Assembly (NCBI GenBank): GCA_958295845.1
Contig: OY282376.1
Coordinates: 1,625,022-1,689,021, forward strand
Length of the DNA: 64,000 bases
Direction: 5' to 3'
Source of the DNA: Caldilineaceae bacterium
Lineage (GTDB): Bacteria; Chloroflexota; Anaerolineae; Caldilineales; Caldilineaceae
Each line of letters begins with the position of its first letter. Positions within the stretch are counted from its first letter, which is position 1. This document shows, piece by piece, positions 1 to 64,000 of this stretch. The notes beneath the pieces are model-generated. The model was given only the letters and a program-made list of their open reading frames with translations, had not been told where the DNA came from and did not search any database. The position numbers and the translations under genes were made by a program.

Positions 1-1
1 A

Positions 2-298
2 CAAGACTGGCGATATATCGTCAGCGTCAGCCGTCCCCAACGGCGCACAAGCGTGGAAGTCTACGCGTTTCCCCTGAGAGACCGGCTTCCGCGCTGCAAG
101 ATTCCCCTACTACCGGAAGATGATGACGCAGTGCTAGACCTGCCTGCCATTCTTGCGCGCTGTTACGAAGCCGGCGGCTACTACCTGCTGCTAGACTACA
201 GTAAGCCGTCGCCGGTCTCACTGAGCAAGGCTGAGGAAGAGTGGATGGAAGCGTTGCTCCTTGAAAAGGGCTTTCGGACAGCGTCGGCACAGAAGTAG
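2..298 (+). CDS. DUF4058 family protein, C-terminal fragment
   Basis: The frame is open from the left window edge to a TAG at 296-298, so only the last ~98 codons are present and the start lies outside. A GTG at 53 could be mistaken for a start, but the family-like sequence begins before it (QDWRYIVSVSRPQRR). The motifs VEVYAFPLRDRLPR, an acidic LLPEDDD stretch, a GGYYLLLDYS segment and a helical end with EEEWMEALL match the end of DUF4058 proteins as I remember the family. DUF4058 is uncharacterised; no reaction can be assigned. The next gene starts about 75 bases later on the same strand. Confidence 0.72.
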   Translation, partial: QDWRYIVSVSRPQRRTSVEVYAFPLRDRLPRCKIPLLPEDDDAVLDLPAILARCYEAGGYYLLLDYSKPSPVSLSKAEEEWMEALLLEKGFRTASAQK

Positions 299-371
299 CC
301 TCACGACCACTTCTCGATACGACGACAAATCACGCTGCGAACGAGGAAGTTTTCCCGCTCAGGATGTGGTT

Positions 372-1745
372 ATGACCCTGCTTACCGATCCAATCTTCCC
401 ACTGATTCAGCTCCCCGCCGACTACACCGCCCATCGCGCCACGAAACGGGTAGATCTGGAGCCGGGGCAGGCTGTTGATCTCCTACGCGCCCACGGCCCC
501 GGCTGTGTTCGACATTTCTGGATCACCAGCAAACTGCCCGCGGAAATCGATATCGAAATCACCTGTGATGACGCGGATCCTCAGGTCAAGATGAAGCTGC
601 ACCAATTCTTCGGTGTCCTGCTGGACAAAGACCCCTATCGCATCGAGTCTGCGCCGCTCAAGCTTCTGCCCAAAAATGGCTACAACGCCTACTTCCCACT
701 GCCGTTCCAGAAGGAATGCCGCATCAAACTGCGCAATTCGGGACAGGAAACAACCTCCGTCTGGTCGATGGTCAACTGGCAGAAATTCGATGATGAAGAA
801 ACGCTCACCCCCTACCGGCTGCACGCCCAATTCACCGAGGAGAAACCAGCAGAGCCGCTCGGTACAACCCTGCTCGGCGTCCTGGGAGGCAGCGGATTCG
901 TCGCAGGCCTCTTTCACGCCGTCCGCCGACATGACTACCGCGACATGATCTGGCATACCGGCGGGGATACCTGGCTGATTGACGGCGAAACGAATCCCCA
1001 CGTCTTGCGGGGAATAGGCAGCGAGGATGTGTTTGGCCACTCCTTTGGCATGTACCCGGAAATGAGCGATTGGACGGGCGCGTCGCATGTTGTTGGGCTG
1101 AATGCCGACTGTTCGGAGGTCGTCACCTACCGATTTTTCGGTGCCGACAGTGTAGCGTTTGATTCTTCGCTGTCGCTGCGCTTCGGCACACGCGCCAACG
1201 AAATGGAAAGTGTCCTGTACTACTACAAGGCGGCAGAGAACGACCCGCCCGCAGTAAATACGCCGGCGGAGTGGATTCTCACCGGGCCGTTTGACTGCCA
1301 GACGCGGGACGACTTTGAGCGCGCAGAATTTCCGGAGACCCCTGAAGAAGAGTGGCCGGCCGGATGGGAGTGGGGAGGTCGTCACCTTGCCGCAGTCAAA
1401 GCAGCGCCGGAACTGACCTGGATCGACTTTTCCCGCTGGTTTCGCCGCGACGCCACCGGCAACACCGGCACACAGCCGGTCGACGCCTCCGCATATGCCG
1501 AAACCGTCATAGAGGCCCAGTCGGATTCGGAGGCTGTGCTGCGCCTTGGATTCGATGACTGGATGAGAGTGTGGATCAACGACATGCTCATCGCCACTCT
1601 GAGGCACGATGACGGCTTTGCAGCCGTCGAGGTTCCTGTCACCCTGAGTCAGGGCGAAAACAGACTACGCCTGAAACTGAGCAACTCTGACAACCTAGAG
1701 TGGCGCTGCTGGGCATTCAGCTGTGTGATTCTGACCGCCGACTGA
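372..1745 (+). CDS. GH172-like (DUF2961) glycoside hydrolase-related protein
   Basis: 457 residues from the ATG at 372. An in-frame start at 261 would overlap the upstream gene and add a low-complexity leader unlike the family. The DUF2961 core is recognisable: a jelly-roll-like first half, then IDGE (residues 203-206) and GIGSEDVFG (214-222), the counterpart of the GTGTEDYF block. GH172 contains difructose-anhydride and fructo- or arabinofuranosidase enzymes. The usual GEGD motif before the core reads TGGD here (196-199), so the first catalytic glutamate appears to be glycine. The C-terminal ~120 residues look like a carbohydrate-binding-type beta sandwich (FDDWMRVWINDML). No signal peptide, so probably cytoplasmic. 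It converges on the GH32-like gene 25 bases away. Confidence 0.75.
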   Translation: MTLLTDPIFPLIQLPADYTAHRATKRVDLEPGQAVDLLRAHGPGCVRHFWITSKLPAEIDIEITCDDADPQVKMKLHQFFGVLLDKDPYRIESAPLKLLPKNGYNAYFPLPFQKECRIKLRNSGQETTSVWSMVNWQKFDDEETLTPYRLHAQFTEEKPAEPLGTTLLGVLGGSGFVAGLFHAVRRHDYRDMIWHTGGDTWLIDGETNPHVLRGIGSEDVFGHSFGMYPEMSDWTGASHVVGLNADCSEVVTYRFFGADSVAFDSSLSLRFGTRANEMESVLYYYKAAENDPPAVNTPAEWILTGPFDCQTRDDFERAEFPETPEEEWPAGWEWGGRHLAAVKAAPELTWIDFSRWFRRDATGNTGTQPVDASAYAETVIEAQSDSEAVLRLGFDDWMRVWINDMLIATLRHDDGFAAVEVPVTLSQGENRLRLKLSNSDNLEWRCWAFSCVILTAD

Positions 1746-1770
1746 ACGGCCTGAGGCAGTTACTTGCTTT

Positions 1771-3240
1771 CTAGAGGGACATCTCCCAGGCCCGCACGTT
1801 GCTGATCTTCGCGCTGCCGGCCTCGACCGCGAAGCCTAGCCGCCCACCAGAATTGTGGTCCATCGTGTAGCACTGGATGTGCACGTCGTCAATATACAAC
1901 TCGACATGCGCATCGCGTACCAGGAGCCGCCAGCGCGCCGGCTCATCTGTCGAATAGCTGTACGGCTTGCCATCCTGCGGCCTGAACGCATAGCCGTCGT
2001 ATCGGCCTACGCCTACCTGCCCGCTACTCTGCGCCAGCAGTAGCGTTCCATTGTTGGCAGTCTCCCCTTCCACGAAAACACCGGCTCCGGAGAGCGCCGC
2101 GTCCGTACTGTGCGGCGTCACTTCCGCCTCCAGAATGACCCCGCGCTCGGTGTTGTACTTAACCGGCAAAACGGCCAGCCCTCCAGTGTCAGCGCTCAAG
2201 CGCGCCTGACCGCCTGCGAGCGTACAGGCGTCCTCTTGCAGTCCGTACAACTCGCTGTCCCCAAGGACGACCGGCATTGCTCTGCCTTTCAACGCCTCGT
2301 TGCCCGTCCACCAGTGCAGGCTCAAAATGCCGGCATCGTCGCTCTGTACCGATTTCAACGGCGAAAAGTAGATGTCCTCCGGTCCGGCGTGGCCGCTGCG
2401 CGGGACCGTATGGTGGTTGAGCAAGAGCTCGTCGCCGTGACGGTAGAAGCGAGCGAAGTATGTGTACAGGATAGGGCTGCTGCTCAGGAACGGGGCCTGC
2501 TGCGGGTCCAGCTCGTACGGTCCGGCCTGGTTTTCCGAGTTCAACACAAACATGCCGCCCTCGCCCGCCGGCAGCCGCGAACGCTGGCGAGCACCCAGCG
2601 GCGCGGCGCCCACGCCCAAAAGCATGTAATAGCGGTCGCCATACTTCTCCACCGCGCCGACCTCGACGCGGTCCCCCCACACGCCGGTCTCGATCACCGG
2701 CGGCGCCGCCCGGAAATGGCGGCCGTCATCCGACACGACGCACCCGGCCGTCCCGCACAAACCCGCCGGACCGTGCCGCGCCACCGCCGTCAGAAAGCCG
2801 ATATAACCCTCGCCCTCCTCGCGCGGCAGCGCCCAGATGCAGTCCCAGCGCTGGCTCGTGAACGTCGGGTCGTCGGCGTACCAGCGTGAATCGGCCAGGC
2901 AGATGTACTCCTCATCCGGCAGGCGCGTCCAGTTAAGCAGGTCATCGGACTCCGCAAAAAAAATCTCCTGTACGCCCGCGCGTTCCTCGGAGAAGTTGAG
3001 CATGAACTTATCATCCACCCGCCAAACCATGCCGGTTCCCAGCCAGACCGCGTCATCCGCCTTGTGAATGATGGGGCCGTGGTCGTCGAAATGGACGCCG
3101 TCGTCCGATACCGCCACGCTCATGCCGTCCCATCGCACGTCAGCACGCGAATTGTGCAAATAGAAAAGGTAATTTTTGCCCTCATGGTAATAGAGCCAGG
3201 TATCCCACATACGCGCGACAATGCTGGGTCTGAAGATCAT
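1771..3240 (-). CDS. GH32/GH43-like five-bladed propeller glycoside hydrolase
   Basis: 489 residues. The N-terminal ~330 residues show the repeated propeller pattern SDDGVHF and SDDLLNW. Candidate catalytic acids sit where GH32-type enzymes place them: Asp13 (MWDTWLYY), Asp123/Asp124 in YADDPTF in place of the usual RDP, and Glu193/Glu198 in VEVGAVEKYGD. The C-terminal ~140 residues resemble the GH32 accessory beta sandwich (VELYIDDVHIQCYT, GGRLGFAVEAG). It would hydrolyse fructosides or a related glycoside, but the motifs diverge from true invertases or levanases, so the substrate is open. No signal peptide is seen, which suggests it acts on imported oligosaccharides. It is the last gene of the leftward ABC block, 48 bases after the MalG-type permease. 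Confidence 0.68.
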   Translation of the reverse strand: MIFRPSIVARMWDTWLYYHEGKNYLFYLHNSRADVRWDGMSVAVSDDGVHFDDHGPIIHKADDAVWLGTGMVWRVDDKFMLNFSEERAGVQEIFFAESDDLLNWTRLPDEEYICLADSRWYADDPTFTSQRWDCIWALPREEGEGYIGFLTAVARHGPAGLCGTAGCVVSDDGRHFRAAPPVIETGVWGDRVEVGAVEKYGDRYYMLLGVGAAPLGARQRSRLPAGEGGMFVLNSENQAGPYELDPQQAPFLSSSPILYTYFARFYRHGDELLLNHHTVPRSGHAGPEDIYFSPLKSVQSDDAGILSLHWWTGNEALKGRAMPVVLGDSELYGLQEDACTLAGGQARLSADTGGLAVLPVKYNTERGVILEAEVTPHSTDAALSGAGVFVEGETANNGTLLLAQSSGQVGVGRYDGYAFRPQDGKPYSYSTDEPARWRLLVRDAHVELYIDDVHIQCYTMDHNSGGRLGFAVEAGSAKISNVRAWEMSL

Positions 3241-3288
3241 TTTCGGCTCCTTTCCGGTCGGAGGTGTATGAGTTGAAGGACTGGAGGG

Positions 3289-4167
3289 CTACCCTTTTAC
3301 GCCCGTTATCACAATGCCCTGGATGTAGTGCTTCTGTGCAACGAAGAAAAGGAGTACCGGTGGCAGCATCGCGATGAAGGAGACCACCATCAATTCGGAC
3401 CACAACACACCGTGCGCAGCTCTCAGGAATGAGAGTGCGATCGCCAGCGGAAAAGTTTCCATCCTGCTCAGATATATCAGCGGCCCCAGAAACTCGTTCC
3501 ACGCCCAGGAGAAGGCAAAAATGGCGGTGATGCCCAGGGCAGGCTTACTCAGCGGCAACAGGATACGAATGAATAGCCCTATCACGCCGCAGCCGTCAAT
3601 TCGCGCGGCGTCGTCCAGCTCGCGCGGGATGGTGGTATAAAACTGGCGCAAAAGAAAGACAAAATAAGCATTGGCGAAAAAGTGCGGAACGATCAAAGGG
3701 TTGTAAGTATTTATCCATCCGAACTTGGAAAACAGAATGAAGAGAGGGATCATCGTTACCTGTTGAGGCAGCATCATTGTACTCAGGACAATGATGAACA
3801 GGACACGGCTCCCTCGAAAGGTCAGTCGGGCGAAGGCAAAGGCAACAATCGCATTGGAGAGTACGGTTCCCAGCGTGATCATCAGGCTCATGTACATCGA
3901 GTTGCGGACAAACACCACGAATGACACGGGGAAGATCGTAACCGCCCGATAATAATTCGACCACACGAACGGATCCGGAATCCATATCGGCGGGAACTTT
4001 GTAATCTGGTGTGGCGGCTTGAGCGATGTGGAGAGCATCCAGGCCAGTGGAATCATGACAATGATCCCGCCGGCAATGAGTACCGTGTGGATCAGGATTG
4101 ACTGAGCTCTCTGGCTTCGCTTGACGCTCGCACGCGCAGTTCCGATTCCAATAGCCGCGCCGCTCAT
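3289..4167 (-). CDS. Carbohydrate ABC transporter permease, MalG type
   Basis: 292 residues with six predicted membrane helices. The cytoplasmic EAA-type loop that contacts the ATPase reads ELDDAARIDGCGVIGLFIRI, and the C-terminus ends in KHYIQGIVITGVKG, typical of MalG/UgpE/AraQ proteins. It forms the inner-membrane channel with the permease encoded just upstream; the two frames overlap by four bases (4164-4167), indicating translational coupling. The binding protein is the lipoprotein encoded at 5277-6608. No sugar ATPase is encoded nearby, so the system probably shares an MsmK/MalK-type ATPase encoded elsewhere, as is common for CUT1 importers. Confidence 0.93.
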   Translation of the reverse strand: MSGAAIGIGTARASVKRSQRAQSILIHTVLIAGGIIVMIPLAWMLSTSLKPPHQITKFPPIWIPDPFVWSNYYRAVTIFPVSFVVFVRNSMYMSLMITLGTVLSNAIVAFAFARLTFRGSRVLFIIVLSTMMLPQQVTMIPLFILFSKFGWINTYNPLIVPHFFANAYFVFLLRQFYTTIPRELDDAARIDGCGVIGLFIRILLPLSKPALGITAIFAFSWAWNEFLGPLIYLSRMETFPLAIALSFLRAAHGVLWSELMVVSFIAMLPPVLLFFVAQKHYIQGIVITGVKG

Positions 4168-5144
4168 GACCGCTGCCCTCCGATCTCTGTCTCATAGTAG
4201 ACCCACGCCTTGGACGATCGGAAGAGCAGGAGTGTAAAAGTCAGGAGGATCAGGAAGAAAATCCAGGCATAGGCGCTGGCATATCCCATTCGATACTGCC
4301 GAAAGGCCACCTGATACAGATATAGAACCATCATGAGCGTGGCGTTGGCAGGTCCACCCTTGCCCTCGGTCATCACGTAAACGTTCGTAAATACCTGTGA
4401 CGACCAAATAATCTGCGTGACCACCACAAAGAACAAAGTCGGACTGATCATCGGGATGGTGATATTGCGGAAGCGTCGCCAAATGCCTGCCCCGTCAATG
4501 GTCGCCGCTTCGTACAGTTCGGTCGGGATGCCCTGCAGCCCGGCCAGGAAGATAAGCATATTGGAGCCCGCGCCCCACACGCTCATGAGAACCAGCGCCA
4601 TCTTGGCCGTACTCCTGTCGAACAGCCAGCGAGGCCCTTCGATTCCGACCAGCGAGAGCGCCCAGTTGATCAGCCCGAACTCCGGCTGAAACAGCCACAG
4701 CCACAGCAGCGAAGTCGCGATGCCGGGAATAACTGCAGGGAGATAGTAAACGATCCGGTAGGTGGGCTGCCCGGAAATGTTCTGGTTGAGCAGAACGGCG
4801 ATGAAGAATCCAACGCCGATCGTCAGAGGGATACTGAGGAAGACGTAGTAGGCCGTGTTGTAGAGCGTTGTCCAGAAGAGCGTTCGCGTCGTGTCAAAGG
4901 AGAGAAGCTTGGTGTAGTTCTCGATACCCACAAACTCGAGCGTGAACAGGTCGGTTTCAGTAAAGCTCAAGCCCAGGGAGGTCAGCATCGGGCCGACAAT
5001 GAACACCAGGAATCCAATCACCCACGGTGAGACAAGGAGATAGGCGATTAGTTCTTCCCTCTGGCGCAATGTACGTCGCGACCAGAATTTCGAAGAGAGT
5101 ATTCTTGCAAGAGCAGTTTGGCCGCTCTGCGCTTGGGCGCTCAT
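4164..5144 (-). CDS. Carbohydrate ABC transporter permease, MalF type
   Basis: 326 residues from the ATG at 5144, preceded by GGGGATC. A longer frame to 5240 adds a leader that lacks family features. Six membrane helices are visible, starting at AYLLVSPWVIGFLVFIVGP, and the EAA loop reads ELYEAATIDGAGIWRRFRNI. It pairs with the MalG-type permease downstream through a four-base overlap and receives substrate from the lipoprotein encoded upstream. Family knowledge places it in the CUT1 group (oligosaccharides, glycerol-phosphate-type solutes). The neighbouring GH32-like gene suggests an oligosaccharide. Confidence 0.93.
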   Translation of the reverse strand: MSAQAQSGQTALARILSSKFWSRRTLRQREELIAYLLVSPWVIGFLVFIVGPMLTSLGLSFTETDLFTLEFVGIENYTKLLSFDTTRTLFWTTLYNTAYYVFLSIPLTIGVGFFIAVLLNQNISGQPTYRIVYYLPAVIPGIATSLLWLWLFQPEFGLINWALSLVGIEGPRWLFDRSTAKMALVLMSVWGAGSNMLIFLAGLQGIPTELYEAATIDGAGIWRRFRNITIPMISPTLFFVVVTQIIWSSQVFTNVYVMTEGKGGPANATLMMVLYLYQVAFRQYRMGYASAYAWIFFLILLTFTLLLFRSSKAWVYYETEIGGQRS

Positions 5145-5276
5145 ATAGAAGATCCCCAATCCAATGCGAGATGCAATAGAGGAGGAGAGAGCGGAGAGAT
5201 CAAGACCACTGATGCAGGCTGCGACCAAGCAAAGCCCCAATCTCCCCTCTTTCTCACTCCTCGAAATTCAACGCTA

Positions 5277-6608
5277 TCAGGCAAAAACCTCGGCGATTCG
5301 CTCCACGATCAGACTAACCCCTTCCTCCAATCCGATTTCACCCGTCACCCAGATCTGGTCCCAGATCGGGCCAAATGCCTCCGAGTTGACCTTCTCGTTT
5401 TCCTGGAAGGCAGGGTTCAGCCTCGTATGATCCATGATACGGGAGAAAGCAGCCACGTCGTAGCCTGCCTCCGCACCCATCGATTTCACGTCCCAGGCAT
5501 CACCTGCCACGCTGCGCCGTGCAGGTTGCAGGCCGACAATACTCAACGCCATGACTTCCTCTGCCTCCGGCGAAGCCAGGAACTCCACCAGCTGGACAGA
5601 CGCGTCAGGCTCCTGTGTCTTCTTTGCTATGACATAGCCATTGCAAAAGGTAAGGCCTGCCTTGACACCATCGCGCGCCACAGGTAGATCTACGAAGTCC
5701 CACGCAAAGTCGTTCTCACGAATGTAGTTGGTGACTGTCCAACTGTGAGATTCCGTGAACGCCACCTTTCCACTTGAAAAGACGTTATACCAGCCCATCT
5801 CAGGAATCGAGCCGGCAACTGGCGATACAGGATAATCTCCGTAAATCTGGTCGTGGTTGAACTTGAGACCCTCCAGAGCCTTCTCGCTGTCCAGCAGGCA
5901 TTGCGTACCGAGGATCTCGCTGTTCATCCACTCGCCGCCGTTCATCCAGACGTAGTGCTGAATAAACGACTGGGCCACATAGTTTCCCCACTGGACGATT
6001 TTCCCACTGTCATCCCGCACGGTCGTTGCCTCGTATGCCGCCTGGTAGTCGTCCCAGGTCCAGGTTCCATCGGGATACTCGACCCCTGCCCCGTCCAGGA
6101 TATCCTTGTTATAGGCCATCACCACCGTAGACACATACTTGGGGATTCCGAACAACTGTCCATCCAGGAGATGGGCCTTGACCAGCGCCGGATAGAAGTC
6201 CTCCAGGTATTCACTGTCGAAATAGTCGTCCAACTGCAGCAACTGGCCCTTCTGCAACAGGTTATAAGTGATGTTGTCCCAAACGAACATGACATCGGGG
6301 GAATCGCCTGCCACCGCCTGCGTGTACAGCTTGTCGGCGTAGTCGGGCGACTCGGCGTTTTCGAAAGTCACGCTAATGCCGGGATTCCCTTCCTCGAAAC
6401 TGGGTATGATTTCGTCCGTCCAGAATGCGATGCCCTCCGGACCGACCCAACTGCCTTCTGCCAGTCTGATCTCGATAGGCTCCTCGGCCATCGACGCGCC
6501 CGAATCTGCAGGGACGGCCGCCGGGGCCACGCAGGCCGCAAGCAGCCCTCCGCCTGCTGTCGTTACCGACAAGCGCAGAAAATCGCGTCGGTTTATTCTG
6601 TTAGCCAT
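5277..6608 (-). CDS. Sugar-binding lipoprotein, family 1 (Tat-exported), copy 1
   Basis: 443 residues from the ATG at 6608, which has AGAAGGA five bases upstream; the seven extra codons to 6629 have no such site. A twin-arginine signal (NRRDFLRLS, residues 6-14) runs into a lipobox LLAAC with Cys26, so it is exported folded and lipidated at the membrane surface. The rest is a family 1 solute-binding fold (WTDEIIPSFEEGNPGI, TWTWDDYQAAYEATT, GKVAFTESHSW). It is the extracellular receptor for the two permeases encoded directly downstream. Most residues are identical to the protein at 7237-8568, including the whole signal region layout, so the two genes are a recent tandem duplication. Confidence 0.94.
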   Translation of the reverse strand: MANRINRRDFLRLSVTTAGGGLLAACVAPAAVPADSGASMAEEPIEIRLAEGSWVGPEGIAFWTDEIIPSFEEGNPGISVTFENAESPDYADKLYTQAVAGDSPDVMFVWDNITYNLLQKGQLLQLDDYFDSEYLEDFYPALVKAHLLDGQLFGIPKYVSTVVMAYNKDILDGAGVEYPDGTWTWDDYQAAYEATTVRDDSGKIVQWGNYVAQSFIQHYVWMNGGEWMNSEILGTQCLLDSEKALEGLKFNHDQIYGDYPVSPVAGSIPEMGWYNVFSSGKVAFTESHSWTVTNYIRENDFAWDFVDLPVARDGVKAGLTFCNGYVIAKKTQEPDASVQLVEFLASPEAEEVMALSIVGLQPARRSVAGDAWDVKSMGAEAGYDVAAFSRIMDHTRLNPAFQENEKVNSEAFGPIWDQIWVTGEIGLEEGVSLIVERIAEVFA

Positions 6609-6747
6609 GTTTCCTTCTGATTCACACATAGGAATGTTTCTTGGCGGTTTCTTTGCAATTCGAAACTACTCAGCCACAACTGATTCGCAACCCTGAATGA
6701 GGCGAGCGAAGGGGCTCTCTCAACTCTCAACTCTTTTATGGGCGGTC

Positions 6748-6796
6748 GGCCGCAAGCGGCCTCCCTTGTGCAGGGGCTGCGCCCCCGCAACGCCCC
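6748..6796. repeat. Two-hairpin intergenic repeat, copy A
   Basis: Hairpin I is GGCCGC-AA-GCGGCC (6748-6761). A TCCCTTGT-type spacer follows, then hairpin II GCAGGGGC-TGC-GCCCCCGC (6770-6788, one A-C mismatch) and a constant AACGCCCC tail. Copy B at 19578-19625 has the same order, spacer and tail, but a different stem sequence in hairpin I. Confidence 0.75.
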
Positions 6797-7192
6797 CCTA
6801 CAAAACCATCGCTCACCGACCTTGTGTGCTCATTCCAGCGGTGCGGCTCCAGCGACCTGGCTGCCGCCAACCGCATACGCATTCAGATAGCCTGAATGGA
6901 GACAGCGATAAAGGGCTGGTCAAGACAGGCACTGTATATGGCCTAGTAGTTACGCTTCCACCATCACTGTTAAAGCTACAGGTCGAACCGGGAACCTGTG
7001 CAGCTTCAACCGGCCTCCAAACGAAGGATGTGAGGGTTGCGCAGGACTCCTCACCGGTTCCCAGGAGACTCTCGTCTCAGTACTGCACGCCTGGCCAACG
7101 TGTCACCGTTAGCGAATCTTTCCAACAAGAAAGCGGTAGGCAACACGCCGGCCTGGCGCTAACATAGTTCGAGTCTTGACATGCACAACGTG

Positions 7193-7219
7193 AGCCCAGA
7201 CGTTAAGTCTTTCTGGGCT
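7193..7219 (-). terminator. Stem-loop downstream of binding-protein copy 2
   Basis: AGCCCAGA (7193-7200) pairs with TCTGGGCT (7212-7219) around an 11-base loop. It sits 17 bases past the stop codon of the leftward binding-protein gene. There is no following T run, so it may act as a transcript-stabilising 3' end or weak terminator separating the duplicated genes. Confidence 0.4.
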
Positions 7220-7236
7220 GACAATCCACATTGCTG

Positions 7237-8568
7237 CTAGGCGAAAATCTCGTCAATACGCTGCACGATCAGATTTACGCCCTCTTCCAGGCCGAGTTCA
7301 TTCGTTATCCAGATCTGGTCCCAGATCGGGCTGAAGACCTCTGAGTTCACCTTCTCATTTTCCTGGAAGGCCGGGTCGAGCCGGGCATCATCCATAATGC
7401 GGGAGAACGCTGCCACATCGTAGCCGGCCTGCGCCCCCATCGAATCTACGTCCCAGGCCTCCCCTGCCACACTGCGTCGCGTCGGCTGCAGCCCCACAAT
7501 GCTGAGCGCCATCGCTTCCTGCGCTTCAGGCCCAGTGAGGAACCGTACCATCGCCACCGCCGCGTCAGGCTCCTGAGTCGCCCTGGCGACGCCATAGCCG
7601 TCGGCAAAGGTCAAGCCGGCCTTCCCACCATCCGGCGAAACCGGCAGATCGGTGAAGTCCCAATTGAAGTCGTTTTCCCGCACATAGTTCGTAACTGTCC
7701 AACTGTGGGACTCGGCAAAAGCGACCTTCCCCGTCGAGAAGATATTGTGCCAGCCGACTTCTGGAACTGTACCCGCAATCGGAGCGACCGGGTTGTCGCC
7801 GTAAATCAAATCGTAGTTGTATCTGAGGGCTGCGATGGCCTCCTCTCCGTCCAGAAGGCACTTCGTCCCGAAGAGGGGAGCGTTCATCCACTCGCCTCCG
7901 TTCATCCACACGTAATGCTCCATGTACTGCTGTGCTACGTATCTGCCCCACTGGACAATCTCGCCGTCGTCATTGCGTTCGGTCGTTGCCTCGTATGCGA
8001 TCAGATAATCGTCCCACGTCCACGTCCCATCAGGATATTCGACACCTGCCTCGTCCAGAATATCCTTGTTATAGGCCATCGCCACCGTGGATACATACTT
8101 GGGCATACCGAACAGCTTCCCATCCAGCAAATGGGCATCCAGTTTGGCTGGATAGAAATCCTCCAGGTCCTCACTGTCGAAGTAATCGTCCAACTGGAGG
8201 AACTGCCCCTTCTGCATTAGGTTATAATTCACACCGCCCCAAACGAACATGACATCAGGGGCGTCGCCCGCAACCGACTGCGTATACAGTTTGTCGGCAT
8301 AGTCGGGCGACTCGGCGTTTTCGAACGTCACGCTGATGCCTGGATGCCCCTCCTCGAAAGCGGGAATAATTTCGTCGGTCCAAAATGCGATCCCTTCGGG
8401 ACCGACCCAACTTCCCTCAGCCAGTCTGATCTCGATCGGCTCTTCGGCCATCGAGTCCCCCGAGTCGCTCGGGGCTGCCGCCGGTGCCACGCAGGCCGCG
8501 AGCAGTCCGGTGCCGGCCGTGGTTGCCGAAAGGCGCAGAAAATCGCGTCGATTCATTCGCTTCGTCAT
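7237..8568 (-). CDS. Sugar-binding lipoprotein, family 1 (Tat-exported), copy 2
   Basis: 443 residues, the same length as the protein at 5277-6608. The start at 8568 is supported by AGGAGG seven bases upstream. The Tat motif NRRDFLRLS (6-14) and lipobox LLAAC (Cys26) are identical to copy 1. Differences are concentrated in surface and possible ligand-contact segments (for example WGGVNYNLMQKG against WDNITYNLLQKG), so ligand range may have shifted. No permease pair lies directly beside it; it probably feeds the permeases encoded downstream of copy 1. The ROK kinase gene ends 126 bases upstream, so it may be expressed from the same leftward transcript. Confidence 0.94.
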   Translation of the reverse strand: MTKRMNRRDFLRLSATTAGTGLLAACVAPAAAPSDSGDSMAEEPIEIRLAEGSWVGPEGIAFWTDEIIPAFEEGHPGISVTFENAESPDYADKLYTQSVAGDAPDVMFVWGGVNYNLMQKGQFLQLDDYFDSEDLEDFYPAKLDAHLLDGKLFGMPKYVSTVAMAYNKDILDEAGVEYPDGTWTWDDYLIAYEATTERNDDGEIVQWGRYVAQQYMEHYVWMNGGEWMNAPLFGTKCLLDGEEAIAALRYNYDLIYGDNPVAPIAGTVPEVGWHNIFSTGKVAFAESHSWTVTNYVRENDFNWDFTDLPVSPDGGKAGLTFADGYGVARATQEPDAAVAMVRFLTGPEAQEAMALSIVGLQPTRRSVAGEAWDVDSMGAQAGYDVAAFSRIMDDARLDPAFQENEKVNSEVFSPIWDQIWITNELGLEEGVNLIVQRIDEIFA

Positions 8569-8694
8569 CTCATCCTCCTGAATTGGGTTATTTGTTTCAA
8601 TTCTTGAAGACTGGCTTGATGTCTATTCAGCTGCTACCAGATCGAACTTCTAACACCCCTGTCATGCACTGCCGGTGCTCCGTTCTAACCCCGT

Positions 8695-9636
8695 TCAAAC
8701 TCCTTCACCCAGCCTGCGAAACGCGGCTGCCGCCGCGCCGACCAGCCCAGAATCTGCACCCATTGCTGCCGGCTGAATCGACAACCCGCGGCTGTTCTCA
8801 GCCCAGATGTGTGCCCGCGTTGAAGCCACAAAGCTGTCCCAATAAAATCCACCAGCCGTCCCTAGTCCGCCCCCAGCCACGATCGCCTCGGGATCCATTA
8901 CGTTTACCAGGAACGCTACGCTGTTGCCGAGCGCTTCACCGGCACTCCTTACAACATTTGCCGCCGCGTCGTCGCCTTCCTCCGCGGCTGCCGTTACATC
9001 TTCTGCCCGTGTCACCTTTCGCGAGCCGTGCCGGTTATATCTCGCTACCAAAGCAGGGCCGCTCGCGAACTCCTCCAGAATGGGACTTAGGACTGTACCG
9101 CAAGAACTGCACTCCACAGTGAACGGGCTGCTGGCCATGATCAGAGCGTTGCCGCGTGCCCCTGCAAACGGTCGACCATCCTGAACCAGTGTGCTCGAAA
9201 TGCCAGTCCCTACCGTCACATAGACAAATAGCCTGTACCCCCGCCCGGCCCCAAACATCGCCTCGGCCAGGGCGCCTGCACGCACATCCGATTCGACCAC
9301 GGCCGGCGCCAGCGAGGAAAATGCAGCCAGCACCCGCTCGCCTTGCCACGCGAGCGTGTGCGCGCTATTGATCTTCCCTTCCGGACCCACAAGTTCGGGT
9401 ACGCCGACACCGATCCCCAGCAGTTCCAGATTCCTCCGCTCGGCCTCTGCCATCATACTTTCGGCAAGGCCCAGCGTGTCGCCCAGAACCGCCTCGCCTC
9501 CTCGCCGCGGCAAAGTGGGAACTGTCTGGCGGGTGAGCACGGCGCCGGTAGGGTGGGCGACGAGTCCGGCCGCGATCTTAGTGCCTCCAACATCAAGTCC
9601 AATGGCGCAGGCAGCCGGTTTATCGTTCTCTGCCAT
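8695..9636 (-). CDS. ROK family sugar kinase-like protein
   Basis: 313 residues from the ATG at 9636; longer versions run far into the bicupin gene. The ATP-phosphate motif DVGGTK is at residues 15-20, and the C-terminus has the ROK segment DPEAIVAGGGLGTAG. ROK proteins phosphorylate glucose, fructose, N-acetylhexosamines or act as repressors; no DNA-binding domain is present, so a kinase is likely. The zinc-binding signature of ROK proteins (His followed by CxCGxxGCxE) is degenerate here: only CSSCG remains, followed by TVLSPILEEFASG. The start overlaps the bicupin stop by 17 bases. In this neighbourhood it would phosphorylate the imported or oxidised sugar. Confidence 0.85.
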   Translation of the reverse strand: MAENDKPAACAIGLDVGGTKIAAGLVAHPTGAVLTRQTVPTLPRRGGEAVLGDTLGLAESMMAEAERRNLELLGIGVGVPELVGPEGKINSAHTLAWQGERVLAAFSSLAPAVVESDVRAGALAEAMFGAGRGYRLFVYVTVGTGISSTLVQDGRPFAGARGNALIMASSPFTVECSSCGTVLSPILEEFASGPALVARYNRHGSRKVTRAEDVTAAAEEGDDAAANVVRSAGEALGNSVAFLVNVMDPEAIVAGGGLGTAGGFYWDSFVASTRAHIWAENSRGLSIQPAAMGADSGLVGAAAAAFRRLGEGV

Positions 9637-10507
9637 TGGCGAACTGGTCCGGAATGTCAGGCGAATATCTGGGCGCGATCCCGGACAAAAACGACGTCGG
9701 TGCGCCCGAAACATTGTAGTACTGGTGGGGTGTTCCTTCCGGGACGAAGAAGCCGTCGCCGGGTCTGAGCTCGAACCAGCGCTGCCCATCATTTTCAGGA
9801 ACGCGCACGTTCAGCACGCCTTCAAGCAGGTACAGACTCTCATCGCCGGAGTGCACCTCCACGTCGCTGCGCTGTCCTGCCAGCAACGCCATCCTCCCAA
9901 CCGTCAAATGCTCGGTCGCGGCCAGGATTCCCACCAGGAGCTGCTGATCCTTCCCCTCCAACCGCCACAGCAAGTCCCGCTCGCGCACTACCTGGATGGT
10001 GTATTTGGCCTCCGCTTCAGCTTGCGCTTTCGGCCACCGGCCAACCCACTGATCCTGCGAATACTTCGGCGTCGTCAGGTTTGGCTTCGTCTGCGCATAT
10101 GAACCCGACGTGCCCTGCGAAGGCGGCGGCGCAAAGAACTCGATCACACGCAGCGGTTCCGGGCTGAAGTTGAATGCATGGTGCCACGTGTCGCGGCGAA
10201 AAAAAGCAGCTTCCCCCGGATTGACCCGATGCACCTCGCCCGTTTCTGGATTGCTCAGCGCCATCACCCCACTGAGAACGTACATTACCTCATCGGCGGC
10301 GAAGATGGTTCGAAAGGAATCCGAGTGTCGAAAAGCCCCGCCGGGCGCCAGGCCAAAGACCAACTGGTGAATCTTGGCGCTGGATACATATATCCAGTCC
10401 GCCACCTCGCCCGATTCTTCATCGCCCCAAAGATGACGCGTCACTGACTCGTAGGGAATGAGCGCCGGTCCGTCGAAAGTAGGCCGCGGTGAGGCCGAAT
10501 AACTCAT
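9620..10507 (-). CDS. Two-cupin-domain protein
   Basis: 295 residues with two cupin barrels. The first runs about residues 45-125 (FRTIFAADEVMYVLSG, RRDTWHHAFNFS) and the second about 195-275 (VEVHSGDESLYLLEG, PGDGFFVPEGTPHQYYN). Histidines and acidic residues that could hold one metal are present in both. Cupins of this layout occur as sugar isomerases or as metal-dependent enzymes of unknown substrate; nothing here decides between them. The ATG overlaps the stop of the Gfo/Idh/MocA gene by one base (TGATG), so the pair is translationally coupled and probably acts on the same sugar. Confidence 0.85.
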   Translation of the reverse strand: MSYSASPRPTFDGPALIPYESVTRHLWGDEESGEVADWIYVSSAKIHQLVFGLAPGGAFRHSDSFRTIFAADEVMYVLSGVMALSNPETGEVHRVNPGEAAFFRRDTWHHAFNFSPEPLRVIEFFAPPPSQGTSGSYAQTKPNLTTPKYSQDQWVGRWPKAQAEAEAKYTIQVVRERDLLWRLEGKDQQLLVGILAATEHLTVGRMALLAGQRSDVEVHSGDESLYLLEGVLNVRVPENDGQRWFELRPGDGFFVPEGTPHQYYNVSGAPTSFLSGIAPRYSPDIPDQFANGRER

Positions 10508-11613
10508 CAGCGCTGTGTCCAGTCGTGAACCTTGTGCGGTGCCACTTCCTCCTGCTCCTCCTCGAATGAAGGGGGAGTGAACGAGCTCTCAATCGTTTTC
10601 GACTGCCCGTCGCCGCCCGATTCCTGCGCCTTCAACATGATTTCAAGAACATGAAAAGCGTGCTCCGGCGTGACAACAGGGGTCTTGTCGTTGCGGATAC
10701 AGTCTACAAGGTGGCGCAGGCCGTCGGTCCACTGCCAGTCTCTATCCGTACCCTCGTGAATCTGCCAGGCGCCTACGTCGTTGCGCCACAATTCATATCC
10801 GGTCGGATTCCAGTCATCGCCCATCATTTGAATGGTGCCCTCGCTGCCATAGACCTCAAGAGCCGGGCTTCGATACTTCTGCATGGTGAACCCCGTTGTC
10901 ACAACCGCAAACACCGAGTCGCCCCAATCGATTAGAACGTGGGCGTTGTCCTCGGCCTCCACCCGCATCATCTCACCGCCCACGACTCGTTCTGGAATCG
11001 CCACGCCCGTCATTGCCATGACCCGTTTGGCCGGCCCCAGCCAGCCTGTTAAGCAGGTGATGTTGTACACCCCCAGATCAAAAAGCGCGCCGCCGCCCTC
11101 GAGATAGAACCACGGTCTCCAGTCGGGCCCGGAGTGGCCGTAGCGGGCACGAGCCATCAACACTTTCCCAACATCTCCCCGGTGGATGTGGCGCCACATT
11201 GTCTGATAGGTATTACTCAGTACGACATGCGGGGCGCAAACGAGAAGGCCCGAGCTGTGTCGGGCCATCTCAACGATCTCTGCCGCTTCCTCCAGGGTCA
11301 CGGCCATCGGTTTCTCCACCAGGACGTGTTTGCCCGCCGCCAGCGCCGCACGCGTTATCGGGCCGTGCTCTCGCATTGAGGTCAATACCATCACCACATC
11401 GACCTCTTCGGAATCGATAACCTCCTCGTAGTCGGTCGTGAATCGCCCGATGCCGAGCCTGTCCTGAACCACCTCCCGTACCTCTTCCCTGACGTCGCAG
11501 GCAATTGTAACGTCGACCGTCCCCACGGCCCGCATCGGTTGGATAAGCCTCATGTAAGGGCGCTGCATTACACTGCCGCAGCCCACAATCCCGATTCGCG
11601 TTGGTTGCGTCAT
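10507..11613 (-). CDS. Gfo/Idh/MocA family oxidoreductase
   Basis: 368 residues. The N-terminal Rossmann fold starts RIGIVGCGSVMQRPYM, followed by the nicotinamide-site motif VEKP (in HVLVEKPMAVTLEEAAEI). The C-terminal half is the alpha/beta substrate domain. The family oxidises or epimerises hydroxyls of sugars, inositols and glycosides with NAD(P). It is coupled to the bicupin gene by a one-base overlap, which suggests consecutive steps. It is clearly more distant from the four tandem paralogues at 35.7-40.4 kb than they are from each other. Confidence 0.93.
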   Translation of the reverse strand: MTQPTRIGIVGCGSVMQRPYMRLIQPMRAVGTVDVTIACDVREEVREVVQDRLGIGRFTTDYEEVIDSEEVDVVMVLTSMREHGPITRAALAAGKHVLVEKPMAVTLEEAAEIVEMARHSSGLLVCAPHVVLSNTYQTMWRHIHRGDVGKVLMARARYGHSGPDWRPWFYLEGGGALFDLGVYNITCLTGWLGPAKRVMAMTGVAIPERVVGGEMMRVEAEDNAHVLIDWGDSVFAVVTTGFTMQKYRSPALEVYGSEGTIQMMGDDWNPTGYELWRNDVGAWQIHEGTDRDWQWTDGLRHLVDCIRNDKTPVVTPEHAFHVLEIMLKAQESGGDGQSKTIESSFTPPSFEEEQEEVAPHKVHDWTQR

Positions 11614-11667
11614 CTTATCTCCATTGATGCGATACCACTGTAGCTGTCGACACCATGGCCTGCTCGG

Positions 11668-12693
11668 CTACGCAGCCGATGTCCCGATCTTGTGCTGGGC
11701 AAAGCGCTTGGCCCGCATCTCCTCGTGCGCCTCTGCCGAGCCGTCGTGGCTGGTGCCGAACCAGTGGTCGAAAGGCATGTCCGGTTCGCCGTAGTTGCAC
11801 TCGAAATAGCGGTGATGCAACTGGTGAAAATAGGATGCCCCCGCCAGGTTGTACTTGCCGTTAATGACGACCGCCTCGAACCCGGCATGACCCTGAGCCG
11901 GTGTAAGAGCCGCATGCTGCAGGTTCATCACCACGTGAATCGGGTGCGACGGGATGATCCAGTGAATGGCGGCGCAGCTAAAGTAGAGGATGTGCTCGAT
12001 CGGATGCATCGACAGCCCGGACCACGGGCCGACGTTGATGTTGCGATGATGCAGATAGTGGCTCGCCTTGTATAGCGGCGGCCAGTGCAAGATCCGGTGC
12101 GACCAGTAGAAGTGGAACAGTCTCCACAACTGGATTGCGCACAACATGAGGACAAAGTATACCGGATGCGCACGCGGGTCCAGGTAGGGGATGTACTCAT
12201 TCGCGTACATCCAAAGGGTGACCACCTCGTAGGCCGTCCAGATCGTTCCCCCGCTGACGCAGCTCCAGAAAATGTTGTCAAACAGCTGGTTGCCCGCCAG
12301 GAACTGCTTCTTCCCTTTCGCCATCCAGTCCGGCGTATACTTGAACTGGAAGCCCTGCGATTTACGCGCCCACAGCCACAGGTGCCATGCGCTGACGATA
12401 ACGCTCAACATGATCACGTTACGCGCGAAAATGTACAGTATCCAGTCAGCGCTGAACGTCTTCATGCGGGCCATTTCCGGTTGCAGATATACAACGGTCA
12501 GCACCGCGATAAGCATGTAGATAAAATTCCAGGGGAAGAGGTAGTTGTACAACCATTTCGCCACCTCCATCGGTTTGGGCGGCCAGGCGAAAATGGGATT
12601 CGGCAACTTGGCTCCTTCCGGCTGCCAATTCCCGCGCGCGTCGCGCGGCATACCATCGACTAAGCCTTCCCTTTCAGCGCTAACGTCTGCCAT
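11668..12693 (-). CDS. Membrane fatty-acid hydroxylase / sterol desaturase family protein
   Basis: 341 residues, start supported by GGAGGGAG just upstream of the ATG. Hydrophobic helices alternate with the di-iron histidine motifs of the superfamily: HFYWSHRILH, then HYLHHRN, and HQLHHRY near residue 305, with a further MHPIEH. The superfamily hydroxylates or desaturates lipids, carotenoids and sterols in the membrane using O2. The final ~25 residues are charged and probably cytoplasmic. It lies between sugar genes, which is unusual; a lipid-tail or glycolipid substrate is possible. A candidate promoter lies at 12772-12799. Confidence 0.9.
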   Translation of the reverse strand: MADVSAEREGLVDGMPRDARGNWQPEGAKLPNPIFAWPPKPMEVAKWLYNYLFPWNFIYMLIAVLTVVYLQPEMARMKTFSADWILYIFARNVIMLSVIVSAWHLWLWARKSQGFQFKYTPDWMAKGKKQFLAGNQLFDNIFWSCVSGGTIWTAYEVVTLWMYANEYIPYLDPRAHPVYFVLMLCAIQLWRLFHFYWSHRILHWPPLYKASHYLHHRNINVGPWSGLSMHPIEHILYFSCAAIHWIIPSHPIHVVMNLQHAALTPAQGHAGFEAVVINGKYNLAGASYFHQLHHRYFECNYGEPDMPFDHWFGTSHDGSAEAHEEMRAKRFAQHKIGTSAA

Positions 12694-12771
12694 GATCTCC
12701 CTCCTTGAGTCCAGGCTAGGCGGTCCTAAGCGGCTGTAAATTTAATTTTCTGTCCGATTGGGTTCTGCCCC

Positions 12772-12799
12772 ATTGTACGGATATACCTGATTTTCGCAA
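12772..12799 (-). promoter_or_regulatory. Candidate sigma70-type promoter for the membrane hydroxylase gene
   Basis: On the minus strand, TTGCGA (12794-12799) and TACAAT (12772-12777) are separated by 16 bases. This gives four and five matches to the -35 and -10 consensus. It ends 78 bases before the start codon at 12693. Confidence 0.45.
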
Positions 12800-12824
12800 T
12801 CATGAATTTCAATCTGCAGCGCGT

Positions 12825-13562
12825 TCAGCTCTGGTGTTCCTCCACGGGTACGCCGGTCAGCAGCCCACTCTGGTGCATGTCAATCCACTCGTCCAGGAAG
12901 ACTTTGTTCCAGTGGTCCGTCAGAGGATGGTCGAGCATATCGCGGTAGACCGTCCACATCGTGACCAGTTCGTCGGCCCCGTCGCGGAAGGCGGCGTGAG
13001 CTGTCTCCACCGAGCGTACCAGCGCAGCCATGATGTAGGGCCGGTCATCCCAGCCCCTAAACATATGCGCACAATCGCGGATCAGCTTGGTCGGGTCGCC
13101 GCCCATCTCGCGCACCGGGTCGCAGAAGGGCAGGATATGGTCAACCCCGGCCTGGGCAACTGCCGCCGCCTGGTTCAGCGAAAAGACCGTCGTGCAAAAG
13201 GTTTCGAAGCCCTCCTGCCTGAGAATACTGAAAGCCTTGAGCCCGTTCAGCGTGCAGGGAATCTTGAGGATAATCTGCGGCGACATATCGGTGAAGACCT
13301 TGCCCACCGCTAAGAGTTCCTCGACCGAATGGCCGTCGATCTCCATGACAACCGGCTTATCGGTCATCTCCAGATAGGCTTCAGTCAGCGCGATCACACT
13401 ACCATAGGCCTTTGCATACTCATTGAGCACCACCGTGTTGGTGACGATACCGGCAATGCCCAGCGGCATGAACTCTTCAAGGTCCGCCGGTGGTCCGGCC
13501 AGCCAAATTGTCGGCCCACGCCCGGTTGAGCGTGTCTTGTTAACGAGCCCCTTCTCTTGCAT
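12825..13562 (-). CDS. Transaldolase / fructose-6-phosphate aldolase family protein
   Basis: 245 residues, a single TIM barrel slightly longer than bacterial FSA/TalC proteins (~220). The Schiff-base lysine motif ILKIPCT puts the lysine at residue 100, matching VKIPxT of the family. Other family features are GIAGIVTNTVVLNEYAK (the phosphate and early-strand region) and AGVDHILPFCDPV. It would cleave or form fructose-6-phosphate-type ketose phosphates, or transfer dihydroxyacetone units. It stands at the head of the leftward sugar block, 131 bases before the hydroxylase gene, so it may form its own transcript. Confidence 0.88.
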   Translation of the reverse strand: MQEKGLVNKTRSTGRGPTIWLAGPPADLEEFMPLGIAGIVTNTVVLNEYAKAYGSVIALTEAYLEMTDKPVVMEIDGHSVEELLAVGKVFTDMSPQIILKIPCTLNGLKAFSILRQEGFETFCTTVFSLNQAAAVAQAGVDHILPFCDPVREMGGDPTKLIRDCAHMFRGWDDRPYIMAALVRSVETAHAAFRDGADELVTMWTVYRDMLDHPLTDHWNKVFLDEWIDMHQSGLLTGVPVEEHQS

Positions 13563-13683
13563 AGTGTCTTCCCTTCTTGGTCTTGAACCGCTATGATCCG
13601 CGTTTTGAATGTTAAGATGACAATCACTATCTCAGGCGCAAGAGTCGGCCAGAGAAAGACCCTTCTTCAGATCGCTACTCTCG

Positions 13684-13965
13684 TTACTCTGTTGCGCAAA
13701 ATTGAGGGAAACGCCTTGCACTCGATCGCGCTTTAATGTACTCCTCCAGAAACTCTTCTCTGGAAATTCCAGTCGGCGTGCAAATTCGGCGGAAAGTTGA
13801 ACCTTAGATACGACGATGATTCGGCAACGTCAATGTATCTCTGCTCCCATCACTGTTTTCGCGTTCCATGGCAATGTGGTTTCCAGTCCGAACCATACGA
13901 AAACCGAGGGCTTCCATAGTACTGATCACTCTTCGCTTTGGTGCATCGGCTGGAAAGCGCCCCAT
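13684..13965 (-). pseudogene. hicA: hicA-type toxin gene interrupted by an in-frame stop
   Basis: The ATG at 13965 overlaps the hicB stop (TGATG). The first 53 codons are HicA-like: conserved glycine-histidine segment MVRTGNHIAMERE with the catalytic-type His30, then TLTLPNHRRI. A TAA (13804-13806) follows, where a lysine or similar is expected. The same frame then continues with GSTFRRICTPTGISREEF and a C-terminal helix to a second stop at 13684. The post-stop part matches the usual HicA ending (GTLRxILRxAGIS-EEF). Functional HicA proteins are ~60-90 residues, so a 53-residue product would lack the last helix of the dsRNA-binding-like fold. It is most likely inactivated, unless the stop is read through or is a sequencing error. 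Confidence 0.72.
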
Positions 13966-14189
13966 CAAACAGCAACGTCGGCTTCAGCAATGAAAACATC
14001 CAGAATGGGTCCATCTGTCTCGAATTCCTCTTCCCCGAAAGTCTCAATGTGAAACTTAATCGCAGAAGTGACGTCGGCTACCGCCTCCTCGAAGGAATCC
14101 CCTTCCCCCACCACAGTTCCTCTTAGACCTAAAGGATAGGCAACAAAGCCGTCTTCATGCTTTTCGACTATGACTTTCAGTAAACCCAT
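13965..14189 (-). CDS. hicB: HicB-like antitoxin
   Basis: 74 residues from the ATG at 14189. The sequence has the HicB/UPF0150 pattern: a first strand LLKVIVEKHEDGFVAY, the turn GTVVGEGDSFEEAVADV, and an acidic end. HicB neutralises HicA, an mRNA interferase. The gene order is antitoxin then toxin, with a one-base overlap. No helix-turn-helix or ribbon-helix-helix extension is present at the C-terminus, so DNA binding by this protein alone is doubtful. The partner toxin frame is interrupted. Confidence 0.78.
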   Translation of the reverse strand: MGLLKVIVEKHEDGFVAYPLGLRGTVVGEGDSFEEAVADVTSAIKFHIETFGEEEFETDGPILDVFIAEADVAV

Positions 14190-14212
14190 GTGAATCTTGT
14201 CTCCGCTAAATT

Positions 14213-14226
14213 GCAATTAGAATTGC
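14213..14226. promoter_or_regulatory. Inverted repeat upstream of hicB, possible operator
   Basis: GCAATT (14213-14218), AG, AATTGC (14221-14226) forms a perfect six-base inverted repeat with a two-base centre, 24 bases upstream of the hicB ATG. Its position fits an autoregulatory operator, but short AT-rich repeats of this size can be chance. Confidence 0.3.
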
Positions 14227-14313
14227 TCGGAAAGCACCGTCGACACCATAGGCTTTTCCAGGAATGACCCGGATTATGCTGTCCGAACGCGCCAATTCCA
14301 TCTCTGATGTAGT

Positions 14314-15111
14314 TCAACGCCCTGCGACTATAGGGTGAATCTCGTGTTCCCAAGGACCGCCCACCTCCATCTCCTCCGCAGCCCCGGCCGCGTCCTTCCC
14401 TCCGGTAAAGCGTGTATAGTCCGGAATGTAGATGATGGCGAAGGCCCGCCGCGGCTTGTCCGTGCGGTTAGGACCGGCGTAGTGAAACGTGCAGCCGTGA
14501 TGAAAGGTAACGCCGCCTGCGCGCATCGGCATCGCTACCGGCTCCGGCACAGCGTAGCCCTGCTCCTTGAATCGATCGACCACACTGTCGTCATCGGAAG
14601 TGAGGCTGATCGGCTCCAGCCGGCCGTGCTTGTGCGAACCCGGAACAAAGTGCAGGCAGCCGTTTTCTGCACTGACATCGTCTAACGCGATCCAGGCTGA
14701 CAACGCGCCCACCGGGTCCATCGGCCAGTAGGGGGCGTCCTGATGCCAGTTGGTTTGCCTGCTAGCCTGGCCCGGCGGCTTGATCATCGCATGGTCATGG
14801 TAAATGCGCACGTGTTGGCAGCGGCTCAACTGACGCGCATATTCGCCCAGACGTAGGTGAAACGCGATCTCCCTCGCTTGCGTATAGTCGGTCCACAGGT
14901 TGACCATCTGATTGAAGACCAGCTCATAGTCCTCGGACTCGCGTCCACCCTTTTCGGCCCCGCGAATACGCTCGCGCTCGGTCGCCACCGCGTCATCCAA
15001 AGCCAAGCGAAGCGACGCGACCTCCATTTGCGACATGAATTCGTGATACTGGATATAGCCGTTGTTCTGAAAGAATTCTACTTCTGCAGGGTCTACCACA
15101 ATCTCGGTCAT
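14314..15111 (-). CDS. Phytanoyl-CoA dioxygenase (PhyH) family protein, first copy
   Basis: 265 residues from the ATG at 15111, preceded by AGGAGAAG. A frame open to 15345 would run into the permease gene. The Fe(II)/2-oxoglutarate triad is visible: His123 and Asp125 in NWHQDAPYW, distal His210 in CTFHYAGPN, and 2-oxoglutarate arginine at 221/222 in PRRAFAIIY. It hydroxylates an unknown small molecule; only a minority of bacterial PhyH proteins act on fatty acyl-CoA. It follows the DppB/DppC permease genes, from which it is separated by a stem-loop. A second, only distantly similar PhyH protein is encoded at 40508-41350. Confidence 0.92.
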   Translation of the reverse strand: MTEIVVDPAEVEFFQNNGYIQYHEFMSQMEVASLRLALDDAVATERERIRGAEKGGRESEDYELVFNQMVNLWTDYTQAREIAFHLRLGEYARQLSRCQHVRIYHDHAMIKPPGQASRQTNWHQDAPYWPMDPVGALSAWIALDDVSAENGCLHFVPGSHKHGRLEPISLTSDDDSVVDRFKEQGYAVPEPVAMPMRAGGVTFHHGCTFHYAGPNRTDKPRRAFAIIYIPDYTRFTGGKDAAGAAEEMEVGGPWEHEIHPIVAGR

Positions 15112-15142
15112 CTTCTCCTGTCCTGTCTGAACTGAATTGCTT

Positions 15143-15178
15143 CCCTCAGGGAGTTGCTCTCCTGAGGGCTTTTGTTTT
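15143..15178 (+). terminator. Terminator-like hairpin with T tract between permease and PhyH genes
   Basis: CCCTCAGG (15143-15150), inner GAG-TTG-CTC, one bulged T, then CCTGAGGG (15161-15168), followed by CTTTTGTTTT. The shape is that of a rho-independent terminator for plus-strand transcription, yet both flanking genes are on the minus strand. Confidence 0.5.
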
Positions 15179-15191
15179 GGAATCTGTCCCC

Positions 15192-16355
15192 TTACCGTGC
15201 GTAGGGGTCGGCGGCATCGCGGAGTCCATCGCCTACAAAATTGAATGCCAACACTGCGATGACAACAAGAAGTCCTGGTGATAGCAGCCACGGCGCCAAC
15301 GCCACCGCCTGTAAATTCTGCGCCTCTCGCAGCAACACGCCCCAACTGAGTGCCGGTGGCCGCATCCCCAAGCCTAGAAAGCTGAGACTCGTCTCGCTGA
15401 GGATCATTGAAGGAACCGCCAATGTCAGCGAAGCTATGATGTGGCTCATGAAAGAGGGCGTCATGTGGCGCACGATTATGCGTCCCTCCGATGCGCCGGC
15501 GAAGCGCGCAGCCTGCACAAAATCCTCTTCACGCAGCGACAGAAATCGCCCCCGCACAACCCGCGCCAGCCCGGTCCAACCGATCAGTGAAAGGATGATG
15601 GTGATGGCGAAGTAGACCCGTGTCACCGGCCAGTCTTTGGGAATCGCTGCGCTCAGGGCCAGCCAGAGCGGGATGCTGGGCATGGCGCGAATAAACTCGA
15701 TGACGCGCTGGATCACGATGTCTGCCGTGCCGCCGTAATAGCCGGAGATGCCTCCAATCAGAACACCCAGCACAAAGCTCAGGATCACGCCCACCAGCCC
15801 AATCGAGGTCGAAATACGCGTCGCCGCCAGCAAACGCGACAACACGTCCCGCCCCAACCGGTCCGCGCCCAAAAGGAAGACTGTGCCCTCGTTGCTTTCC
15901 AGACCGAAAAGATGCAGATCGGTCTCAATCAAGCCCCAGAACTTATAGGGATCTCCGTGGACCATGAACTTGATAGAATGCTTGACCGACCGGTCCACTT
16001 CAAAGATCTTGCGAAAGGTATCGGGATCGCGTCCGCTCGTCAGGCCGTACACGAAGGGCGGAAAGTGAAACCCTTCCTCGTCGAAAAACTGCAGAGTCTG
16101 AGGCGGTGCGTAGGCCGACTCCACTTCGTGGCGCAGCGGATCATAAGGAGCCAGAAACTCCCAGGTCAGAGCCGCCAGATAGAGCAGAATCAGGATGACA
16201 CTACTCAACAACGCCATTCTGTGCCGGCGAAAGCGCCACCACATCAACTGTCGCGGCGAAGCGACAAAGACCTTTTCGCGTTCGCTCGGAACTTCGTCAA
16301 ACGCCGAGTCGTCTGGCAGTGTGGATTCTGGCCTCGCAGCAGTTTCCTGCGTCAT
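15192..16355 (-). CDS. Dipeptide-type ABC permease, DppC/OppC family (orphan operon)
   Basis: 387 residues from the ATG at 16355, which gives the same N-terminal length as the paralogue at 23158-24297. A TTG at 16406 would start two bases after the upstream stop and is the alternative. After one membrane helix there is a long extracellular segment (about residues 70-150) before LLGADRLGRDVLSR; ordinary DppC proteins of ~300 residues lack most of this. The ATPase-contact loop includes EEDFVQAARFAGASE, and the C-terminus is GDGLRDAADPY. It pairs with the DppB-type protein encoded upstream. No ATPase or intact binding protein accompanies it. Confidence 0.92.
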   Translation of the reverse strand: MTQETAARPESTLPDDSAFDEVPSEREKVFVASPRQLMWWRFRRHRMALLSSVILILLYLAALTWEFLAPYDPLRHEVESAYAPPQTLQFFDEEGFHFPPFVYGLTSGRDPDTFRKIFEVDRSVKHSIKFMVHGDPYKFWGLIETDLHLFGLESNEGTVFLLGADRLGRDVLSRLLAATRISTSIGLVGVILSFVLGVLIGGISGYYGGTADIVIQRVIEFIRAMPSIPLWLALSAAIPKDWPVTRVYFAITIILSLIGWTGLARVVRGRFLSLREEDFVQAARFAGASEGRIIVRHMTPSFMSHIIASLTLAVPSMILSETSLSFLGLGMRPPALSWGVLLREAQNLQAVALAPWLLSPGLLVVIAVLAFNFVGDGLRDAADPYAR

Positions 16356-16407
16356 CGATTTTCCCTGCGCCGGCTCGAAATCTGGAGTTTTGTCGTTGGC
16401 CGCCAAA

Positions 16408-17397
16408 TCACTGCGCTTCCATTCGGATTCGAGGATCGAGAACCGCCAGCAGGAGGTCCGATACCAACGTGCCGACCACCGTCAGCACGCTTAGCATCAG
16501 CAGGAAGCTGGCCGCCAAATACATGTCTTGGGTCATAAGCGCCCCGAGCAGCATCGGCCCTGTGGTGGGCAAACTCAACACGACAGAAACAATCGTGGCG
16601 CCCGAAATAAGATTGGGTAGAGTCCAGCCAACCGTGCTTACAAATGGATTCAGCGCGACTCGCACCGGATATTTTCGGACCAGCACCTGCTCTTTCAGAC
16701 CCTTGGCGCGTGCAGTTTCTACATACGGCTTGTTCAACTCGTCCAGCAAATTGGCGCGCATCGTCCTGATCATTTCGGCCGTGCCTGCAGTTCCCAGGAT
16801 GACCAGCGGAAGCCACAAATGGGTAAGCATGTCCCAAAACTTGGCCAGGCTCCACGGCGCGCCCCTGTACTCCTGCGAAAACAGACCGCTCAACCGCAGG
16901 CCAAACTGGTCAAACGCGTACCACATTATCACCAGTGCGATCAGGAAATTAGGTAGCCCCAGGCCGATAAAGCCCAGCGTTGTGAAGATATAGTCTCCAA
17001 TCGAGTACTGGTTGACCGCCGAATAGACCCCTATCAAAAAGCCCACGACCCAAGTGAAGAGGATCGTCGATAGGCTTATGAAAAAGGTCAGAGCCAACCG
17101 TTCCCAGATGAGCGCTTCAACCGGAACGTTCCACTCGAAGGAAAAGCCGAAATTGCCCCGCAGTATATTGGTCACCCACTGCAGATACCGTAATGGGGCG
17201 GGTTTGTCGAGCCCGAACTGCTTACGTAAAGCCTCCAGCCGTTCCTGGTCGACGGGATCCCCACCGGCCGCCAGGTTGGCCGCGTACGCGTCCAGGTAGT
17301 CGCCAGGCGGCAACTCGATCACCAGGAATGTAACGATGGTGATAAAGAAGAGCGTTGGTATCAGGAGCAGGATTCTGCGAACGATGAACGCGATCAT
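16408..17397 (-). CDS. Dipeptide-type ABC permease, DppB/OppB family (orphan operon)
   Basis: 329 residues from the ATG at 17397 (MIAFIVRRILLLIPTLFF), the normal start of this family; a longer frame to 17484 adds a non-conserved leader. Six membrane helices are visible. The ATPase-contact loop is KPYVETARAKGLKEQ. It is paralogous to the protein at 22100-23086 along its full length. A candidate promoter lies at 17455-17484. Upstream is only a broken binding-protein remnant, so the system may use a receptor and ATPases encoded elsewhere, perhaps those at 24.3-28.8 kb. Confidence 0.93.
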   Translation of the reverse strand: MIAFIVRRILLLIPTLFFITIVTFLVIELPPGDYLDAYAANLAAGGDPVDQERLEALRKQFGLDKPAPLRYLQWVTNILRGNFGFSFEWNVPVEALIWERLALTFFISLSTILFTWVVGFLIGVYSAVNQYSIGDYIFTTLGFIGLGLPNFLIALVIMWYAFDQFGLRLSGLFSQEYRGAPWSLAKFWDMLTHLWLPLVILGTAGTAEMIRTMRANLLDELNKPYVETARAKGLKEQVLVRKYPVRVALNPFVSTVGWTLPNLISGATIVSVVLSLPTTGPMLLGALMTQDMYLAASFLLMLSVLTVVGTLVSDLLLAVLDPRIRMEAQ

Positions 17398-17454
17398 TTC
17401 GCCACTGACTTGGTGTGTCGTTCCGACGAGCTGGCAATGCGCGGGGCGGTTGGC

Positions 17455-17484
17455 ATTATATACGTTTTGGAGTGGGAAAAGCAA
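17455..17484 (-). promoter_or_regulatory. Candidate promoter for the orphan DppB/DppC operon
   Basis: On the minus strand, TTGCTT (17479-17484) and a perfect TATAAT (17455-17460) are 18 bases apart. It ends 58 bases before the DppB start at 17397 and overlaps the stop codon of the binding-protein remnant. Confidence 0.5.
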
Positions 17485-17785
17485 ACGGTTGATGCGGAAG
17501 GACTAGGACGTCTGGCGTTCGGAGTGCTGCCCAAACGCTCGCGGCCGTCTCAACCTTTGCACAAATAGGAGGATCCTTCTTGGTGATAAAAAAGTCACTG
17601 ATTAAGTCAGGGAACACCTTTTGCGCCAGTTGCGAGCATGGTCCCGACACAAACCGTAGGGTTGTCCCCTCAGCAGACGGCTTGTCCGTGGCAGGCGCCC
17701 CTGTATCGGCCGCGATACAGACAGCCATGGCTTCGCCTGCCGCACCAACCGCTGCGCCCTTGAGTAAATCGCGTCGCGTGAATTT
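17456..17785 (-). pseudogene. Truncated Tat-signal solute-binding protein remnant
   Basis: The frame encodes a Tat-like start KFTRRDLLKGAAVGAAG, then a hydrophilic linker and TLRFVSGPCSQLAQKVFPDL, which resembles the mature N-terminus of an extracellular binding protein. After ISDFF it loses family resemblance and ends at 17456, about 110 residues in, against 400-700 for intact receptors. No ATG or GTG precedes the Tat motif: the codon where Met is expected reads GAG (17786-17788), behind purine-rich AGGAGG-like sequence. I read this as the decayed receptor gene of the adjacent permease operon. An internal ATG at 17728 could still give a 90-residue product. Confidence 0.62.
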
Positions 17786-17942
17786 CTCTCTCCTCTTCCT
17801 GTTGCCTCCTGTAAACCCGTAAGTCCCTAATATGTCGCGTAATTTGCCTGCTGAAGCGAGAAATGATTTTCACGGCAATCACGAATCTGTTCGTTCCCCT
17901 ATGCGCCCCCTTTCACTTTGGGAAGAAACACGCCGGATTTCT

Positions 17943-19151
17943 TTACCCCCCGCTACGTATCTGTTCCACCGCGGCCCACAGAGCTGCAGCCATGTATGCC
18001 TGCTCTTCCTCAGTCATGAGTGGATGCAAGGCCATACAGAACAAACGCGTGCTGAGTTCATCGGACAGGGGGAGCTTCTGGCCCTCGGTCTCCCTACGCA
18101 AATACCCGGAATCCTCGTACACCGGTCGGTTGTACACACCGCAACCAACCCCGTAATCCTCCTCCATCATCCGCAGCAATTGATCGCGCTTCTCTCCTGC
18201 CCACGCGCGTGGTACCAGCATCGTATAGAGATAGTAGGTGTGTTCAAATCCCTTCGGCTCGTAAGGAAGCGTCAATTCAGGGATGCCATGCAGCAACTGG
18301 TTCCTTCTCTTGGCAGCCTGCACCCGTTGAGCCGTCATCTCGTCAAGCCGTCGCAGCTGTACCAGGCCGACCGCTGCCTGAACCTTTGTCATCTTGTAGT
18401 TCGTTCCCCACCCGTCATGCGCCCCACCGAACTGCCGGATGCCCCGTAGCCGCCGCGCGGCTTCCGTATCATCCGTAGTGATCGCGCCCCCCTCTCCCAA
18501 CGTCGTCATCAACTTCATCGTGTGGAAGCTGAAGACCGTCATCCACCCTTTGGCGCCTATCTTTGTACCCTTGTACCCGCCCGCGCCGGCACGCGCCGCA
18601 TCACCGATTACCTTCAAGGGGCCGTGCTTGGGGTGGGGATGGCGCTCTGCAATCTCCAGCAGGTCATCCATCGGCGCAGAAAGCCCGTTCATGTGCACGG
18701 GGAATATGGCCCGCGTGCGCGGCGTGATACGCTTCTCCACGTCCGCCGGGTCCATGTTGAATGTACGCGGATCAACCTCACTCCAAACTACCCTTCCCCC
18801 CTGTCCGACCACCGCCATCGCCGCCGCCCGAAAGTTGATCGCCGGCACGATCACCTCATCCCCGGGCTCCAGGTCAAGACACATGATGGCCATGTCCAGC
18901 CCAGTTCCTGCGCCGTTGATCGAAACTGCTTCCTCTGCCCCGCAATACCTCGCAAAGGCCTCTTCGAACTCGACGATTTCCGGGCAGATGAAACCGAACC
19001 CCACCGTGGTGGGGTCCATCGATTCGCGAATTGATATGGTGGCCGCTTCAACCTCCTCGTCCGTATACCACCCGCCCAACATAGGTTCTGCGGGCCAGTA
19101 CGGCCCCGGCCGTCCCTGCGAAAGAATCTCCTTACGGCGACTCTTGTCCAT
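17943..19151 (-). CDS. DegT/DnrJ/EryC1/StrS family aminotransferase
   Basis: 402 residues from the ATG at 19151 (AGAAGAGGC upstream); the longer frame to 19220 has no family sequence. PLP site: GAGTGLDMAI (around 81-90), Asp184 in VIGDAARA, and the Schiff-base lysine Lys213 in FSFHTMKLMTTLGEGG. The family makes amino sugars or dehydrates or transaminates keto-sugars, using sugars mostly as nucleotide conjugates. The gene is alone: upstream is the repeat-rich island and downstream the binding-protein remnant. Partners that would make a nucleotide keto-sugar are not visible nearby; the polysaccharide cluster is 26 kb away. Confidence 0.92.
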   Translation of the reverse strand: MDKSRRKEILSQGRPGPYWPAEPMLGGWYTDEEVEAATISIRESMDPTTVGFGFICPEIVEFEEAFARYCGAEEAVSINGAGTGLDMAIMCLDLEPGDEVIVPAINFRAAAMAVVGQGGRVVWSEVDPRTFNMDPADVEKRITPRTRAIFPVHMNGLSAPMDDLLEIAERHPHPKHGPLKVIGDAARAGAGGYKGTKIGAKGWMTVFSFHTMKLMTTLGEGGAITTDDTEAARRLRGIRQFGGAHDGWGTNYKMTKVQAAVGLVQLRRLDEMTAQRVQAAKRRNQLLHGIPELTLPYEPKGFEHTYYLYTMLVPRAWAGEKRDQLLRMMEEDYGVGCGVYNRPVYEDSGYLRRETEGQKLPLSDELSTRLFCMALHPLMTEEEQAYMAAALWAAVEQIRSGG

Positions 19152-19438
19152 GGCTCTGCCTCTTCTTTCCTTGCTGGTCTCTCTACACTGGCTGCGCTCG
19201 ATATACGTAGCCGTCGTCACGTGTAGCGAATCGCGAAATGCTCGAGGCCTTCAGCGAATGCCCTTCCGAGGTAGCCTTGTAGTCCCGTCGAAATACCGGG
19301 TGAATGCCTGCCTGCACAAACTCGTTAGAGCGGCGGAGGAAGTTGCCTTTCTCAGGTGGTGTGGATCCCCCTTCCATGCAAATAGTAGTCCTCCAACCCT
19401 GCTCATTTTATCGGATATCTCTTGTGCGCCGCAATACG

Positions 19439-19470
19439 CCTGAATTCAAGGGGGTGCATCCCAAAACAGG
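19439..19470 (+). repeat. Inverted element, left copy
   Basis: The unit begins CCTGAATTC, continues with GGGGGTGCATCCC and ends AAAACAGG. Its reverse complement recurs, three bases shorter and with a few substitutions, at 19880-19907. The two copies enclose the other repeats of this island. Confidence 0.6.
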
Positions 19471-19577
19471 CGCGAACTCTCTTGTACCTCTGGTATCGAC
19501 TAGCCCGTGTCCAGTCCTCACATCCATCCCCTGGAATCGCCCATCCCCTAACCACTGACCCCTGCAGTTGTGCGTTC

Positions 19578-19625
19578 GGGCCTTCGGCCCTCTCTTGTGC
19601 GGGGGCTGCGCCCCCGCAACGCCCC
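19578..19625. repeat. Two-hairpin intergenic repeat, copy B
   Basis: Hairpin I is GGGCC-TTC-GGCCC (19578-19590). A TCTCTTGT spacer follows, then hairpin II, a perfect GCGGGGGC-TGC-GCCCCCGC (19599-19617), and the tail AACGCCCC. Copy A is at 6748-6796. Stem sequence differs in hairpin I while pairing is kept. Confidence 0.75.
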
Positions 19626-19716
19626 GCCCTTACTAGCCACCGTGTGTGTTCTTCGCCAGCATTGTGTCTAGAGTAAGGTGTCTAGCCAACAATATTCCCC
19701 CCGAACGGTCCTGTAG

Positions 19717-19737
19717 GGGCAGGCCTTGTGCCTGCCC
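19717..19737. repeat. Perfect 8-bp hairpin repeat, copy 1
   Basis: GGGCAGGC-CTTGT-GCCTGCCC forms a perfect eight-base stem with a five-base loop. This kind of AGGCCTTGTGCCT hairpin is, from general knowledge, a common dispersed intergenic element in several bacterial phyla. A degenerate second copy is 70 bases downstream. Confidence 0.65.
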
Positions 19738-19785
19738 TCTCACGCCTCCTGCATCGTCTTCGCCATCCCCCCCACCGTGCCCGCA

Positions 19786-19810
19786 GGGCCAGGCCTTGTG
19801 CTTGCCGCCC
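19786..19810. repeat. Imperfect hairpin repeat, copy 2
   Basis: The unit shares the CAGGCCTTGTGC core with the hairpin at 19717-19737. Its arms are GGGC/GCCC outside and CAGGC/GCTTG inside (one wobble pair), with two unpaired bases on the 3' side. Confidence 0.5.
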
Positions 19811-19879
19811 ATCTCTACAAGCGCCGGCAGAAAATTCCTGCCGCCTCCGGCATAGTCTTTCCGCCAGACTGTTCCCACC

Positions 19880-19907
19880 CCAGTTCTGGGGTGCACCCGA
19901 ATTCAGG
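19880..19907 (-). repeat. Inverted element, right copy
   Basis: On the minus strand it reads CCTGAATTC then GGGTGCACCCC and AGAACTGG, matching the left copy at 19439-19470 in order and spacing. The core GGGTGCACCC is itself a perfect palindrome. Confidence 0.6.
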
Positions 19908-20024
19908 AGCGCCTCCCGCCACTTGCTCGCTCAATCGATTGTGGCTAAACTCCATCCCTGCCAACAAAACCTGGAGCTACTGCCATGGCCCAGCAGTGTT
20001 CCTTCCAACATTAACGAGCTTGAT

Positions 20025-20825
20025 ATGCCGCGCAATCACCCCTTTCCTCCTGTCAGACCCGCGATCTCCATCTCAAAAAGCGATGAAAAGCTAGTCCAGA
20101 TCGATCTGCCCGAATTGCAATGGTGGCCAATTGTTCCCTTGCCCCGCAGTAGTTCCATGCAGGCCATATATGAGGCGGATACTTTGGAGTTGAGCGCAGT
20201 GACCGAAATGGTCGTTACCGGTTCTGCCAGGGTGCATAACTTGGACTGCGTCGAAATTGCAGTGCAACAGTTCGCGCGACGAGACGACTGGGACGTGCCC
20301 GGCACGCCGCAGCGTTTCTACGCCAAATTGGATGAGAAGGAAACCAGGTGGCTGGCTGTCGTCCAGGAATTCGGCGGCAGAAAAGTGCTGAGAACCATTG
20401 CCGACGATGGGTTTGAATCCGACTGGGGAAAAGGCGAAAAACGAGAAATTCGGAACGAAGGCCGTTATGAACGCCAACCCGACGGTACCTATCGCACGAC
20501 AGGCCGGACTGGCATCGGTGCGGGTACCTACGAACTCAAAATTGGTGCCAATACTTTCCGCTGCTTGCGCGTATGGGACACCGGAGGCCTACCCCCTAGC
20601 GAACAGGCGGAACTGTCCGAAGCCTACATCGAGCCCGGAGGTCATGTCGTCCTCTTCCGGGAATACTGGGGTCGCCGAATGGGTAAAGGTGACACCGACT
20701 GGTTGGCGAAGTATCCCAATAATCTGAGAATCGAGATCGATGGATGCGTCTATGTTCACTGTGACTGTACCGGTAGGGCGCACGACCTGATTACCAACAC
20801 CTCGCTCGGGGTTGAACTGCCTTAA
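20025..20825 (+). CDS. Uncharacterised conserved-looking protein
   Basis: 266 residues from the ATG at 20025; the same frame is open further left but that part crosses the repeats and has no protein character. No ribosome-binding site is strong. I recognise no named domain and no signal or membrane segment. Visible features: a first half rich in strands (VEMVVTGSARVHN-like segments, EIAVQQFARRDDW), and a C-terminal half with GTYELKIGANTFRCLRVWD, AYIEPGGHVVLFREYW, a P-N-N segment and a YVHCDCTGRAHDLI end. The last block resembles an unnamed family in other environmental bacteria, recalled only by pattern. It is followed by the promoter of the next operon, so it is probably transcribed alone. 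Confidence 0.7.
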   Translation: MPRNHPFPPVRPAISISKSDEKLVQIDLPELQWWPIVPLPRSSSMQAIYEADTLELSAVTEMVVTGSARVHNLDCVEIAVQQFARRDDWDVPGTPQRFYAKLDEKETRWLAVVQEFGGRKVLRTIADDGFESDWGKGEKREIRNEGRYERQPDGTYRTTGRTGIGAGTYELKIGANTFRCLRVWDTGGLPPSEQAELSEAYIEPGGHVVLFREYWGRRMGKGDTDWLAKYPNNLRIEIDGCVYVHCDCTGRAHDLITNTSLGVELP

Positions 20826-20997
20826 AGAACGTACCCAAAACAGAAAAACTTCTCCAGCATTTTCTCCTCCTTAACCGTACAACCCGCCAAACCCCATAGG
20901 AAAAACGGGTTGAATTCCCCCCTCCTCCGGTCCCTTCTCAATCCCCCCCTCATCCAGAACAAAAAGGATTCCCCAACCCTGATCAAATTTCAGACGT

Positions 20998-21025
20998 TTG
21001 ACAACTGCCTAAACATCCCTATAAT
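20998..21025 (+). promoter_or_regulatory. Consensus sigma70-type promoter
   Basis: TTGACA (20998-21003) and TATAAT (21020-21025) are both perfect matches, with a 16-base spacer. Transcription would begin near 21032 and lead into the sialidase-fold gene and the Dpp/Opp-type transporter operon. Confidence 0.75.
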
Positions 21026-21099
21026 GCTGAACTTGGCAGCCCAATCTGCCGCGCGTAGTCCTCAGACCTTACTTGTGCCTTTTCACAAGAGCAGCTTTC

Positions 21100-22080
21100 G
21101 TGCCCTCTGTCCGAGTTAGTTCAGTACGTCAACTGATAAATGACGGCAATCACAATGCCTTCACCGACCTGTGCAGCTTTCGCGATCGCCTCTTCCTGAC
21201 TTTCCGCAGCTGCCCCGACGGTCACATGCTCTTCACCTCGTCGCGCATCGTAGTCTTGTCCAGCGTTGATGGGAAAGACTGGACGCAGGTCCACGCCTTC
21301 AGCGTCGCCAACCGGGACGTCCGCGACCCGCACCTTCTGGTCTTTAACGACAAGCTGTTCGTCTACACCGGCGCCTGGTGGGTGAACGCCGACGACTCCG
21401 CCGACAGAGATGTCAACGATCATCTCGGCTTCTGTGCCTGGAGCGACGACGGCAAAAACTGGAACGGCCCGCGCATGTTGGACGGCACGCATGGCCACTA
21501 CATCTGGCGGGCGGCCGCCAACGGGGACACCGCCTATCTCAACGGTCGGCGCATCCGTAATTTCGAGGTCCTTGCCCGTCGAGACGAACCCCCGGAATGG
21601 ATGGAATCGTGGCTGCTTCAAAGCGAGGACGGCTTCGCCTGGACACCGCTAAGCCAGATTCAACCAGCCTATGGCGACGAGACCGCGCTGCTATTTGAAG
21701 ACGACGATAGGCTGCTCGCCATAGCTCGTGCCGGCGGCCGGCCTGCCCAACTCTGCCGCTCCCGGGCCCCCTTCAAAGACTGGACGCGCACCGATCTGGA
21801 CAGACACATCGGCGGCCCGCTCCTGACGCGGTGGGGCGACAAGGTCCTGGTCGGCGGACGCAAGCATACAGACAAAGGGGCCGTCACTGCCCTGTACGAG
21901 CTGGTCGGTACCGAACTGAAGGAGATCGCGGTCGTACCCAGCGGCGGCGACAACTCCTATCCCGGCTTCGTCGAACTGGGTCCGCAGCGGGCCCTGCTAT
22001 CCTATTACTCCAGTCACGAGGGCAGTGGAACAGGCTTGGCGCCCTCGGCCATCTATCTGGCTACCCTGGAAAAACACTGA
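21100..22080 (+). CDS. Sialidase-fold (BNR/Asp-box) propeller protein
   Basis: 326 residues from the GTG at 21100, which has GAGCAG eight bases upstream; a TTG at 21073 is the alternative. Asp-box-like repeats SxDGxxW recur: LSSVDGKDW, AWSDDGKNW and QSEDGFAW, spaced as in six-bladed sialidase propellers. The N-terminus has NDGNHNAFTDLCSF and RLFLTFRS, where sialidase-like proteins place an arginine. No signal peptide is visible. It may be a glycosidase or a sugar-binding propeller; catalytic Tyr/Glu residues could not be fixed by eye. It is the first gene after the consensus promoter and ends 19 bases before the DppB-type permease, so it likely acts on the imported compound. Confidence 0.7.
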   Translation: MPSVRVSSVRQLINDGNHNAFTDLCSFRDRLFLTFRSCPDGHMLFTSSRIVVLSSVDGKDWTQVHAFSVANRDVRDPHLLVFNDKLFVYTGAWWVNADDSADRDVNDHLGFCAWSDDGKNWNGPRMLDGTHGHYIWRAAANGDTAYLNGRRIRNFEVLARRDEPPEWMESWLLQSEDGFAWTPLSQIQPAYGDETALLFEDDDRLLAIARAGGRPAQLCRSRAPFKDWTRTDLDRHIGGPLLTRWGDKVLVGGRKHTDKGAVTALYELVGTELKEIAVVPSGGDNSYPGFVELGPQRALLSYYSSHEGSGTGLAPSAIYLATLEKH

Positions 22081-22099
22081 CACCTGGCCATTCCCGAAA

Positions 22100-23086
22100 A
22101 TGCTGTCCTTTATTCTGCGCCGCATCTTGCTGATGGTCCCCACCTTATTTGTCGTTTCCGTAATCTCCTTCGTCATCATCGAAGCGCCGCCGGGAGATTT
22201 CATGGACGCCTATGTGGATCAACTCTTGCAGCAGCAGGAAGCGATAGACCCGGCGGAAATCGATTCGCTGCGCCTGCGCTACGGGTTGGATGCCCCCAGT
22301 TACGTGCGTTATTTCCGCTGGCTTGGCAACATTCTGCAGGGTGACCTGGGCCGCTCGCTGGAATGGAACCAGCCCGTCGCCAAACTGATCACCGCCCGTC
22401 TTCCCTGGAGTCTCGCCATCTCGGTCGCATCCTTCCTTTTTGCCTATGCACTGGCGATCCCTATCGGTCTCTATTCCGCCACCCGCCAGTATTCGATCGG
22501 TGACTACGTCTTCACCCTGATAGGGTTCATCGGTCTGGCCACGCCCAACTTTCTGCTCGCCCTCTTGATTCTGTGGTACTACTTTGTCGCCACCGGCAAC
22601 GTGGCGGTCGGCCTGTTTTCCGAAGAATTCCTGGTCGCGCCCTGGAGTTTCGCCAGGGTCATCGACCTGCTGAAACATCTGTGGTTGCCGGCGGTGGTGG
22701 TCGGCACCGCAGGAACGGCCGGCCTGATCCGGGTGATGCGTGCCAACCTGTTGGACGAGCTGGAGCGGCCCTACGTAATGGTAGCTCGTTCAAAAGGACT
22801 TTCCGAGGGCAAGCTGCTCATCAAGTATCCTTTCCGAATCGCCATGAACCCTGTCGCCAGCACCATCGGCTGGACGCTGCCTACGCTGGTGAACGGAGAG
22901 TTACTGGCCTCCTTGGTCCTGGGTCTGCCCACCATCGCGCCCCTCTTCGTCGGCGCGCTGCTCAGCCAGGACATGTTCCTGGCAGGCAGTGTTGTGATGA
23001 TACTCAGCTCTCTCACGCTTGTCGGAACGCTGTTTTCCGATATCGTGCTGGCGTGGCTCGATCCACGCATTCGCGGCGCCATCTAA
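22100..23086 (+). CDS. Dipeptide-type ABC permease, DppB/OppB family
   Basis: 328 residues from the ATG at 22100 (MLSFILRRILLMVPTLFV). Six membrane helices are visible; the ATPase-contact loop reads RPYVMVARSKGLSEG. It is the full-length paralogue of the protein at 16408-17397, with the same QYSIGDYVFT-LIGFIGL core. It forms the channel with the DppC-type protein encoded 71 bases downstream. ATPases OppD and OppF and a family 5 receptor follow in the same operon, so this copy of the system is complete. Confidence 0.94.
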   Translation: MLSFILRRILLMVPTLFVVSVISFVIIEAPPGDFMDAYVDQLLQQQEAIDPAEIDSLRLRYGLDAPSYVRYFRWLGNILQGDLGRSLEWNQPVAKLITARLPWSLAISVASFLFAYALAIPIGLYSATRQYSIGDYVFTLIGFIGLATPNFLLALLILWYYFVATGNVAVGLFSEEFLVAPWSFARVIDLLKHLWLPAVVVGTAGTAGLIRVMRANLLDELERPYVMVARSKGLSEGKLLIKYPFRIAMNPVASTIGWTLPTLVNGELLASLVLGLPTIAPLFVGALLSQDMFLAGSVVMILSSLTLVGTLFSDIVLAWLDPRIRGAI

Positions 23087-23157
23087 GCCTGTTTTTCGCG
23101 TAACGTTCATAGTGCACCTGATCCTGCATACCGCTAAGATAGACTGGTAGAAATACT

Positions 23158-24297
23158 ATGGCCATACTCGAAGAAGGATTTCAAGAAAGCAAAAGCGCCA
23201 TCGACGCCGATGAAGAAGATCTGTCGGTTGCTACCCAATGGCAACTGATCCGCTGGAAGTTCGTGCGGCATAAAGTGGCGGTCTTCTCGCTGGTCTTGAT
23301 TCTTATCTTCTATCTGTTTGCGATCTTTGCCGAGTTTCTCTCTCCCTACGACCCGGCGCACCACGACACCGACTACATGTTCATGCCCCCGCAGCGGCTG
23401 CGCTTCTTCGACGAAGGGAAGTTTCAGTTGCGTCCCTTCGTCTACGGCATGACTTCCAAAATGGACGAGAACACGTTCAGGACGACCTGGGAACTGGACA
23501 CCTCCCAGAAATATCCAGTCAAGCTGTTCGTGCGCGGCGATCCCTACGAGCTGTGGGGCCTTTTCGAGAGCAACATCCATCTGCTCGGCGTTGAAGAAGG
23601 CACCTTTTTTCTGATCGGCACCGACAAAATGGGGCGCGATATGCTTTCGCGTGTCATCTTCGGCGGCCGTATCTCTCTGTCCGTAGGTCTGCTGGGCATC
23701 GCCATCAGCTTCCTGATAGGCGTCGTGATGGGCGGCGTTTCCGGCTACTTTGGCGGCGTAACCGACCTGGTTATCCAGCGCATCATCGAGTTCCTGCGTT
23801 CGATTCCCACGCTCCCGCTGTGGATGGCGTTGAGCGTTGCTCTGCCGCCAACCTGGACGGTCGTGCAGATCTACTTCGGCATCGTCGTCATCCTGTCCCT
23901 TGTCGGCTGGACGGGGTTGGCGCGCGTCGTACGCGGCAAATTCATGTCCTTGCGCGAGGAGGAATATGTGATGGCGGCCCAGCTTAACGGGTCCAACGAG
24001 GCGCGCGTCATTTTCAAGCACATGCTGCCCTCCTTCACCAGCCATATCATCGCTTCGCTGACCTTGAGCGTCCCCGGCATGATACTGGGAGAGACCGCTC
24101 TCAGCTTCATCGGCCTTGGCTTGCAGAATCCTGCCATCAGCTGGGGTGTACTGCTCAAGGACGCGCAGCGGATTATCGTGCTGGCCGACTCGCCCTGGCT
24201 GCTGTCGCCGGGGCTGTTCGTCATTGTAGCCATTCTCTGTTTCAACTTCGTCGGCGACGGCCTGCGCGATGCCGCCGATCCCTACTCTTCGATTTAA
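23158..24297 (+). CDS. Dipeptide-type ABC permease, DppC/OppC family
   Basis: 379 residues. One membrane helix near residue 50 is followed by a long extracellular segment (about 70-150, with RFFDEGKFQLRPFVYG and DPYELWGLFESN) before LIGTDKMGRDMLSR, then five helices and the GDGLRDAADPYSS end. Family members without this segment are ~300 residues. The contact loop is EEEYVMAAQLNGSNE. It is paralogous to the protein at 15192-16355 including the inserted segment. With DppB, OppD and OppF it forms an importer for oligopeptides or, as known for relatives in Thermotogae and Chloroflexota, oligosaccharides. Confidence 0.94.
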   Translation: MAILEEGFQESKSAIDADEEDLSVATQWQLIRWKFVRHKVAVFSLVLILIFYLFAIFAEFLSPYDPAHHDTDYMFMPPQRLRFFDEGKFQLRPFVYGMTSKMDENTFRTTWELDTSQKYPVKLFVRGDPYELWGLFESNIHLLGVEEGTFFLIGTDKMGRDMLSRVIFGGRISLSVGLLGIAISFLIGVVMGGVSGYFGGVTDLVIQRIIEFLRSIPTLPLWMALSVALPPTWTVVQIYFGIVVILSLVGWTGLARVVRGKFMSLREEEYVMAAQLNGSNEARVIFKHMLPSFTSHIIASLTLSVPGMILGETALSFIGLGLQNPAISWGVLLKDAQRIIVLADSPWLLSPGLFVIVAILCFNFVGDGLRDAADPYSSI

Positions 24298-24317
24298 TTA
24301 GACTGCGAAACGGTCCT

Positions 24318-25319
24318 ATGACCCAGGCACCTCTTCTGCTCAGCGTAGACAATCTGGCCACTCATTTCTTCTCTCAAGAGGGAATCCTGGAGGCGGTAGA
24401 CGGTGTCAGCTTTGATATTTACGCCGGCGAAGGGCTTGGTATCGCCGGCGAGAGCGGTTGCGGTAAAAGTGTCACCGCCCAATCGATCCTGCGAATCGTG
24501 CCCAAGAACGGCAAGATCGTTACCGGAGAAATCTCCCTGATTCAGAACGGTGAGTCAGTCGACCTGGTACAACTGGACGACCGCGGGCAGGAGATCCGCC
24601 AGATCCGCGGCGGCGAGATCGCCATGGTCTTCCAGGAGCCGATGGCTGCCTTCAGCATGGTTTACACAATCGGCAACCAGATCACCGAAGTTATCCGTCT
24701 TCACCAGGAGTGCAGTCCGAGTGAAGCAAGAGAGCGGGCAGTCGAGATGTTGCGGCGGGTGGGAATGCCCCAGCCGGAACAGACGATTGACGCCTACCCA
24801 TTTGCCCTCAGCGGCGGTATGCGGCAGCGGGCAATGATCGCGATGGCTCTCTCCTGCCATCCCGCCCTGCTTATCGCCGACGAGCCAACCACCGCGGTCG
24901 ATGTTACGATCCAGGCCCAGGTTCTGGAACTGATGAAGGACCTGCAGCGGGACATGGGCATGGCTCTGATCGTCATCACGCACGACCTGGCTGTGATTTC
25001 AGAACTATGCGATCGCGTGATGATCATGTACCTTGGCAAAGATGTGGAGAGCGCGCCGGCCGATGTCATTTTCCGCGACCCCAAGCATCCTTATACAGTA
25101 GGTCTTCTGCGCTCTGTGCCGGAACTGGGAGAAGGCCACAGTCAGGAACTCGACCCGATCTCCGGCTCAGTACCCAGCCCCTACCGCCGGCCGACCGGCT
25201 GTCCCTTTCATACCCGCTGTCCCGATTTCATACCTGACGTGTGCGATGTCCACATGCCGCCCCAGATCGAGTTGGGCGCCGGACATCGCGTGCGCTGCCA
25301 TCTGTATGTCCAGGACTGA
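24318..25319 (+). CDS. Oligopeptide-type ABC transporter ATPase, OppD/DppD family
   Basis: 333 residues. Walker A GESGCGKS at 44-51, signature [16 protein letters not shown], Walker [17 protein letters not shown], and the H-loop [13 protein letters not shown]. The C-terminal oligo/dipeptide domain carries CPFHTRCP, the cysteine motif shared by OppD and OppF proteins. It powers the DppB/DppC channel together with the ATPase encoded four bases downstream. It starts 20 bases after the DppC stop. Confidence 0.95.
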
Positions 25320-25323
25320 ACGC

Positions 25324-26469
25324 ATGGCGCAAGCAGATGCCGTTCCAAACAAAGTGAATACGGCTACCGACGCCTCTCCCGGCCAGTCATTGGAGCAACC
25401 GAAGGAGAACAACGGACCTGCCTCGGCAGACAAAGTGCTGGAAGTAACCGACCTGCGAAAGTACTTCCCCATCCTAAGAGGCTTCTTCCGCCGCCAAGTC
25501 GGCGAAGTGAAGGCGGTTGACGACGTCAGCTTTCATGTGAATCGGGGCGAGACGCTGGCGCTGGTGGGTGAGAGCGGCTGCGGGAAAACGACGACCGGTC
25601 GCTGCGTTATGAGAGCGATAGAGCCTTCTGGAGGCTCCGTCCTCTTCCGCAAACGCGATGGCGAAGAGTTTGAGATTACCACGTTGACCAAGCCTGACTT
25701 GCGCGCTGTGCAACAACATATGGGTATGATCTTTCAGGATCCCTTCTCATCTCTTAACCCGCGTCTTACCGTTCTGGAAATCATTGGCGAGCCATTCGTC
25801 ACCAGAAAGCTGATCAGAGGCCGCCGCCAGCTTGAGGAAAGGGTGGCCGAGCTTCTGCGCAGCGTCCGCCTCGACCCGACCTACATGCGGCGTTATCCCC
25901 ATGCTTTCAGCGGCGGTCAGCGCCAACGCATCGCCATCGCCCGCGCCCTGGCCCTTGACCCGGACTTCGTTGTTGCCGACGAGCCGGTGTCGGCCCTGGA
26001 TGTTTCGGTGCAGGCCCAGATTCTCAGTCTGCTAAAAGAACTGCAGACCGAACTGCATCTGACCTACCTGTTCATCACCCACAACCTGTCCGTTGTCGAA
26101 TACCTCAGTGATCGCGTCTCGGTAATGTATGTTGGGCAAATCGTTGAACTGGGAGGCACTTCTGCGATTTTCCAACGGCCGCGTCATCCCTATACCGAAG
26201 CCCTACTGTCAGCGGTGCCCGTGGTGGAAACCGGCAGGGCCGGTCACAGGCGGGAGCGTATTATTCTGGAGGGAGACGTGGCCGACCCCTCAAACGTGCC
26301 CCAAGGCTGCACTTTCCATCCTCGCTGCCCATATGTACAGGATGTCTGCCGCGAGGAGGAACCCCAACTCATAGACCTGGCAGGGGCGAACGGCAGCCAG
26401 CCCCACTACGTGCGTTGTCACTTCGCCGAGGAACTGGACTTGCAAGGCGTTCGCCATTCGCTTCACTGA
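25324..26469 (+). CDS. Oligopeptide-type ABC transporter ATPase, OppF/DppF family
   Basis: 381 residues from the ATG at 25324, four bases after the OppD stop; a frame open from 25246 would overlap OppD by 74 bases. A non-conserved ~35-residue leader precedes the ATPase core. Walker A GESGCGKT is at 82-89, followed by the OppF-type Q-loop MIFQDPFSSLNPR, signature FSGGQRQRIAIARAL and Walker B DFVVADEPVSALDVS. The C-terminus has CTFHPRCPY, matching the cysteine motif of OppD. It acts as the second ATPase of the heterodimer. Confidence 0.95.
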   Translation: MAQADAVPNKVNTATDASPGQSLEQPKENNGPASADKVLEVTDLRKYFPILRGFFRRQVGEVKAVDDVSFHVNRGETLALVGESGCGKTTTGRCVMRAIEPSGGSVLFRKRDGEEFEITTLTKPDLRAVQQHMGMIFQDPFSSLNPRLTVLEIIGEPFVTRKLIRGRRQLEERVAELLRSVRLDPTYMRRYPHAFSGGQRQRIAIARALALDPDFVVADEPVSALDVSVQAQILSLLKELQTELHLTYLFITHNLSVVEYLSDRVSVMYVGQIVELGGTSAIFQRPRHPYTEALLSAVPVVETGRAGHRRERIILEGDVADPSNVPQGCTFHPRCPYVQDVCREEEPQLIDLAGANGSQPHYVRCHFAEELDLQGVRHSLH

Positions 26470-26628
26470 CTGTTTCCAGGCTATGCGCTCTGCAACACTG
26501 GGGCGGTTAATCGATCAATGCAAGTCTTCTATTGGTGAACAACTTTCGTTGAACCTGACAGGAGGTGCGCCTTTACAAGAATGACCGAGTTCCCCAACTG
26601 TACTCTTACACGCAAAAGGAGCAGATCT

Positions 26629-28761
26629 GTGTATTCACGTAAACTGTCTATTCATCGTGGTGGCACCGCCCACGGCGCAAGACTGGCCCGGAGCGTCTCC
26701 AAGCTTGTTCCCCTTCTGATCATCCTGTCCTTGTTGTTGGCGGCCTGTGGCTCCGGGGACGCGCCGGCTGCAAGTGATGATGCTGAGCCCGCCGCAGAAG
26801 AAGCTGCGCCCGCGGCCGAGGAGTCATCCTCTTCAGAGGCAGTCACGATCACTGGCCCCGTGCTGACCGACCCGCCCGCCGGCGCCGGTGAGCGCGAGGT
26901 CCAGAGCGAAGTCTTCAACACGCCGGCCGACGCCGGCGGCATCGACTCCTACCAGGATGCGCCAATGCTGGCCGAAATGGTGGCCAGCGGAGACCTTCCG
27001 CCCGTCGAAGAACGTCTGCCGATCAACCCAATCGTTATCAAGCCTGAAGAGGCCGTCGGCAAATACGGCGGCGCGCTGCGCAAGACCGTCAGCGGGCAGC
27101 GCTCGATGGGAGAGATGGGCTGGTGGGTCATAGAGCCCCTGACTCTCCATTCGCCCAAAGGCGTGATCGTCCCCAACGTGGCCGAAGGTTGGTCCTGGAA
27201 CGATGACCATACGCAACTGACGCTCAACCTGCGCATGGGCATTAAGTGGAGCGACGGCGAACCCTTCACCGCCAACGACGTCCTGTTCTGGTGGGAGGAC
27301 ATCATCCTCAATGAGGAGTTGACCCCGTCACCGCCCACGCTGTTGAGCCGTGGTGGTGAAAGGGCCGAACTGGCGATGATCGACGATTTCACCGTTCAGT
27401 TCACTTTCGCCAAGCCCTATGCCCTCTTCCCAACCTATCTGGGTAGCTGGGGCGGGCCGCGTAGCGGACCGACCACCAGCCCGAAACACTATCTGACCCA
27501 GTTCCATCCCGACTATGCCGAAAATGCCGACATTGAAGGGATGATGAGCGAGGGCAGCTTCGACAACTGGATGGACCTTTTCGGCCAGAAGAACGCCAGC
27601 ATCAACACCGACAAACCCACCCTGGCAGCCTGGGTTCCGACTACTGTACCGCCCAACCAGGTAGAAGTCTATGTCCGCAATCCTTACTTCTGGAAGGTGG
27701 ACACCGCCGGGAACCAGTTGCCTTACATCGATGAAATTCATGAAATTCGCGTGGCTGACGCTGAAGCCGCGCTGCTCAAGGTCATTGCCGGTGAGTTGGA
27801 CTTTGTGCGTGGCCTCGGCACCGCCAATATCCCTGTCCTGTCAGAAAACAGAGAGAGCGGTAACTTCCGATTCGCCTATGCCAACTGGATGCCAAACGCC
27901 TACGGCAACATCATGTTCAACTACACCACCGAGGACGAGGCCAAACATCAGCTCTACAATGACAAGAATTTCCGCCACGCCCTCTCCGTAGCCATCAACC
28001 GCGATGAAATCATCAAGCTGATCTACAAGGGCGGCGTCTTCGCTTCCCAGATCGCGCCGCTGCGAGGTCCACCCTACCACGGTGAAGATGAACTGTTCCA
28101 GTCCTGGACGCAGCATGATCCGGACCTCGCCAATCAGATCCTGGATGACATAGGCCTGACCGAGCGCGACGACGATGGCTTCCGCTTGGGACCGACAGGC
28201 GAAGAGCTGCTCCTGATCATCTCTGCCACCACTGCCTGGCCTTCAGAAACGCCCGAACTGATGGAGTTGGTTAAGGGCTACTGGGGCGAGGTCGGAATCA
28301 ATGCAACCGTGACGCCGGAGGCAGGTCCGCTCTGGGGCACGCGCCACTACAACGGTGAGCACGACGTCTCCGCACGTGGCGGCCACTTCGGCGGCGGGCC
28401 TGTCCACCCGACCCTGAACTCGAACACCTTCGCCATGCGCGGCTGGCAGTGGGCGCCCGATTGGGCCTCCTGGCTGGATACGGACGGCGAACAGGGCGCG
28501 GAGCCGCCCGAAGATGTGAAGCGGCTGCGTGTACTGCGCGATCAGATCCTGGGTGAACCGGACGAGGACACCCGCAACGCCTTGATGCGGGAAGTTTTCG
28601 AGATCCACATGGACAATATCTGGTCCATCGGCCTGGTCGTCGACGATCCCAAATTCGGCCAGCTGACACACGTGAACAACCGCCTGCGCAACGTCGTAAC
28701 CTGGTCGATCTCCGGTGAGTGGACGCCCACCATCCCGGCGCAGTGGTTCATCAATGAGTAG
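26629..28761 (+). CDS. Extracellular solute-binding protein, family 5 (lipoprotein)
   Basis: 710 residues from a GTG at 26629, which has AAGGAG seven bases upstream; the ATG at 26581 has AGGAGG but 15 bases away and adds 16 residues. A hydrophobic signal ends in the lipobox LLAAC (Cys40), followed by an Ala/Glu/Asp-rich linker. The family 5 fold is clear: VAEGWSWNDDHTQLTLNLR, IKWSDGEPFTANDVLFWWED, RHALSVAINRDEII and a C-terminal TIPAQWF. At ~700 residues it is longer than DppA (~535), as seen for sugar or uncharacterised receptors of this subgroup. It is the receptor of the operon starting at 21100 and is followed by a strong hairpin. Confidence 0.94.
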   Translation: MYSRKLSIHRGGTAHGARLARSVSKLVPLLIILSLLLAACGSGDAPAASDDAEPAAEEAAPAAEESSSSEAVTITGPVLTDPPAGAGEREVQSEVFNTPADAGGIDSYQDAPMLAEMVASGDLPPVEERLPINPIVIKPEEAVGKYGGALRKTVSGQRSMGEMGWWVIEPLTLHSPKGVIVPNVAEGWSWNDDHTQLTLNLRMGIKWSDGEPFTANDVLFWWEDIILNEELTPSPPTLLSRGGERAELAMIDDFTVQFTFAKPYALFPTYLGSWGGPRSGPTTSPKHYLTQFHPDYAENADIEGMMSEGSFDNWMDLFGQKNASINTDKPTLAAWVPTTVPPNQVEVYVRNPYFWKVDTAGNQLPYIDEIHEIRVADAEAALLKVIAGELDFVRGLGTANIPVLSENRESGNFRFAYANWMPNAYGNIMFNYTTEDEAKHQLYNDKNFRHALSVAINRDEIIKLIYKGGVFASQIAPLRGPPYHGEDELFQSWTQHDPDLANQILDDIGLTERDDDGFRLGPTGEELLLIISATTAWPSETPELMELVKGYWGEVGINATVTPEAGPLWGTRHYNGEHDVSARGGHFGGGPVHPTLNSNTFAMRGWQWAPDWASWLDTDGEQGAEPPEDVKRLRVLRDQILGEPDEDTRNALMREVFEIHMDNIWSIGLVVDDPKFGQLTHVNNRLRNVVTWSISGEWTPTIPAQWFINE

Positions 28762-28857
28762 AATTCACCTTCCTCGGGCGCGGTCGTGTAAATCAGTTCT
28801 CTTGAACGGGTAGAAAGTTCGAGAACCGACCGCCGCAGAAGAGTGAGTCTGTAACGG

Positions 28858-28888
28858 GACAGCGGGGCCAGCAACTGGCCCCGCTGTC
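28858..28888 (+). terminator. 14-bp perfect stem-loop after the transporter operon
   Basis: GACAGCGGGGCCAG (28858-28871), loop CAA, then the exact complement (28875-28888). It lies 97 bases after the receptor stop and 38 bases before the aminotransferase start. The T run is minimal (TTC AATCT), so it may be a terminator, a 3'-end stabiliser or an attenuator for the downstream gene. Confidence 0.6.
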
Positions 28889-28925
28889 TTCAATCTGGGA
28901 CCTCAGAGAAGGGAGAATACAAAGA

Positions 28926-29849
28926 ATGGAACACGACGCCAGTAAACACCTCGTCTACATCAACGGCGAGAAGTTCCCGCCGGACCAGGCCAAAATCTCA
29001 GTCTTCGACACCGCCGTCACGCTCGGCGATACGGTGACCGAGTCGACCCGCACATTCGGCCACAGACCCTTCAAGCTGGACGGGCACATCGAACGGCTCT
29101 ACAAATCACTCAAAGTGAGTCGCATCAACGCCGGACTGACGCCGGACGAAATGACCGCTATCACGCTGGAGGTGCTGGAGACCAATCTCCCGCACGTGCC
29201 GCCGCAGGAGGATGTCTGGATCGTCCACAACGTCTCGCGCGGAATGGGTGCGGCCGCGGCCGACCCCACGCTGCAACGCTCCCCCGCCACCATCATCATC
29301 AACACCGCGCCAATGATTCTGCGCGACTGGGCCGGCTTCTACACCGAAGGCTGCCACGCGGTGACGCCCTTCAGCCGGGCCATCCCCACACAGGCGCTCG
29401 ACGCCCGCATCAAGAACCGCAGCCGCCTCGCCTATACCCTTGCCGAAGCCGAGGTCAAGCTGGTCGACCCACAGGCGCAAAGTATCATATTGGATACCGA
29501 TGGCAACGTAACTGAGAACAAGGGTGGCAACTTCTTCATCTGGGCCGATGGCGTCCTCAAAACGCCCCATGCCCGCGGCGCCCTCGCCGGCATCTCCCGC
29601 GAAACGGTCCTCGAGCTGGCCGAAGTCGTGGGCATTCCCACGCAGACCACCGACTTCCAACCCTATGACATCTACACCGCCGACGAGGCCTTCTTCACCA
29701 GCACGCCCTACTGCATTATGCCGGCGACAAAGTTCAACGGCCTACCCGTTGGAAATGGCGAAGTCGGTCCCGTGACCTCACGCCTGCTGCAAGCATGGAG
29801 CGACCTCGTGGGCCTCGATATCGTTGCCCAGGCCCAAAGTCATCTTTGA
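28926..29849 (+). CDS. Class IV aminotransferase (branched-chain aminotransferase / aminodeoxychorismate lyase type)
   Basis: 307 residues, fold-type IV PLP enzyme. The PLP lysine is Lys163 in ARIKNRSRLAY, and the cofactor loop is TENKGGNFFIW near residue 200, followed by LAGISRETVLELA. The N-terminal segment INGEKFPPDQAKISVFD matches IlvE/DatA-like enzymes. The family transaminates branched-chain or D-amino acids or lyses aminodeoxychorismate. The HNVSRGMGAAAADP loop in place of a typical IlvE arginine patch leaves the substrate open. The gene follows the receptor gene across a strong hairpin, so it may be only partly co-transcribed with the transporter. Confidence 0.88.
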   Translation: MEHDASKHLVYINGEKFPPDQAKISVFDTAVTLGDTVTESTRTFGHRPFKLDGHIERLYKSLKVSRINAGLTPDEMTAITLEVLETNLPHVPPQEDVWIVHNVSRGMGAAAADPTLQRSPATIIINTAPMILRDWAGFYTEGCHAVTPFSRAIPTQALDARIKNRSRLAYTLAEAEVKLVDPQAQSIILDTDGNVTENKGGNFFIWADGVLKTPHARGALAGISRETVLELAEVVGIPTQTTDFQPYDIYTADEAFFTSTPYCIMPATKFNGLPVGNGEVGPVTSRLLQAWSDLVGLDIVAQAQSHL

Positions 29850-29896
29850 GTTGTAAGAGAGAGACGAGCGGGGAGGACTTACGCGGCTGAACGCGA

Positions 29897-30556
29897 TCAG
29901 ACCCTTTCAAACACCGTAATCTGCCAAAATCCTTCCGTTTCCGCATGGACCGGCTCCAGCCCATCCCGCCCAGCGATCGCATGTACCTCTCTGTGAGGAT
30001 GAACGAATGTCCTGAAATCCTTGCGCTTTAGCTTGAGGTACACATTGAACAGCCCGAATGCAATGCGTACCCACCATCTTTCTCGCGGATAGCTCAGCGC
30101 GAGATAACGCTCGGCCTTGCTCGCGGAGGCCCCCAGCAACTGGTTCAGATGGGGATAACAGCAGATCACCCGGTCCAGAATCACCGCATCGGCCGAGTCG
30201 ATCCCGTCGGCGGCGGTGGCGAAGTCGCCGTGCAAATATTCTACCTGGCTGTCCTGCCCCAACCTCTCGCTGATCATGCGGGCTGCGCTGATATACGCCG
30301 AGGAAGCCTCGACGGCCACCACGCTGGCCGCAAGGCCTCGGCGCAGCAGTTCATGATGCACGCCCCCTGCCCCACTGCCGACATCCAACACGCGCAGCGG
30401 CCCAGTACAGTTCTCAATCAGAAAGGCGATCAGGCGTTCGGCACGCGCTTCCAATCCATGATCTATGTAAGCGTCGGCCTCTCTGTTCGCCCATTCCGTA
30501 TCGAACATCCCCTCATAATCGCCGGATTCCGGCGGCTGGCAGCAAGGGCACGGCAT
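29897..30556 (-). CDS. Class I SAM-dependent methyltransferase
   Basis: 219 residues from the ATG at 30556; the longer frame overlaps the upstream gene. The SAM-binding glycine motif is VLDVGSGAGGVHHEL, with an acidic residue in VVAVEASSAYI and the motif IV region ADAVILDRVICCYPH. The block ALSYPRERWWVRI resembles Mg-protoporphyrin methyltransferase (BchM)-like proteins, but the neighbourhood has no chlorophyll genes. The N-terminus CPCCQPP is cysteine-rich and could hold a metal. It lies 70 bases after the fumarylacetoacetase-family gene on the same strand. Confidence 0.85.
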   Translation of the reverse strand: MPCPCCQPPESGDYEGMFDTEWANREADAYIDHGLEARAERLIAFLIENCTGPLRVLDVGSGAGGVHHELLRRGLAASVVAVEASSAYISAARMISERLGQDSQVEYLHGDFATAADGIDSADAVILDRVICCYPHLNQLLGASASKAERYLALSYPRERWWVRIAFGLFNVYLKLKRKDFRTFVHPHREVHAIAGRDGLEPVHAETEGFWQITVFERV

Positions 30557-30626
30557 AGGACATCTCCCAGAGTCGGCTTCCCTTGGCACATCCTTACACG
30601 TCGGGAATGACGTCTGCCCGTCGGTA

Positions 30627-31556
30627 TCAGAGCGCTTCGACAGTATTCTCCAGGACGCCCAGACCTTCAATCTCACCTTTGATGCGGTCGCCCGCTTCGA
30701 GTCGCACCTTCTTGGCGTGACCAACGCCCGCGGGCGTTCCCGTGCTCAACAGGTCTCCCGGCTCCAACGTTATGAACTGCGAGACAAAAGAAAGCGCCTC
30801 AGCCGGAGAAAAGATCATCTGGCCGGTGTTCGCATCCTGCTGCAGAGTGTCGTTGTGCCACAGACGCATGCGCAAGCGGTCCGGATGGGGGATCTCGTCA
30901 CGCGTTGTGATCCAAGGCCCCATCGGCCCAAACGTGTCCAGCCACTTGCCCACCAACCAGTCGAAGAACCAGTCTCCATCCTGCTCCGCCAGCTCATTGC
31001 GGAACGTCAACTCACGCGCCGAAATGTCGTTGAATACTGTGTATCCCATGATGTGCTCTTCCGCCTGCTCCGGCGTCAGGTCACGGCCGGTCTTTCCTAT
31101 AACGACGGCCAGCTCCAACTCCCAGTCCGCGAAGCCGGTCGAGGGGGGAATCCGGATCGGCTGCTTTGTTGCCGTGACAGACGAAGTAGGTTTTATAAAG
31201 AAGCGCGGGATCATCTTTTCCTTGCCAATGTAAGACCCGCCGCCTTCCTCGATGTGGCTGGCGAAGTTGCCGGCCAGGCACATCAACTTGCCGGGGCTGG
31301 GCAGCGGCGCGCGCAGCGTGACATCGTGAAGCGGAATCTTCAACTCCGGACCGTTCTTATTCTTGGCCCAATCGAACGAAGCGCGGACGCCCTCCATCGC
31401 GGTTTCGCCTGCCCCCAACAAAGTGACCATGTCCGCGACTGTTGCCGGATCGCCGAGACGGCACGCCTCCATGGCGCCCTGCATATCGTAGATATGATCT
31501 CCGTCCACGACGCCGACCCGTTCGCCAGCATGTCCCACATACGTCGCCAGTTTCAT
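30627..31556 (-). CDS. Fumarylacetoacetate hydrolase (FAH) family protein
   Basis: 309 residues, start supported by AAGGAAGAAG. The FAH fold is clear: metal and catalytic region DWELELAVVIGKTGRDL, GYTVFNDISARELTF, and the C-terminal GTPAGVGHAKKVRLEAGD motif. Family members hydrolyse C-C bonds in acylpyruvates or decarboxylate or isomerise 2-keto acids. Several act on 2-keto-3-deoxy sugar acids, which fits this sugar-rich region. It is followed at 70 bases by the methyltransferase gene and preceded by the GH63-like gene 81 bases away. Confidence 0.92.
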   Translation of the reverse strand: MKLATYVGHAGERVGVVDGDHIYDMQGAMEACRLGDPATVADMVTLLGAGETAMEGVRASFDWAKNKNGPELKIPLHDVTLRAPLPSPGKLMCLAGNFASHIEEGGGSYIGKEKMIPRFFIKPTSSVTATKQPIRIPPSTGFADWELELAVVIGKTGRDLTPEQAEEHIMGYTVFNDISARELTFRNELAEQDGDWFFDWLVGKWLDTFGPMGPWITTRDEIPHPDRLRMRLWHNDTLQQDANTGQMIFSPAEALSFVSQFITLEPGDLLSTGTPAGVGHAKKVRLEAGDRIKGEIEGLGVLENTVEAL

Positions 31557-31637
31557 CGTCTTCTTCCTTTTCTGCGACTACTCTTAAGATAAACGCTTGG
31601 AATTCCGAACGTCGCCCGTTCTGACATGAATCGCTGG

Positions 31638-34370
31638 TCAGATTCCGCCAGACTGCTGCAATAGTTTCGCCACCAGGCCTGTCCAGCCAGTCTGGTGGCT
31701 CGCACCCAAGCCTGTCCCATTCTCACCATTGAAGTATTCGTGAAACAGAATGTGGTCCCGCCAGTGGGGGTCCTCCTGAAAAATGGGCGTATCCCCGTTG
31801 AACGGGCGGCTTCCCGACCCGTTTCGTAGGAAAAGCCGGATCAGTCTCTGGGACAGCTCTACGGCAACCTCGTCCAGTGTCATGAATACTCCGGAACCTG
31901 TCGGGCACTCCACTTTTAGCGAATCCCCATAGTAGTGATGAAAGCGCTGCAGGCTCTCGATAATCAGGAAATTAATGGGGAACCACACGGGCCCCCGCCA
32001 ATTAGAGTTGCCGCCATACATTCCGGAGCGGGATTCCGCCGGTTCATACTGAATTTCAAAGGTCCGTTCACCGACGTGAACGTGATAAGGATGTTTCTCA
32101 TGTACTTTCGAAAGCGATCGTATTCCGTAAGGAGAAAGAAACTCTTCCTCGTCCAAAAGGTAGCGTAATATGCTCTCCAACTTGTCTCGTGAAAGCAGAG
32201 AGGTCAGGTATCGCTGCCCCACGCCGGGTGCGTCGATACTGCTAATTGTCGATGCCAATCGCGGTCTGTTCTCGATGAACCAGTGGGTACGCCGGTTGAA
32301 CTCCGGCAACGAGGACATCAAGCGCGGCTCCAGCGTTTCAACGGCAAATAGTGGTATCAGCCCTACCATGGACCGAACTTTCAGTGGGATCAGAGTGCCG
32401 TCGTGCATGTGCAGCAGGTCGTAGTAAAAGCGGTCCCTCTCATCCCAGAGTGAGGCGCCCCCTCCTCGCTCTTCGTTCATGGCCGTGGCGATACGCAGGA
32501 AATGCTCGAAGAACTTCGTCGCCATGTCCTGGTAGACCGAGAAGTTTGTAGATATGCCATGATAGACCGAATCCTGCTCGCCAAGTTCCAGGGCGATTTT
32601 CATCATCATCAGGCAATAAAAGCCCATCCACGCGGTCCCGTCCGACTGATCGATGTGGCCGCCTTCGGGCAAACCGGCGCTGCGATCGAAAACGCTGATA
32701 TTATCCAACCCCAGAAAGCCGCCTTGGAAGACATTATTGCCGTCTTCGTCCTTGCGATTTACCCACCATGTAAAATTGAGCAACAGTTTATGGAACAGGC
32801 TCTCCAGAAAAGGCCGGTCCGGTATGCCGCTCTGACGGGCATCGATCTTGTAGACCCGCCAGACTGCCCAGGCGTGCACCGGTGGGTTCACATCGCCGAA
32901 TTGCCACTCGTAGGCCGGCAACGCGCCGTTGGGATGCATATACCACTCGCGGGTCGATAACGTTAACTGGCGCTTGGCATAATCTGCATCCACCAGCGCA
33001 AGCGGCAGGCAGTGAAAGGCCGTATCCCACGTGGCGTACCAAGGGTATTCCCACTTGTCCGGCATGGAAATTACGTCGAAATTATGCAGATGGTCCCAGT
33101 CGCCGTTACGGCCGTTCCTTCGCCATTCGGGCGCTGGCAGGACCGGATCGCCCCGCAACCATTGGGGAATGTCATAGTAGTAAAGCTGTTTCGTCCACAG
33201 CATTCCCGCAAAAGCCCGGCGTTGGACCCGTAGCTCCTCCTCGCTCAAGCTCTGCTTCTGTATAGCCTTGTAGAACTCGTCCGTCTCGGCGATGCGCTGG
33301 CGAAATGCTCTGTCGAAACCTCTGCCAAACGGCTGGCGGTGGCTCAGGTTGGAAAGGCGCCAGCGGTAGACTTGCGTTCCGCCCGCAGGAATGAAGTCGA
33401 AATAGTGTGCAGCCGCCTTCGTGCCCTGTTCCGCTGGATTGACCGCCTCGTGTTCACCGTTGATGACAAAGCGATGAAATGCGTCCTTAACGTAGGGCGT
33501 CCGATTTGGAGAACCGAAAAGCAAAGCCGAATTGGAATCATTTTCAGTGAAGAGGAGCTCTCGGGGCTCATCGGCCCAAAATTGGTAAGGTCCCAGCACA
33601 GGATGTTCCGCGCTCAGAGCCATCGTCCCTTTGGGCGCCGGCTGTCGGGACAGAAGAGGCTGAGCGTTCACATCGCCCAGAGGACCATTCTCGTAGCCCC
33701 AGCTCCATGTATTCCGGAACCACAGGGTAGGCAGCAAATGAAAGCGAGCGCCATCCGGCCCCCGATTGGTCACTGATACGCGGACGAGAATATCGTTTTC
33801 GTCCGCCTTGGCGTATTCGACAACAACGTCGAAGTAGCGGTTCTCGTTGAAAACACCCGTATCCAACAGTTCAAATTCGTCGTCATCGTAACCGCGCCTG
33901 CCGTTCTCCTCCACCAGTTGACCGTATGGGAAGGTAGCCTGAGGATACTTGTACAACATCTTCATGTAACTGTGAGTCGGGCTGCTGTCCAGGTAGTAAT
34001 AGTACTCCTTCACATCCTCGCCATGGTTGCCCTCCGGGCCTGTCAATCCGAAGAGCCGCTCCTTCAGAATCGGGTCATTGCCGTTCCACATGGCCAGGGC
34101 AAGACACAAGTACTGATTGCGATCGCAGATTCCCGCCAGTCCGTCCTCGTTCCAGCGATAGGCTCGGCTACGCGCCTGATCGTGGGAGAAATAGTTCCAG
34201 CAATCACCGTTATGGCTGTAATCCTCGCGCACCGTCCCCCAGGCCCGTTCGCTCAGATACGGCCCCCAATGCTTCCAGTTATTTGTGCGCTTGCGATACC
34301 ATTCCAGGCGTTTGTGTTCCGCGGTCTGCGGTATGTTGAGCCTTGAAAGCGTTCCAGTTCTGCTCGTCAC
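31638..34370 (-). CDS. GH63-like glucosidase (MGH1-type)
   Basis: 910 residues, no signal peptide, so probably cytoplasmic. The N-terminal ~320 residues form a beta-rich domain (DYSHNGDCWNYFSHDQARSR). The C-terminal part is an (alpha/alpha)6 barrel with WDTAFHCLPLAL (Asp near 449) and NSNWRGPVWFPINF near 790, both typical of GH63-like enzymes annotated as glucosidases. Known relatives hydrolyse glucosyl- or mannosylglycerate and alpha-glucosides, so the bond cut here is undecided. The frame begins 16 bases after the Gfo/Idh/MocA gene on the same strand, so the two probably share a transcript. Confidence 0.92.
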   Translation of the reverse strand: MTSRTGTLSRLNIPQTAEHKRLEWYRKRTNNWKHWGPYLSERAWGTVREDYSHNGDCWNYFSHDQARSRAYRWNEDGLAGICDRNQYLCLALAMWNGNDPILKERLFGLTGPEGNHGEDVKEYYYYLDSSPTHSYMKMLYKYPQATFPYGQLVEENGRRGYDDDEFELLDTGVFNENRYFDVVVEYAKADENDILVRVSVTNRGPDGARFHLLPTLWFRNTWSWGYENGPLGDVNAQPLLSRQPAPKGTMALSAEHPVLGPYQFWADEPRELLFTENDSNSALLFGSPNRTPYVKDAFHRFVINGEHEAVNPAEQGTKAAAHYFDFIPAGGTQVYRWRLSNLSHRQPFGRGFDRAFRQRIAETDEFYKAIQKQSLSEEELRVQRRAFAGMLWTKQLYYYDIPQWLRGDPVLPAPEWRRNGRNGDWDHLHNFDVISMPDKWEYPWYATWDTAFHCLPLALVDADYAKRQLTLSTREWYMHPNGALPAYEWQFGDVNPPVHAWAVWRVYKIDARQSGIPDRPFLESLFHKLLLNFTWWVNRKDEDGNNVFQGGFLGLDNISVFDRSAGLPEGGHIDQSDGTAWMGFYCLMMMKIALELGEQDSVYHGISTNFSVYQDMATKFFEHFLRIATAMNEERGGGASLWDERDRFYYDLLHMHDGTLIPLKVRSMVGLIPLFAVETLEPRLMSSLPEFNRRTHWFIENRPRLASTISSIDAPGVGQRYLTSLLSRDKLESILRYLLDEEEFLSPYGIRSLSKVHEKHPYHVHVGERTFEIQYEPAESRSGMYGGNSNWRGPVWFPINFLIIESLQRFHHYYGDSLKVECPTGSGVFMTLDEVAVELSQRLIRLFLRNGSGSRPFNGDTPIFQEDPHWRDHILFHEYFNGENGTGLGASHQTGWTGLVAKLLQQSGGI

Positions 34371-34385
34371 AAACTCACTCCGCTC

Positions 34386-35456
34386 TTAGATGACAATGCG
34401 CCGCCCGCTGCGGCTCGATTCGTATGCCGCGTCCACCACCTTGGCGACCCGAATTGCGTCCTCGCCCGTCGCCAGCGGTTCCCCGTAGCCCTGACAGGCA
34501 CTGATAAAGGTGCGCAGGAACGTCTCGCCGGAGGCGCCGCCGTAAGCCGGTGAACTGCCGAATGTGTAGTCAAATGTACGCCGCGGCGCCGATGCCCAGC
34601 TTGGATGCGTGCTCTCTACATTGATGCTACTCGGCGTGCCATTGGAGCTGTATGTTATCCGTCCCAGGCGGCCGTTGACGCTGACATAGGTGTCATAGCC
34701 GGCGGCGTTATGATAGCCGCCTCCGCTCATCGCCAGCATGTACCCTGCGTGAAATGTGCCGACCGCACCCGAAGCGAATCCCAACGTGACCGCAGCCACA
34801 TCCTCCACGTCGATATCCTCGCCGCTGCGCGTGGCGATCTGCGCGGCCACCGACACGATCTCATCCTGCGTGATGTTCAGGATCTGGTCGATATAATGGC
34901 AGCCCAGCCAGGACAAAATCCCGCCGCCGGCCTTATCCTGGTTGAAGAGCCAGTGACTGGGATCACGGACCTGTACCTGAGTCGTCACCATCCGCATTTC
35001 GACGGAAACAAGCTCACCTATCAGCCCCTGCTCGACGATTCGCCTGGCATCCTGGATTGGGGGCAAGGATCGGTTCTGGTAGAAAACACCGAGCTTGCGC
35101 CGCTCGCGCCGAGCCACCGCCGCCACCTCCGCGCTTTCGACCGCAGTCTTGCCAATTGGCTTGTCCGTGATCAAGTGCTTGCCCGCTTCCAAAGCGCGGA
35201 TAAAAATCGGCGGCCCTAAATCGTTGCGCAACGCGCCGACAACAAACAGGATATCCTCCTGGCCCAATACCGACGCCAGATCGGTTGTCGTCCCGCGCAC
35301 CTTTTCGCCCTGGCTTGCAACCGTCGCCTGCAACAGGTCTTCGTCCGGGTCCCACAGGGTGATGCTGGCTACCTCCGATACCGCCTGGAGCGTGCGCAAG
35401 TGGGCCAGTGAGTGTGGATGGGATAGGCCTAAGAGGGCTGCGTGTACTTCTTTCAT
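34386..35456 (-). CDS. Gfo/Idh/MocA family oxidoreductase, atypical nucleotide loop
   Basis: 356 residues from the ATG at 35456, with GGAGG nine bases upstream. The first strand ends in LLGLSHPHSLAHL where most members have GxGxxG, so the dinucleotide loop is altered. The nicotinamide motif is TDKPIGKT in place of EKP. The C-terminal half contains LSWLGCHYIDQIL, the histidine-bearing segment of the active site. Sequence resemblance to the tandem group at 35.7 kb is low. It shares a 278-base divergent promoter region with that group and precedes the GH63-like gene, suggesting a glucoside oxidation or hydrolysis pair. Confidence 0.9.
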   Translation of the reverse strand: MKEVHAALLGLSHPHSLAHLRTLQAVSEVASITLWDPDEDLLQATVASQGEKVRGTTTDLASVLGQEDILFVVGALRNDLGPPIFIRALEAGKHLITDKPIGKTAVESAEVAAVARRERRKLGVFYQNRSLPPIQDARRIVEQGLIGELVSVEMRMVTTQVQVRDPSHWLFNQDKAGGGILSWLGCHYIDQILNITQDEIVSVAAQIATRSGEDIDVEDVAAVTLGFASGAVGTFHAGYMLAMSGGGYHNAAGYDTYVSVNGRLGRITYSSNGTPSSINVESTHPSWASAPRRTFDYTFGSSPAYGGASGETFLRTFISACQGYGEPLATGEDAIRVAKVVDAAYESSRSGRRIVI

Positions 35457-35733
35457 CTTGACTGGCCTCCACTGAATGGTGCTTGACCGGTTCTCTGGAG
35501 CGCCACCGCTTTGACGCCTTCCTGCCTTCCAGGCATGCAAGTGATCCACCCCGGCCAAGGATGGGTGTGAATCCAATCCTGAAATGACGTCGACGGCGGC
35601 ATCAAACGCGGTAGCGTAAATCGGAAGAATACGCTAGCATATCCTAAAGGTGATTCTACCGCCTGTCAACCTGCTACGAATCCCAACGACCGCTTCCAAA
35701 ACTCGCGAAAAGAAATATCCCTGGAGGGATTTC

Positions 35734-36840
35734 ATGTACAGAGCAGCAGTTATCGGTCTGGGACGAATGGGCAGCACTTTCGATGATGAAATACAGCAGG
35801 GCGGCTCGATCTTTCTGCCCTACTGCCATGCGCCCAGCTACGTGGCTTCGCCCCACACCGAGTTGGTCGCCGGCGCCGACCTCCATGCCGAGCAGGGCGC
35901 CATCTTCGCCAAACGCTGGGGCCTCTCTGAAGACCACATCTACGGCGACTATCGGGAGATGCTGGCCGCAGAACGGCCCGACATCGTCAGCATCTGCACC
36001 ACCGCACGCCACCGGGCCCCCATGATGCAGGACGCGATCGAGGCCGGCGTCAAGGCGATCTGGGCCGAAAAACCACTCACCTTGAGTCTTGCCGAAGCCG
36101 ACACAGTCATCGACCTCAGTACCCGCAAGGGCGTCGCCATCGCCGTCAACTGCTCGCGACGCCACAGCCCATTCTTGACCGAAGCTCGCCGCATGGCACA
36201 AACCGGGGAACTGGGCGAACTCCTCCAGATCACCGCCTACGCTGAGTGCCATCTCTCCCACAACGGCAGCCACGCCATCGACACCATGCGTTATCTTGTC
36301 GACGCCGATGTGGAATGGGTATTCGGCGAAATGGAGTCGGACGAAGAAGCGGCAGGTGAGGAAGACCTGAAAGGCAACGGCTACCTGGCTTTCGACAACG
36401 GAGTTCGGGGTTACATTCGTGCCATGCCGACCGGCATCGCGCCATGGGAATTCGATCTCATCGGCACCGAAGGACGCGTCCGTTCACTGGCAAACGGCAC
36501 CGATACCCAGTACTATCGCTGGGTCCCCGGCGGCCTGCGCGATGAGGGATTGCCTGCGCGGGCGCCTTTTCCCTTGCCTTTGAGCATTCAGGGCACGGGA
36601 CTCTCGGTCATCGCCGACCTCGTTAACGCCATAGAGACTGGATCGGACCCACGGTGCTCAGCCGAAGACGGCCGCCAGGCTCTTGAGGTCGCGGTCGCGC
36701 TACGTGAGTCGCACCGCCAGGGCGGCCTACGCGTCGACCTGCCCATCGCCGACCGATCTCTGCGCATTATGTCAGTCGAAATCGGCGGGGACGCCGTCCC
36801 CGCCCGTGTACGGCGGCTGCAACAAGAACCGGCGGCCTAG
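35734..36840 (+). CDS. Gfo/Idh/MocA oxidoreductase, tandem paralogue 1
   Basis: 368 residues from the ATG at 35734, GGAGGG upstream. Rossmann motif AVIGLGRMGSTFDDEI, nicotinamide-site motif AIWAEKPLTLSLAEAD, and active-site histidine segment NGSHAIDTMRYL. The C-terminus VEIGGDAVPARVRRLQQ is shared with the next two proteins. The family oxidises or epimerises sugar hydroxyls with NAD(P). It is the first of four head-to-tail genes, and the first three are close duplicates. The start lies 278 bases from the divergent gene at 35456, a likely promoter region. Confidence 0.93.
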   Translation: MYRAAVIGLGRMGSTFDDEIQQGGSIFLPYCHAPSYVASPHTELVAGADLHAEQGAIFAKRWGLSEDHIYGDYREMLAAERPDIVSICTTARHRAPMMQDAIEAGVKAIWAEKPLTLSLAEADTVIDLSTRKGVAIAVNCSRRHSPFLTEARRMAQTGELGELLQITAYAECHLSHNGSHAIDTMRYLVDADVEWVFGEMESDEEAAGEEDLKGNGYLAFDNGVRGYIRAMPTGIAPWEFDLIGTEGRVRSLANGTDTQYYRWVPGGLRDEGLPARAPFPLPLSIQGTGLSVIADLVNAIETGSDPRCSAEDGRQALEVAVALRESHRQGGLRVDLPIADRSLRIMSVEIGGDAVPARVRRLQQEPAA

Positions 36841-36882
36841 CAGGATACTGTCCGCCCAACGCATTACTTTGGAGATACAGGC

Positions 36883-37992
36883 ATGCCTGAAAAGAGTTTT
36901 CGAGCCGCCGTCATCGGCCTCGGGCGAATGGGCAGCACATTCGACGACGAAATAGAGCAGGGGGGACAGTTTTTCATGCCTTACTGTCATGCCCCCACCT
37001 ACGTGGCCTCACCCCATACCAATCTGGTCGCCGGCGCCGACCCCCACGCGGAGCAGGGCGAGATCTTCGCCGACCGCTGGGGCCTGGAAAGCGGGCAGAT
37101 ATACGCTGACTACCGCGAGATGCTGGAAGCGGAACGCCCCGACTTCGTGAGCCTCTGTACGACCGCACGTCACCGGGCCGCAATCATGATCAATGCCATC
37201 AACGCCGGTGTTAAGGCGATCTGGGCAGAGAAGCCGTTCACACTCAGCCTAACTGAGGCCGATGAAGTGCTCGATCTCTGCGACCGCAAGGGCGTAGCCA
37301 TCGCTGTCAACTGCTCCAGACGCTACAACGTATTCTTCTCCGAAGCGCGCCGCATGGTCGACGAGGGAGAGCTAGGCGACATCCTGCAGATTACCGCCTA
37401 CGCCCAGTGCAACCTCTCCCACAACGGCAGCCATGCCATCGATACCATGAACTATCTCGCCGGCGGCAATGTAGAATGGGCATTCGGCGAGATGGAGTCG
37501 GACGAAAAGGCGACCGCTGATGAAGACCTGATGGGCAACGGCTATTTGGCCTATGACAACGGCGTGCGGGGCTTTCTGCGCGGCACGCCGACAGGCGCCG
37601 CCCCGTGGGAATTCGACCTTATCGGCACAGAGGGACGGGTCCGTTTTCTGGCTCAGGGAATGGAAACGCAGTACTACCGCTGGGTGCCCGGTGGCCTGCG
37701 CGACCAGGGTCTGCCGGCCAGGGCGCCATTCCCACTGCCAACACAAATCCCGAGCATGGGCCTTACCGTGATCGAAGACCTCGTAGACTGCATCGAAACC
37801 GGCAGGCAGCCGCGCTGCTCGGGCAAAGATGGCCGCAAGGCACTGGAGATCGCTATCGCGCTGCGCGAGTCCCACCGCCAGGGCGGCCGGCGCATCGACC
37901 TGCCCCTGGCCGACCGCTCCCTGCGCATTCTGTCAGTCGAAATTGGCGGAGATGCAGTCCCCGCCCGTGTCCGCAGAATGCAACGCACCTAA
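36883..37992 (+). CDS. Gfo/Idh/MocA oxidoreductase, tandem paralogue 2
   Basis: 369 residues. It shares most residues with paralogues 1 and 3, including GLGRMGSTFDDEI, AIWAEKPFTLSLTEAD and HNGSHAIDTMNYL. It differs from paralogue 1 mainly in the C-terminal domain around residues 120-210 and 270-310, which forms part of the substrate pocket. It begins 42 bases after paralogue 1 (GGAG upstream) and was probably transcribed with it. Duplicates with altered pockets would be expected to act on related sugars or epimers. Confidence 0.93.
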   Translation: MPEKSFRAAVIGLGRMGSTFDDEIEQGGQFFMPYCHAPTYVASPHTNLVAGADPHAEQGEIFADRWGLESGQIYADYREMLEAERPDFVSLCTTARHRAAIMINAINAGVKAIWAEKPFTLSLTEADEVLDLCDRKGVAIAVNCSRRYNVFFSEARRMVDEGELGDILQITAYAQCNLSHNGSHAIDTMNYLAGGNVEWAFGEMESDEKATADEDLMGNGYLAYDNGVRGFLRGTPTGAAPWEFDLIGTEGRVRFLAQGMETQYYRWVPGGLRDQGLPARAPFPLPTQIPSMGLTVIEDLVDCIETGRQPRCSGKDGRKALEIAIALRESHRQGGRRIDLPLADRSLRILSVEIGGDAVPARVRRMQRT

Positions 37993-38232
37993 GTTGGCGC
38001 ATGGCATGCTGGAAGAGTGAACTGTCAAGCCCAAGGCTATGACTGATAGGTGAAAGTGACAGCCAGTCCTTCACAGCTTCAAAATTGGTGAAAGGGCATT
38101 CAGCATAAACGCTTACATCGACTATCTCTCTTTGACCACCTTCTATTCTTGCGATTACCGTAGTTAGGCAGCTTAATTCTGTCACGGCAACTGATTACGA
38201 ATCGCCGGCCGTTTCATCCAGGAGAAACAGCA

Positions 38233-39342
38233 ATGTCCGAAAGTACCTATCGCGCCGCCGTCATCGGTCTCGGGCGCATGGGCAGCACTTTCGACGATGA
38301 AATCAGGCAGGGCGGACAGTTCTTTATGCCCTACTGTCACGCCCCCACCTATGTGGCCTCCCCGCATACCGACCTGGTCGCCGGCGCCGACCCCCACGCC
38401 GAGCAGGGCGCGATCTTTGCCGACCGCTGGGGCCTTGAAGACAGCCAAATCTATGCCGACTACCGCGAAATGCTGGAGGCAGAGCGGCCCGATTTCGTTA
38501 GTATGTGCACCACCGCCCGCCACCGCGCCGCAATTATGATCGATGCCATCAACGCCGGGGTCAAGGCGATCTGGGCAGAGAAGCCTTTCACTCTCAGCCT
38601 TGCCGAAGCCGACGAAGTGATCGAGCTCGCTGCGCGCAAAGGCGTAGCCGTCGCCGTAAACTGCTCCCGCCGCTACAATGTATTCTTTACAGAAGCGCGC
38701 CGTATGGTAGAAGAAGGTGAGCTGGGCGAGCTATTGCAGATCACCGCCTACACACAATGCAACCTGTCCTCCAACGGCAGTCACGCCATCGACACCATGC
38801 GCTACCTGGTTGGCGGCGACGTGGAGTGGGTTTTCGGCGAGATGGAGTCGGACGAGAAGGCGGCCGGCGATGAAGACCTGATGGGCAACGGCTACATGGT
38901 GTTCGACAACGGAGTGCGCGGCTTCCTTCGCGGCACGGCTACCGGCGCCGCCCCATGGGAATTCGACCTGATCGGCACAGAGGGCCGCGTCCGTTCCCTG
39001 GCCCAGGGCATGGAAACCCAGTACTACCGCTGGGTCCCTGGAGGGCCGCGCGGCCGTAACCTGCCGGCGCGCGCACCATTCCCTCTGCCCACAAGCGTCC
39101 CCAGCATGGGCTTTGCCATCATCGAGGACCTTGTTCACTGTATAGACAGCGGAGAGCCGCCCCGTTGCTCTGATGTGGACGGACGCAAAGCGCTGGAGAT
39201 CGCGATCGCGTTGCGCGAGTCGCACCGCCAGGGCGGCCGTCGCGTAGACCTGCCGCTATCCGATCGCTCCCAGCGTATTCTGTCCTCCGAAATCGCTCAA
39301 GATGCCTTGCCCGCCCGCGTTCGCAGACTCAGTAGACAGTGA
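38233..39342 (+). CDS. Gfo/Idh/MocA oxidoreductase, tandem paralogue 3
   Basis: 369 residues, very close to paralogue 2 over the whole length (shared GGQFFMPYCHAPTYVASPHT, AIWAEKPFTLSLAEAD, NGSHAIDTMRYLVGGD). The start follows CAGGAGAAACAGC. A 240-base gap separates it from paralogue 2, much longer than the gap between 1 and 2; a weak TTGCGA/CTTAAT pair in it suggests a separate promoter. The last residues, SSEIAQDALPARVRRL, differ from the VEIGGDAVPARV ending of the first two. Confidence 0.93.
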   Translation: MSESTYRAAVIGLGRMGSTFDDEIRQGGQFFMPYCHAPTYVASPHTDLVAGADPHAEQGAIFADRWGLEDSQIYADYREMLEAERPDFVSMCTTARHRAAIMIDAINAGVKAIWAEKPFTLSLAEADEVIELAARKGVAVAVNCSRRYNVFFTEARRMVEEGELGELLQITAYTQCNLSSNGSHAIDTMRYLVGGDVEWVFGEMESDEKAAGDEDLMGNGYMVFDNGVRGFLRGTATGAAPWEFDLIGTEGRVRSLAQGMETQYYRWVPGGPRGRNLPARAPFPLPTSVPSMGFAIIEDLVHCIDSGEPPRCSDVDGRKALEIAIALRESHRQGGRRVDLPLSDRSQRILSSEIAQDALPARVRRLSRQ

Positions 39343-39403
39343 CCTGCAGTTCGTAACTTGATGCCGCTCACACCTAAAACCGTTGTCTTCTGGAGAAATT
39401 AAC

Positions 39404-40435
39404 ATGACCGACAAAATCTACCGCGTCGCCATAGTCGGACTGGGTCGAATGGGCAGCACAATCGACGACGAGTTCCCTGACAGGAGTCCCCCCTACTCGG
39501 TCGCGGCCTCATGCAAAGCCAGCGATCGCCTGCAGATTGTCGCCGGAGCCGACATCGATGCTGCCAAGCGGGCGGCCTTCTCAGAGCGATGGGGCGTCGA
39601 CGCGCTCTACGAGGACTACATAGAGATGATCCGCCAGGAAGATCCCGACATGGTTGCCGTCTGCACCCGCGGCCATCTGCACGCTGAGATGGCGACGCGG
39701 GCCGCCGAAGAGGGTGTCCGCCTGATCTTCTGCGAAAAGGCAATCGCCTGTTCCATGGAGGAGGCCGATGGGATCCTCAAGGCGGTCCAGGAAAACGGCT
39801 CCCTGTTCAACTCCGGAGTCCTGCGTCGCTTCAATCTGCGCTATCACCAGGCGCGTGACCTAATCAGAAATGGCGAGATCGGCGAGCCCAAGGCCGCTAT
39901 CCACTATGCCAGCACCAATCTTCTCCACGGCCACATCCATTCGATAGACACCCTCAGTTTCCTCTTGGACGACCCCGCAGTGGAGAGCATCTGGGGAGAG
40001 CTCAACACAATAGACCATCGTATCCCCGACAATCGCCTGGATGAGGATCCCTACGGGATCTTCCAGTTGACCTTTGCAAACGGCGTTGCCGCCACCAGCG
40101 TTCCAGCCGGCAATTGGGAATTCGAGGTTATGGGCGACGCCGGCAGCGTGCGCGTGTTTGACAATGGAATGGGGCTGCAACTTCGGAAAAACCTGGCTGG
40201 AAAGGCACGCATTGCCGCCGATGTTCCCGTCGAGCAGGTCGCTGAAAACAGTGCGACACAGTACTGCCTGGAAGACCTGGTTCTGGCACACGAAGAGGGC
40301 CGGCAAACTCTCGGACATGTCGAGGTCGCCCATCATTTGACCGAAGTCTGCTTGGCGCTGGCCGAGAGCCACCGTCAGGAAAGGCGCATCAGCTTGCCGC
40401 TCGAGAACCGTTCGCTCTACATCTTCCACCGCTGA
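39404..40435 (+). CDS. Gfo/Idh/MocA oxidoreductase, tandem paralogue 4 (divergent)
   Basis: 343 residues from the ATG at 39404 (GGAG upstream). It keeps the AIVGLGRMGSTIDDEF start of the tandem group but is shorter, and differs elsewhere: the nicotinamide motif is LIFCEKAIACSMEEAD, with alanine where the others have proline, and the active-site segment is LHGHIHSIDTLSFL. It is therefore an older duplicate with a changed cofactor and substrate site. It starts 62 bases after paralogue 3 and ends 73 bases before the PhyH gene. Confidence 0.92.
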   Translation: MTDKIYRVAIVGLGRMGSTIDDEFPDRSPPYSVAASCKASDRLQIVAGADIDAAKRAAFSERWGVDALYEDYIEMIRQEDPDMVAVCTRGHLHAEMATRAAEEGVRLIFCEKAIACSMEEADGILKAVQENGSLFNSGVLRRFNLRYHQARDLIRNGEIGEPKAAIHYASTNLLHGHIHSIDTLSFLLDDPAVESIWGELNTIDHRIPDNRLDEDPYGIFQLTFANGVAATSVPAGNWEFEVMGDAGSVRVFDNGMGLQLRKNLAGKARIAADVPVEQVAENSATQYCLEDLVLAHEEGRQTLGHVEVAHHLTEVCLALAESHRQERRISLPLENRSLYIFHR

Positions 40436-40507
40436 AGAATGTAGAGAGTAGAAGCTGGATTCGCTCAGCCCATGTAAGCACTATCTACTCAGATAGGGAG
40501 AATGACC

Positions 40508-41350
40508 ATGACAAAGGTGAAAGTCGACGATCGTGACTGGTCCAAACTGAGCTTCGGTCAACACGTCTATCAGCTTGAAGTAGAGGGTTACACCGTCGTC
40601 CCCGACCTCCTCTCAACAGAACACCTGGATCGTCTGCGAGCGCAGACAACTCAACTGGATACGTTCGGGGTGGACTATAGCGAAAAGCAGCAGGTGCGCC
40701 CGAAAGTCCATTTCGCGGGCGGAGAGGTCACGGACCTGATAGCGCATCCTCCTACGATCCAGTTTCTGGAACGGCTGTTTGGTGACGAGATCGTGTTCAT
40801 GTCCTACGCCTACGCCCGCTCAGAACCGGGTCATCCCGGCATCAGCCTTCACACCGATGGCCAGCCGTATGGGTCTAAAATATTCGGCTACGAGGGCAGC
40901 TGCCCTTGTATGGTCCGCGTGCTCTACTACCTCCAGGAACTGACGGAAGAGGTCTCTCCATTTCGCGTGATTCCTCGTTCTCATCTCGTCATGCACGCGC
41001 ACGGAAACCCCTACGTCCGCTATGAGTCCCACCCTGAAGAGGTCATGGTGACAGCCCCGGCCGGATCAGCTGTGCTCATCAACCATCGCGTCTTCCATGG
41101 AAACTTCCCCAATGTGGGGGACTACGCCCGCGAGCTCCTGGCAATCGCATACCGTCCGGCGTGGGCCGGACCGGTCGAAGAAGAGGTCGAGCAGTGGCCG
41201 GCTGAAGATGTGGCGAATCTGCCGCCAGAAGTCAAGAAATACTTCATCGACCGCAATGTCCGAAAATGGGAGTACGGCGGAGGCAACAAGCCCGCCAACA
41301 TGGCCAGCGAAGCCCCCGGCATCAACCCCAGCCGCTGGGAGCTGGCATAG
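40508..41350 (+). CDS. Phytanoyl-CoA dioxygenase (PhyH) family protein, second copy
   Basis: 280 residues from the ATG at 40508, whose GGGAG lies seven bases upstream; the ATG at 40502 is too close to it. Fe(II) ligands are His115 and Asp117 in LHTDGQ and His197 in RVFHGN; Arg208 is the expected 2-oxoglutarate ligand. Some other PhyH enzymes modify sugars or secondary metabolites; the substrate is unknown here. Position directly after four sugar oxidoreductases suggests hydroxylation of a related compound. The final ~40 residues (YGGGNKPANMASEAPG) are polar and probably a flexible tail. Confidence 0.92.
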   Translation: MTKVKVDDRDWSKLSFGQHVYQLEVEGYTVVPDLLSTEHLDRLRAQTTQLDTFGVDYSEKQQVRPKVHFAGGEVTDLIAHPPTIQFLERLFGDEIVFMSYAYARSEPGHPGISLHTDGQPYGSKIFGYEGSCPCMVRVLYYLQELTEEVSPFRVIPRSHLVMHAHGNPYVRYESHPEEVMVTAPAGSAVLINHRVFHGNFPNVGDYARELLAIAYRPAWAGPVEEEVEQWPAEDVANLPPEVKKYFIDRNVRKWEYGGGNKPANMASEAPGINPSRWELA

Positions 41351-41426
41351 CGAAATCCGGCGAAACGGGCATATCCGTTCACAAGAATGCACTCCGTTCT
41401 TCATCTGCTTGGGAAAGGAGGGCCGG

Positions 41427-42059
41427 ATGCAGATTCCGGGCGAAACCGTAGAAGTTCCTGAAATCCCATGGCAACTAAACGTCGAACTGCCTGCACAGAG
41501 CAGCGCATTGATAGTCGTCGACATGCAGAACGATTTTGTCAAAGAAGGCGGCGCACTGGTCGTGCCTGACGCCGCCGCCACCCTCGACAGTCTGCAAACG
41601 CTCCTGGCCCGCGCCCGCCGCGCCGGCGTGCGCATCGCCTACACGCAGGACAGCCACTTCTCCGGCGATCCCGAATGGGAAATCTGGCCTCGCCACTGTG
41701 AAACCAACAGTTGGGGCTGGCAGATCGTTGAAGAGCTGGCCCCGCAACCGGAAGATCTGGTCTGCCAGAAAAGCCGCTACGACGGCTTCTATGGAACGTG
41801 GCTGGAGCACTTCCTGACCAATGTCTGGAAGGTGCGAAATCTCGTCATCGTCGGAACCGTATCCAGTATCTGCGTGCTCCACACGGCTGCTTCAGCCGGC
41901 CTGCGCTGGTTCTCCGTCGTCGTGCCTGCCGACTGCATTTCAGCCTTGACCGAGTTCGACCAGGCACTTACCCTCCGGCAGGTCTCCTGGCTCTATACCG
42001 GCAGCGTGACCAAGACAGCCGAGGCCATCTCTTTCAGCAACAGCGCAAATGACCAGTAA
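41427..42059 (+). CDS. Isochorismatase-family cysteine hydrolase
   Basis: 210 residues from the ATG at 41427, GGAGG upstream; the open frame to 41097 overlaps PhyH and is not real. The catalytic triad is Asp32 (VDMQNDF), Lys115 (QKSRYDGF) and Cys149 (SSICVLHTA). The family hydrolyses amides such as nicotinamide, biuret or ureido acids, or isochorismate. No nicotinamide or siderophore genes are near, so the substrate is unassigned. It ends the rightward sugar block; dinG starts 54 bases later. Confidence 0.92.
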   Translation: MQIPGETVEVPEIPWQLNVELPAQSSALIVVDMQNDFVKEGGALVVPDAAATLDSLQTLLARARRAGVRIAYTQDSHFSGDPEWEIWPRHCETNSWGWQIVEELAPQPEDLVCQKSRYDGFYGTWLEHFLTNVWKVRNLVIVGTVSSICVLHTAASAGLRWFSVVVPADCISALTEFDQALTLRQVSWLYTGSVTKTAEAISFSNSANDQ

Positions 42060-42113
42060 CCGGCTGTTCGTGATCCTGCATCCTAACAACCCCATTCCCG
42101 CAGCCGCCTGAAT

Positions 42114-45100
42114 ATGGCTCCCCGTACCTTCGTCGCCTTCGATCTGGAAACAACCGGACTAAACCCAAAACGAGATGCCATAATCGAGTTCGGAGCCGTG
42201 CGCTTTCAACAAGGCGGCCCGCGTGATTACTACTCGACCTGCATCAACCCCGGGCGCCCTCTCCCCGTACGCATCCAACAGCTTACCGGCATCCGCCCCG
42301 CCGACATTGCCGACGCGCCCGCAATAGAGGAAGTCATCCCTGAGATTCTGAGCTTCTTCGCGAACGGCGCGCAGGCCGTCGTCGCCCACAGCGCCGGATT
42401 CGACGTCTCCTTCCTGCGCGCAGCCGGCATTAAGCTGAATGTGCCCGTTCTCGACACCTACGAGCTGGCCACGATTCTCCTGCCAGGACAGGATAGCTAC
42501 AGTCTGGGCGAACTGTGCAAGGTGCTCTCGATTCCTCTGGAGGAGGCCCACAGGGCAGGCCACGACGCCGAGGCGACTGCCGAGCTGCTTCTTCGCCTTC
42601 TTGAGCGAATCAGTGTGATTCCCGAAACCGTACTGGAGACTCTGAGCGAAGCCGGTCGCGGGAGCAAGTGGGGCCCTACCATCCTGTTTGACGACGAGCT
42701 GCGCCGCCGGGAGCAGGCGGGTCTGGACGGGAATCGTGATGAACTGACCAGACCGGTCCGGCGCACCGTTTCCGCACTTTCCCCTCTCACACCAGACCCG
42801 TCACCACGAGAAGTTGCCGGCGATTTCCTGTTCGCGGCTCTTTCTGAAGAAGGCCCCCTTGCGACGGAATTCGACGCCGAGTCGGGCACCGCGTTCGAGA
42901 CGCGCGACGGCCAGCTGCAGATGGCACAGCAGACCCTGGACGCGCTCAACCGGGGCGATCACAAAATCATCGAAGCGGGTACCGGAACGGGCAAGAGCCT
43001 TGCATATCTCCTGCCCGCCGCAGCCTGGGCGATGTGCAACGAAAACCGTGTCGTCATCGCTACCCATACGCTTCCCCTGCAGGACCAGTTACTGGAGAAG
43101 GAGCTTCCCCGCGTGGCCCAGGTCCTGGCCGACCTTGGCCCGCACCTGGATGGCGGCCACAGCCGCGACGTCCGCGCAATGACACTGAAAGGCCGGTCCC
43201 GCTACCTGTGTACGCGCCGGCTTGCCAACTGGTTGGACGCAACCCGCGCTGGCGGCGGCCTATTTGCCGAGAGCCTGACCCCCCTTGAATTGCGCTTCCT
43301 GGCCAAGCTGTTGGTCTGGCTGCCGCATACCCAGAGCGGCGACCTCAGCGAGCTACCGATTCATGACCGGCAAGAGCGGGCCCTCATGGCCCACGTTGCT
43401 TCCCATGCAGACGAATGTAGCCTGGAACGGTGTGCTTTCGGACGCCCCACAGCACGCCACGACTTTCTCGGCGGCCGCTACCGTGACTTCTACCTGGAAG
43501 CCCACGGACAGGCAATTTCCGCCCATCTGCTGGTCGTTAACCACGCTCTCCTCTTGGCCGACGTCGCCGCAGGCGGCCAGGTCCTGCCCGAATACGACGC
43601 ACTTATCGTGGACGAAGCCCATCACCTCGAAGGCGCGGCGACCGACCAGTTTACACGGCAGGTCGATCTGCGCATGCTGACCTACCTCCTTGACGGACTG
43701 GATAGAGCAGTCAACCACTTGGCCGCCCACTTGGGTCAAGACCATCTGCAAAATCTGGCCACGCAAGTAGCGACGACCAGCCAGGATCTGCGCAGCAGCC
43801 TCCCTCCCTTCGCCGAAGCCCTCTACGAGTTCGTCCTGCGTCATGCCGAGACCAAGGCTCCCGCACGCGGTCCCACCACCTATCCGCAACAAGTAGCTCT
43901 GGATAGCCGCATGCGGGCCCAGCCAGCCTGGAGCGAAATCGAAATCGAGTGGGATGAAATAAGCCGGAGTATCGGCCGCGTCTTGGGTCGTCTGACGGAG
44001 CTGGCGGAACGGCTGGACGCATCCCAATGGTGGCAATACGAAGACGAATCCGGGAACACGTCCGCCGCTGGCAACGGCACTGCGCATGCCCTGCAGACCC
44101 TCCACTACGGCCAGACCGATCTCGCCGACCTTCTGCAGGTTGCGGACGATGTCATACTGCGTCCCCTCAGCCACCAGGAAGAGTCTGTTGCCTGGCTGGA
44201 GTTGTCCGAGAGCGGGAGGTCTTCGACCCGCCGCAGTACTCGTTCGCGCCGCGAAGCCGACACTGTCATCTTGCGCAGCGCGCCGATACAAGTCGGCGAG
44301 AAACTGTCTTCGGAACTCTTCAAAAAAAAGCGGGCGGTCGTCCTGACCGGCGCAACGCTCCAGGCCGGCGATCACTTCGACTATCTGCGCGATCGATTGG
44401 GTTGTTGGGACGCCAACGGGTCCGTAATCGACAGCCCTTTTGACTACAAACGTAACGCGCTCCTGTACCTGCCCAGCGACATGCCCCCGCCCCACCACCA
44501 CAGCTACCAGCCCGCCCTGGAGGAGGCAATCCAACAGGCTGCGCTCGCCGCGGGAGGCAGAACGCTCGTCCTCTTTACCAGCCACAGCCATCTGCGCGCC
44601 AGCGCCGACGCCATACGCACGCCCCTCGCTGCCGCCGGGCTGACCGTGATTCAGCAAGGGGAAGGCGGCCGCCGCCGCAACCTGCGCGACTTTCGCGCCA
44701 ATCCGAATTCGGTCTTGATGGGAACCAGCAGCTACTGGGAAGGGATCGATCTACCCGGCGATCAGCTAGTCTGCCTGATCATCGTCCGCCTGCCCTTCGC
44801 CGTGCCCACCGACCCACTCTACGCCGCCCGTAGCCAACTCTACGAAGACGCCTTCCACGAGTATGCCGTGCCCGAGGCCGTCATCCGTCTGCGCCAGGGA
44901 TTTGGCCGCCTGATCCGCAGCACCACCGATCGCGGCATCGTCGTACTGCTGGACAGCCGCCTGTGGCAGCGTAACTATGGCCACGCCTTCCTCGACGCGC
45001 TGCCAAACTGCACCAGGCGCCAGAGCCCGCTTTCCCACCTGGGTGAAGCAGTGCACGGCTGGCTGAACGATTCGGCACAAATGCGTTCCACAACTGAGAT

Positions 45101-45140
45101 GCCGATCGAGTACGATGCCTGGGATGTCGGTGATGAGTGA
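42114..45140 (+). CDS. dinG: DinG-family DNA helicase with N-terminal DEDDh exonuclease domain
   Basis: 1008 residues. Exonuclease domain at about 1-165: Asp10 and Glu12 in FDLETTGL, Asp97 in GFDVSF, His150 and Asp151 in AGHDAE. A low-complexity linker follows, then an XPD-like SF2 helicase: Walker A AGTGTGKS at 288-295, DEAH box at 500-503, and C-terminal GTSSYWEGIDLPG and RQGFGRLIRS. The iron-sulphur region shows Cys366, Cys435 and Cys440, but no fourth cysteine where E. coli DinG has one. The domain fusion is known from Firmicutes-type DinG. It acts in DNA repair or replication-conflict resolution; its last codons overlap the first glycosyltransferase gene. Confidence 0.93.
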   Translation: MAPRTFVAFDLETTGLNPKRDAIIEFGAVRFQQGGPRDYYSTCINPGRPLPVRIQQLTGIRPADIADAPAIEEVIPEILSFFANGAQAVVAHSAGFDVSFLRAAGIKLNVPVLDTYELATILLPGQDSYSLGELCKVLSIPLEEAHRAGHDAEATAELLLRLLERISVIPETVLETLSEAGRGSKWGPTILFDDELRRREQAGLDGNRDELTRPVRRTVSALSPLTPDPSPREVAGDFLFAALSEEGPLATEFDAESGTAFETRDGQLQMAQQTLDALNRGDHKIIEAGTGTGKSLAYLLPAAAWAMCNENRVVIATHTLPLQDQLLEKELPRVAQVLADLGPHLDGGHSRDVRAMTLKGRSRYLCTRRLANWLDATRAGGGLFAESLTPLELRFLAKLLVWLPHTQSGDLSELPIHDRQERALMAHVASHADECSLERCAFGRPTARHDFLGGRYRDFYLEAHGQAISAHLLVVNHALLLADVAAGGQVLPEYDALIVDEAHHLEGAATDQFTRQVDLRMLTYLLDGLDRAVNHLAAHLGQDHLQNLATQVATTSQDLRSSLPPFAEALYEFVLRHAETKAPARGPTTYPQQVALDSRMRAQPAWSEIEIEWDEISRSIGRVLGRLTELAERLDASQWWQYEDESGNTSAAGNGTAHALQTLHYGQTDLADLLQVADDVILRPLSHQEESVAWLELSESGRSSTRRSTRSRREADTVILRSAPIQVGEKLSSELFKKKRAVVLTGATLQAGDHFDYLRDRLGCWDANGSVIDSPFDYKRNALLYLPSDMPPPHHHSYQPALEEAIQQAALAAGGRTLVLFTSHSHLRASADAIRTPLAAAGLTVIQQGEGGRRRNLRDFRANPNSVLMGTSSYWEGIDLPGDQLVCLIIVRLPFAVPTDPLYAARSQLYEDAFHEYAVPEAVIRLRQGFGRLIRSTTDRGIVVLLDSRLWQRNYGHAFLDALPNCTRRQSPLSHLGEAVHGWLNDSAQMRSTTEMPIEYDAWDVGDE

Positions 45141-46347
45141 GGAGACCGCAGGCGTGCGGCACACGCAAGCCAAAGCCCTGCACAAGGGCATCCGTCAGAG
45201 CACAGGACGCCTGCAAGTCGTCCTCGACGCCGGCCCCGCGATTCACCAGAGCGCCGGACTGGCGCGCTACACCGAGAGCCTTGCGTCTGCGCTGTGGCAA
45301 CACTGTCGCGATGCAATCGATCTCACCCTGTTCTACAACCGTCACAGCGGCCATCGACCCCCTGATTCCCTCGCCCCTATTCCCGCCCGCGCTCTGCCGT
45401 TGGCCCAATATCCCTGGCGGCTCGGTGTCCTTGCATGTCAGCTTTTGAGGACTCCGCTCGTAGACCGCAAACTCGGTTCCGATGGCATCTACCACGCCAC
45501 AGAGCATCTGCTGCCATGGACCACGCGGCCGTCGGTCATGACCGTCCACGACCTGATCTTCGAGCGCTACCCTGAGCACCACACTCTGGCAAACCGGACC
45601 TTTCTGCGCGTAGCGATGCCCTTGTTTGTGCGCCGTGCCGATGCTATCATTGCCGTAAGCAGCCACACGAAGCGGGATTTACTGGAACTGTACAGTACTT
45701 CTCCGCAAAAAATTCATGTAATTGAAGAAGGCATCGAAGAACGGTTCAGACCGGTCGAAGAAGAAGAGACTCGGCTCGCGATGGAGAGGCATTCTATCCG
45801 CAGGCCGTACCTGCTGATGGTCGGCACACTTGAGCCGCGCAAAAACCACGCCCTCGCCTTTGAGGCGCTTGCCCGGTTGAAGGCTGCGGGAGGGCGCCAC
45901 TGCCTTGTGGTCGTCGGTCGCCGCGGCTGGCTCTTCGACAGCGTCCAGAGTAACGTTGAACGGCTGCAGCTGTCCGACGACGTCATCTTCACCGGTCACG
46001 TTCCAGACGCAGACCTGCCAGCCCTATACAGCGGCGCCGACTGCCTCCTGATGCCCAGCCTCTATGAGGGTTTCGGTATCCCCGTGTTGGAAGCGATGGC
46101 GTGCGGAACGCCGGTGGTCTGCAGCAGTGCCAGCAGCCTTCCCGAAGTGGCCGGCACAGCAGCCCGCTACATCGAACCGATGACCGGCGAAGGCTTGGCA
46201 GAGGCACTCCGCCCCGTGTTATCGAATCCACAAACGTCTGAGCAGATGCGTACAGAGGGACTGCGTAGAGCAGACCGCTTCGGCTGGCGTGAGGCGGCAA
46301 GACAAACCGTAGATGTCTACAAAGCAACCGCAGGAAGGCATCCTTGA
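45133..46347 (+). CDS. Family 4 glycosyltransferase (GT4-A)
   Basis: 404 residues from the ATG at 45133, which overlaps the dinG stop by eight bases; ATGs at 45115 and 45124 are alternatives. GT-B fold: an N-terminal acceptor domain with SAGLARYTESLASAL, and a donor domain with MVGTLEPRKNHALAFEAL and the sugar-nucleotide motif YEGFGIPVLEAMACGTPVV. The motif pattern matches mannosyl- or rhamnosyltransferases of surface polysaccharide pathways. It resembles the last enzyme of the cluster (56282) more than its immediate neighbours. The next gene overlaps it by four bases. Confidence 0.9.
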   Translation: MSEETAGVRHTQAKALHKGIRQSTGRLQVVLDAGPAIHQSAGLARYTESLASALWQHCRDAIDLTLFYNRHSGHRPPDSLAPIPARALPLAQYPWRLGVLACQLLRTPLVDRKLGSDGIYHATEHLLPWTTRPSVMTVHDLIFERYPEHHTLANRTFLRVAMPLFVRRADAIIAVSSHTKRDLLELYSTSPQKIHVIEEGIEERFRPVEEEETRLAMERHSIRRPYLLMVGTLEPRKNHALAFEALARLKAAGGRHCLVVVGRRGWLFDSVQSNVERLQLSDDVIFTGHVPDADLPALYSGADCLLMPSLYEGFGIPVLEAMACGTPVVCSSASSLPEVAGTAARYIEPMTGEGLAEALRPVLSNPQTSEQMRTEGLRRADRFGWREAARQTVDVYKATAGRHP

Positions 46348-47570
46348 AGCCGCTGCGTATCTGCCTGGTGAGCAAAGAGTATCCACCGGAAGGCAGAGGC
46401 GGCATCGCCAAATATGTACATCTTCTGGCCCATGGTCTTGCCGAAGAAGGACACGATGTCACAGTAATCGCCGGACCGGCCGGGAAAGAAGGAAGGACTC
46501 GCCCGTCTCCCTCCTCTTCACACGCACCGCAGTTGTTCCGAGTGGCGCACCGTCGGCTTCCACTGCCGCCCCCAATCCGCCATAAAGCGAGAGGAATCTG
46601 GAATCTACTCGAACGAAGCTGGGCCGTAGACCGCGAAATCGCACGCCTGGAACGATCCCAAGGGCCTTTCGACGTAGTTGAAATGCCGAACTGGGGCGCC
46701 GAAGGTCTCTGCTACGCTTTTCGTCAACGCGCCCCGTTAGTGATCCGCCTTTCTACGCCGCTTGCCCAGGTAAGTTTCCTAAAGGAAGGTCGGTCTGACA
46801 GATTGGGACTTCGCCTGGCCTGTTTTCTGGAGGCGCTTCCTGCGCGGCGTGCAGCCTGTATCATAGCCAACAGCAAATTTATCGCCCAGTACTGCAGCGA
46901 GCTCTACCTGATGCCTAATGTTGAACCAGTTGTGATTCCGCATGGCATCCCTGTGCCGGAATCGCTGCCAGCGGCAAGCATAACAAGAGAGGAATCGGTA
47001 ACTGTTCTCTTCGTAGGTCGATTGGAGCAACGAAAGGGGATAGACCGTTTGCTTCATGCCATTCCGCAAGTGGTTAGGGAGGCTCCTTGCTGCAGATTCG
47101 TCATCGCTGGCGACGACATCGGCGAAGCGCCGCAAGGAAAGTCCTATCGCGACTATTTCGAGAGTTTTGCTTCGCCAGAGGCCCGCAAGGCGACAGTTTT
47201 TTGTGGTCACGTTGGAGAGGAGACACTTTCTCAACTTTATGCGGATTGCGATGTATTTGTGGCGCCTTCTCTGTCAGAGTCGTTTGGCCTGACTTATCTC
47301 GAAGCCATGGCCCACGCCAAGCCGGTCATCGCCTTTCGTACGGGTGGCGTACCCGAGGTTGTCGTCAACGAAGAGACTGGGATTCTGGCCAAAATGGAAG
47401 ACCCAAATGGATTGGCTCGAGCTCTGATAGAGTTGGCTGTAAATGAAGGAAAGCGACAAGAGATTGGAAAGCGCGGCTACCAGCGGGCTAGGGCGAAGTT
47501 TTCTATACGGCGTATGGTTGAAGAAACTGTTTTCTGTTTTCGCAATCTATCGGAAAATCTAGAAGGATGA
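46344..47570 (+). CDS. Family 4 glycosyltransferase (GT4-B)
   Basis: 408 residues from a TTG at 46344 with GGAAGG seven bases upstream; no ATG gives the conserved LRICLVSKEYPPEGRGG start. A four-base overlap with the previous gene couples them. Donor domain: VLFVGRLEQRKGIDRLL and LSESFGLTYLEAMAHAKPV. It is a close paralogue of the next gene: both share PLVIRLSTP, a KSYRDYF-type segment and the SLSESFGL block. It transfers a sugar from a nucleotide donor to a growing glycan, probably at the inner membrane surface. Confidence 0.92.
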   Translation: MKPLRICLVSKEYPPEGRGGIAKYVHLLAHGLAEEGHDVTVIAGPAGKEGRTRPSPSSSHAPQLFRVAHRRLPLPPPIRHKARGIWNLLERSWAVDREIARLERSQGPFDVVEMPNWGAEGLCYAFRQRAPLVIRLSTPLAQVSFLKEGRSDRLGLRLACFLEALPARRAACIIANSKFIAQYCSELYLMPNVEPVVIPHGIPVPESLPAASITREESVTVLFVGRLEQRKGIDRLLHAIPQVVREAPCCRFVIAGDDIGEAPQGKSYRDYFESFASPEARKATVFCGHVGEETLSQLYADCDVFVAPSLSESFGLTYLEAMAHAKPVIAFRTGGVPEVVVNEETGILAKMEDPNGLARALIELAVNEGKRQEIGKRGYQRARAKFSIRRMVEETVFCFRNLSENLEG

Positions 47571-47573
47571 CCA

Positions 47574-48887
47574 ATGCGTATCTGCCTTGTCAGCTATGAC
47601 TACCCTCCGGCAAGTGTAGGCGGAGTTGCCACCTATACACGCCATCTAGCCAACGGGCTTGCCGCCGCAGGGCATGACGTGACCGTAATTTCCGACCGAA
47701 CCCAGTTCTCGGAAAAGATGACATCCGCCTCTGGAGAAACCTTGGCTTGGGAACACAATGATGGGGCGATGCAACCCGATGATAGAGATGTCCTTGCGTC
47801 CAATGAGCTGCCCGCTGTTTCCCCCTACCCGGCACACGTCCACAAGATCCCTCTCTTGGGGATTATGAAAGGCAAAGGGAGAATCATGAGGTCAGTACTA
47901 GATTGGAGCAGAAGTGTAGACAGAACCATCGCCCAGCTAGAGGAAACTCACGGACGATTTGACGTGGTCGAAATGCCTAGCGGCGGCGGGGCAGGTCCAG
48001 AGGCGTTCTTTTACAGCCTCCATCCCCGCGGGCCGCTCGTTATCCGTCTGTCCACACCCATGAACCTGGCCAATAGCTTGAAAACTCGTCCTTCTGCAAA
48101 CTATGGATGGCGCCTGCAGAGCTACTTGGAAGTCCTGGCGGTCCGGCGGGCGCATTGTCTCATCACGCATAGCGCATATAACGCACATGTCTGTGCCGAA
48201 CTCTATGATCTACCATTGCAATCCATGCAGGTTGTCCATCTCGGTATCCCGCTTTCCCCTTGTCCGACAAGGCCGACATATTGCACTGACAAGGCAATTC
48301 GTGTCCTTTTCGTCGGTCGCCTTCAGAAGCGTAAGGGAATCCACTGTCTCCTGCAGGCAATTCCGCTGGTTACACAGCTAATGCCGAATGTACGTTTCGA
48401 GATTGCCGGGGAGGATATTTCAGACGCGCCACACCACAAGACTTATCGCGACTACTTCGAAGGATTTGCCCCAGCGCAAGCGATTGATGCAACTACATTT
48501 CATGGCAGGGTTGACGAAGACAAGCTGGCCCGCCTTTACGCGGAAGCTGATATCGTCGCCGCTCCATCGCTTTCGGAGTCTTTCGGTCTGATATATGTCG
48601 AGGCCATGGCCTCGGCTAAGCCTGTTATCGCTTTCAACGCAGGGGCCGCGCCCGAAGTCGTAAGGCACAATAACACGGGCATTCTTGTCGAAACCGATAA
48701 CATTCCTGAGTTGGCGGATGCCATTGTCAAGCTGGCCGGAAACGCGGCTCTTCGCCGCGAGATGGGGGAGCGCGGGTATCAACGAGCCCGCACTAAATTC
48801 TCCATCGAAGCCATGGTTAACGAGACAATATGTTGCTACCATAGAGTGATCGAGAACTTCAGCTCTACCGCTAACGGGCATCACTGA
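47574..48887 (+). CDS. Family 4 glycosyltransferase (GT4-C), paralogue of GT4-B
   Basis: 437 residues, starting four bases after the GT4-B stop with AAGGATG upstream. MRICLVSYDYPPASVGGVATY is followed by the same acceptor-domain layout as GT4-B. Donor domain: VLFVGRLQKRKGIHCLL and LSESFGLIYVEAMASAKPV. It is ~29 residues longer than GT4-B through an insert near residues 60-90. A tandem duplication with divergence is the simplest origin; the pair probably adds related residues to the same chain. Confidence 0.92.
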   Translation: MRICLVSYDYPPASVGGVATYTRHLANGLAAAGHDVTVISDRTQFSEKMTSASGETLAWEHNDGAMQPDDRDVLASNELPAVSPYPAHVHKIPLLGIMKGKGRIMRSVLDWSRSVDRTIAQLEETHGRFDVVEMPSGGGAGPEAFFYSLHPRGPLVIRLSTPMNLANSLKTRPSANYGWRLQSYLEVLAVRRAHCLITHSAYNAHVCAELYDLPLQSMQVVHLGIPLSPCPTRPTYCTDKAIRVLFVGRLQKRKGIHCLLQAIPLVTQLMPNVRFEIAGEDISDAPHHKTYRDYFEGFAPAQAIDATTFHGRVDEDKLARLYAEADIVAAPSLSESFGLIYVEAMASAKPVIAFNAGAAPEVVRHNNTGILVETDNIPELADAIVKLAGNAALRREMGERGYQRARTKFSIEAMVNETICCYHRVIENFSSTANGHH

Positions 48888-48966
48888 AGCCCTGTCAGAC
48901 GCAGCGACGTTGCTGACATAGGAACCTGGCCTGTTCCTGAACTTCCTGAAGAGCAGAGGACGCGGT

Positions 48967-50475
48967 TTGAACGCAACGCCATCGGTAACCTCGAACGTTC
49001 TATGGAACGCCCTGAATACGGCCGGAACCCTTGTATTTGGGTTAGTGACGAGCATCGTACTCGCCCGCATTCTTGGCCCCGCAGAAATTGGCCGTTATCA
49101 CTACTGGGTTTGGGTCGCCCGCTTCTTGGTCCTCTTTTCCTCTCCCGGGCTCACTCAGGCCATGACGAGATTCGGCGCCGAGCATTTAGGTAAGGGAGAT
49201 CGGCAGACCGCGTCGGCGCTTTTCATGCGGCTTTTTGTCATTGAGCTAGCGATAGGCACACTTGTCGCCGCGTCCACCTTTATCTATGCGCTAACCGCGC
49301 CTTTGCAAGAAGTCACGGCGCTCGTTCTGGTTGCACTGTCTGTACTGCCCGCAGTTGTCGAAAGGCATTTTCATGCCGCCGTAACAGGTTCACAAGACTT
49401 TCGCTTTCTTAGCCAAATCGGGCTGACCGCAAACCTGCTCTTTTCCGTTACTGCGATCGTGGCCGTGTCGCTCGGTTTCGGGCTCCACGCCCTGCTACTG
49501 ATTTTGCTCGCTAGGCGCGTAGTCCAACTGCTTTTGATCGGCTGGAAGTTGCCGGTCTACTTCTCACTGCGCGGTGCCCATCGCATCCCAATGCCGCCTG
49601 ATCTTTTGCGTCGTGTCTTACTCTACTGCCGAGACGTGACCCTAATCCTTATCATTGATTCCATACTATACGACCGATCGGAGCTTTTCTTCCTTAGACG
49701 TTTCGCCACCGATTCCGAAATCGCCTACTATAGTCAGTCCTTTGAACTGGCCATCAAAGCAATGGCGATACCTGCAATCGTGTCGGGCGTACTTATCCCT
49801 TCTTTTTCTTCTCTCGTCGGGCAACAGGACCGCAAACGCTTCGGAGATCTCCACTACTCTTCTTATCGTATTCTCGCCTTGATAGCTATGCCTATTGGGC
49901 TGGGGGGCGCAGCCGTCGCGCCGGCCTTTGTCAAGCTCTACGGTCCTGATTTCTTTGAAATGGCCCCCGTTCTCGCCATTCTTCTTGTTGGCAACATTGT
50001 GGGCGCTCTCGCCGCAATTAGCGCCACTGTTTTGCATAGCGTTGAGCGGCAGAACATCATCGTCCGTCTCGGCTTTACCGTAGCCGTTATCAACATCGGC
50101 CTCGATTTTCTCCTGATTCCAAGCTTTGGTGCCGTCGGCGCAGCCATCGCCAATTCAGGAAGCCAGCTGATTTCAGGCGTAGTGGGAATCGCCTACACCG
50201 TCCACTATCTCGATCTCCCCTTTCCCTTCCGTGCACTAGGCCGCATCGGCCTAGCTGCCCTCGCGTCAGCCGCTGCCGCATGGCTCGTATCTCTCTGGCT
50301 TGGCGGCCTGGTTCTCGCAATCTTCGCTGGGATCCTGGCCTACCCTGTTGCACTTCGATTCTTCGCAGCACTTGACGAAAGCGACCAATCTCTGCTCAAC
50401 CGCTTAACTCCTTACCTTCCACGCAGTGTTATACCACTTTACCAGGGCCTGATTGACTTCGTGCTAGCCAAATGA
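48967..50475 (+). CDS. Polysaccharide flippase (Wzx/MVF-like)
   Basis: 502 residues, start TTG at 48967, with AGAGG upstream. About 12-14 membrane helices are spread over the sequence, with the MATE/PST-type start SNVLWNALNTAGTLVFGLV and repeated GxGxxG-type turns. It moves lipid-linked oligosaccharides across the inner membrane. It stands between the GT4 pair and the GT2 gene, so this is a Wzx-like export pathway. No Wzy polymerase, ligase or chain-length regulator is seen in the cluster. Confidence 0.92.
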   Translation: MNATPSVTSNVLWNALNTAGTLVFGLVTSIVLARILGPAEIGRYHYWVWVARFLVLFSSPGLTQAMTRFGAEHLGKGDRQTASALFMRLFVIELAIGTLVAASTFIYALTAPLQEVTALVLVALSVLPAVVERHFHAAVTGSQDFRFLSQIGLTANLLFSVTAIVAVSLGFGLHALLLILLARRVVQLLLIGWKLPVYFSLRGAHRIPMPPDLLRRVLLYCRDVTLILIIDSILYDRSELFFLRRFATDSEIAYYSQSFELAIKAMAIPAIVSGVLIPSFSSLVGQQDRKRFGDLHYSSYRILALIAMPIGLGGAAVAPAFVKLYGPDFFEMAPVLAILLVGNIVGALAAISATVLHSVERQNIIVRLGFTVAVINIGLDFLLIPSFGAVGAAIANSGSQLISGVVGIAYTVHYLDLPFPFRALGRIGLAALASAAAAWLVSLWLGGLVLAIFAGILAYPVALRFFAALDESDQSLLNRLTPYLPRSVIPLYQGLIDFVLAK

Positions 50476-50632
50476 CCTGTTTAGTAGTCGACCAGGTTTG
50501 TGAGATGGGAGAATGCAACCCTTTCAATGCCGCAATCCAAGGGTCCAATTCCGACAATTTCAGCGGCTGCCTGACTGTCATGAAAGTTCAACAATCGCGG
50601 TCGCTCCAGGAAGCTTGTAGAAGAGTGATAGA

Positions 50633-51616
50633 ATGACTTGTGTCGAGACCGACAGAGATTTCGCCATGACCCCAAAGAGTGCATCTCATCCGAGCGCATC
50701 AGGCGATCAACATGAGTCATTTACTCCACGCTGGTCGATTATTGTTCCCACGTACCTCCGTGAGGAGGTACTCTGCCATACAATTGCGTATCTGTTGGAT
50801 CTGTCCTACCCAAACTACGAAGTCCTGATCGTCGACCAGACCCCGGAACACGAAAAGCGTACAGCAGGATTTATTCGCGACTGCCAGGACCGGCATCCGG
50901 ACCGTTTTCGCTGGCACCATGTCGCCAAAGCCAATCTGCCCCATGCGCGCAATGTAGGCGCCCAGTTAGCCAGTGGCAGTTATCTCCTCTACTGCGACGA
51001 TGACATCATTCCTCCAGAAAACCTGATCGAGCTTCATATGGAAAATCTGCAGCGACCGGGGATGGGTGCAGCCACGGGTGGCGTCCATGTCGAACGAAAA
51101 AAGCAACCACCCAAGCCCCGACCATGTACCATTTCACCGGACGGTAGGATCCTTGACTACTGGAATTTCGAAGTGCCGAAGGGAACGACTGACAGTCTTC
51201 GAGGCGGTAATATGTCAATGGGTCGTCAACTGGCAATCGATGTGGGCCTGTTCGACGAAAACTACATTGGCCGAGCCAACGGTGAAGAGACCGACTTCTC
51301 TCTTCGCATTCTGCAAAACGGTTACCAGATCGCATACGACCCTGCCGCTGCTATCGTGCACTTGGGCCACCCAACCGGCGGTTCTCGCGCCAGCAAGGGC
51401 CACGACGAGGGACAGTATTACTTCGAGTCCCACCACAACAACGCCTACTTTTTCGCCAAGAACTTCCAGCAACGCTACCTACCCTGGTTCCTGAAAAGGG
51501 AGCTGGGTTGGATCCTGGTAAAGCAGGCCATCTTCCAGAAGCGCCCGGAGCGGACCATCCCTTCTCTTCGCGGCCTGTGGCAGGGATACCGGGCCGGTCT
51601 GCGCAGCCGAAGTTAG
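50633..51616 (+). CDS. Family 2 glycosyltransferase
   Basis: 327 residues from the ATG at 50633; an ATG at 50666 is the alternative. GT-A fold: SIIVPTYLREEVL near residue 35, the acidic donor motif YCDDDIIPP, and the catalytic ED region ANGEETDFSLRI. The final ~60 residues (FFAKNFQQRYLPWFLK) are amphipathic and probably membrane-associated. It is the only GT2 in the cluster and could prime or branch the glycan. It starts 158 bases after the flippase stop. Confidence 0.92.
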   Translation: MTCVETDRDFAMTPKSASHPSASGDQHESFTPRWSIIVPTYLREEVLCHTIAYLLDLSYPNYEVLIVDQTPEHEKRTAGFIRDCQDRHPDRFRWHHVAKANLPHARNVGAQLASGSYLLYCDDDIIPPENLIELHMENLQRPGMGAATGGVHVERKKQPPKPRPCTISPDGRILDYWNFEVPKGTTDSLRGGNMSMGRQLAIDVGLFDENYIGRANGEETDFSLRILQNGYQIAYDPAAAIVHLGHPTGGSRASKGHDEGQYYFESHHNNAYFFAKNFQQRYLPWFLKRELGWILVKQAIFQKRPERTIPSLRGLWQGYRAGLRSRS

Positions 51617-51626
51617 CAGACCCACC

Positions 51627-52721
51627 ATGAAGATCGCAGTGCTCTCCTCCCAACTTCCTTCGCCCACCCGCGTCAAGACCGGTGGCGTCGCCTACGTGGC
51701 GCACAGGCTGGCCAATTCTCTGTCCCAACGCGGCCACAATTTGACCGTTTTCACAACCGATGAACAGCCGCCTGACGCCTGCTATCAAGTGCAAAAGGTA
51801 CTCTCCTCACCGCCCGCAAATCCCTTGAGCGCCTGGCTCTGGCACTGGCAGCTCGCATGGCGCTACAGCGCCCAGGACTTCAGCGCCTTCGACCTCATCC
51901 ACGCCCATGGCAACAACGCGCTACTCCGACAACAGGGCCGACCCCTGGTGAGAACGCTGCACGGTGCGTCCAAGGCCGAAGCAACTCATGCGACCACTTG
52001 GAAGAGGCGGCTTTGGTACCTTTCCCTCACGCCCTCGGAGCGATGGGAAGTAGCAAGAGCTACCCGCGTTGTGGCTGTGAGCGCCGGTACTCGGCAGTAT
52101 GCTCCGGGCATTCACCTTGTAATTCCCAACTCAGTAGATGGCCGCGTCTTTTGCTCTGAGCCCAATCTCAACCAACATTTGAGGCATCCACACCCCGCCA
52201 TCCTCTTCGTCGGTACCCTCACCGGACGCAAGCGAGGCCAGATGTTGCTCGAACTTTTCCAAAGCCAGATTCGACCTGTTCTCCCCAAGGCAGAGCTTTG
52301 GATGGTCGCGGAGCGTGACGTGCAAGCGCCCGGTGTCGTCTGTTATCTGAATCCAACTGAGAAAGACCTGGCCGACATGTATCGCCGTGCCTGGGTATTC
52401 TGCCTGCCCAGCACCTACGAAGGCTTTGGCATCCCCTATATCGAAGCAATGGCTTGTGGCACGCCCGTTGTCGCCACACCAAACGCCGGCGCACGCGAGC
52501 TGCTTCAAGACGGTAAATGGGGAGAACTGGCCCGGCCATCAGAACTAGGAGCGACTCTGCTGTCGCTTCTGAATGACCAGCAAAGACGGCACGCCCTGGC
52601 CCGCCTTGGTCTACAGCGCGCCGAAGCCTTTGCACAGGACCGTGTGGTTGATGCCTACGAAGCCCTCTTCGTCAGCATGCTTAACAGCGCGAGTAAACGC
52701 AACGATGGGCGAGAAGTGTGA
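51627..52721 (+). CDS. Family 4 glycosyltransferase (GT4-D)
   Basis: 364 residues. N-terminus MKIAVLSSQLPSPTRVKTGG; donor domain AILFVGTLTGRKRGQML and STYEGFGIPYIEAMACGTPVV, then the nucleotide-binding end PNAGARELLQDGKWG. It starts 11 bases after the GT2 stop and overlaps the next gene by four bases. Role: transfer of one residue in surface glycan assembly; the sugar cannot be told from sequence. Confidence 0.92.
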   Translation: MKIAVLSSQLPSPTRVKTGGVAYVAHRLANSLSQRGHNLTVFTTDEQPPDACYQVQKVLSSPPANPLSAWLWHWQLAWRYSAQDFSAFDLIHAHGNNALLRQQGRPLVRTLHGASKAEATHATTWKRRLWYLSLTPSERWEVARATRVVAVSAGTRQYAPGIHLVIPNSVDGRVFCSEPNLNQHLRHPHPAILFVGTLTGRKRGQMLLELFQSQIRPVLPKAELWMVAERDVQAPGVVCYLNPTEKDLADMYRRAWVFCLPSTYEGFGIPYIEAMACGTPVVATPNAGARELLQDGKWGELARPSELGATLLSLLNDQQRRHALARLGLQRAEAFAQDRVVDAYEALFVSMLNSASKRNDGREV

Positions 52722-53893
52722 AGGGTTCCCTGATGTCGCCGCGTTCGTCTGTCCCGCCACACGCCCCTCGCCCGAGGGTTGCTCTGCTTACCCTGGAATT
52801 TCCCCCGTCCATCGGTGGTGTGCAGCAGTATCTCTACCAGCTGAGCCGTCGCATCGGTCGTGAATTCAACCTTACCGTTGTGTTTCCAACCGGCGATCCG
52901 TCTCACTTCAAAGATGACTCCTTTCAGATAGTTTCATTCGCAAGACAAAGTCAGGGTCAAAAGTCTTCGTACAGTGGCAAACGGTCACACTTGGTAACCA
53001 AGCTCCTCGCGCTTTGGAGAGTGGCTCACGCTCTGAAGTCGATTCGTCCCCACCTCACAATCATTGGACATGCCCACCCAAGCCTTCTTCTGCCCACGAC
53101 TGTGTCCAGAAAAAAAAGTATCGTGATCGCACACGGTAATGATTTTGAGGCGGCGCAGCTCCGCTGGCATGCTCCCATCTCTAATCGTCTGCTGGCGCGC
53201 GCTCATTCGCTTGTGACAAACTCACACGCCAACGCCCGGCGCCTCCAGGAACTGGGACTGCCGTCCCCCGAAATCCTGTATCCCGGAACGCATCCCGATC
53301 GATTTGCCCCCCCTGCTGAGCCCACGACCGGGCCTCCCGTCCTCCTGACCGTGGCGCGGCTCGTGCCCCGCAAAGGAATCGACACCGTTCTTCAAGCGCT
53401 GCCCCCGCTGCTGGACCGGTCTCCCGATCTACAATACTGGATCGTAGGCAACGGCCCCGCACAAGCATCGCTTGCCCAGCAGGCACAGGAACTGGGACTC
53501 ATGCACGCAGTTCGCTTCATGCATGAAGTGTCCGACTCTGAGCTACCGGAGATTTACCGCAAATCCACAATTTTCGTGATGCCGGCGCGAGCAGACTACT
53601 GTGCTGGCAGCGTCGAGGGCTACGGCATCGTTTATCTCGAAGCCAGCGCCAGCGGCCTGCCCGTTGTCGCCGCACGCAGCGGCGGAGCAGCCGAAGCAAT
53701 GATCGAAGACGAGACGGGCCTCCTCGTTCCTCCCGATGACCCTCCCGCCTTGACTAATGCCCTATTGCGCCTGTTAAATGATTCCGGCATGAGGGACAGA
53801 ATGGGCCGCGCCGGCCGCCGCTGGGTCGAGAGCGAAATGAACTGGGACCGTGCCGGAAGGCAGATGATCTCCATCATAGAGCGCGCACTGTGA
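52718..53893 (+). CDS. Family 4 glycosyltransferase (GT4-E)
   Basis: 391 residues from a GTG at 52718 in a four-base overlap (GTGA) with the previous stop; an ATG six codons in is the alternative. Donor domain: VLLTVARLVPRKGIDTVL, and VEGYGIVYLEASASGLPVV, resembling PimB/WcaL-like enzymes. A Cys-containing stretch RADYCAGSVEGYG precedes the donor motif. It is coupled to the following gene by another GTGA overlap. Confidence 0.92.
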   Translation: MKGSLMSPRSSVPPHAPRPRVALLTLEFPPSIGGVQQYLYQLSRRIGREFNLTVVFPTGDPSHFKDDSFQIVSFARQSQGQKSSYSGKRSHLVTKLLALWRVAHALKSIRPHLTIIGHAHPSLLLPTTVSRKKSIVIAHGNDFEAAQLRWHAPISNRLLARAHSLVTNSHANARRLQELGLPSPEILYPGTHPDRFAPPAEPTTGPPVLLTVARLVPRKGIDTVLQALPPLLDRSPDLQYWIVGNGPAQASLAQQAQELGLMHAVRFMHEVSDSELPEIYRKSTIFVMPARADYCAGSVEGYGIVYLEASASGLPVVAARSGGAAEAMIEDETGLLVPPDDPPALTNALLRLLNDSGMRDRMGRAGRRWVESEMNWDRAGRQMISIIERAL

Positions 53894-55050
53894 CACCACA
53901 CCCCATACTCTTCATAGATCACGCCGATGCCCTCGGCGGAGCGGAAAGAAGCCTTCTCCTCCTCATGACATTCCTGGACCGCAATCGATGGCAACCCCAT
54001 CTGATCGCGCCTCCCGGACAACTCGCAGAAGAAGCAGCAGCATCCGGGATTCCAGTGCATTTCCAGCAACTGCCCCGGTTGCGCGGCTCTTCCCGCAGCC
54101 TTCTCGATCTGTGGCAACGCGCAACCAACATTTCAAAGACTGCCCGCGAGATCGAAGCCGGCTTCATCCACAGCAACACAATCCGCGCAACCGCTTACGC
54201 TTCCCTCGCTGCCCGCCTCGCATCGGTTCCCTTGGTCTGGCACATGCGCGACTTCTGGCTGTCGGAGTCCCAGCCGGCTGCCAAATGGCCCGACCGGCTG
54301 GGCAAGCACATCTTTTGCAGCGCGGCTAGCCGCGTAGTCACCAATTCACGTGCCGTCGCCCAGCACCTGCCCTGCTCCGACCGGGCCTCAGTGCTCCACA
54401 ACGGCATCGACCTTTCTCACTTTGATCTGGCGCACGCGAAGCAAGACAACAAGGCTGCTATCTGCAACGAGGCCGGATTCCCCCCCGACTCTCCCATCGT
54501 TGGCATGATAGGTAGAACACGGCCCTGGAAGGGCCAGGAGACATTTCTGCAGATGGCGCTTCAATTATGCGAGCAAGAGCCGGAGTGGCGCTTCCTGATC
54601 GTCGGCGGCGACCCCTTCGGCGTTCACGACGACTACGAGGCCCGCCTGCTGGCCCTGGGCTCACAACCTACCTTGGCCGACCGTGTGCACTGGACCGGAC
54701 AGATCGCCGACGTGCGCCCGGCCCTGGCCGCGATGGATCTGTTCGTCCATCCCGGTGCGCCCGAGCCCTTTGGACTGGTCAACATCGAAGCAATGGCCAT
54801 GGCCAGACCGGTCGTCGCTTTCGCCCACGGCGGCATCCCGGAAATCGTGTTGCACGAAGAAACCGGCCTTCTCGTCTCTCCTGGCGACACGGCTGCACTG
54901 GCCGCATCCGTCTCGCGACTGCTGAGCGCTCCCGAACAGTCCCGTAGCATGGGCCGGGCAGGCCGAATTCGTGTAGAAGCCCATTTCCGAATCGAACGCA
55001 CGGTAAACCAGCTCGAAGGACTCTATCGGGAGCTGGTAGGGAACGATTGA
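53890..55050 (+). CDS. Family 4 glycosyltransferase (GT4-F)
   Basis: 386 residues from a GTG at 53890. The N-terminus ILFIDHADALGGAERSLLLL has the GGAE turn of GT4 enzymes. Donor domain: IVGMIGRTRPWKGQETFL, and PEPFGLVNIEAMAMARPVV. Four-base overlaps on both sides (with 52718-53893 and with the TTG at 55047) place it in a tightly coupled block. Confidence 0.92.
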   Translation: MTPHPILFIDHADALGGAERSLLLLMTFLDRNRWQPHLIAPPGQLAEEAAASGIPVHFQQLPRLRGSSRSLLDLWQRATNISKTAREIEAGFIHSNTIRATAYASLAARLASVPLVWHMRDFWLSESQPAAKWPDRLGKHIFCSAASRVVTNSRAVAQHLPCSDRASVLHNGIDLSHFDLAHAKQDNKAAICNEAGFPPDSPIVGMIGRTRPWKGQETFLQMALQLCEQEPEWRFLIVGGDPFGVHDDYEARLLALGSQPTLADRVHWTGQIADVRPALAAMDLFVHPGAPEPFGLVNIEAMAMARPVVAFAHGGIPEIVLHEETGLLVSPGDTAALAASVSRLLSAPEQSRSMGRAGRIRVEAHFRIERTVNQLEGLYRELVGND

Positions 55051-55094
55051 GGCAAGGTCTGTATGCTAATCACGAACAGTTGGCGCATTCCCCG

Positions 55095-56216
55095 ATGAAA
55101 GTACTTCTCCTGTACAAGGACTACCATCCCGTCGTCGGCGGGATCGAGAATCACATTCGCCTGCTGGCTCGGGGTCTGCGCGCAGAGGGCGTTGACGCGC
55201 ACGTGCTTGTCACTAACACCGGGCCGGCCTCCCAGCGCCAAACAATTGACGGTGTGCCGGTGACCAAGACCGGGCGCCAAGCCCACCTCCTGTCCACTCC
55301 CATCAGTCTGTCCTTCTTCAACGAACTGAGGAAGCAGTCCGCGATGGCCGACCTAGTTCACCTCCACTCGCCCTATCCGCTTGCCGAGACTGCTCAACTC
55401 CTGTTGGGACGCGGTAACCCGACCGTCATCAGCTATCACAGCGACATCGTTCGCCAGAAGAAGACGGGAAAGCTCTACGCGCCTATCCTGAGAAAGGTCC
55501 TGCAACGCGCCGCGCTGGTCGCCGCTTCCAGCCCTGCCTACATTGAGTCTTCCCCCTTCTTGCGTGACGTACAGGAGAAGTGCCGCGTCATCCACTTCGG
55601 CATCGAAACAGAACGCTTCGAGGAAACCGAGCAAGTTCGAATCGGTGCCCAGCGCCTGCGCAAGCAATATGGCGACCTGCCTCTCCTGCTCTTCATCGGC
55701 CGTCTGCGTCACTACAAAGGACTCGATGTACTCATCCGCGCCATGCACAGCATCAAAGCCCGCCTCCTGATAATCGGGACCGGTCCAATGCAGGAGGCGT
55801 GGCAAGAGCTGGCGCGTACAGAAGATCTTGCCGACAAAGTCCTATTTCTGGGCGACAGTCCGGAAGAAGCATGCCTCGCCGCGCGCAATGCCGCCGATAT
55901 CTTCGTGTTGCCCTCCACCAATCGCGCCGAAGCCCTCGGAATCGTGCAGCTAGAGGCGATGGCCTGTGGCATGCCTGTCATCTGCACCGAGCTGGGAACC
56001 GGCACCTCCTACGTCAACCGCGACGGGGAAACCGGCCTGGTGGTGGCGCCCAACAACCCGCGCGTTCTGGCCGCAGCAATCAACAAACTGCTCGCGAATC
56101 CAGCGATGCGCACTTGGATGGGAACCAAAGGCCGAACGCGAGTGAAAACTGAATTTTCGTATCAAAAAATGATTGACTCAACTATCTCCTTCTACCAAGA
56201 AGCCTTGGACAAGTGA
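55095..56216 (+). CDS. Family 4 glycosyltransferase (GT4-G)
   Basis: 373 residues from the ATG at 55095 (MKVLLLYKDYHPVVGG), the conserved start of the family. A TTG at 55047 gives the four-base overlap used by its neighbours and a slightly better ribosome-binding site (TAGGGAACGA), so a 389-residue form is possible. Donor domain: LLLFIGRLRHYKGLDVLI, and NRAEALGIVQLEAMACGMPVI. The layout matches alpha-mannosyl/galactosyltransferases of O-antigen pathways. The next gene starts 65 bases after its stop. Confidence 0.9.
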   Translation: MKVLLLYKDYHPVVGGIENHIRLLARGLRAEGVDAHVLVTNTGPASQRQTIDGVPVTKTGRQAHLLSTPISLSFFNELRKQSAMADLVHLHSPYPLAETAQLLLGRGNPTVISYHSDIVRQKKTGKLYAPILRKVLQRAALVAASSPAYIESSPFLRDVQEKCRVIHFGIETERFEETEQVRIGAQRLRKQYGDLPLLLFIGRLRHYKGLDVLIRAMHSIKARLLIIGTGPMQEAWQELARTEDLADKVLFLGDSPEEACLAARNAADIFVLPSTNRAEALGIVQLEAMACGMPVICTELGTGTSYVNRDGETGLVVAPNNPRVLAAAINKLLANPAMRTWMGTKGRTRVKTEFSYQKMIDSTISFYQEALDK

Positions 56217-56281
56217 AGAGAGTCTGCGAATATGTTTAGGCCTCCTCTCCTTCTTCACGGCCACTCTCCCCCGGCCGTTAT

Positions 56282-57430
56282 ATGAGCCAGTATATTCTCG
56301 ATGCACGCACCGCAGTGCCCCACTTCCCAGGCATCGGGCGCTATGTCAGCAACCTTGCTCCGGCCCTGACGCCCCTGCTTACCGTCGGTGAAAGCCTGAC
56401 CATTCTCGAAACCCCGACCCCCTCCGCTCGGGGAGATAATTCGATGTCCGCCCCAGAACGGGACCGAGCCCCCAGACTACCGGGCACTACTGTAACCGCG
56501 CCCGTAACGCCATTCGATATTCGGCAGCAATGGCGGATCCCATTCCTGCTCAAACGACTTCGCGCTGACGGCGCAGCGCTCTATCACAGCCCCTACTACA
56601 TAATGCCGTACCGCACAGGCCTGCCCACCCTCCTGACCTTCTATGACGTCATTCCACTCAAGTACCCACAGTCCGTTCCCACCAAGGCCAGACTCTTCTT
56701 TCGACTCGCTGCGACCCTCGCCCTGCGCGCTGCAGACCGCGTCGCCGCGATTTCAAACGCCGCCCGCTCCGATCTGTTCAGCCACTTCCCGGTCCCTGCC
56801 TCCAAAGTCAGCGTCACACCCCTCGCCGCCGGCCCCGAATATCGACCCCGGACAGCTTCCCAAGCAAATCGCGTCCGCCAAAAGTACCACCTGCCCAGTG
56901 AGTTTCTTCTCTATCTCGGCATAAACAAACCCCACAAGAATCTTCCCGCCCTCATCGATGCCTACGCCCAAATCGCCTCGCGTCACGCGCCCCCCCTCGT
57001 CATCGCCGGCGCCTGGGATAACCGCTACCCGCAGCCCAAACAGCGCGCCGCCAGTCACCAACTTGGTGACACCGTCCGCTTCCTCGGCCCTGTCGACGAG
57101 CGCGACATGCCCGCGCTCTACAGCGCAGCGACTCTGTTCGTCTTCCCCAGCCTGTATGAAGGGTTTGGCCTGCCCGTTCTCGAAGCGATGGCCTGCGGAA
57201 CGCCCGTAACCTGTTCAAACACGGCCAGCCTGACGGAAGTCACAGGTGAGGCCGCCCTACTTTTCGACCCCCACGCCACCGCTGAGATTAGAGACGCTCT
57301 GGCCGAACTCATAGAGGACGGCAGCCAGCGCGCCCGACGAGCCGAGCAGGGGCTGGCGCGCGCTGGCCACTACAGCTGGCAGGCGACCGCCGCTGCTACA
57401 CTGCAATGCTATCGTCAACTGCTGGGTTAA
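56282..57430 (+). CDS. Family 4 glycosyltransferase (GT4-H)
   Basis: 382 residues. The acceptor domain has GIGRYVSNLAPAL, and the donor domain FLLYLGINKPHKNLPAL and YEGFGLPVLEAMACGTPVT. It is the closest relative of GT4-A at the other end of the cluster. It ends 38 bases before the convergent coaX gene and so closes the polysaccharide cluster. Confidence 0.92.
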   Translation: MSQYILDARTAVPHFPGIGRYVSNLAPALTPLLTVGESLTILETPTPSARGDNSMSAPERDRAPRLPGTTVTAPVTPFDIRQQWRIPFLLKRLRADGAALYHSPYYIMPYRTGLPTLLTFYDVIPLKYPQSVPTKARLFFRLAATLALRAADRVAAISNAARSDLFSHFPVPASKVSVTPLAAGPEYRPRTASQANRVRQKYHLPSEFLLYLGINKPHKNLPALIDAYAQIASRHAPPLVIAGAWDNRYPQPKQRAASHQLGDTVRFLGPVDERDMPALYSAATLFVFPSLYEGFGLPVLEAMACGTPVTCSNTASLTEVTGEAALLFDPHATAEIRDALAELIEDGSQRARRAEQGLARAGHYSWQATAAATLQCYRQLLG

Positions 57431-57468
57431 TGGTGTGAGGGCTGGGAAGGATGAAGTCCGTATGGACT

Positions 57469-58287
57469 CTACTCGTTTCCTGTATTGAGCAGGTACACAG
57501 TGCGGATTCCCGACAAAGTCAGCCAGGGGTCGTACTGGTCGATCGAGCCTGTGAGCGGGGTGATTATTTGTCCAATTCCATCTGTGGCGATGACAGTGAT
57601 AGGCGAGTCCAACTCGTGACCGATGCGGGCAAGGAGTCCTTCAACCAATCCCACATAGCCAAGAATGATCCCCGATCGCAGCGCCTCGTCGGAGTCGCGG
57701 CCAATCGCAGAAAACGGTGGCGCTGATTCGAACTCGTTCGACGACGAATGGAGCGCCCCAAACACCTCGGTCAGTTCAGCCAGAGCAGGCGCGCAGGCCT
57801 TGAGCGACTCCGCTGCCGTGACAAGGCCCGGAGCGATGGCCCCGCCGAGAAACTGTCCCGTTTCGTCCACCACATTGAACGTCGTCGCCGTGCCAAAGTC
57901 GACAGCAACCGCTGCGCCCGTACTGCGATCCCGCACGGCCGCGGCGTCGGCTAGCCGGTCCATCCCCACCTGCTCCGGGTTCCTTACGTCCAGTGTCAGT
58001 CCCAGTTCCATGCGGTGGTGAAGCACCAGCGGCTCGCACTCAAGGACCTCCCCAAGCATCCCCTCCCAAAGTTCGGTCAACGGCGCGACCACACTACACA
58101 AGGCCGCGCCTTCAAAGTCGTTCGCTTCCAATCCGCTCTTCTGCCAGAACTGGTGTAGAGATCGCCTGAGCGTCTCCGGACTGCTATGCCGGTCCGTCTC
58201 CAGCCGCCAACAGGCAGCGGGCGCATCGCCGTCACCAAAGGCGCCCATGACGATGCTGCTGTTACCGATGTCGATGGTCAAAAGCAT
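57469..58287 (-). CDS. coaX: Type III pantothenate kinase
   Basis: 272 residues. DIGNS at 6-10 (phosphate motif), GMDR at 108-111, DFGTATT at 130-136, then GGAIAPGL: the signature set of CoaX. It phosphorylates pantothenate in the first step of coenzyme A synthesis. Length is typical (~255-275). It lies 76 bases downstream of the VanW gene on the same strand and converges with the polysaccharide cluster. Confidence 0.96.
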   Translation of the reverse strand: MLLTIDIGNSSIVMGAFGDGDAPAACWRLETDRHSSPETLRRSLHQFWQKSGLEANDFEGAALCSVVAPLTELWEGMLGEVLECEPLVLHHRMELGLTLDVRNPEQVGMDRLADAAAVRDRSTGAAVAVDFGTATTFNVVDETGQFLGGAIAPGLVTAAESLKACAPALAELTEVFGALHSSSNEFESAPPFSAIGRDSDEALRSGIILGYVGLVEGLLARIGHELDSPITVIATDGIGQIITPLTGSIDQYDPWLTLSGIRTVYLLNTGNE

Positions 58288-58363
58288 TGGAAGTGGTAGA
58301 AAGCGGGAGAAACGGAGAGTTTAATGAAAGTGAAGGGCCGGGTTTCCAAGAGCGTCTGCTCCC

Positions 58364-60307
58364 TTAGCCGTCCCCGTCACTGTTTTCCTCCGAATTCGGG
58401 GTAGCGGTCGGCTCCTCTGCAACATCGGTCACGCCGGGGATGTCGGTTCCCGGACCGTAGAGGAACATCGCGTTCCAGGGGCGATAGACCGATTGGATCC
58501 TGTCCTCCCGAGTATTGCCATTTTCGGTAACCTTCCGAATGACGGTCGCCGTCAATCCCTCTTTCGCCCATTCAACCTGCTTCACCTGTCCGGCTTCCAG
58601 CGAGGCGTCCTCCTGATAGACCGGCTCACCAGGCTCCTTTTTGTCCTTGTACTCCGCCTCGCCGATCTCCACCACTCTGTCCGGCTTCGTTCCATAAAAG
58701 TTGAATGTAAGGATACCTTCCACACTGTCCACGACCGGTTGCACGAGCAGATGCGCCTGCGTGTCATTCAGGAATCTGAGATCCACATAAGGTGTATAGA
58801 TTGTCGCGTCATATCCGGGCTCGCCGTACCAGCTTACGACGTAGCCGTGATTGTGGCGCTCCAGAAAAGGAAAACCTGCCTCCAGCGCCGCCCGAAAGAC
58901 GGTCGTACTCACCTGGCAAACGCCTCCTCCCACCCCAACTGCCGTGCGGTCCCCCCAGATGATGGCCGAGTCTTCAAATCCGTTGGCCCCGCTCACCGCT
59001 TCTATCGCCGAATTGAAGCTGAAAACGCCCCCAGGTGGAACGACCACACCCACAAGCTTCTCTGTCGCCACTTCAATGTTGTATACGCGCGTGCTGCTGC
59101 TCCCGCTGAAAAAAGTGGTACCGCTGGCAATGAGCTCTCTGATGCCCAGTTCGTTCAACCGGCTGGAATCAACCGCGGGCGGAATCGAGATGACCGGCAG
59201 TGGGCCGGTTCGCTGGTTGCTGGACAGCGCATGGCGTACAGCCTGGATCGTCAGGTCGACGTTCAGTCGCTGGCCCGCCCTGCTGTGTTGAATCACAGTC
59301 AGCGCTGATGTCGCGTCGTCAAATCGCAGACGAGCGTCTTGGGCAGGATACGATACCTGGTTCGCCCAGCCCTCAACGACAAAACGCAGGGCCTCTTCAT
59401 TGAGAAAACTGGGATCTCCGCCGGGCATGATTCTCTGCAGCAGCGCCGCGTCCAGCGCAAATGCAGTGCCCGATTCTTTGTGCCGCAATACCACCGGCTG
59501 CGCAAGCGTGAGATCGCCCGCCAAGCTATTGGATACTGTGCCACTGGCGCCCGCACTGTTCTGCGACGAGACTCCCACAGCGTCCTGGGGCGGCGCAACG
59601 CTGTACGTCTGCAGCGGCACCGTTCCCGAACGTCCGCTCGCAAGCTGCCCCAATATCAAGTGCGCCGTAGCCGGGACATCAACGTCAATGCCCGGCCGAG
59701 GCGGAACTGAGACGTCGCCAATCTGGATCGCCGGGCGACTTGGGCGCCGCACTTCGGACGCCGCGTCGCCGACGGCCTGGCGCACAACGCCTTCACTGAC
59801 CAAAACCTCTGGCCAAACTGTCTGATCGCCGTTGAACGCCTGCCACTGGCTCAGGACGCGTTCGAGCAGATTACCTTGACGTCCGACATGATAGGCAAGG
59901 TTGACCGCCCCTTCCAGGTCCGCCTCAGGCGACAGCAGCTCCGATCCCAATGCCCAGCGTCTCGTAGCGGCTCTTGCTCCTCCGCCCTCTGTCGAATCAG
60001 GGCTGAGCTCAAGGAAGACTGGCGCCAGCGGATAAGGAGTCAACTCCCTGTGCAAGCGCAACAGCGCCGACGCACGGGTCTCGCCTCCAACCGGAACACC
60101 GGCCACGCGCACGCCGCTGAAAATGCGGTCAGTGTGCCAGAACTGCCAGCCCGCAAATGCGCCGGCAACAGACACAATAGCCACGCATAGCCAGATCAAA
60201 GTGTATTCGACGCCGCTGGGGGGTCTGCCTTGAACTGTAGACGGGTCTGGGAGATCCCGCATGGGTACAATCTGCCGTGCTGGGGGCAATGGGACAGTTG
60301 AACTCAT
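58364..60307 (-). CDS. VanW-like protein with G5 domain, membrane-anchored
   Basis: 647 residues from the ATG at 60307 with GAGG five bases upstream; a TTG at 60316 is the alternative. A single membrane helix near residues 38-60 (LIWLCVAIVSVAGAFAGW) follows a short cytoplasmic tail. A peptidoglycan-binding-type repeat region leads into the VanW domain at about 440-560 (GGVFSFNSAIEAVSG, GGGVCQVSTTVFRAALEAG) and a C-terminal G5-like domain (DASLEAGQVKQVEWAKEG). VanW domains are seen in cell-wall proteins, but their reaction is unknown. The final ~30 residues are acidic and Pro/Glu-rich. It is probably an extracytoplasmic wall-associated protein. Confidence 0.92.
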   Translation of the reverse strand: MSSTVPLPPARQIVPMRDLPDPSTVQGRPPSGVEYTLIWLCVAIVSVAGAFAGWQFWHTDRIFSGVRVAGVPVGGETRASALLRLHRELTPYPLAPVFLELSPDSTEGGGARAATRRWALGSELLSPEADLEGAVNLAYHVGRQGNLLERVLSQWQAFNGDQTVWPEVLVSEGVVRQAVGDAASEVRRPSRPAIQIGDVSVPPRPGIDVDVPATAHLILGQLASGRSGTVPLQTYSVAPPQDAVGVSSQNSAGASGTVSNSLAGDLTLAQPVVLRHKESGTAFALDAALLQRIMPGGDPSFLNEEALRFVVEGWANQVSYPAQDARLRFDDATSALTVIQHSRAGQRLNVDLTIQAVRHALSSNQRTGPLPVISIPPAVDSSRLNELGIRELIASGTTFFSGSSSTRVYNIEVATEKLVGVVVPPGGVFSFNSAIEAVSGANGFEDSAIIWGDRTAVGVGGGVCQVSTTVFRAALEAGFPFLERHNHGYVVSWYGEPGYDATIYTPYVDLRFLNDTQAHLLVQPVVDSVEGILTFNFYGTKPDRVVEIGEAEYKDKKEPGEPVYQEDASLEAGQVKQVEWAKEGLTATVIRKVTENGNTREDRIQSVYRPWNAMFLYGPGTDIPGVTDVAEEPTATPNSEENSDGDG

Positions 60308-60442
60308 CAGCCTCAATCAAACGAAGTCGAGTCTCGGACGATCCGGACGGCGAATGCTAAGTTTCCCGCCCACTCCATCCCCAATCAATGTCTTGGGGAA
60401 CTGAAATCGCCTGAGACTGGAAGCACAATAATCTGAACTCAG

Positions 60443-62035
60443 TTATGAACTTAACTGAGGGACAATATACAGGAACGGTATGGCTATGTCCAGAGCAACG
60501 AGGGCCAGGAACAGGCAAAAATAAACGATCGGACGCAAATCACCGTCAATGCGTAGCCGATCTGACGGATCCTGGCGTGCCCGCTCCTGAACACCAAAGC
60601 CGGCGACTGCAACGATCCGGGCAATGCCTCGGGAGAGTAGCCCGTAGAGCAGCATGCCAATGCCCGCCAGTCCAAACAGCATCAGCGTCCACCTGTCGGC
60701 CGTTCCACCCGCCAGCGTCGCAACTACAAAATAAACGCCCGCGCCCGCCAGCAGGACGCCCCCCGCTGCAAGGCTGACCCTCCTCTCGAGCACAGCCCAC
60801 CAGCCTATCGCGAAGAGCAGACTCCACGCCGGCAGAGCCGCGAAGAGATAACGCCCCTGATGCTGGATAAACCCTAAGTTGTACCAACCGTAAGCCGCGA
60901 ATGTCGCCATCCACAGCAACAGCAGAGTCATACCTGGAGATGACAGAAAGCGAGCCCACTGCCATCTGCTGCTTTTCACCCGCGCCCGGAATCGGTACAG
61001 AACGCCCACGACTGCCAGGGCCGAAAGAATGAAGAAAAAGGTATAGACGCGGGCATCCATAAAGACGCCCAACCAGCCAAACACGCCCCAGAAGCTCTTG
61101 CTGGTAAACGTCCACGCCCGCTCCCAATAGGCGGCCCAACCGTTCTCCGCAATCCAGGCTGCTGCTGTCGGCTGCCCGGTCACGACCGCATCGTGCCAGC
61201 TGAGGCCAAGGATATCCAGATTCCCATAAAGCAGGATGTTTCGGATCCACCAGGGGAGTCCGAGAAGCAAGGCAGGCCCTATCACCAGCGCGAGCCGCCT
61301 TGTCAGCTTTCCAACCGTGACGCTACCGGCAGACCCCGTCCAGACCGACTGCATGATTACTACGACAATCGCGACAGGGAGGAGGGTATAGGTGGTCGCC
61401 TTCGTGAGACAGCCAAGCCCAATGAGGATCCCGGCTGCCAGTAGACTGCCCGACCCTTCGTCAACTTCGCTCCCAGCCCTCAACCGCTGCCAGCGCAGGA
61501 GCGCCAGCACCGTTCCGGCGATCAACAGTTCGGCGAGGCCGTCGTTGTTGACCGACGCCATCAGCGCCACGTGCATGGGAAGAAAAGCTGCGAAAGCGGC
61601 CGCCCCCAGTGCAATGTGAGGCGACCCGGGTATTGCCGCGCGCGCACAGAGGAAAATCAACAGCACGACGCCCCCGCCCAGCACAACGCTGAATAGCCTC
61701 AGCGCCAGCGGCAGGCCCTGGCTCAACCAGTAGATCGGAACCGCGAGCAGATAGTAAAGGGGAGGTTGGTGGGACTCGTAACGGACAGGTTCTATCGAAA
61801 GGTCCGGCGGAAACCTTTCCGCCTTGAGGCGCCCTAGGTAGGCTCCGTCATAGTCGCCCATCCGCAGCACCGGAAACTGCCTTTCGGTCGCAAGATGGGC
61901 AATGTAGTTGTAGTGGGCCGGCTCGTCCGGGTTCTGCCAGGGCGGAGTCTTGATAGCGAAAAGCGTGCCCAGGGCCGCATAGACGATCAGAACTGAAATG
62001 AGGACATAGGCGGTTGCATCGATGCCTCTGTTCAT
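60443..62035 (-). CDS. GT39/DUF2142-like integral membrane glycosyltransferase
   Basis: 530 residues from the ATG at 62035; a GTG at 62047, three bases after the metG stop, is equally possible. The first extracytoplasmic loop carries the catalytic-type acidic motif TPPWQNPDEPAHYNYI, followed by ESHQPPLYYLLAVPIYW, both typical of PMT/ArnT/DUF2142 proteins. About 11-12 membrane helices follow. Such enzymes use polyprenyl-phosphate sugars to glycosylate proteins or lipids outside the membrane. It is the only membrane GT-C enzyme in the window and may finish the glycan made by the cluster at 45-57 kb. Confidence 0.9.
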   Translation of the reverse strand: MNRGIDATAYVLISVLIVYAALGTLFAIKTPPWQNPDEPAHYNYIAHLATERQFPVLRMGDYDGAYLGRLKAERFPPDLSIEPVRYESHQPPLYYLLAVPIYWLSQGLPLALRLFSVVLGGGVVLLIFLCARAAIPGSPHIALGAAAFAAFLPMHVALMASVNNDGLAELLIAGTVLALLRWQRLRAGSEVDEGSGSLLAAGILIGLGCLTKATTYTLLPVAIVVVIMQSVWTGSAGSVTVGKLTRRLALVIGPALLLGLPWWIRNILLYGNLDILGLSWHDAVVTGQPTAAAWIAENGWAAYWERAWTFTSKSFWGVFGWLGVFMDARVYTFFFILSALAVVGVLYRFRARVKSSRWQWARFLSSPGMTLLLLWMATFAAYGWYNLGFIQHQGRYLFAALPAWSLLFAIGWWAVLERRVSLAAGGVLLAGAGVYFVVATLAGGTADRWTLMLFGLAGIGMLLYGLLSRGIARIVAVAGFGVQERARQDPSDRLRIDGDLRPIVYFCLFLALVALDIAIPFLYIVPQLSS

Positions 62036-62050
62036 GGGCCCTCTCACGAG

Positions 62051-63877
62051 TTACCCGTTCGCCTCACCCAGCACGACCTCAGGATCCAGTTTGTCAAAAA
62101 GCGGCCCCGGTTTTCGCAAGTTTTGGCCGGCTGCCAGTGTCTGCGTCTGCCAGACCCCGCAGGCGCCCCCATGGTCGTAGCGTAACACCACATGTGAACC
62201 GCGGTCGTCTTCAATGTCCGTCGTATCGAGCCGTCCAAACAGCGGATCCGAATAGCCAAGGTATTGGTGCAACTGTTCACTGCTGTGGGGTAGAATCGGG
62301 GCCCACAGCAATTTCAGCCAGTCGATCGCCTGCAGCGTCACATAAACGGTTGTCGCCGTGGCCTGTGGATCCGTCTTAAAAGTCCTCCAGGGCTCCTTCT
62401 CGTTCAAGTACTGGTTTACGCGCTGGCTCAACCGCCGCGTCTCCTGCAGCGCGGCCTTCAACCTCACCGCTTCGTATAGCGCTCCCACGCTGTCAAAGCC
62501 TCCGCGTATCTCGTCCAGCAAGGCTTCATCCGTCGCGTCCAACTCGCCCGGCTGAGGAACAGCACCGTCGAAACGCCTGAAAGCGAAACCTAACACCCGG
62601 TTGACCAAATTGCCCCAGTTGGCAACCAGCTCGTTGTTGACAAGCTCGACAAAGTCCGGCCAGGTAAACTCAGTGTCAGCAGTCTCTGGCGCCATCGCCG
62701 TCAATGTATACCGCCAGGCGTCCGCCTGGAATTCCTCCAGAACCGTATTGAAACCAATGACATTGCCGCGGCTTGTGCTGAACTGCGCCCCCCCAAAGTT
62801 GAGGTACTCGTTGGCCGGAACGTCATACGGAAGATTCAGGCGCGCCGTTGTCAGCGGCTCTGCCGTTTCAGAAAGGCCAGCGATGTTTGCCGATTCGAAG
62901 TCCGCTTTGACCTCATCGTTATAGGCCATGATCATGCCCGGCCAGATCTGCGTGTGGAAAGGGATGTTGTCCTTGCCAATGAAGTAGTAGTGGCGGGCAT
63001 CCGGTGAAAGATCCCGGTCCCACCAGTCCTGCCATTTGCCGCCGCTCAACGCCGCCCATTCGATAGCCGCGCTCAGGTAACCTTGCACTGCGTCGTACCA
63101 GACGTAAATACATTTGCTCTCGTAGCCCTCGATTGGAATCGCGATACCCCAATCGATGTCGCGTGTGATGGCACGCCCCCGCAACTCCTTCAGATTCAAC
63201 TGACCTTGGGTAAAGTTCAGGACGTTGTTGCGCCAGTGCTCCTTGCCGCTGCCGATCCATTCCAACAGCGGTTCATTGAGTGCGCCCAGATCAAGGAAGA
63301 AATGCTCAGTTTCCCGCACCTCCAGGTCAGTGCTGCCGCTCAACTTGGACCGTGTGTCGGTCAGCTCCAGCGCATCATAAAGGCGCCCGCAGTTGTCGCA
63401 CTGGTCGCCGCGTGCCTCAGCAAAGCCGCAGAAAGGGCAACTCCCCTCCACGTAACGGTCCGCCAAAAACCGCCCCGCCTCCGGGTCGTACCACTGCTTT
63501 TGCACTTCCTTATAGATAAACTCGTTCGCCATATGGCGTCGAAACACCTGCTGAGTTATGTCCCAGTGGTTCTGCGTGTCCGTGTGTGTGTACAGGTCGA
63601 ATGTCAGGCCCATCGCCACGCAGCCCTCCACGAAGAGCTCATGATACTTGTCCACCACCTCCGCAGCACCCAGACCTTCCCTCTCCGCCTGCAAGGTGAT
63701 GGGCGTGCCGTGCGTATCGGAGCCGCTGACCATCAGTACATCGTTGCCTGCCATGCGCTGGTATCGGGCGAAGATATCGGGCGGCAGATACGCGCCCGCA
63801 ATCTGTCCAATATGCTTCTCGCCGTTGGCATAAGGCCAGGCAACGCATACGAGGATTTTTGCGCCTTGGTTGGTCAT
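62051..63877 (-). CDS. metG: Methionine--tRNA ligase
   Basis: 608 residues. Signature [14 protein letters not shown] (HIGH-type at 22-25), zinc-knuckle cysteines at 147, 150, 160 and 163, and the KMSKS-type loop FSTSRGNVI (367-371). After the anticodon-binding helices it ends at VVLGEANG without the C-terminal EMAP-like tRNA-binding domain of the dimeric enzyme. Start supported by GGAGAATGACCG. It charges tRNA-Met in the cytoplasm. It lies three bases upstream of the GT39-like gene. Confidence 0.97.
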
Positions 63878-64000
63878 CGGTCATTCTCCGAGTGCTTTGG
63901 GGCGGACTCACCCCGTCGGGCAATCTACGCCTTGGGTGGACTGCTGCTCTACTCGATCGACATCCATGGTCTGCATGAGAGGATTCGCGCCCGCGGCGCT

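Follow-up and report, generated by a model that had tools for sequence, protein, structure and literature searches.

Here we report that three of four adjacent genes encoding putative oxidoreductases of the Gfo/Idh/MocA superfamily, designated A, B and C, arose in place through a tandem triplication particular to one genus of the Caldilineaceae (Chloroflexota), and that the fourth, D, is an older neighbour of a different line of descent. The reading that we regard as quite probable is that the triplicated gene encoded an NAD(P)-dependent dehydrogenase, a cofactor that we infer, and that the series grew beside the pre-existing gene D; A and B would keep a Lys-His-His (K-H-H) catalytic set, and C would be a diverged enzyme after loss of the first of these histidines, with purifying selection maintaining all the genes. 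The window analysed is a stretch of 64,000 nucleotides of contig OY282376.1, and gene identities, phylogeny, synteny, selection and the residue change were computed from the sequences.

Organization of the array and superfamily membership

The four genes are all intact and lie head to tail on the + strand with 42, 240 and 61 bases between them; a GGAG-type sequence is found upstream of all four starts (of GGAGG type before the ATG of gene A). The head-to-tail arrangement put forward in the preliminary description was confirmed, as was its statement that the first three proteins are nearly collinear, with 368-369 residues. The features are as follows, positions being those of the window:

34386-35462, - strand: divergent fifth Gfo/Idh/MocA gene forming the left border of the array (Pfam and left-flank synteny)
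35734-36840, + strand: gene A, 368 amino acids, H176-x3-H180 by its own residue numbers and H180/H184 by those of B, EKP
36883-37992, + strand: gene B, 369 amino acids, EKP, H180-x3-H184
38233-39342, + strand: gene C, 369 amino acids, EKP, S180-x3-H184, the first His being gone
38770-38772, + strand: codon TCC for Ser180 of gene C, which is CAC or CAT (His) in the A and B orthologues
39404-40435, + strand: gene D, 343 amino acids, EKA, H175-x3-H179, an old neighbour inherited separately
40502-41350, + strand: PhyH-family dioxygenase gene, next after D (Pfam PF05721)
41424-42059, + strand: isochorismatase-family hydrolase gene (Pfam PF00857)

The PhyH gene lies 3' of D in the genus loci carrying the right flank, and the isochorismatase-family gene shows a weak likeness to RutB and biuret amidohydrolase, far below the cut-off. 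A to D are probably co-transcribed with these two genes, D being a separate predicted dehydrogenase within the same operon-like run.

PF01408 and the C-terminal Gfo/Idh/MocA domain were found above the Pfam cut-offs in all four proteins, and the lysine motif, with its Lys present in all four, is EKP in A-C but EKA in D; by domains and by motif they are members of the Gfo/Idh/MocA superfamily. The AlphaFold2 model of B (pLDDT 86.4, pTM 0.87) and the structure model of D (pLDDT 93.1, pTM 0.90) are confident predictions, and B is predicted to adopt the overall fold of the superfamily, its model matching 50 entries of this fold at Z of about 30-33 among the matches listed. Pairwise comparison, which the preliminary description had proposed as a check, gave about 75-84% amino-acid identity among A, B and C (76.4% for A and B, 75.6% for A and C, 83.7% for B and C) and about 35-37% between D and each of them (35.2-37.4%). 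When B was used as query in its own genome, C (E 5e-217) and A (3e-195) were recovered, which is a likeness far above chance. D is no nearer to A-C than another Gfo/Idh gene of the genome holding the window (genome G000), G000:C1:1604787, situated 55 kb off: the latter scores 185 bits and D scores 178.5 bits.

Triplication of A, B and C within the genus

An A/B/C-type gene lies directly 5' of D in all 17 genomes of the genus. It is present in one copy in G004, as a tandem pair in G008, G009 and G013, and in three tandem copies in 11 of the 17 genomes. The loci have both flanks in common, the left one comprising a class IV aminotransferase, a methyltransferase, an FAH-like hydrolase, a GH63-like gene (for which G004 gave no match) and the divergent Gfo/Idh gene, and the right one comprising the PhyH and isochorismatase-like genes, a DinG-like helicase and glycosyltransferases; the DinG, methyltransferase and glycosyltransferase names were assigned by reading the open reading frames. 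In the remaining genomes, G011 and G012, the two copies of the A-C family are on different contigs, where the copy standing by itself has retained the left flank and the copy accompanied by D the right one (L085 and L086 against L081 and L082); this split of the flanks indicates that a rearrangement disrupted the array, with its breakpoint inside it.

Phylogenetic trees were inferred from 106 and 38 of the 150 rows collected, which were picked by hand so as to thin both the outside homologues and the named duplicates of the same genomes. The A, B and C copies of the genus form one clade (support 100/99) from which all outside homologues are excluded, a clade also supported at 100 in the 106-row tree. 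Within it, the A rows (100/98) are separate from the B and C rows (100/98), the A clade comprising 14 rows with a support of 99 in the 106-row tree. The branching of B, C and the copies from two-copy genomes is weak (88/88 or less) and one tree groups the second copy of G009 with C (88/88), so that a loss from three copies to two is possible for G008, G009 and G013. Using the tree of D as a stand-in for the species order, G004 is the first to split (83 in the 106-row tree and 99/90 in the other), an order that fits a progression from one to two to three copies. Synonymous divergence between the copies of the window is about 0.9-1.1, which means that the duplications are old, and the positions of A, B and C have been preserved across 11 species. 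The stepwise duplication in one place proposed in the preliminary description is thus borne out for A, B and C, by their common clade (100/99) and the series of one, two and three copies at one syntenic site, and fails for D.

D is an older and separately inherited neighbour

D orthologues with 80-95% identity are found in the 16 other genomes of the genus, directly 3' of an A-C gene, and orthologues with 62-66% identity are found in nine genomes from other genera, all nine without an A-C family gene at E <= 1e-60. In the eight other-genus loci for which upstream DNA is available, a different Gfo/Idh gene, here termed X, lies 5' of D; it immediately adjoins D in seven and is a little further off in G045, and its identity to C is 35-38% where measured. 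The X-like gene of the window's own genome is G000:C1:1604787, already mentioned.

The idea that a single tandem duplication series in the genus gave rise to all four genes, D being its oldest step, draws on the orientation, adjacency and superfamily that D shares with A-C and on their identity of 35-37%, yet we consider it extremely improbable. Forcing the genus A-C and D copies into one clade lowered the log-likelihood by 315 and was rejected by the AU test (p of about 1e-82), and the orthologues of D in the nine other-genus genomes occur without A-C, beside a different Gfo/Idh gene. What remains is a deep shared ancestry of D and A-C inside the superfamily. The phylogenetic outcome that the preliminary description had named as contradicting it, copies grouping with separate outside homologues, was therefore found for D and not for A-C. 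The same description saw in D a change from EKP to EKA; EKA is carried by all 25 D rows and by 8 of 8 X rows, which argues that D inherited the motif, EKA being ancestral to D rather than a recent change. As a marker uniting D with X the motif was discarded, as rows that group beside D in the tree carry EKP (L172) and EKG (L164_D32, L169_D33).

Replacement of a conserved histidine in the third copy

In a profile alignment of B with 3CEA, K117 corresponds to the EKP lysine, H180 falls on the Asp of a D-x3-H motif and H184 falls on its His. Position 180 is occupied by His in all A (14/14) and B (9/9) copies, in the position-2 copies of G010 and G015 (2/2), in the second copies of G008, G009 and G013 (3/3), in the copies of G011 and G012 (4/4), in those of G004 (1/1) and G035 (1/1), and in 59 of 59 rows from outside phyla among the matches listed; altogether His180 is found in 93 of the 97 family rows other than C, with the outside-phyla rows being among the matches listed. 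The third position of the array in the 11 three-copy genomes never carries it (0/11), having Ser in six and Ala in five (C 9/9 and the position-3 copies of G010 and G015 2/2). The codons are TCC for Ser and GCC for Ala, where the A and B orthologues have CAC or CAT, and the simplest account of these residues would be one change from His to Ser followed by a change from Ser to Ala. Lys117 and His184 are retained in C.

The four exceptions among the other family rows are L058-L061, single-copy A-C family genes of genus g16 with Ser180, apparently a separate loss of His. Since a single gene carries Ser180 in g16, Ser may suit ordinary function and is no proof of a dead enzyme.

For the Paracoccus scyllo-inositol dehydrogenase, the catalytic triad is given as K106, D191 and H195, the Ala mutant of each being described as inactive (data not shown in that paper), and a flexible loop is placed at the entrance of the site, ahead of D191 (PMC5969746). 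By analogy with that enzyme, position 180 may be catalytic in the A-C subfamily, and the absence from the subfamily of about 19 residues that 3CEA has just ahead of the aligned motif would leave a more open pocket. Most likely, A and B would retain the family chemistry and C would be altered in catalysis or substrate: with its acid-base residue changed, we propose that its reaction, its rate or its substrate has changed too.

Selection and gene conversion

The dN/dS analysis across the copies, also proposed beforehand, gave medians of 0.07-0.09 among orthologues (A 0.090 over 91 pairs, B 0.078 over 36 and C 0.074 over 36), and the three genes are each under strong purifying selection. Gene conversion, to which the copies had been suggested to be prone, was not seen between position-2 and position-3 copies when within-genome and cross-genome nucleotide identities were compared: same-genome copies are no more alike (0.766-0.819) than copies from different genomes (means of 0.776-0.805), and windows of 60 codons showed an excess of identity of at most 0.06. 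The copies of G010 and those of G015 are about 0.01 more alike within the genome, a difference too small for a claim. We therefore reject gene conversion as a visible force, old or short tracts being possible.

Relatives of the array and clues to the substrate

The encoded proteins resemble inositol dehydrogenases (IolG, myo- and scyllo-inositol dehydrogenase; 3CEA, 5YAP) in the two-domain fold, the lysine of the EKP motif and the H-x2-D end of the motif. The best sequence match in the PDB is 3CEA (E 2.8e-22), and the top-scoring NCBIfam model for the four proteins is IolG (TIGR04380), against which however they score 81.0 (A), 86.1 (B), 86.5 (C) and 92.0 bits (D), the cut-off being 355. In place of the K-D-H triad of IolG (PMC5969746), the set is K-H-H in A, B and D and K-S-H in C. 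Among known structures, the B model aligned best with levoglucosan dehydrogenase (6A3G) and 1,5-anhydro-D-fructose reductase (4KOA), at Z 33 and 19-23% identity, with an rmsd of 2.5-2.7 across 306-313 residues; many family structures tie within 1 Z, so that no substrate is implied for B. Attempts to name a substrate were abandoned, as the NCBIfam models all score far below cut-off and the structural matches are tied; the neighbouring PhyH, isochorismatase-like, GH63-like and FAH-like genes form no recognisable pathway, and the literature searched yielded no paper on this array. In general terms, we infer that A-C would oxidize or reduce a polyol, a sugar or a related hydroxy compound.

Homologues in metagenome-assembled genomes (MAGs) of Poribacteria, Latescibacterota and Gemmatimonadota are near full-length with 60-67% identity and carry EKP and H-x3-H in 59 of 59 cases, among the matches listed; each fetched locus holds a single family copy, against three in the window. 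The flanking genes of the window gave no match above 70 bits in these loci, among the matches listed. In 22 of the 59, the next gene after the homologue is PhyH-like, and the PhyH of the window matched none of those 22 above 70 bits, again among the matches listed.

This distribution bears on the origin of the founder. A transfer of the A-C founder from another phylum, settling 5' of D, would complement the triplication, and we regard the chances for and against such an event as evenly balanced. It is made plausible by sequence comparison: the A-C family is present at E <= 1e-60 in 17 of 17 genomes of the genus, in 5 of the 29 searched from other Caldilineaceae and in none of the 54 searched from the remainder of the class; its relatives with 60-67% identity belong, among the matches listed, to the three phyla named; and the founder occupies the slot that X fills in other Caldilineaceae, where all eight loci of other genera with upstream DNA have X 5' of D. 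On the other hand, the deep branches joining the genus clade, Latescibacterota and other Caldilineaceae are weakly resolved, loss in other lineages may have occurred, and the donation may have run either way. As they are drawn from the best 80 matches to two peptide patterns, the outside homologues are not a random sample.

Gfo/Idh genes in the rest of the genome

The genome of the window (5.40 Mb, a single contig) holds 122 PF01408 matches, 121 of them above the cut-off, and 52 of the 122 lie in 20 clusters when genes up to 3.5 kb apart are counted as neighbours. The identities of tandem pairs were obtained for 19 of the 20 clusters, the one at 1052772/1055610 being left out, and among these 19 only this array has three close tandem copies. 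With so many tandem Gfo/Idh clusters in the genome, the array itself is fairly ordinary. With PF01408 matches counted up to a ceiling of 60 scored candidates per genome, all 17 genomes of the genus have at least 60; the number runs from 13 to at least 60 among 20 others of the family, and from 0 to at least 60 among 24 further genomes of the class. Three other close Gfo/Idh pairs were noted in the genome, at G000:C1:2866508-2868706 (93%), 5253320-5256201 (82%) and 554177-556539 (80%), and a listed pair at 66.8% was dropped, being the opposite-strand shadow of a real pair. A Gfo/Idh match at G000:C1:1033727-1034821 (L040) contains one in-frame TGA, which may be a frame break, a gene border or a sequence error. 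Within the window, tandem solute-binding-protein-like genes at 5277-6629 and 7237-8568 (both on the - strand; 78% identity over 443 residues) represent another local duplication, and adjacent glycosyltransferase-like genes lie at 46344-47570 and 47574-48887 (+ strand; 45% identity over 429 columns).

The labels of the MAGs stem, we presume, mostly from sponge metagenomes, and the outside rows SI037 and SI053 are presumably not from sponges; from these record labels, the genus would be sponge-associated. Caldilineae have been described as sponge symbionts of high abundance whose carbohydrate repertoire is expanded (PMC6306507).

Fate of the copies after duplication

Whether the three copies persist as more of the same enzyme or as different enzymes can be weighed from their divergence. 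The preliminary description had offered dosage as an option, that is, three copies with the same reaction kept for more enzyme. That A, B and C have all retained the EKP lysine, H184 and the domains of the fold, and that their dN/dS is low, would accord with this. Nevertheless, the copies differ by 16-24% and have group-specific fixed residues at 10 columns besides the start, homogenising conversion was not seen, and C is without the His present in 93 of 97 other family rows, among the matches listed. Given this divergence and the fixed change of C at the presumed catalytic position, dosage alone is unlikely, and the sequence data favour diversification of A, B and C.

Another way to accommodate the change, to which we assign only a small chance, would be that C has little or no catalytic activity and acts as a subunit of mixed oligomers with A or B. 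C is without the residue aligned to the catalytic Asp, whose Ala mutant is described as inactive in a homotetrameric relative (PMC5969746), and purifying selection acts on C; yet C still has Lys117 and His184, and the Ser180 genes of g16 are the sole family copies in their genomes at E <= 1e-60. A repurposed or inactive C that modulates A and B, in a role that a single change from His to Ser would have fixed in the common ancestor of the 11 species with three copies, with Ala arising later in five, is a doubtful proposition. The preferred reading is that A and B would be working dehydrogenases and C an enzyme of altered properties.

Apart from the fixed loss of His in C, the array is what one would expect of a paralogue cluster in a genome so rich in dehydrogenases. 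It carries the caution that adjacent genes of one superfamily may not be mutual duplicates, as D illustrates. In A-C, one genus offers a natural series running from one copy through two to three, and a position that is catalytic in relatives is altered only in the third, so that shared against new function would be testable with three proteins and one residue.
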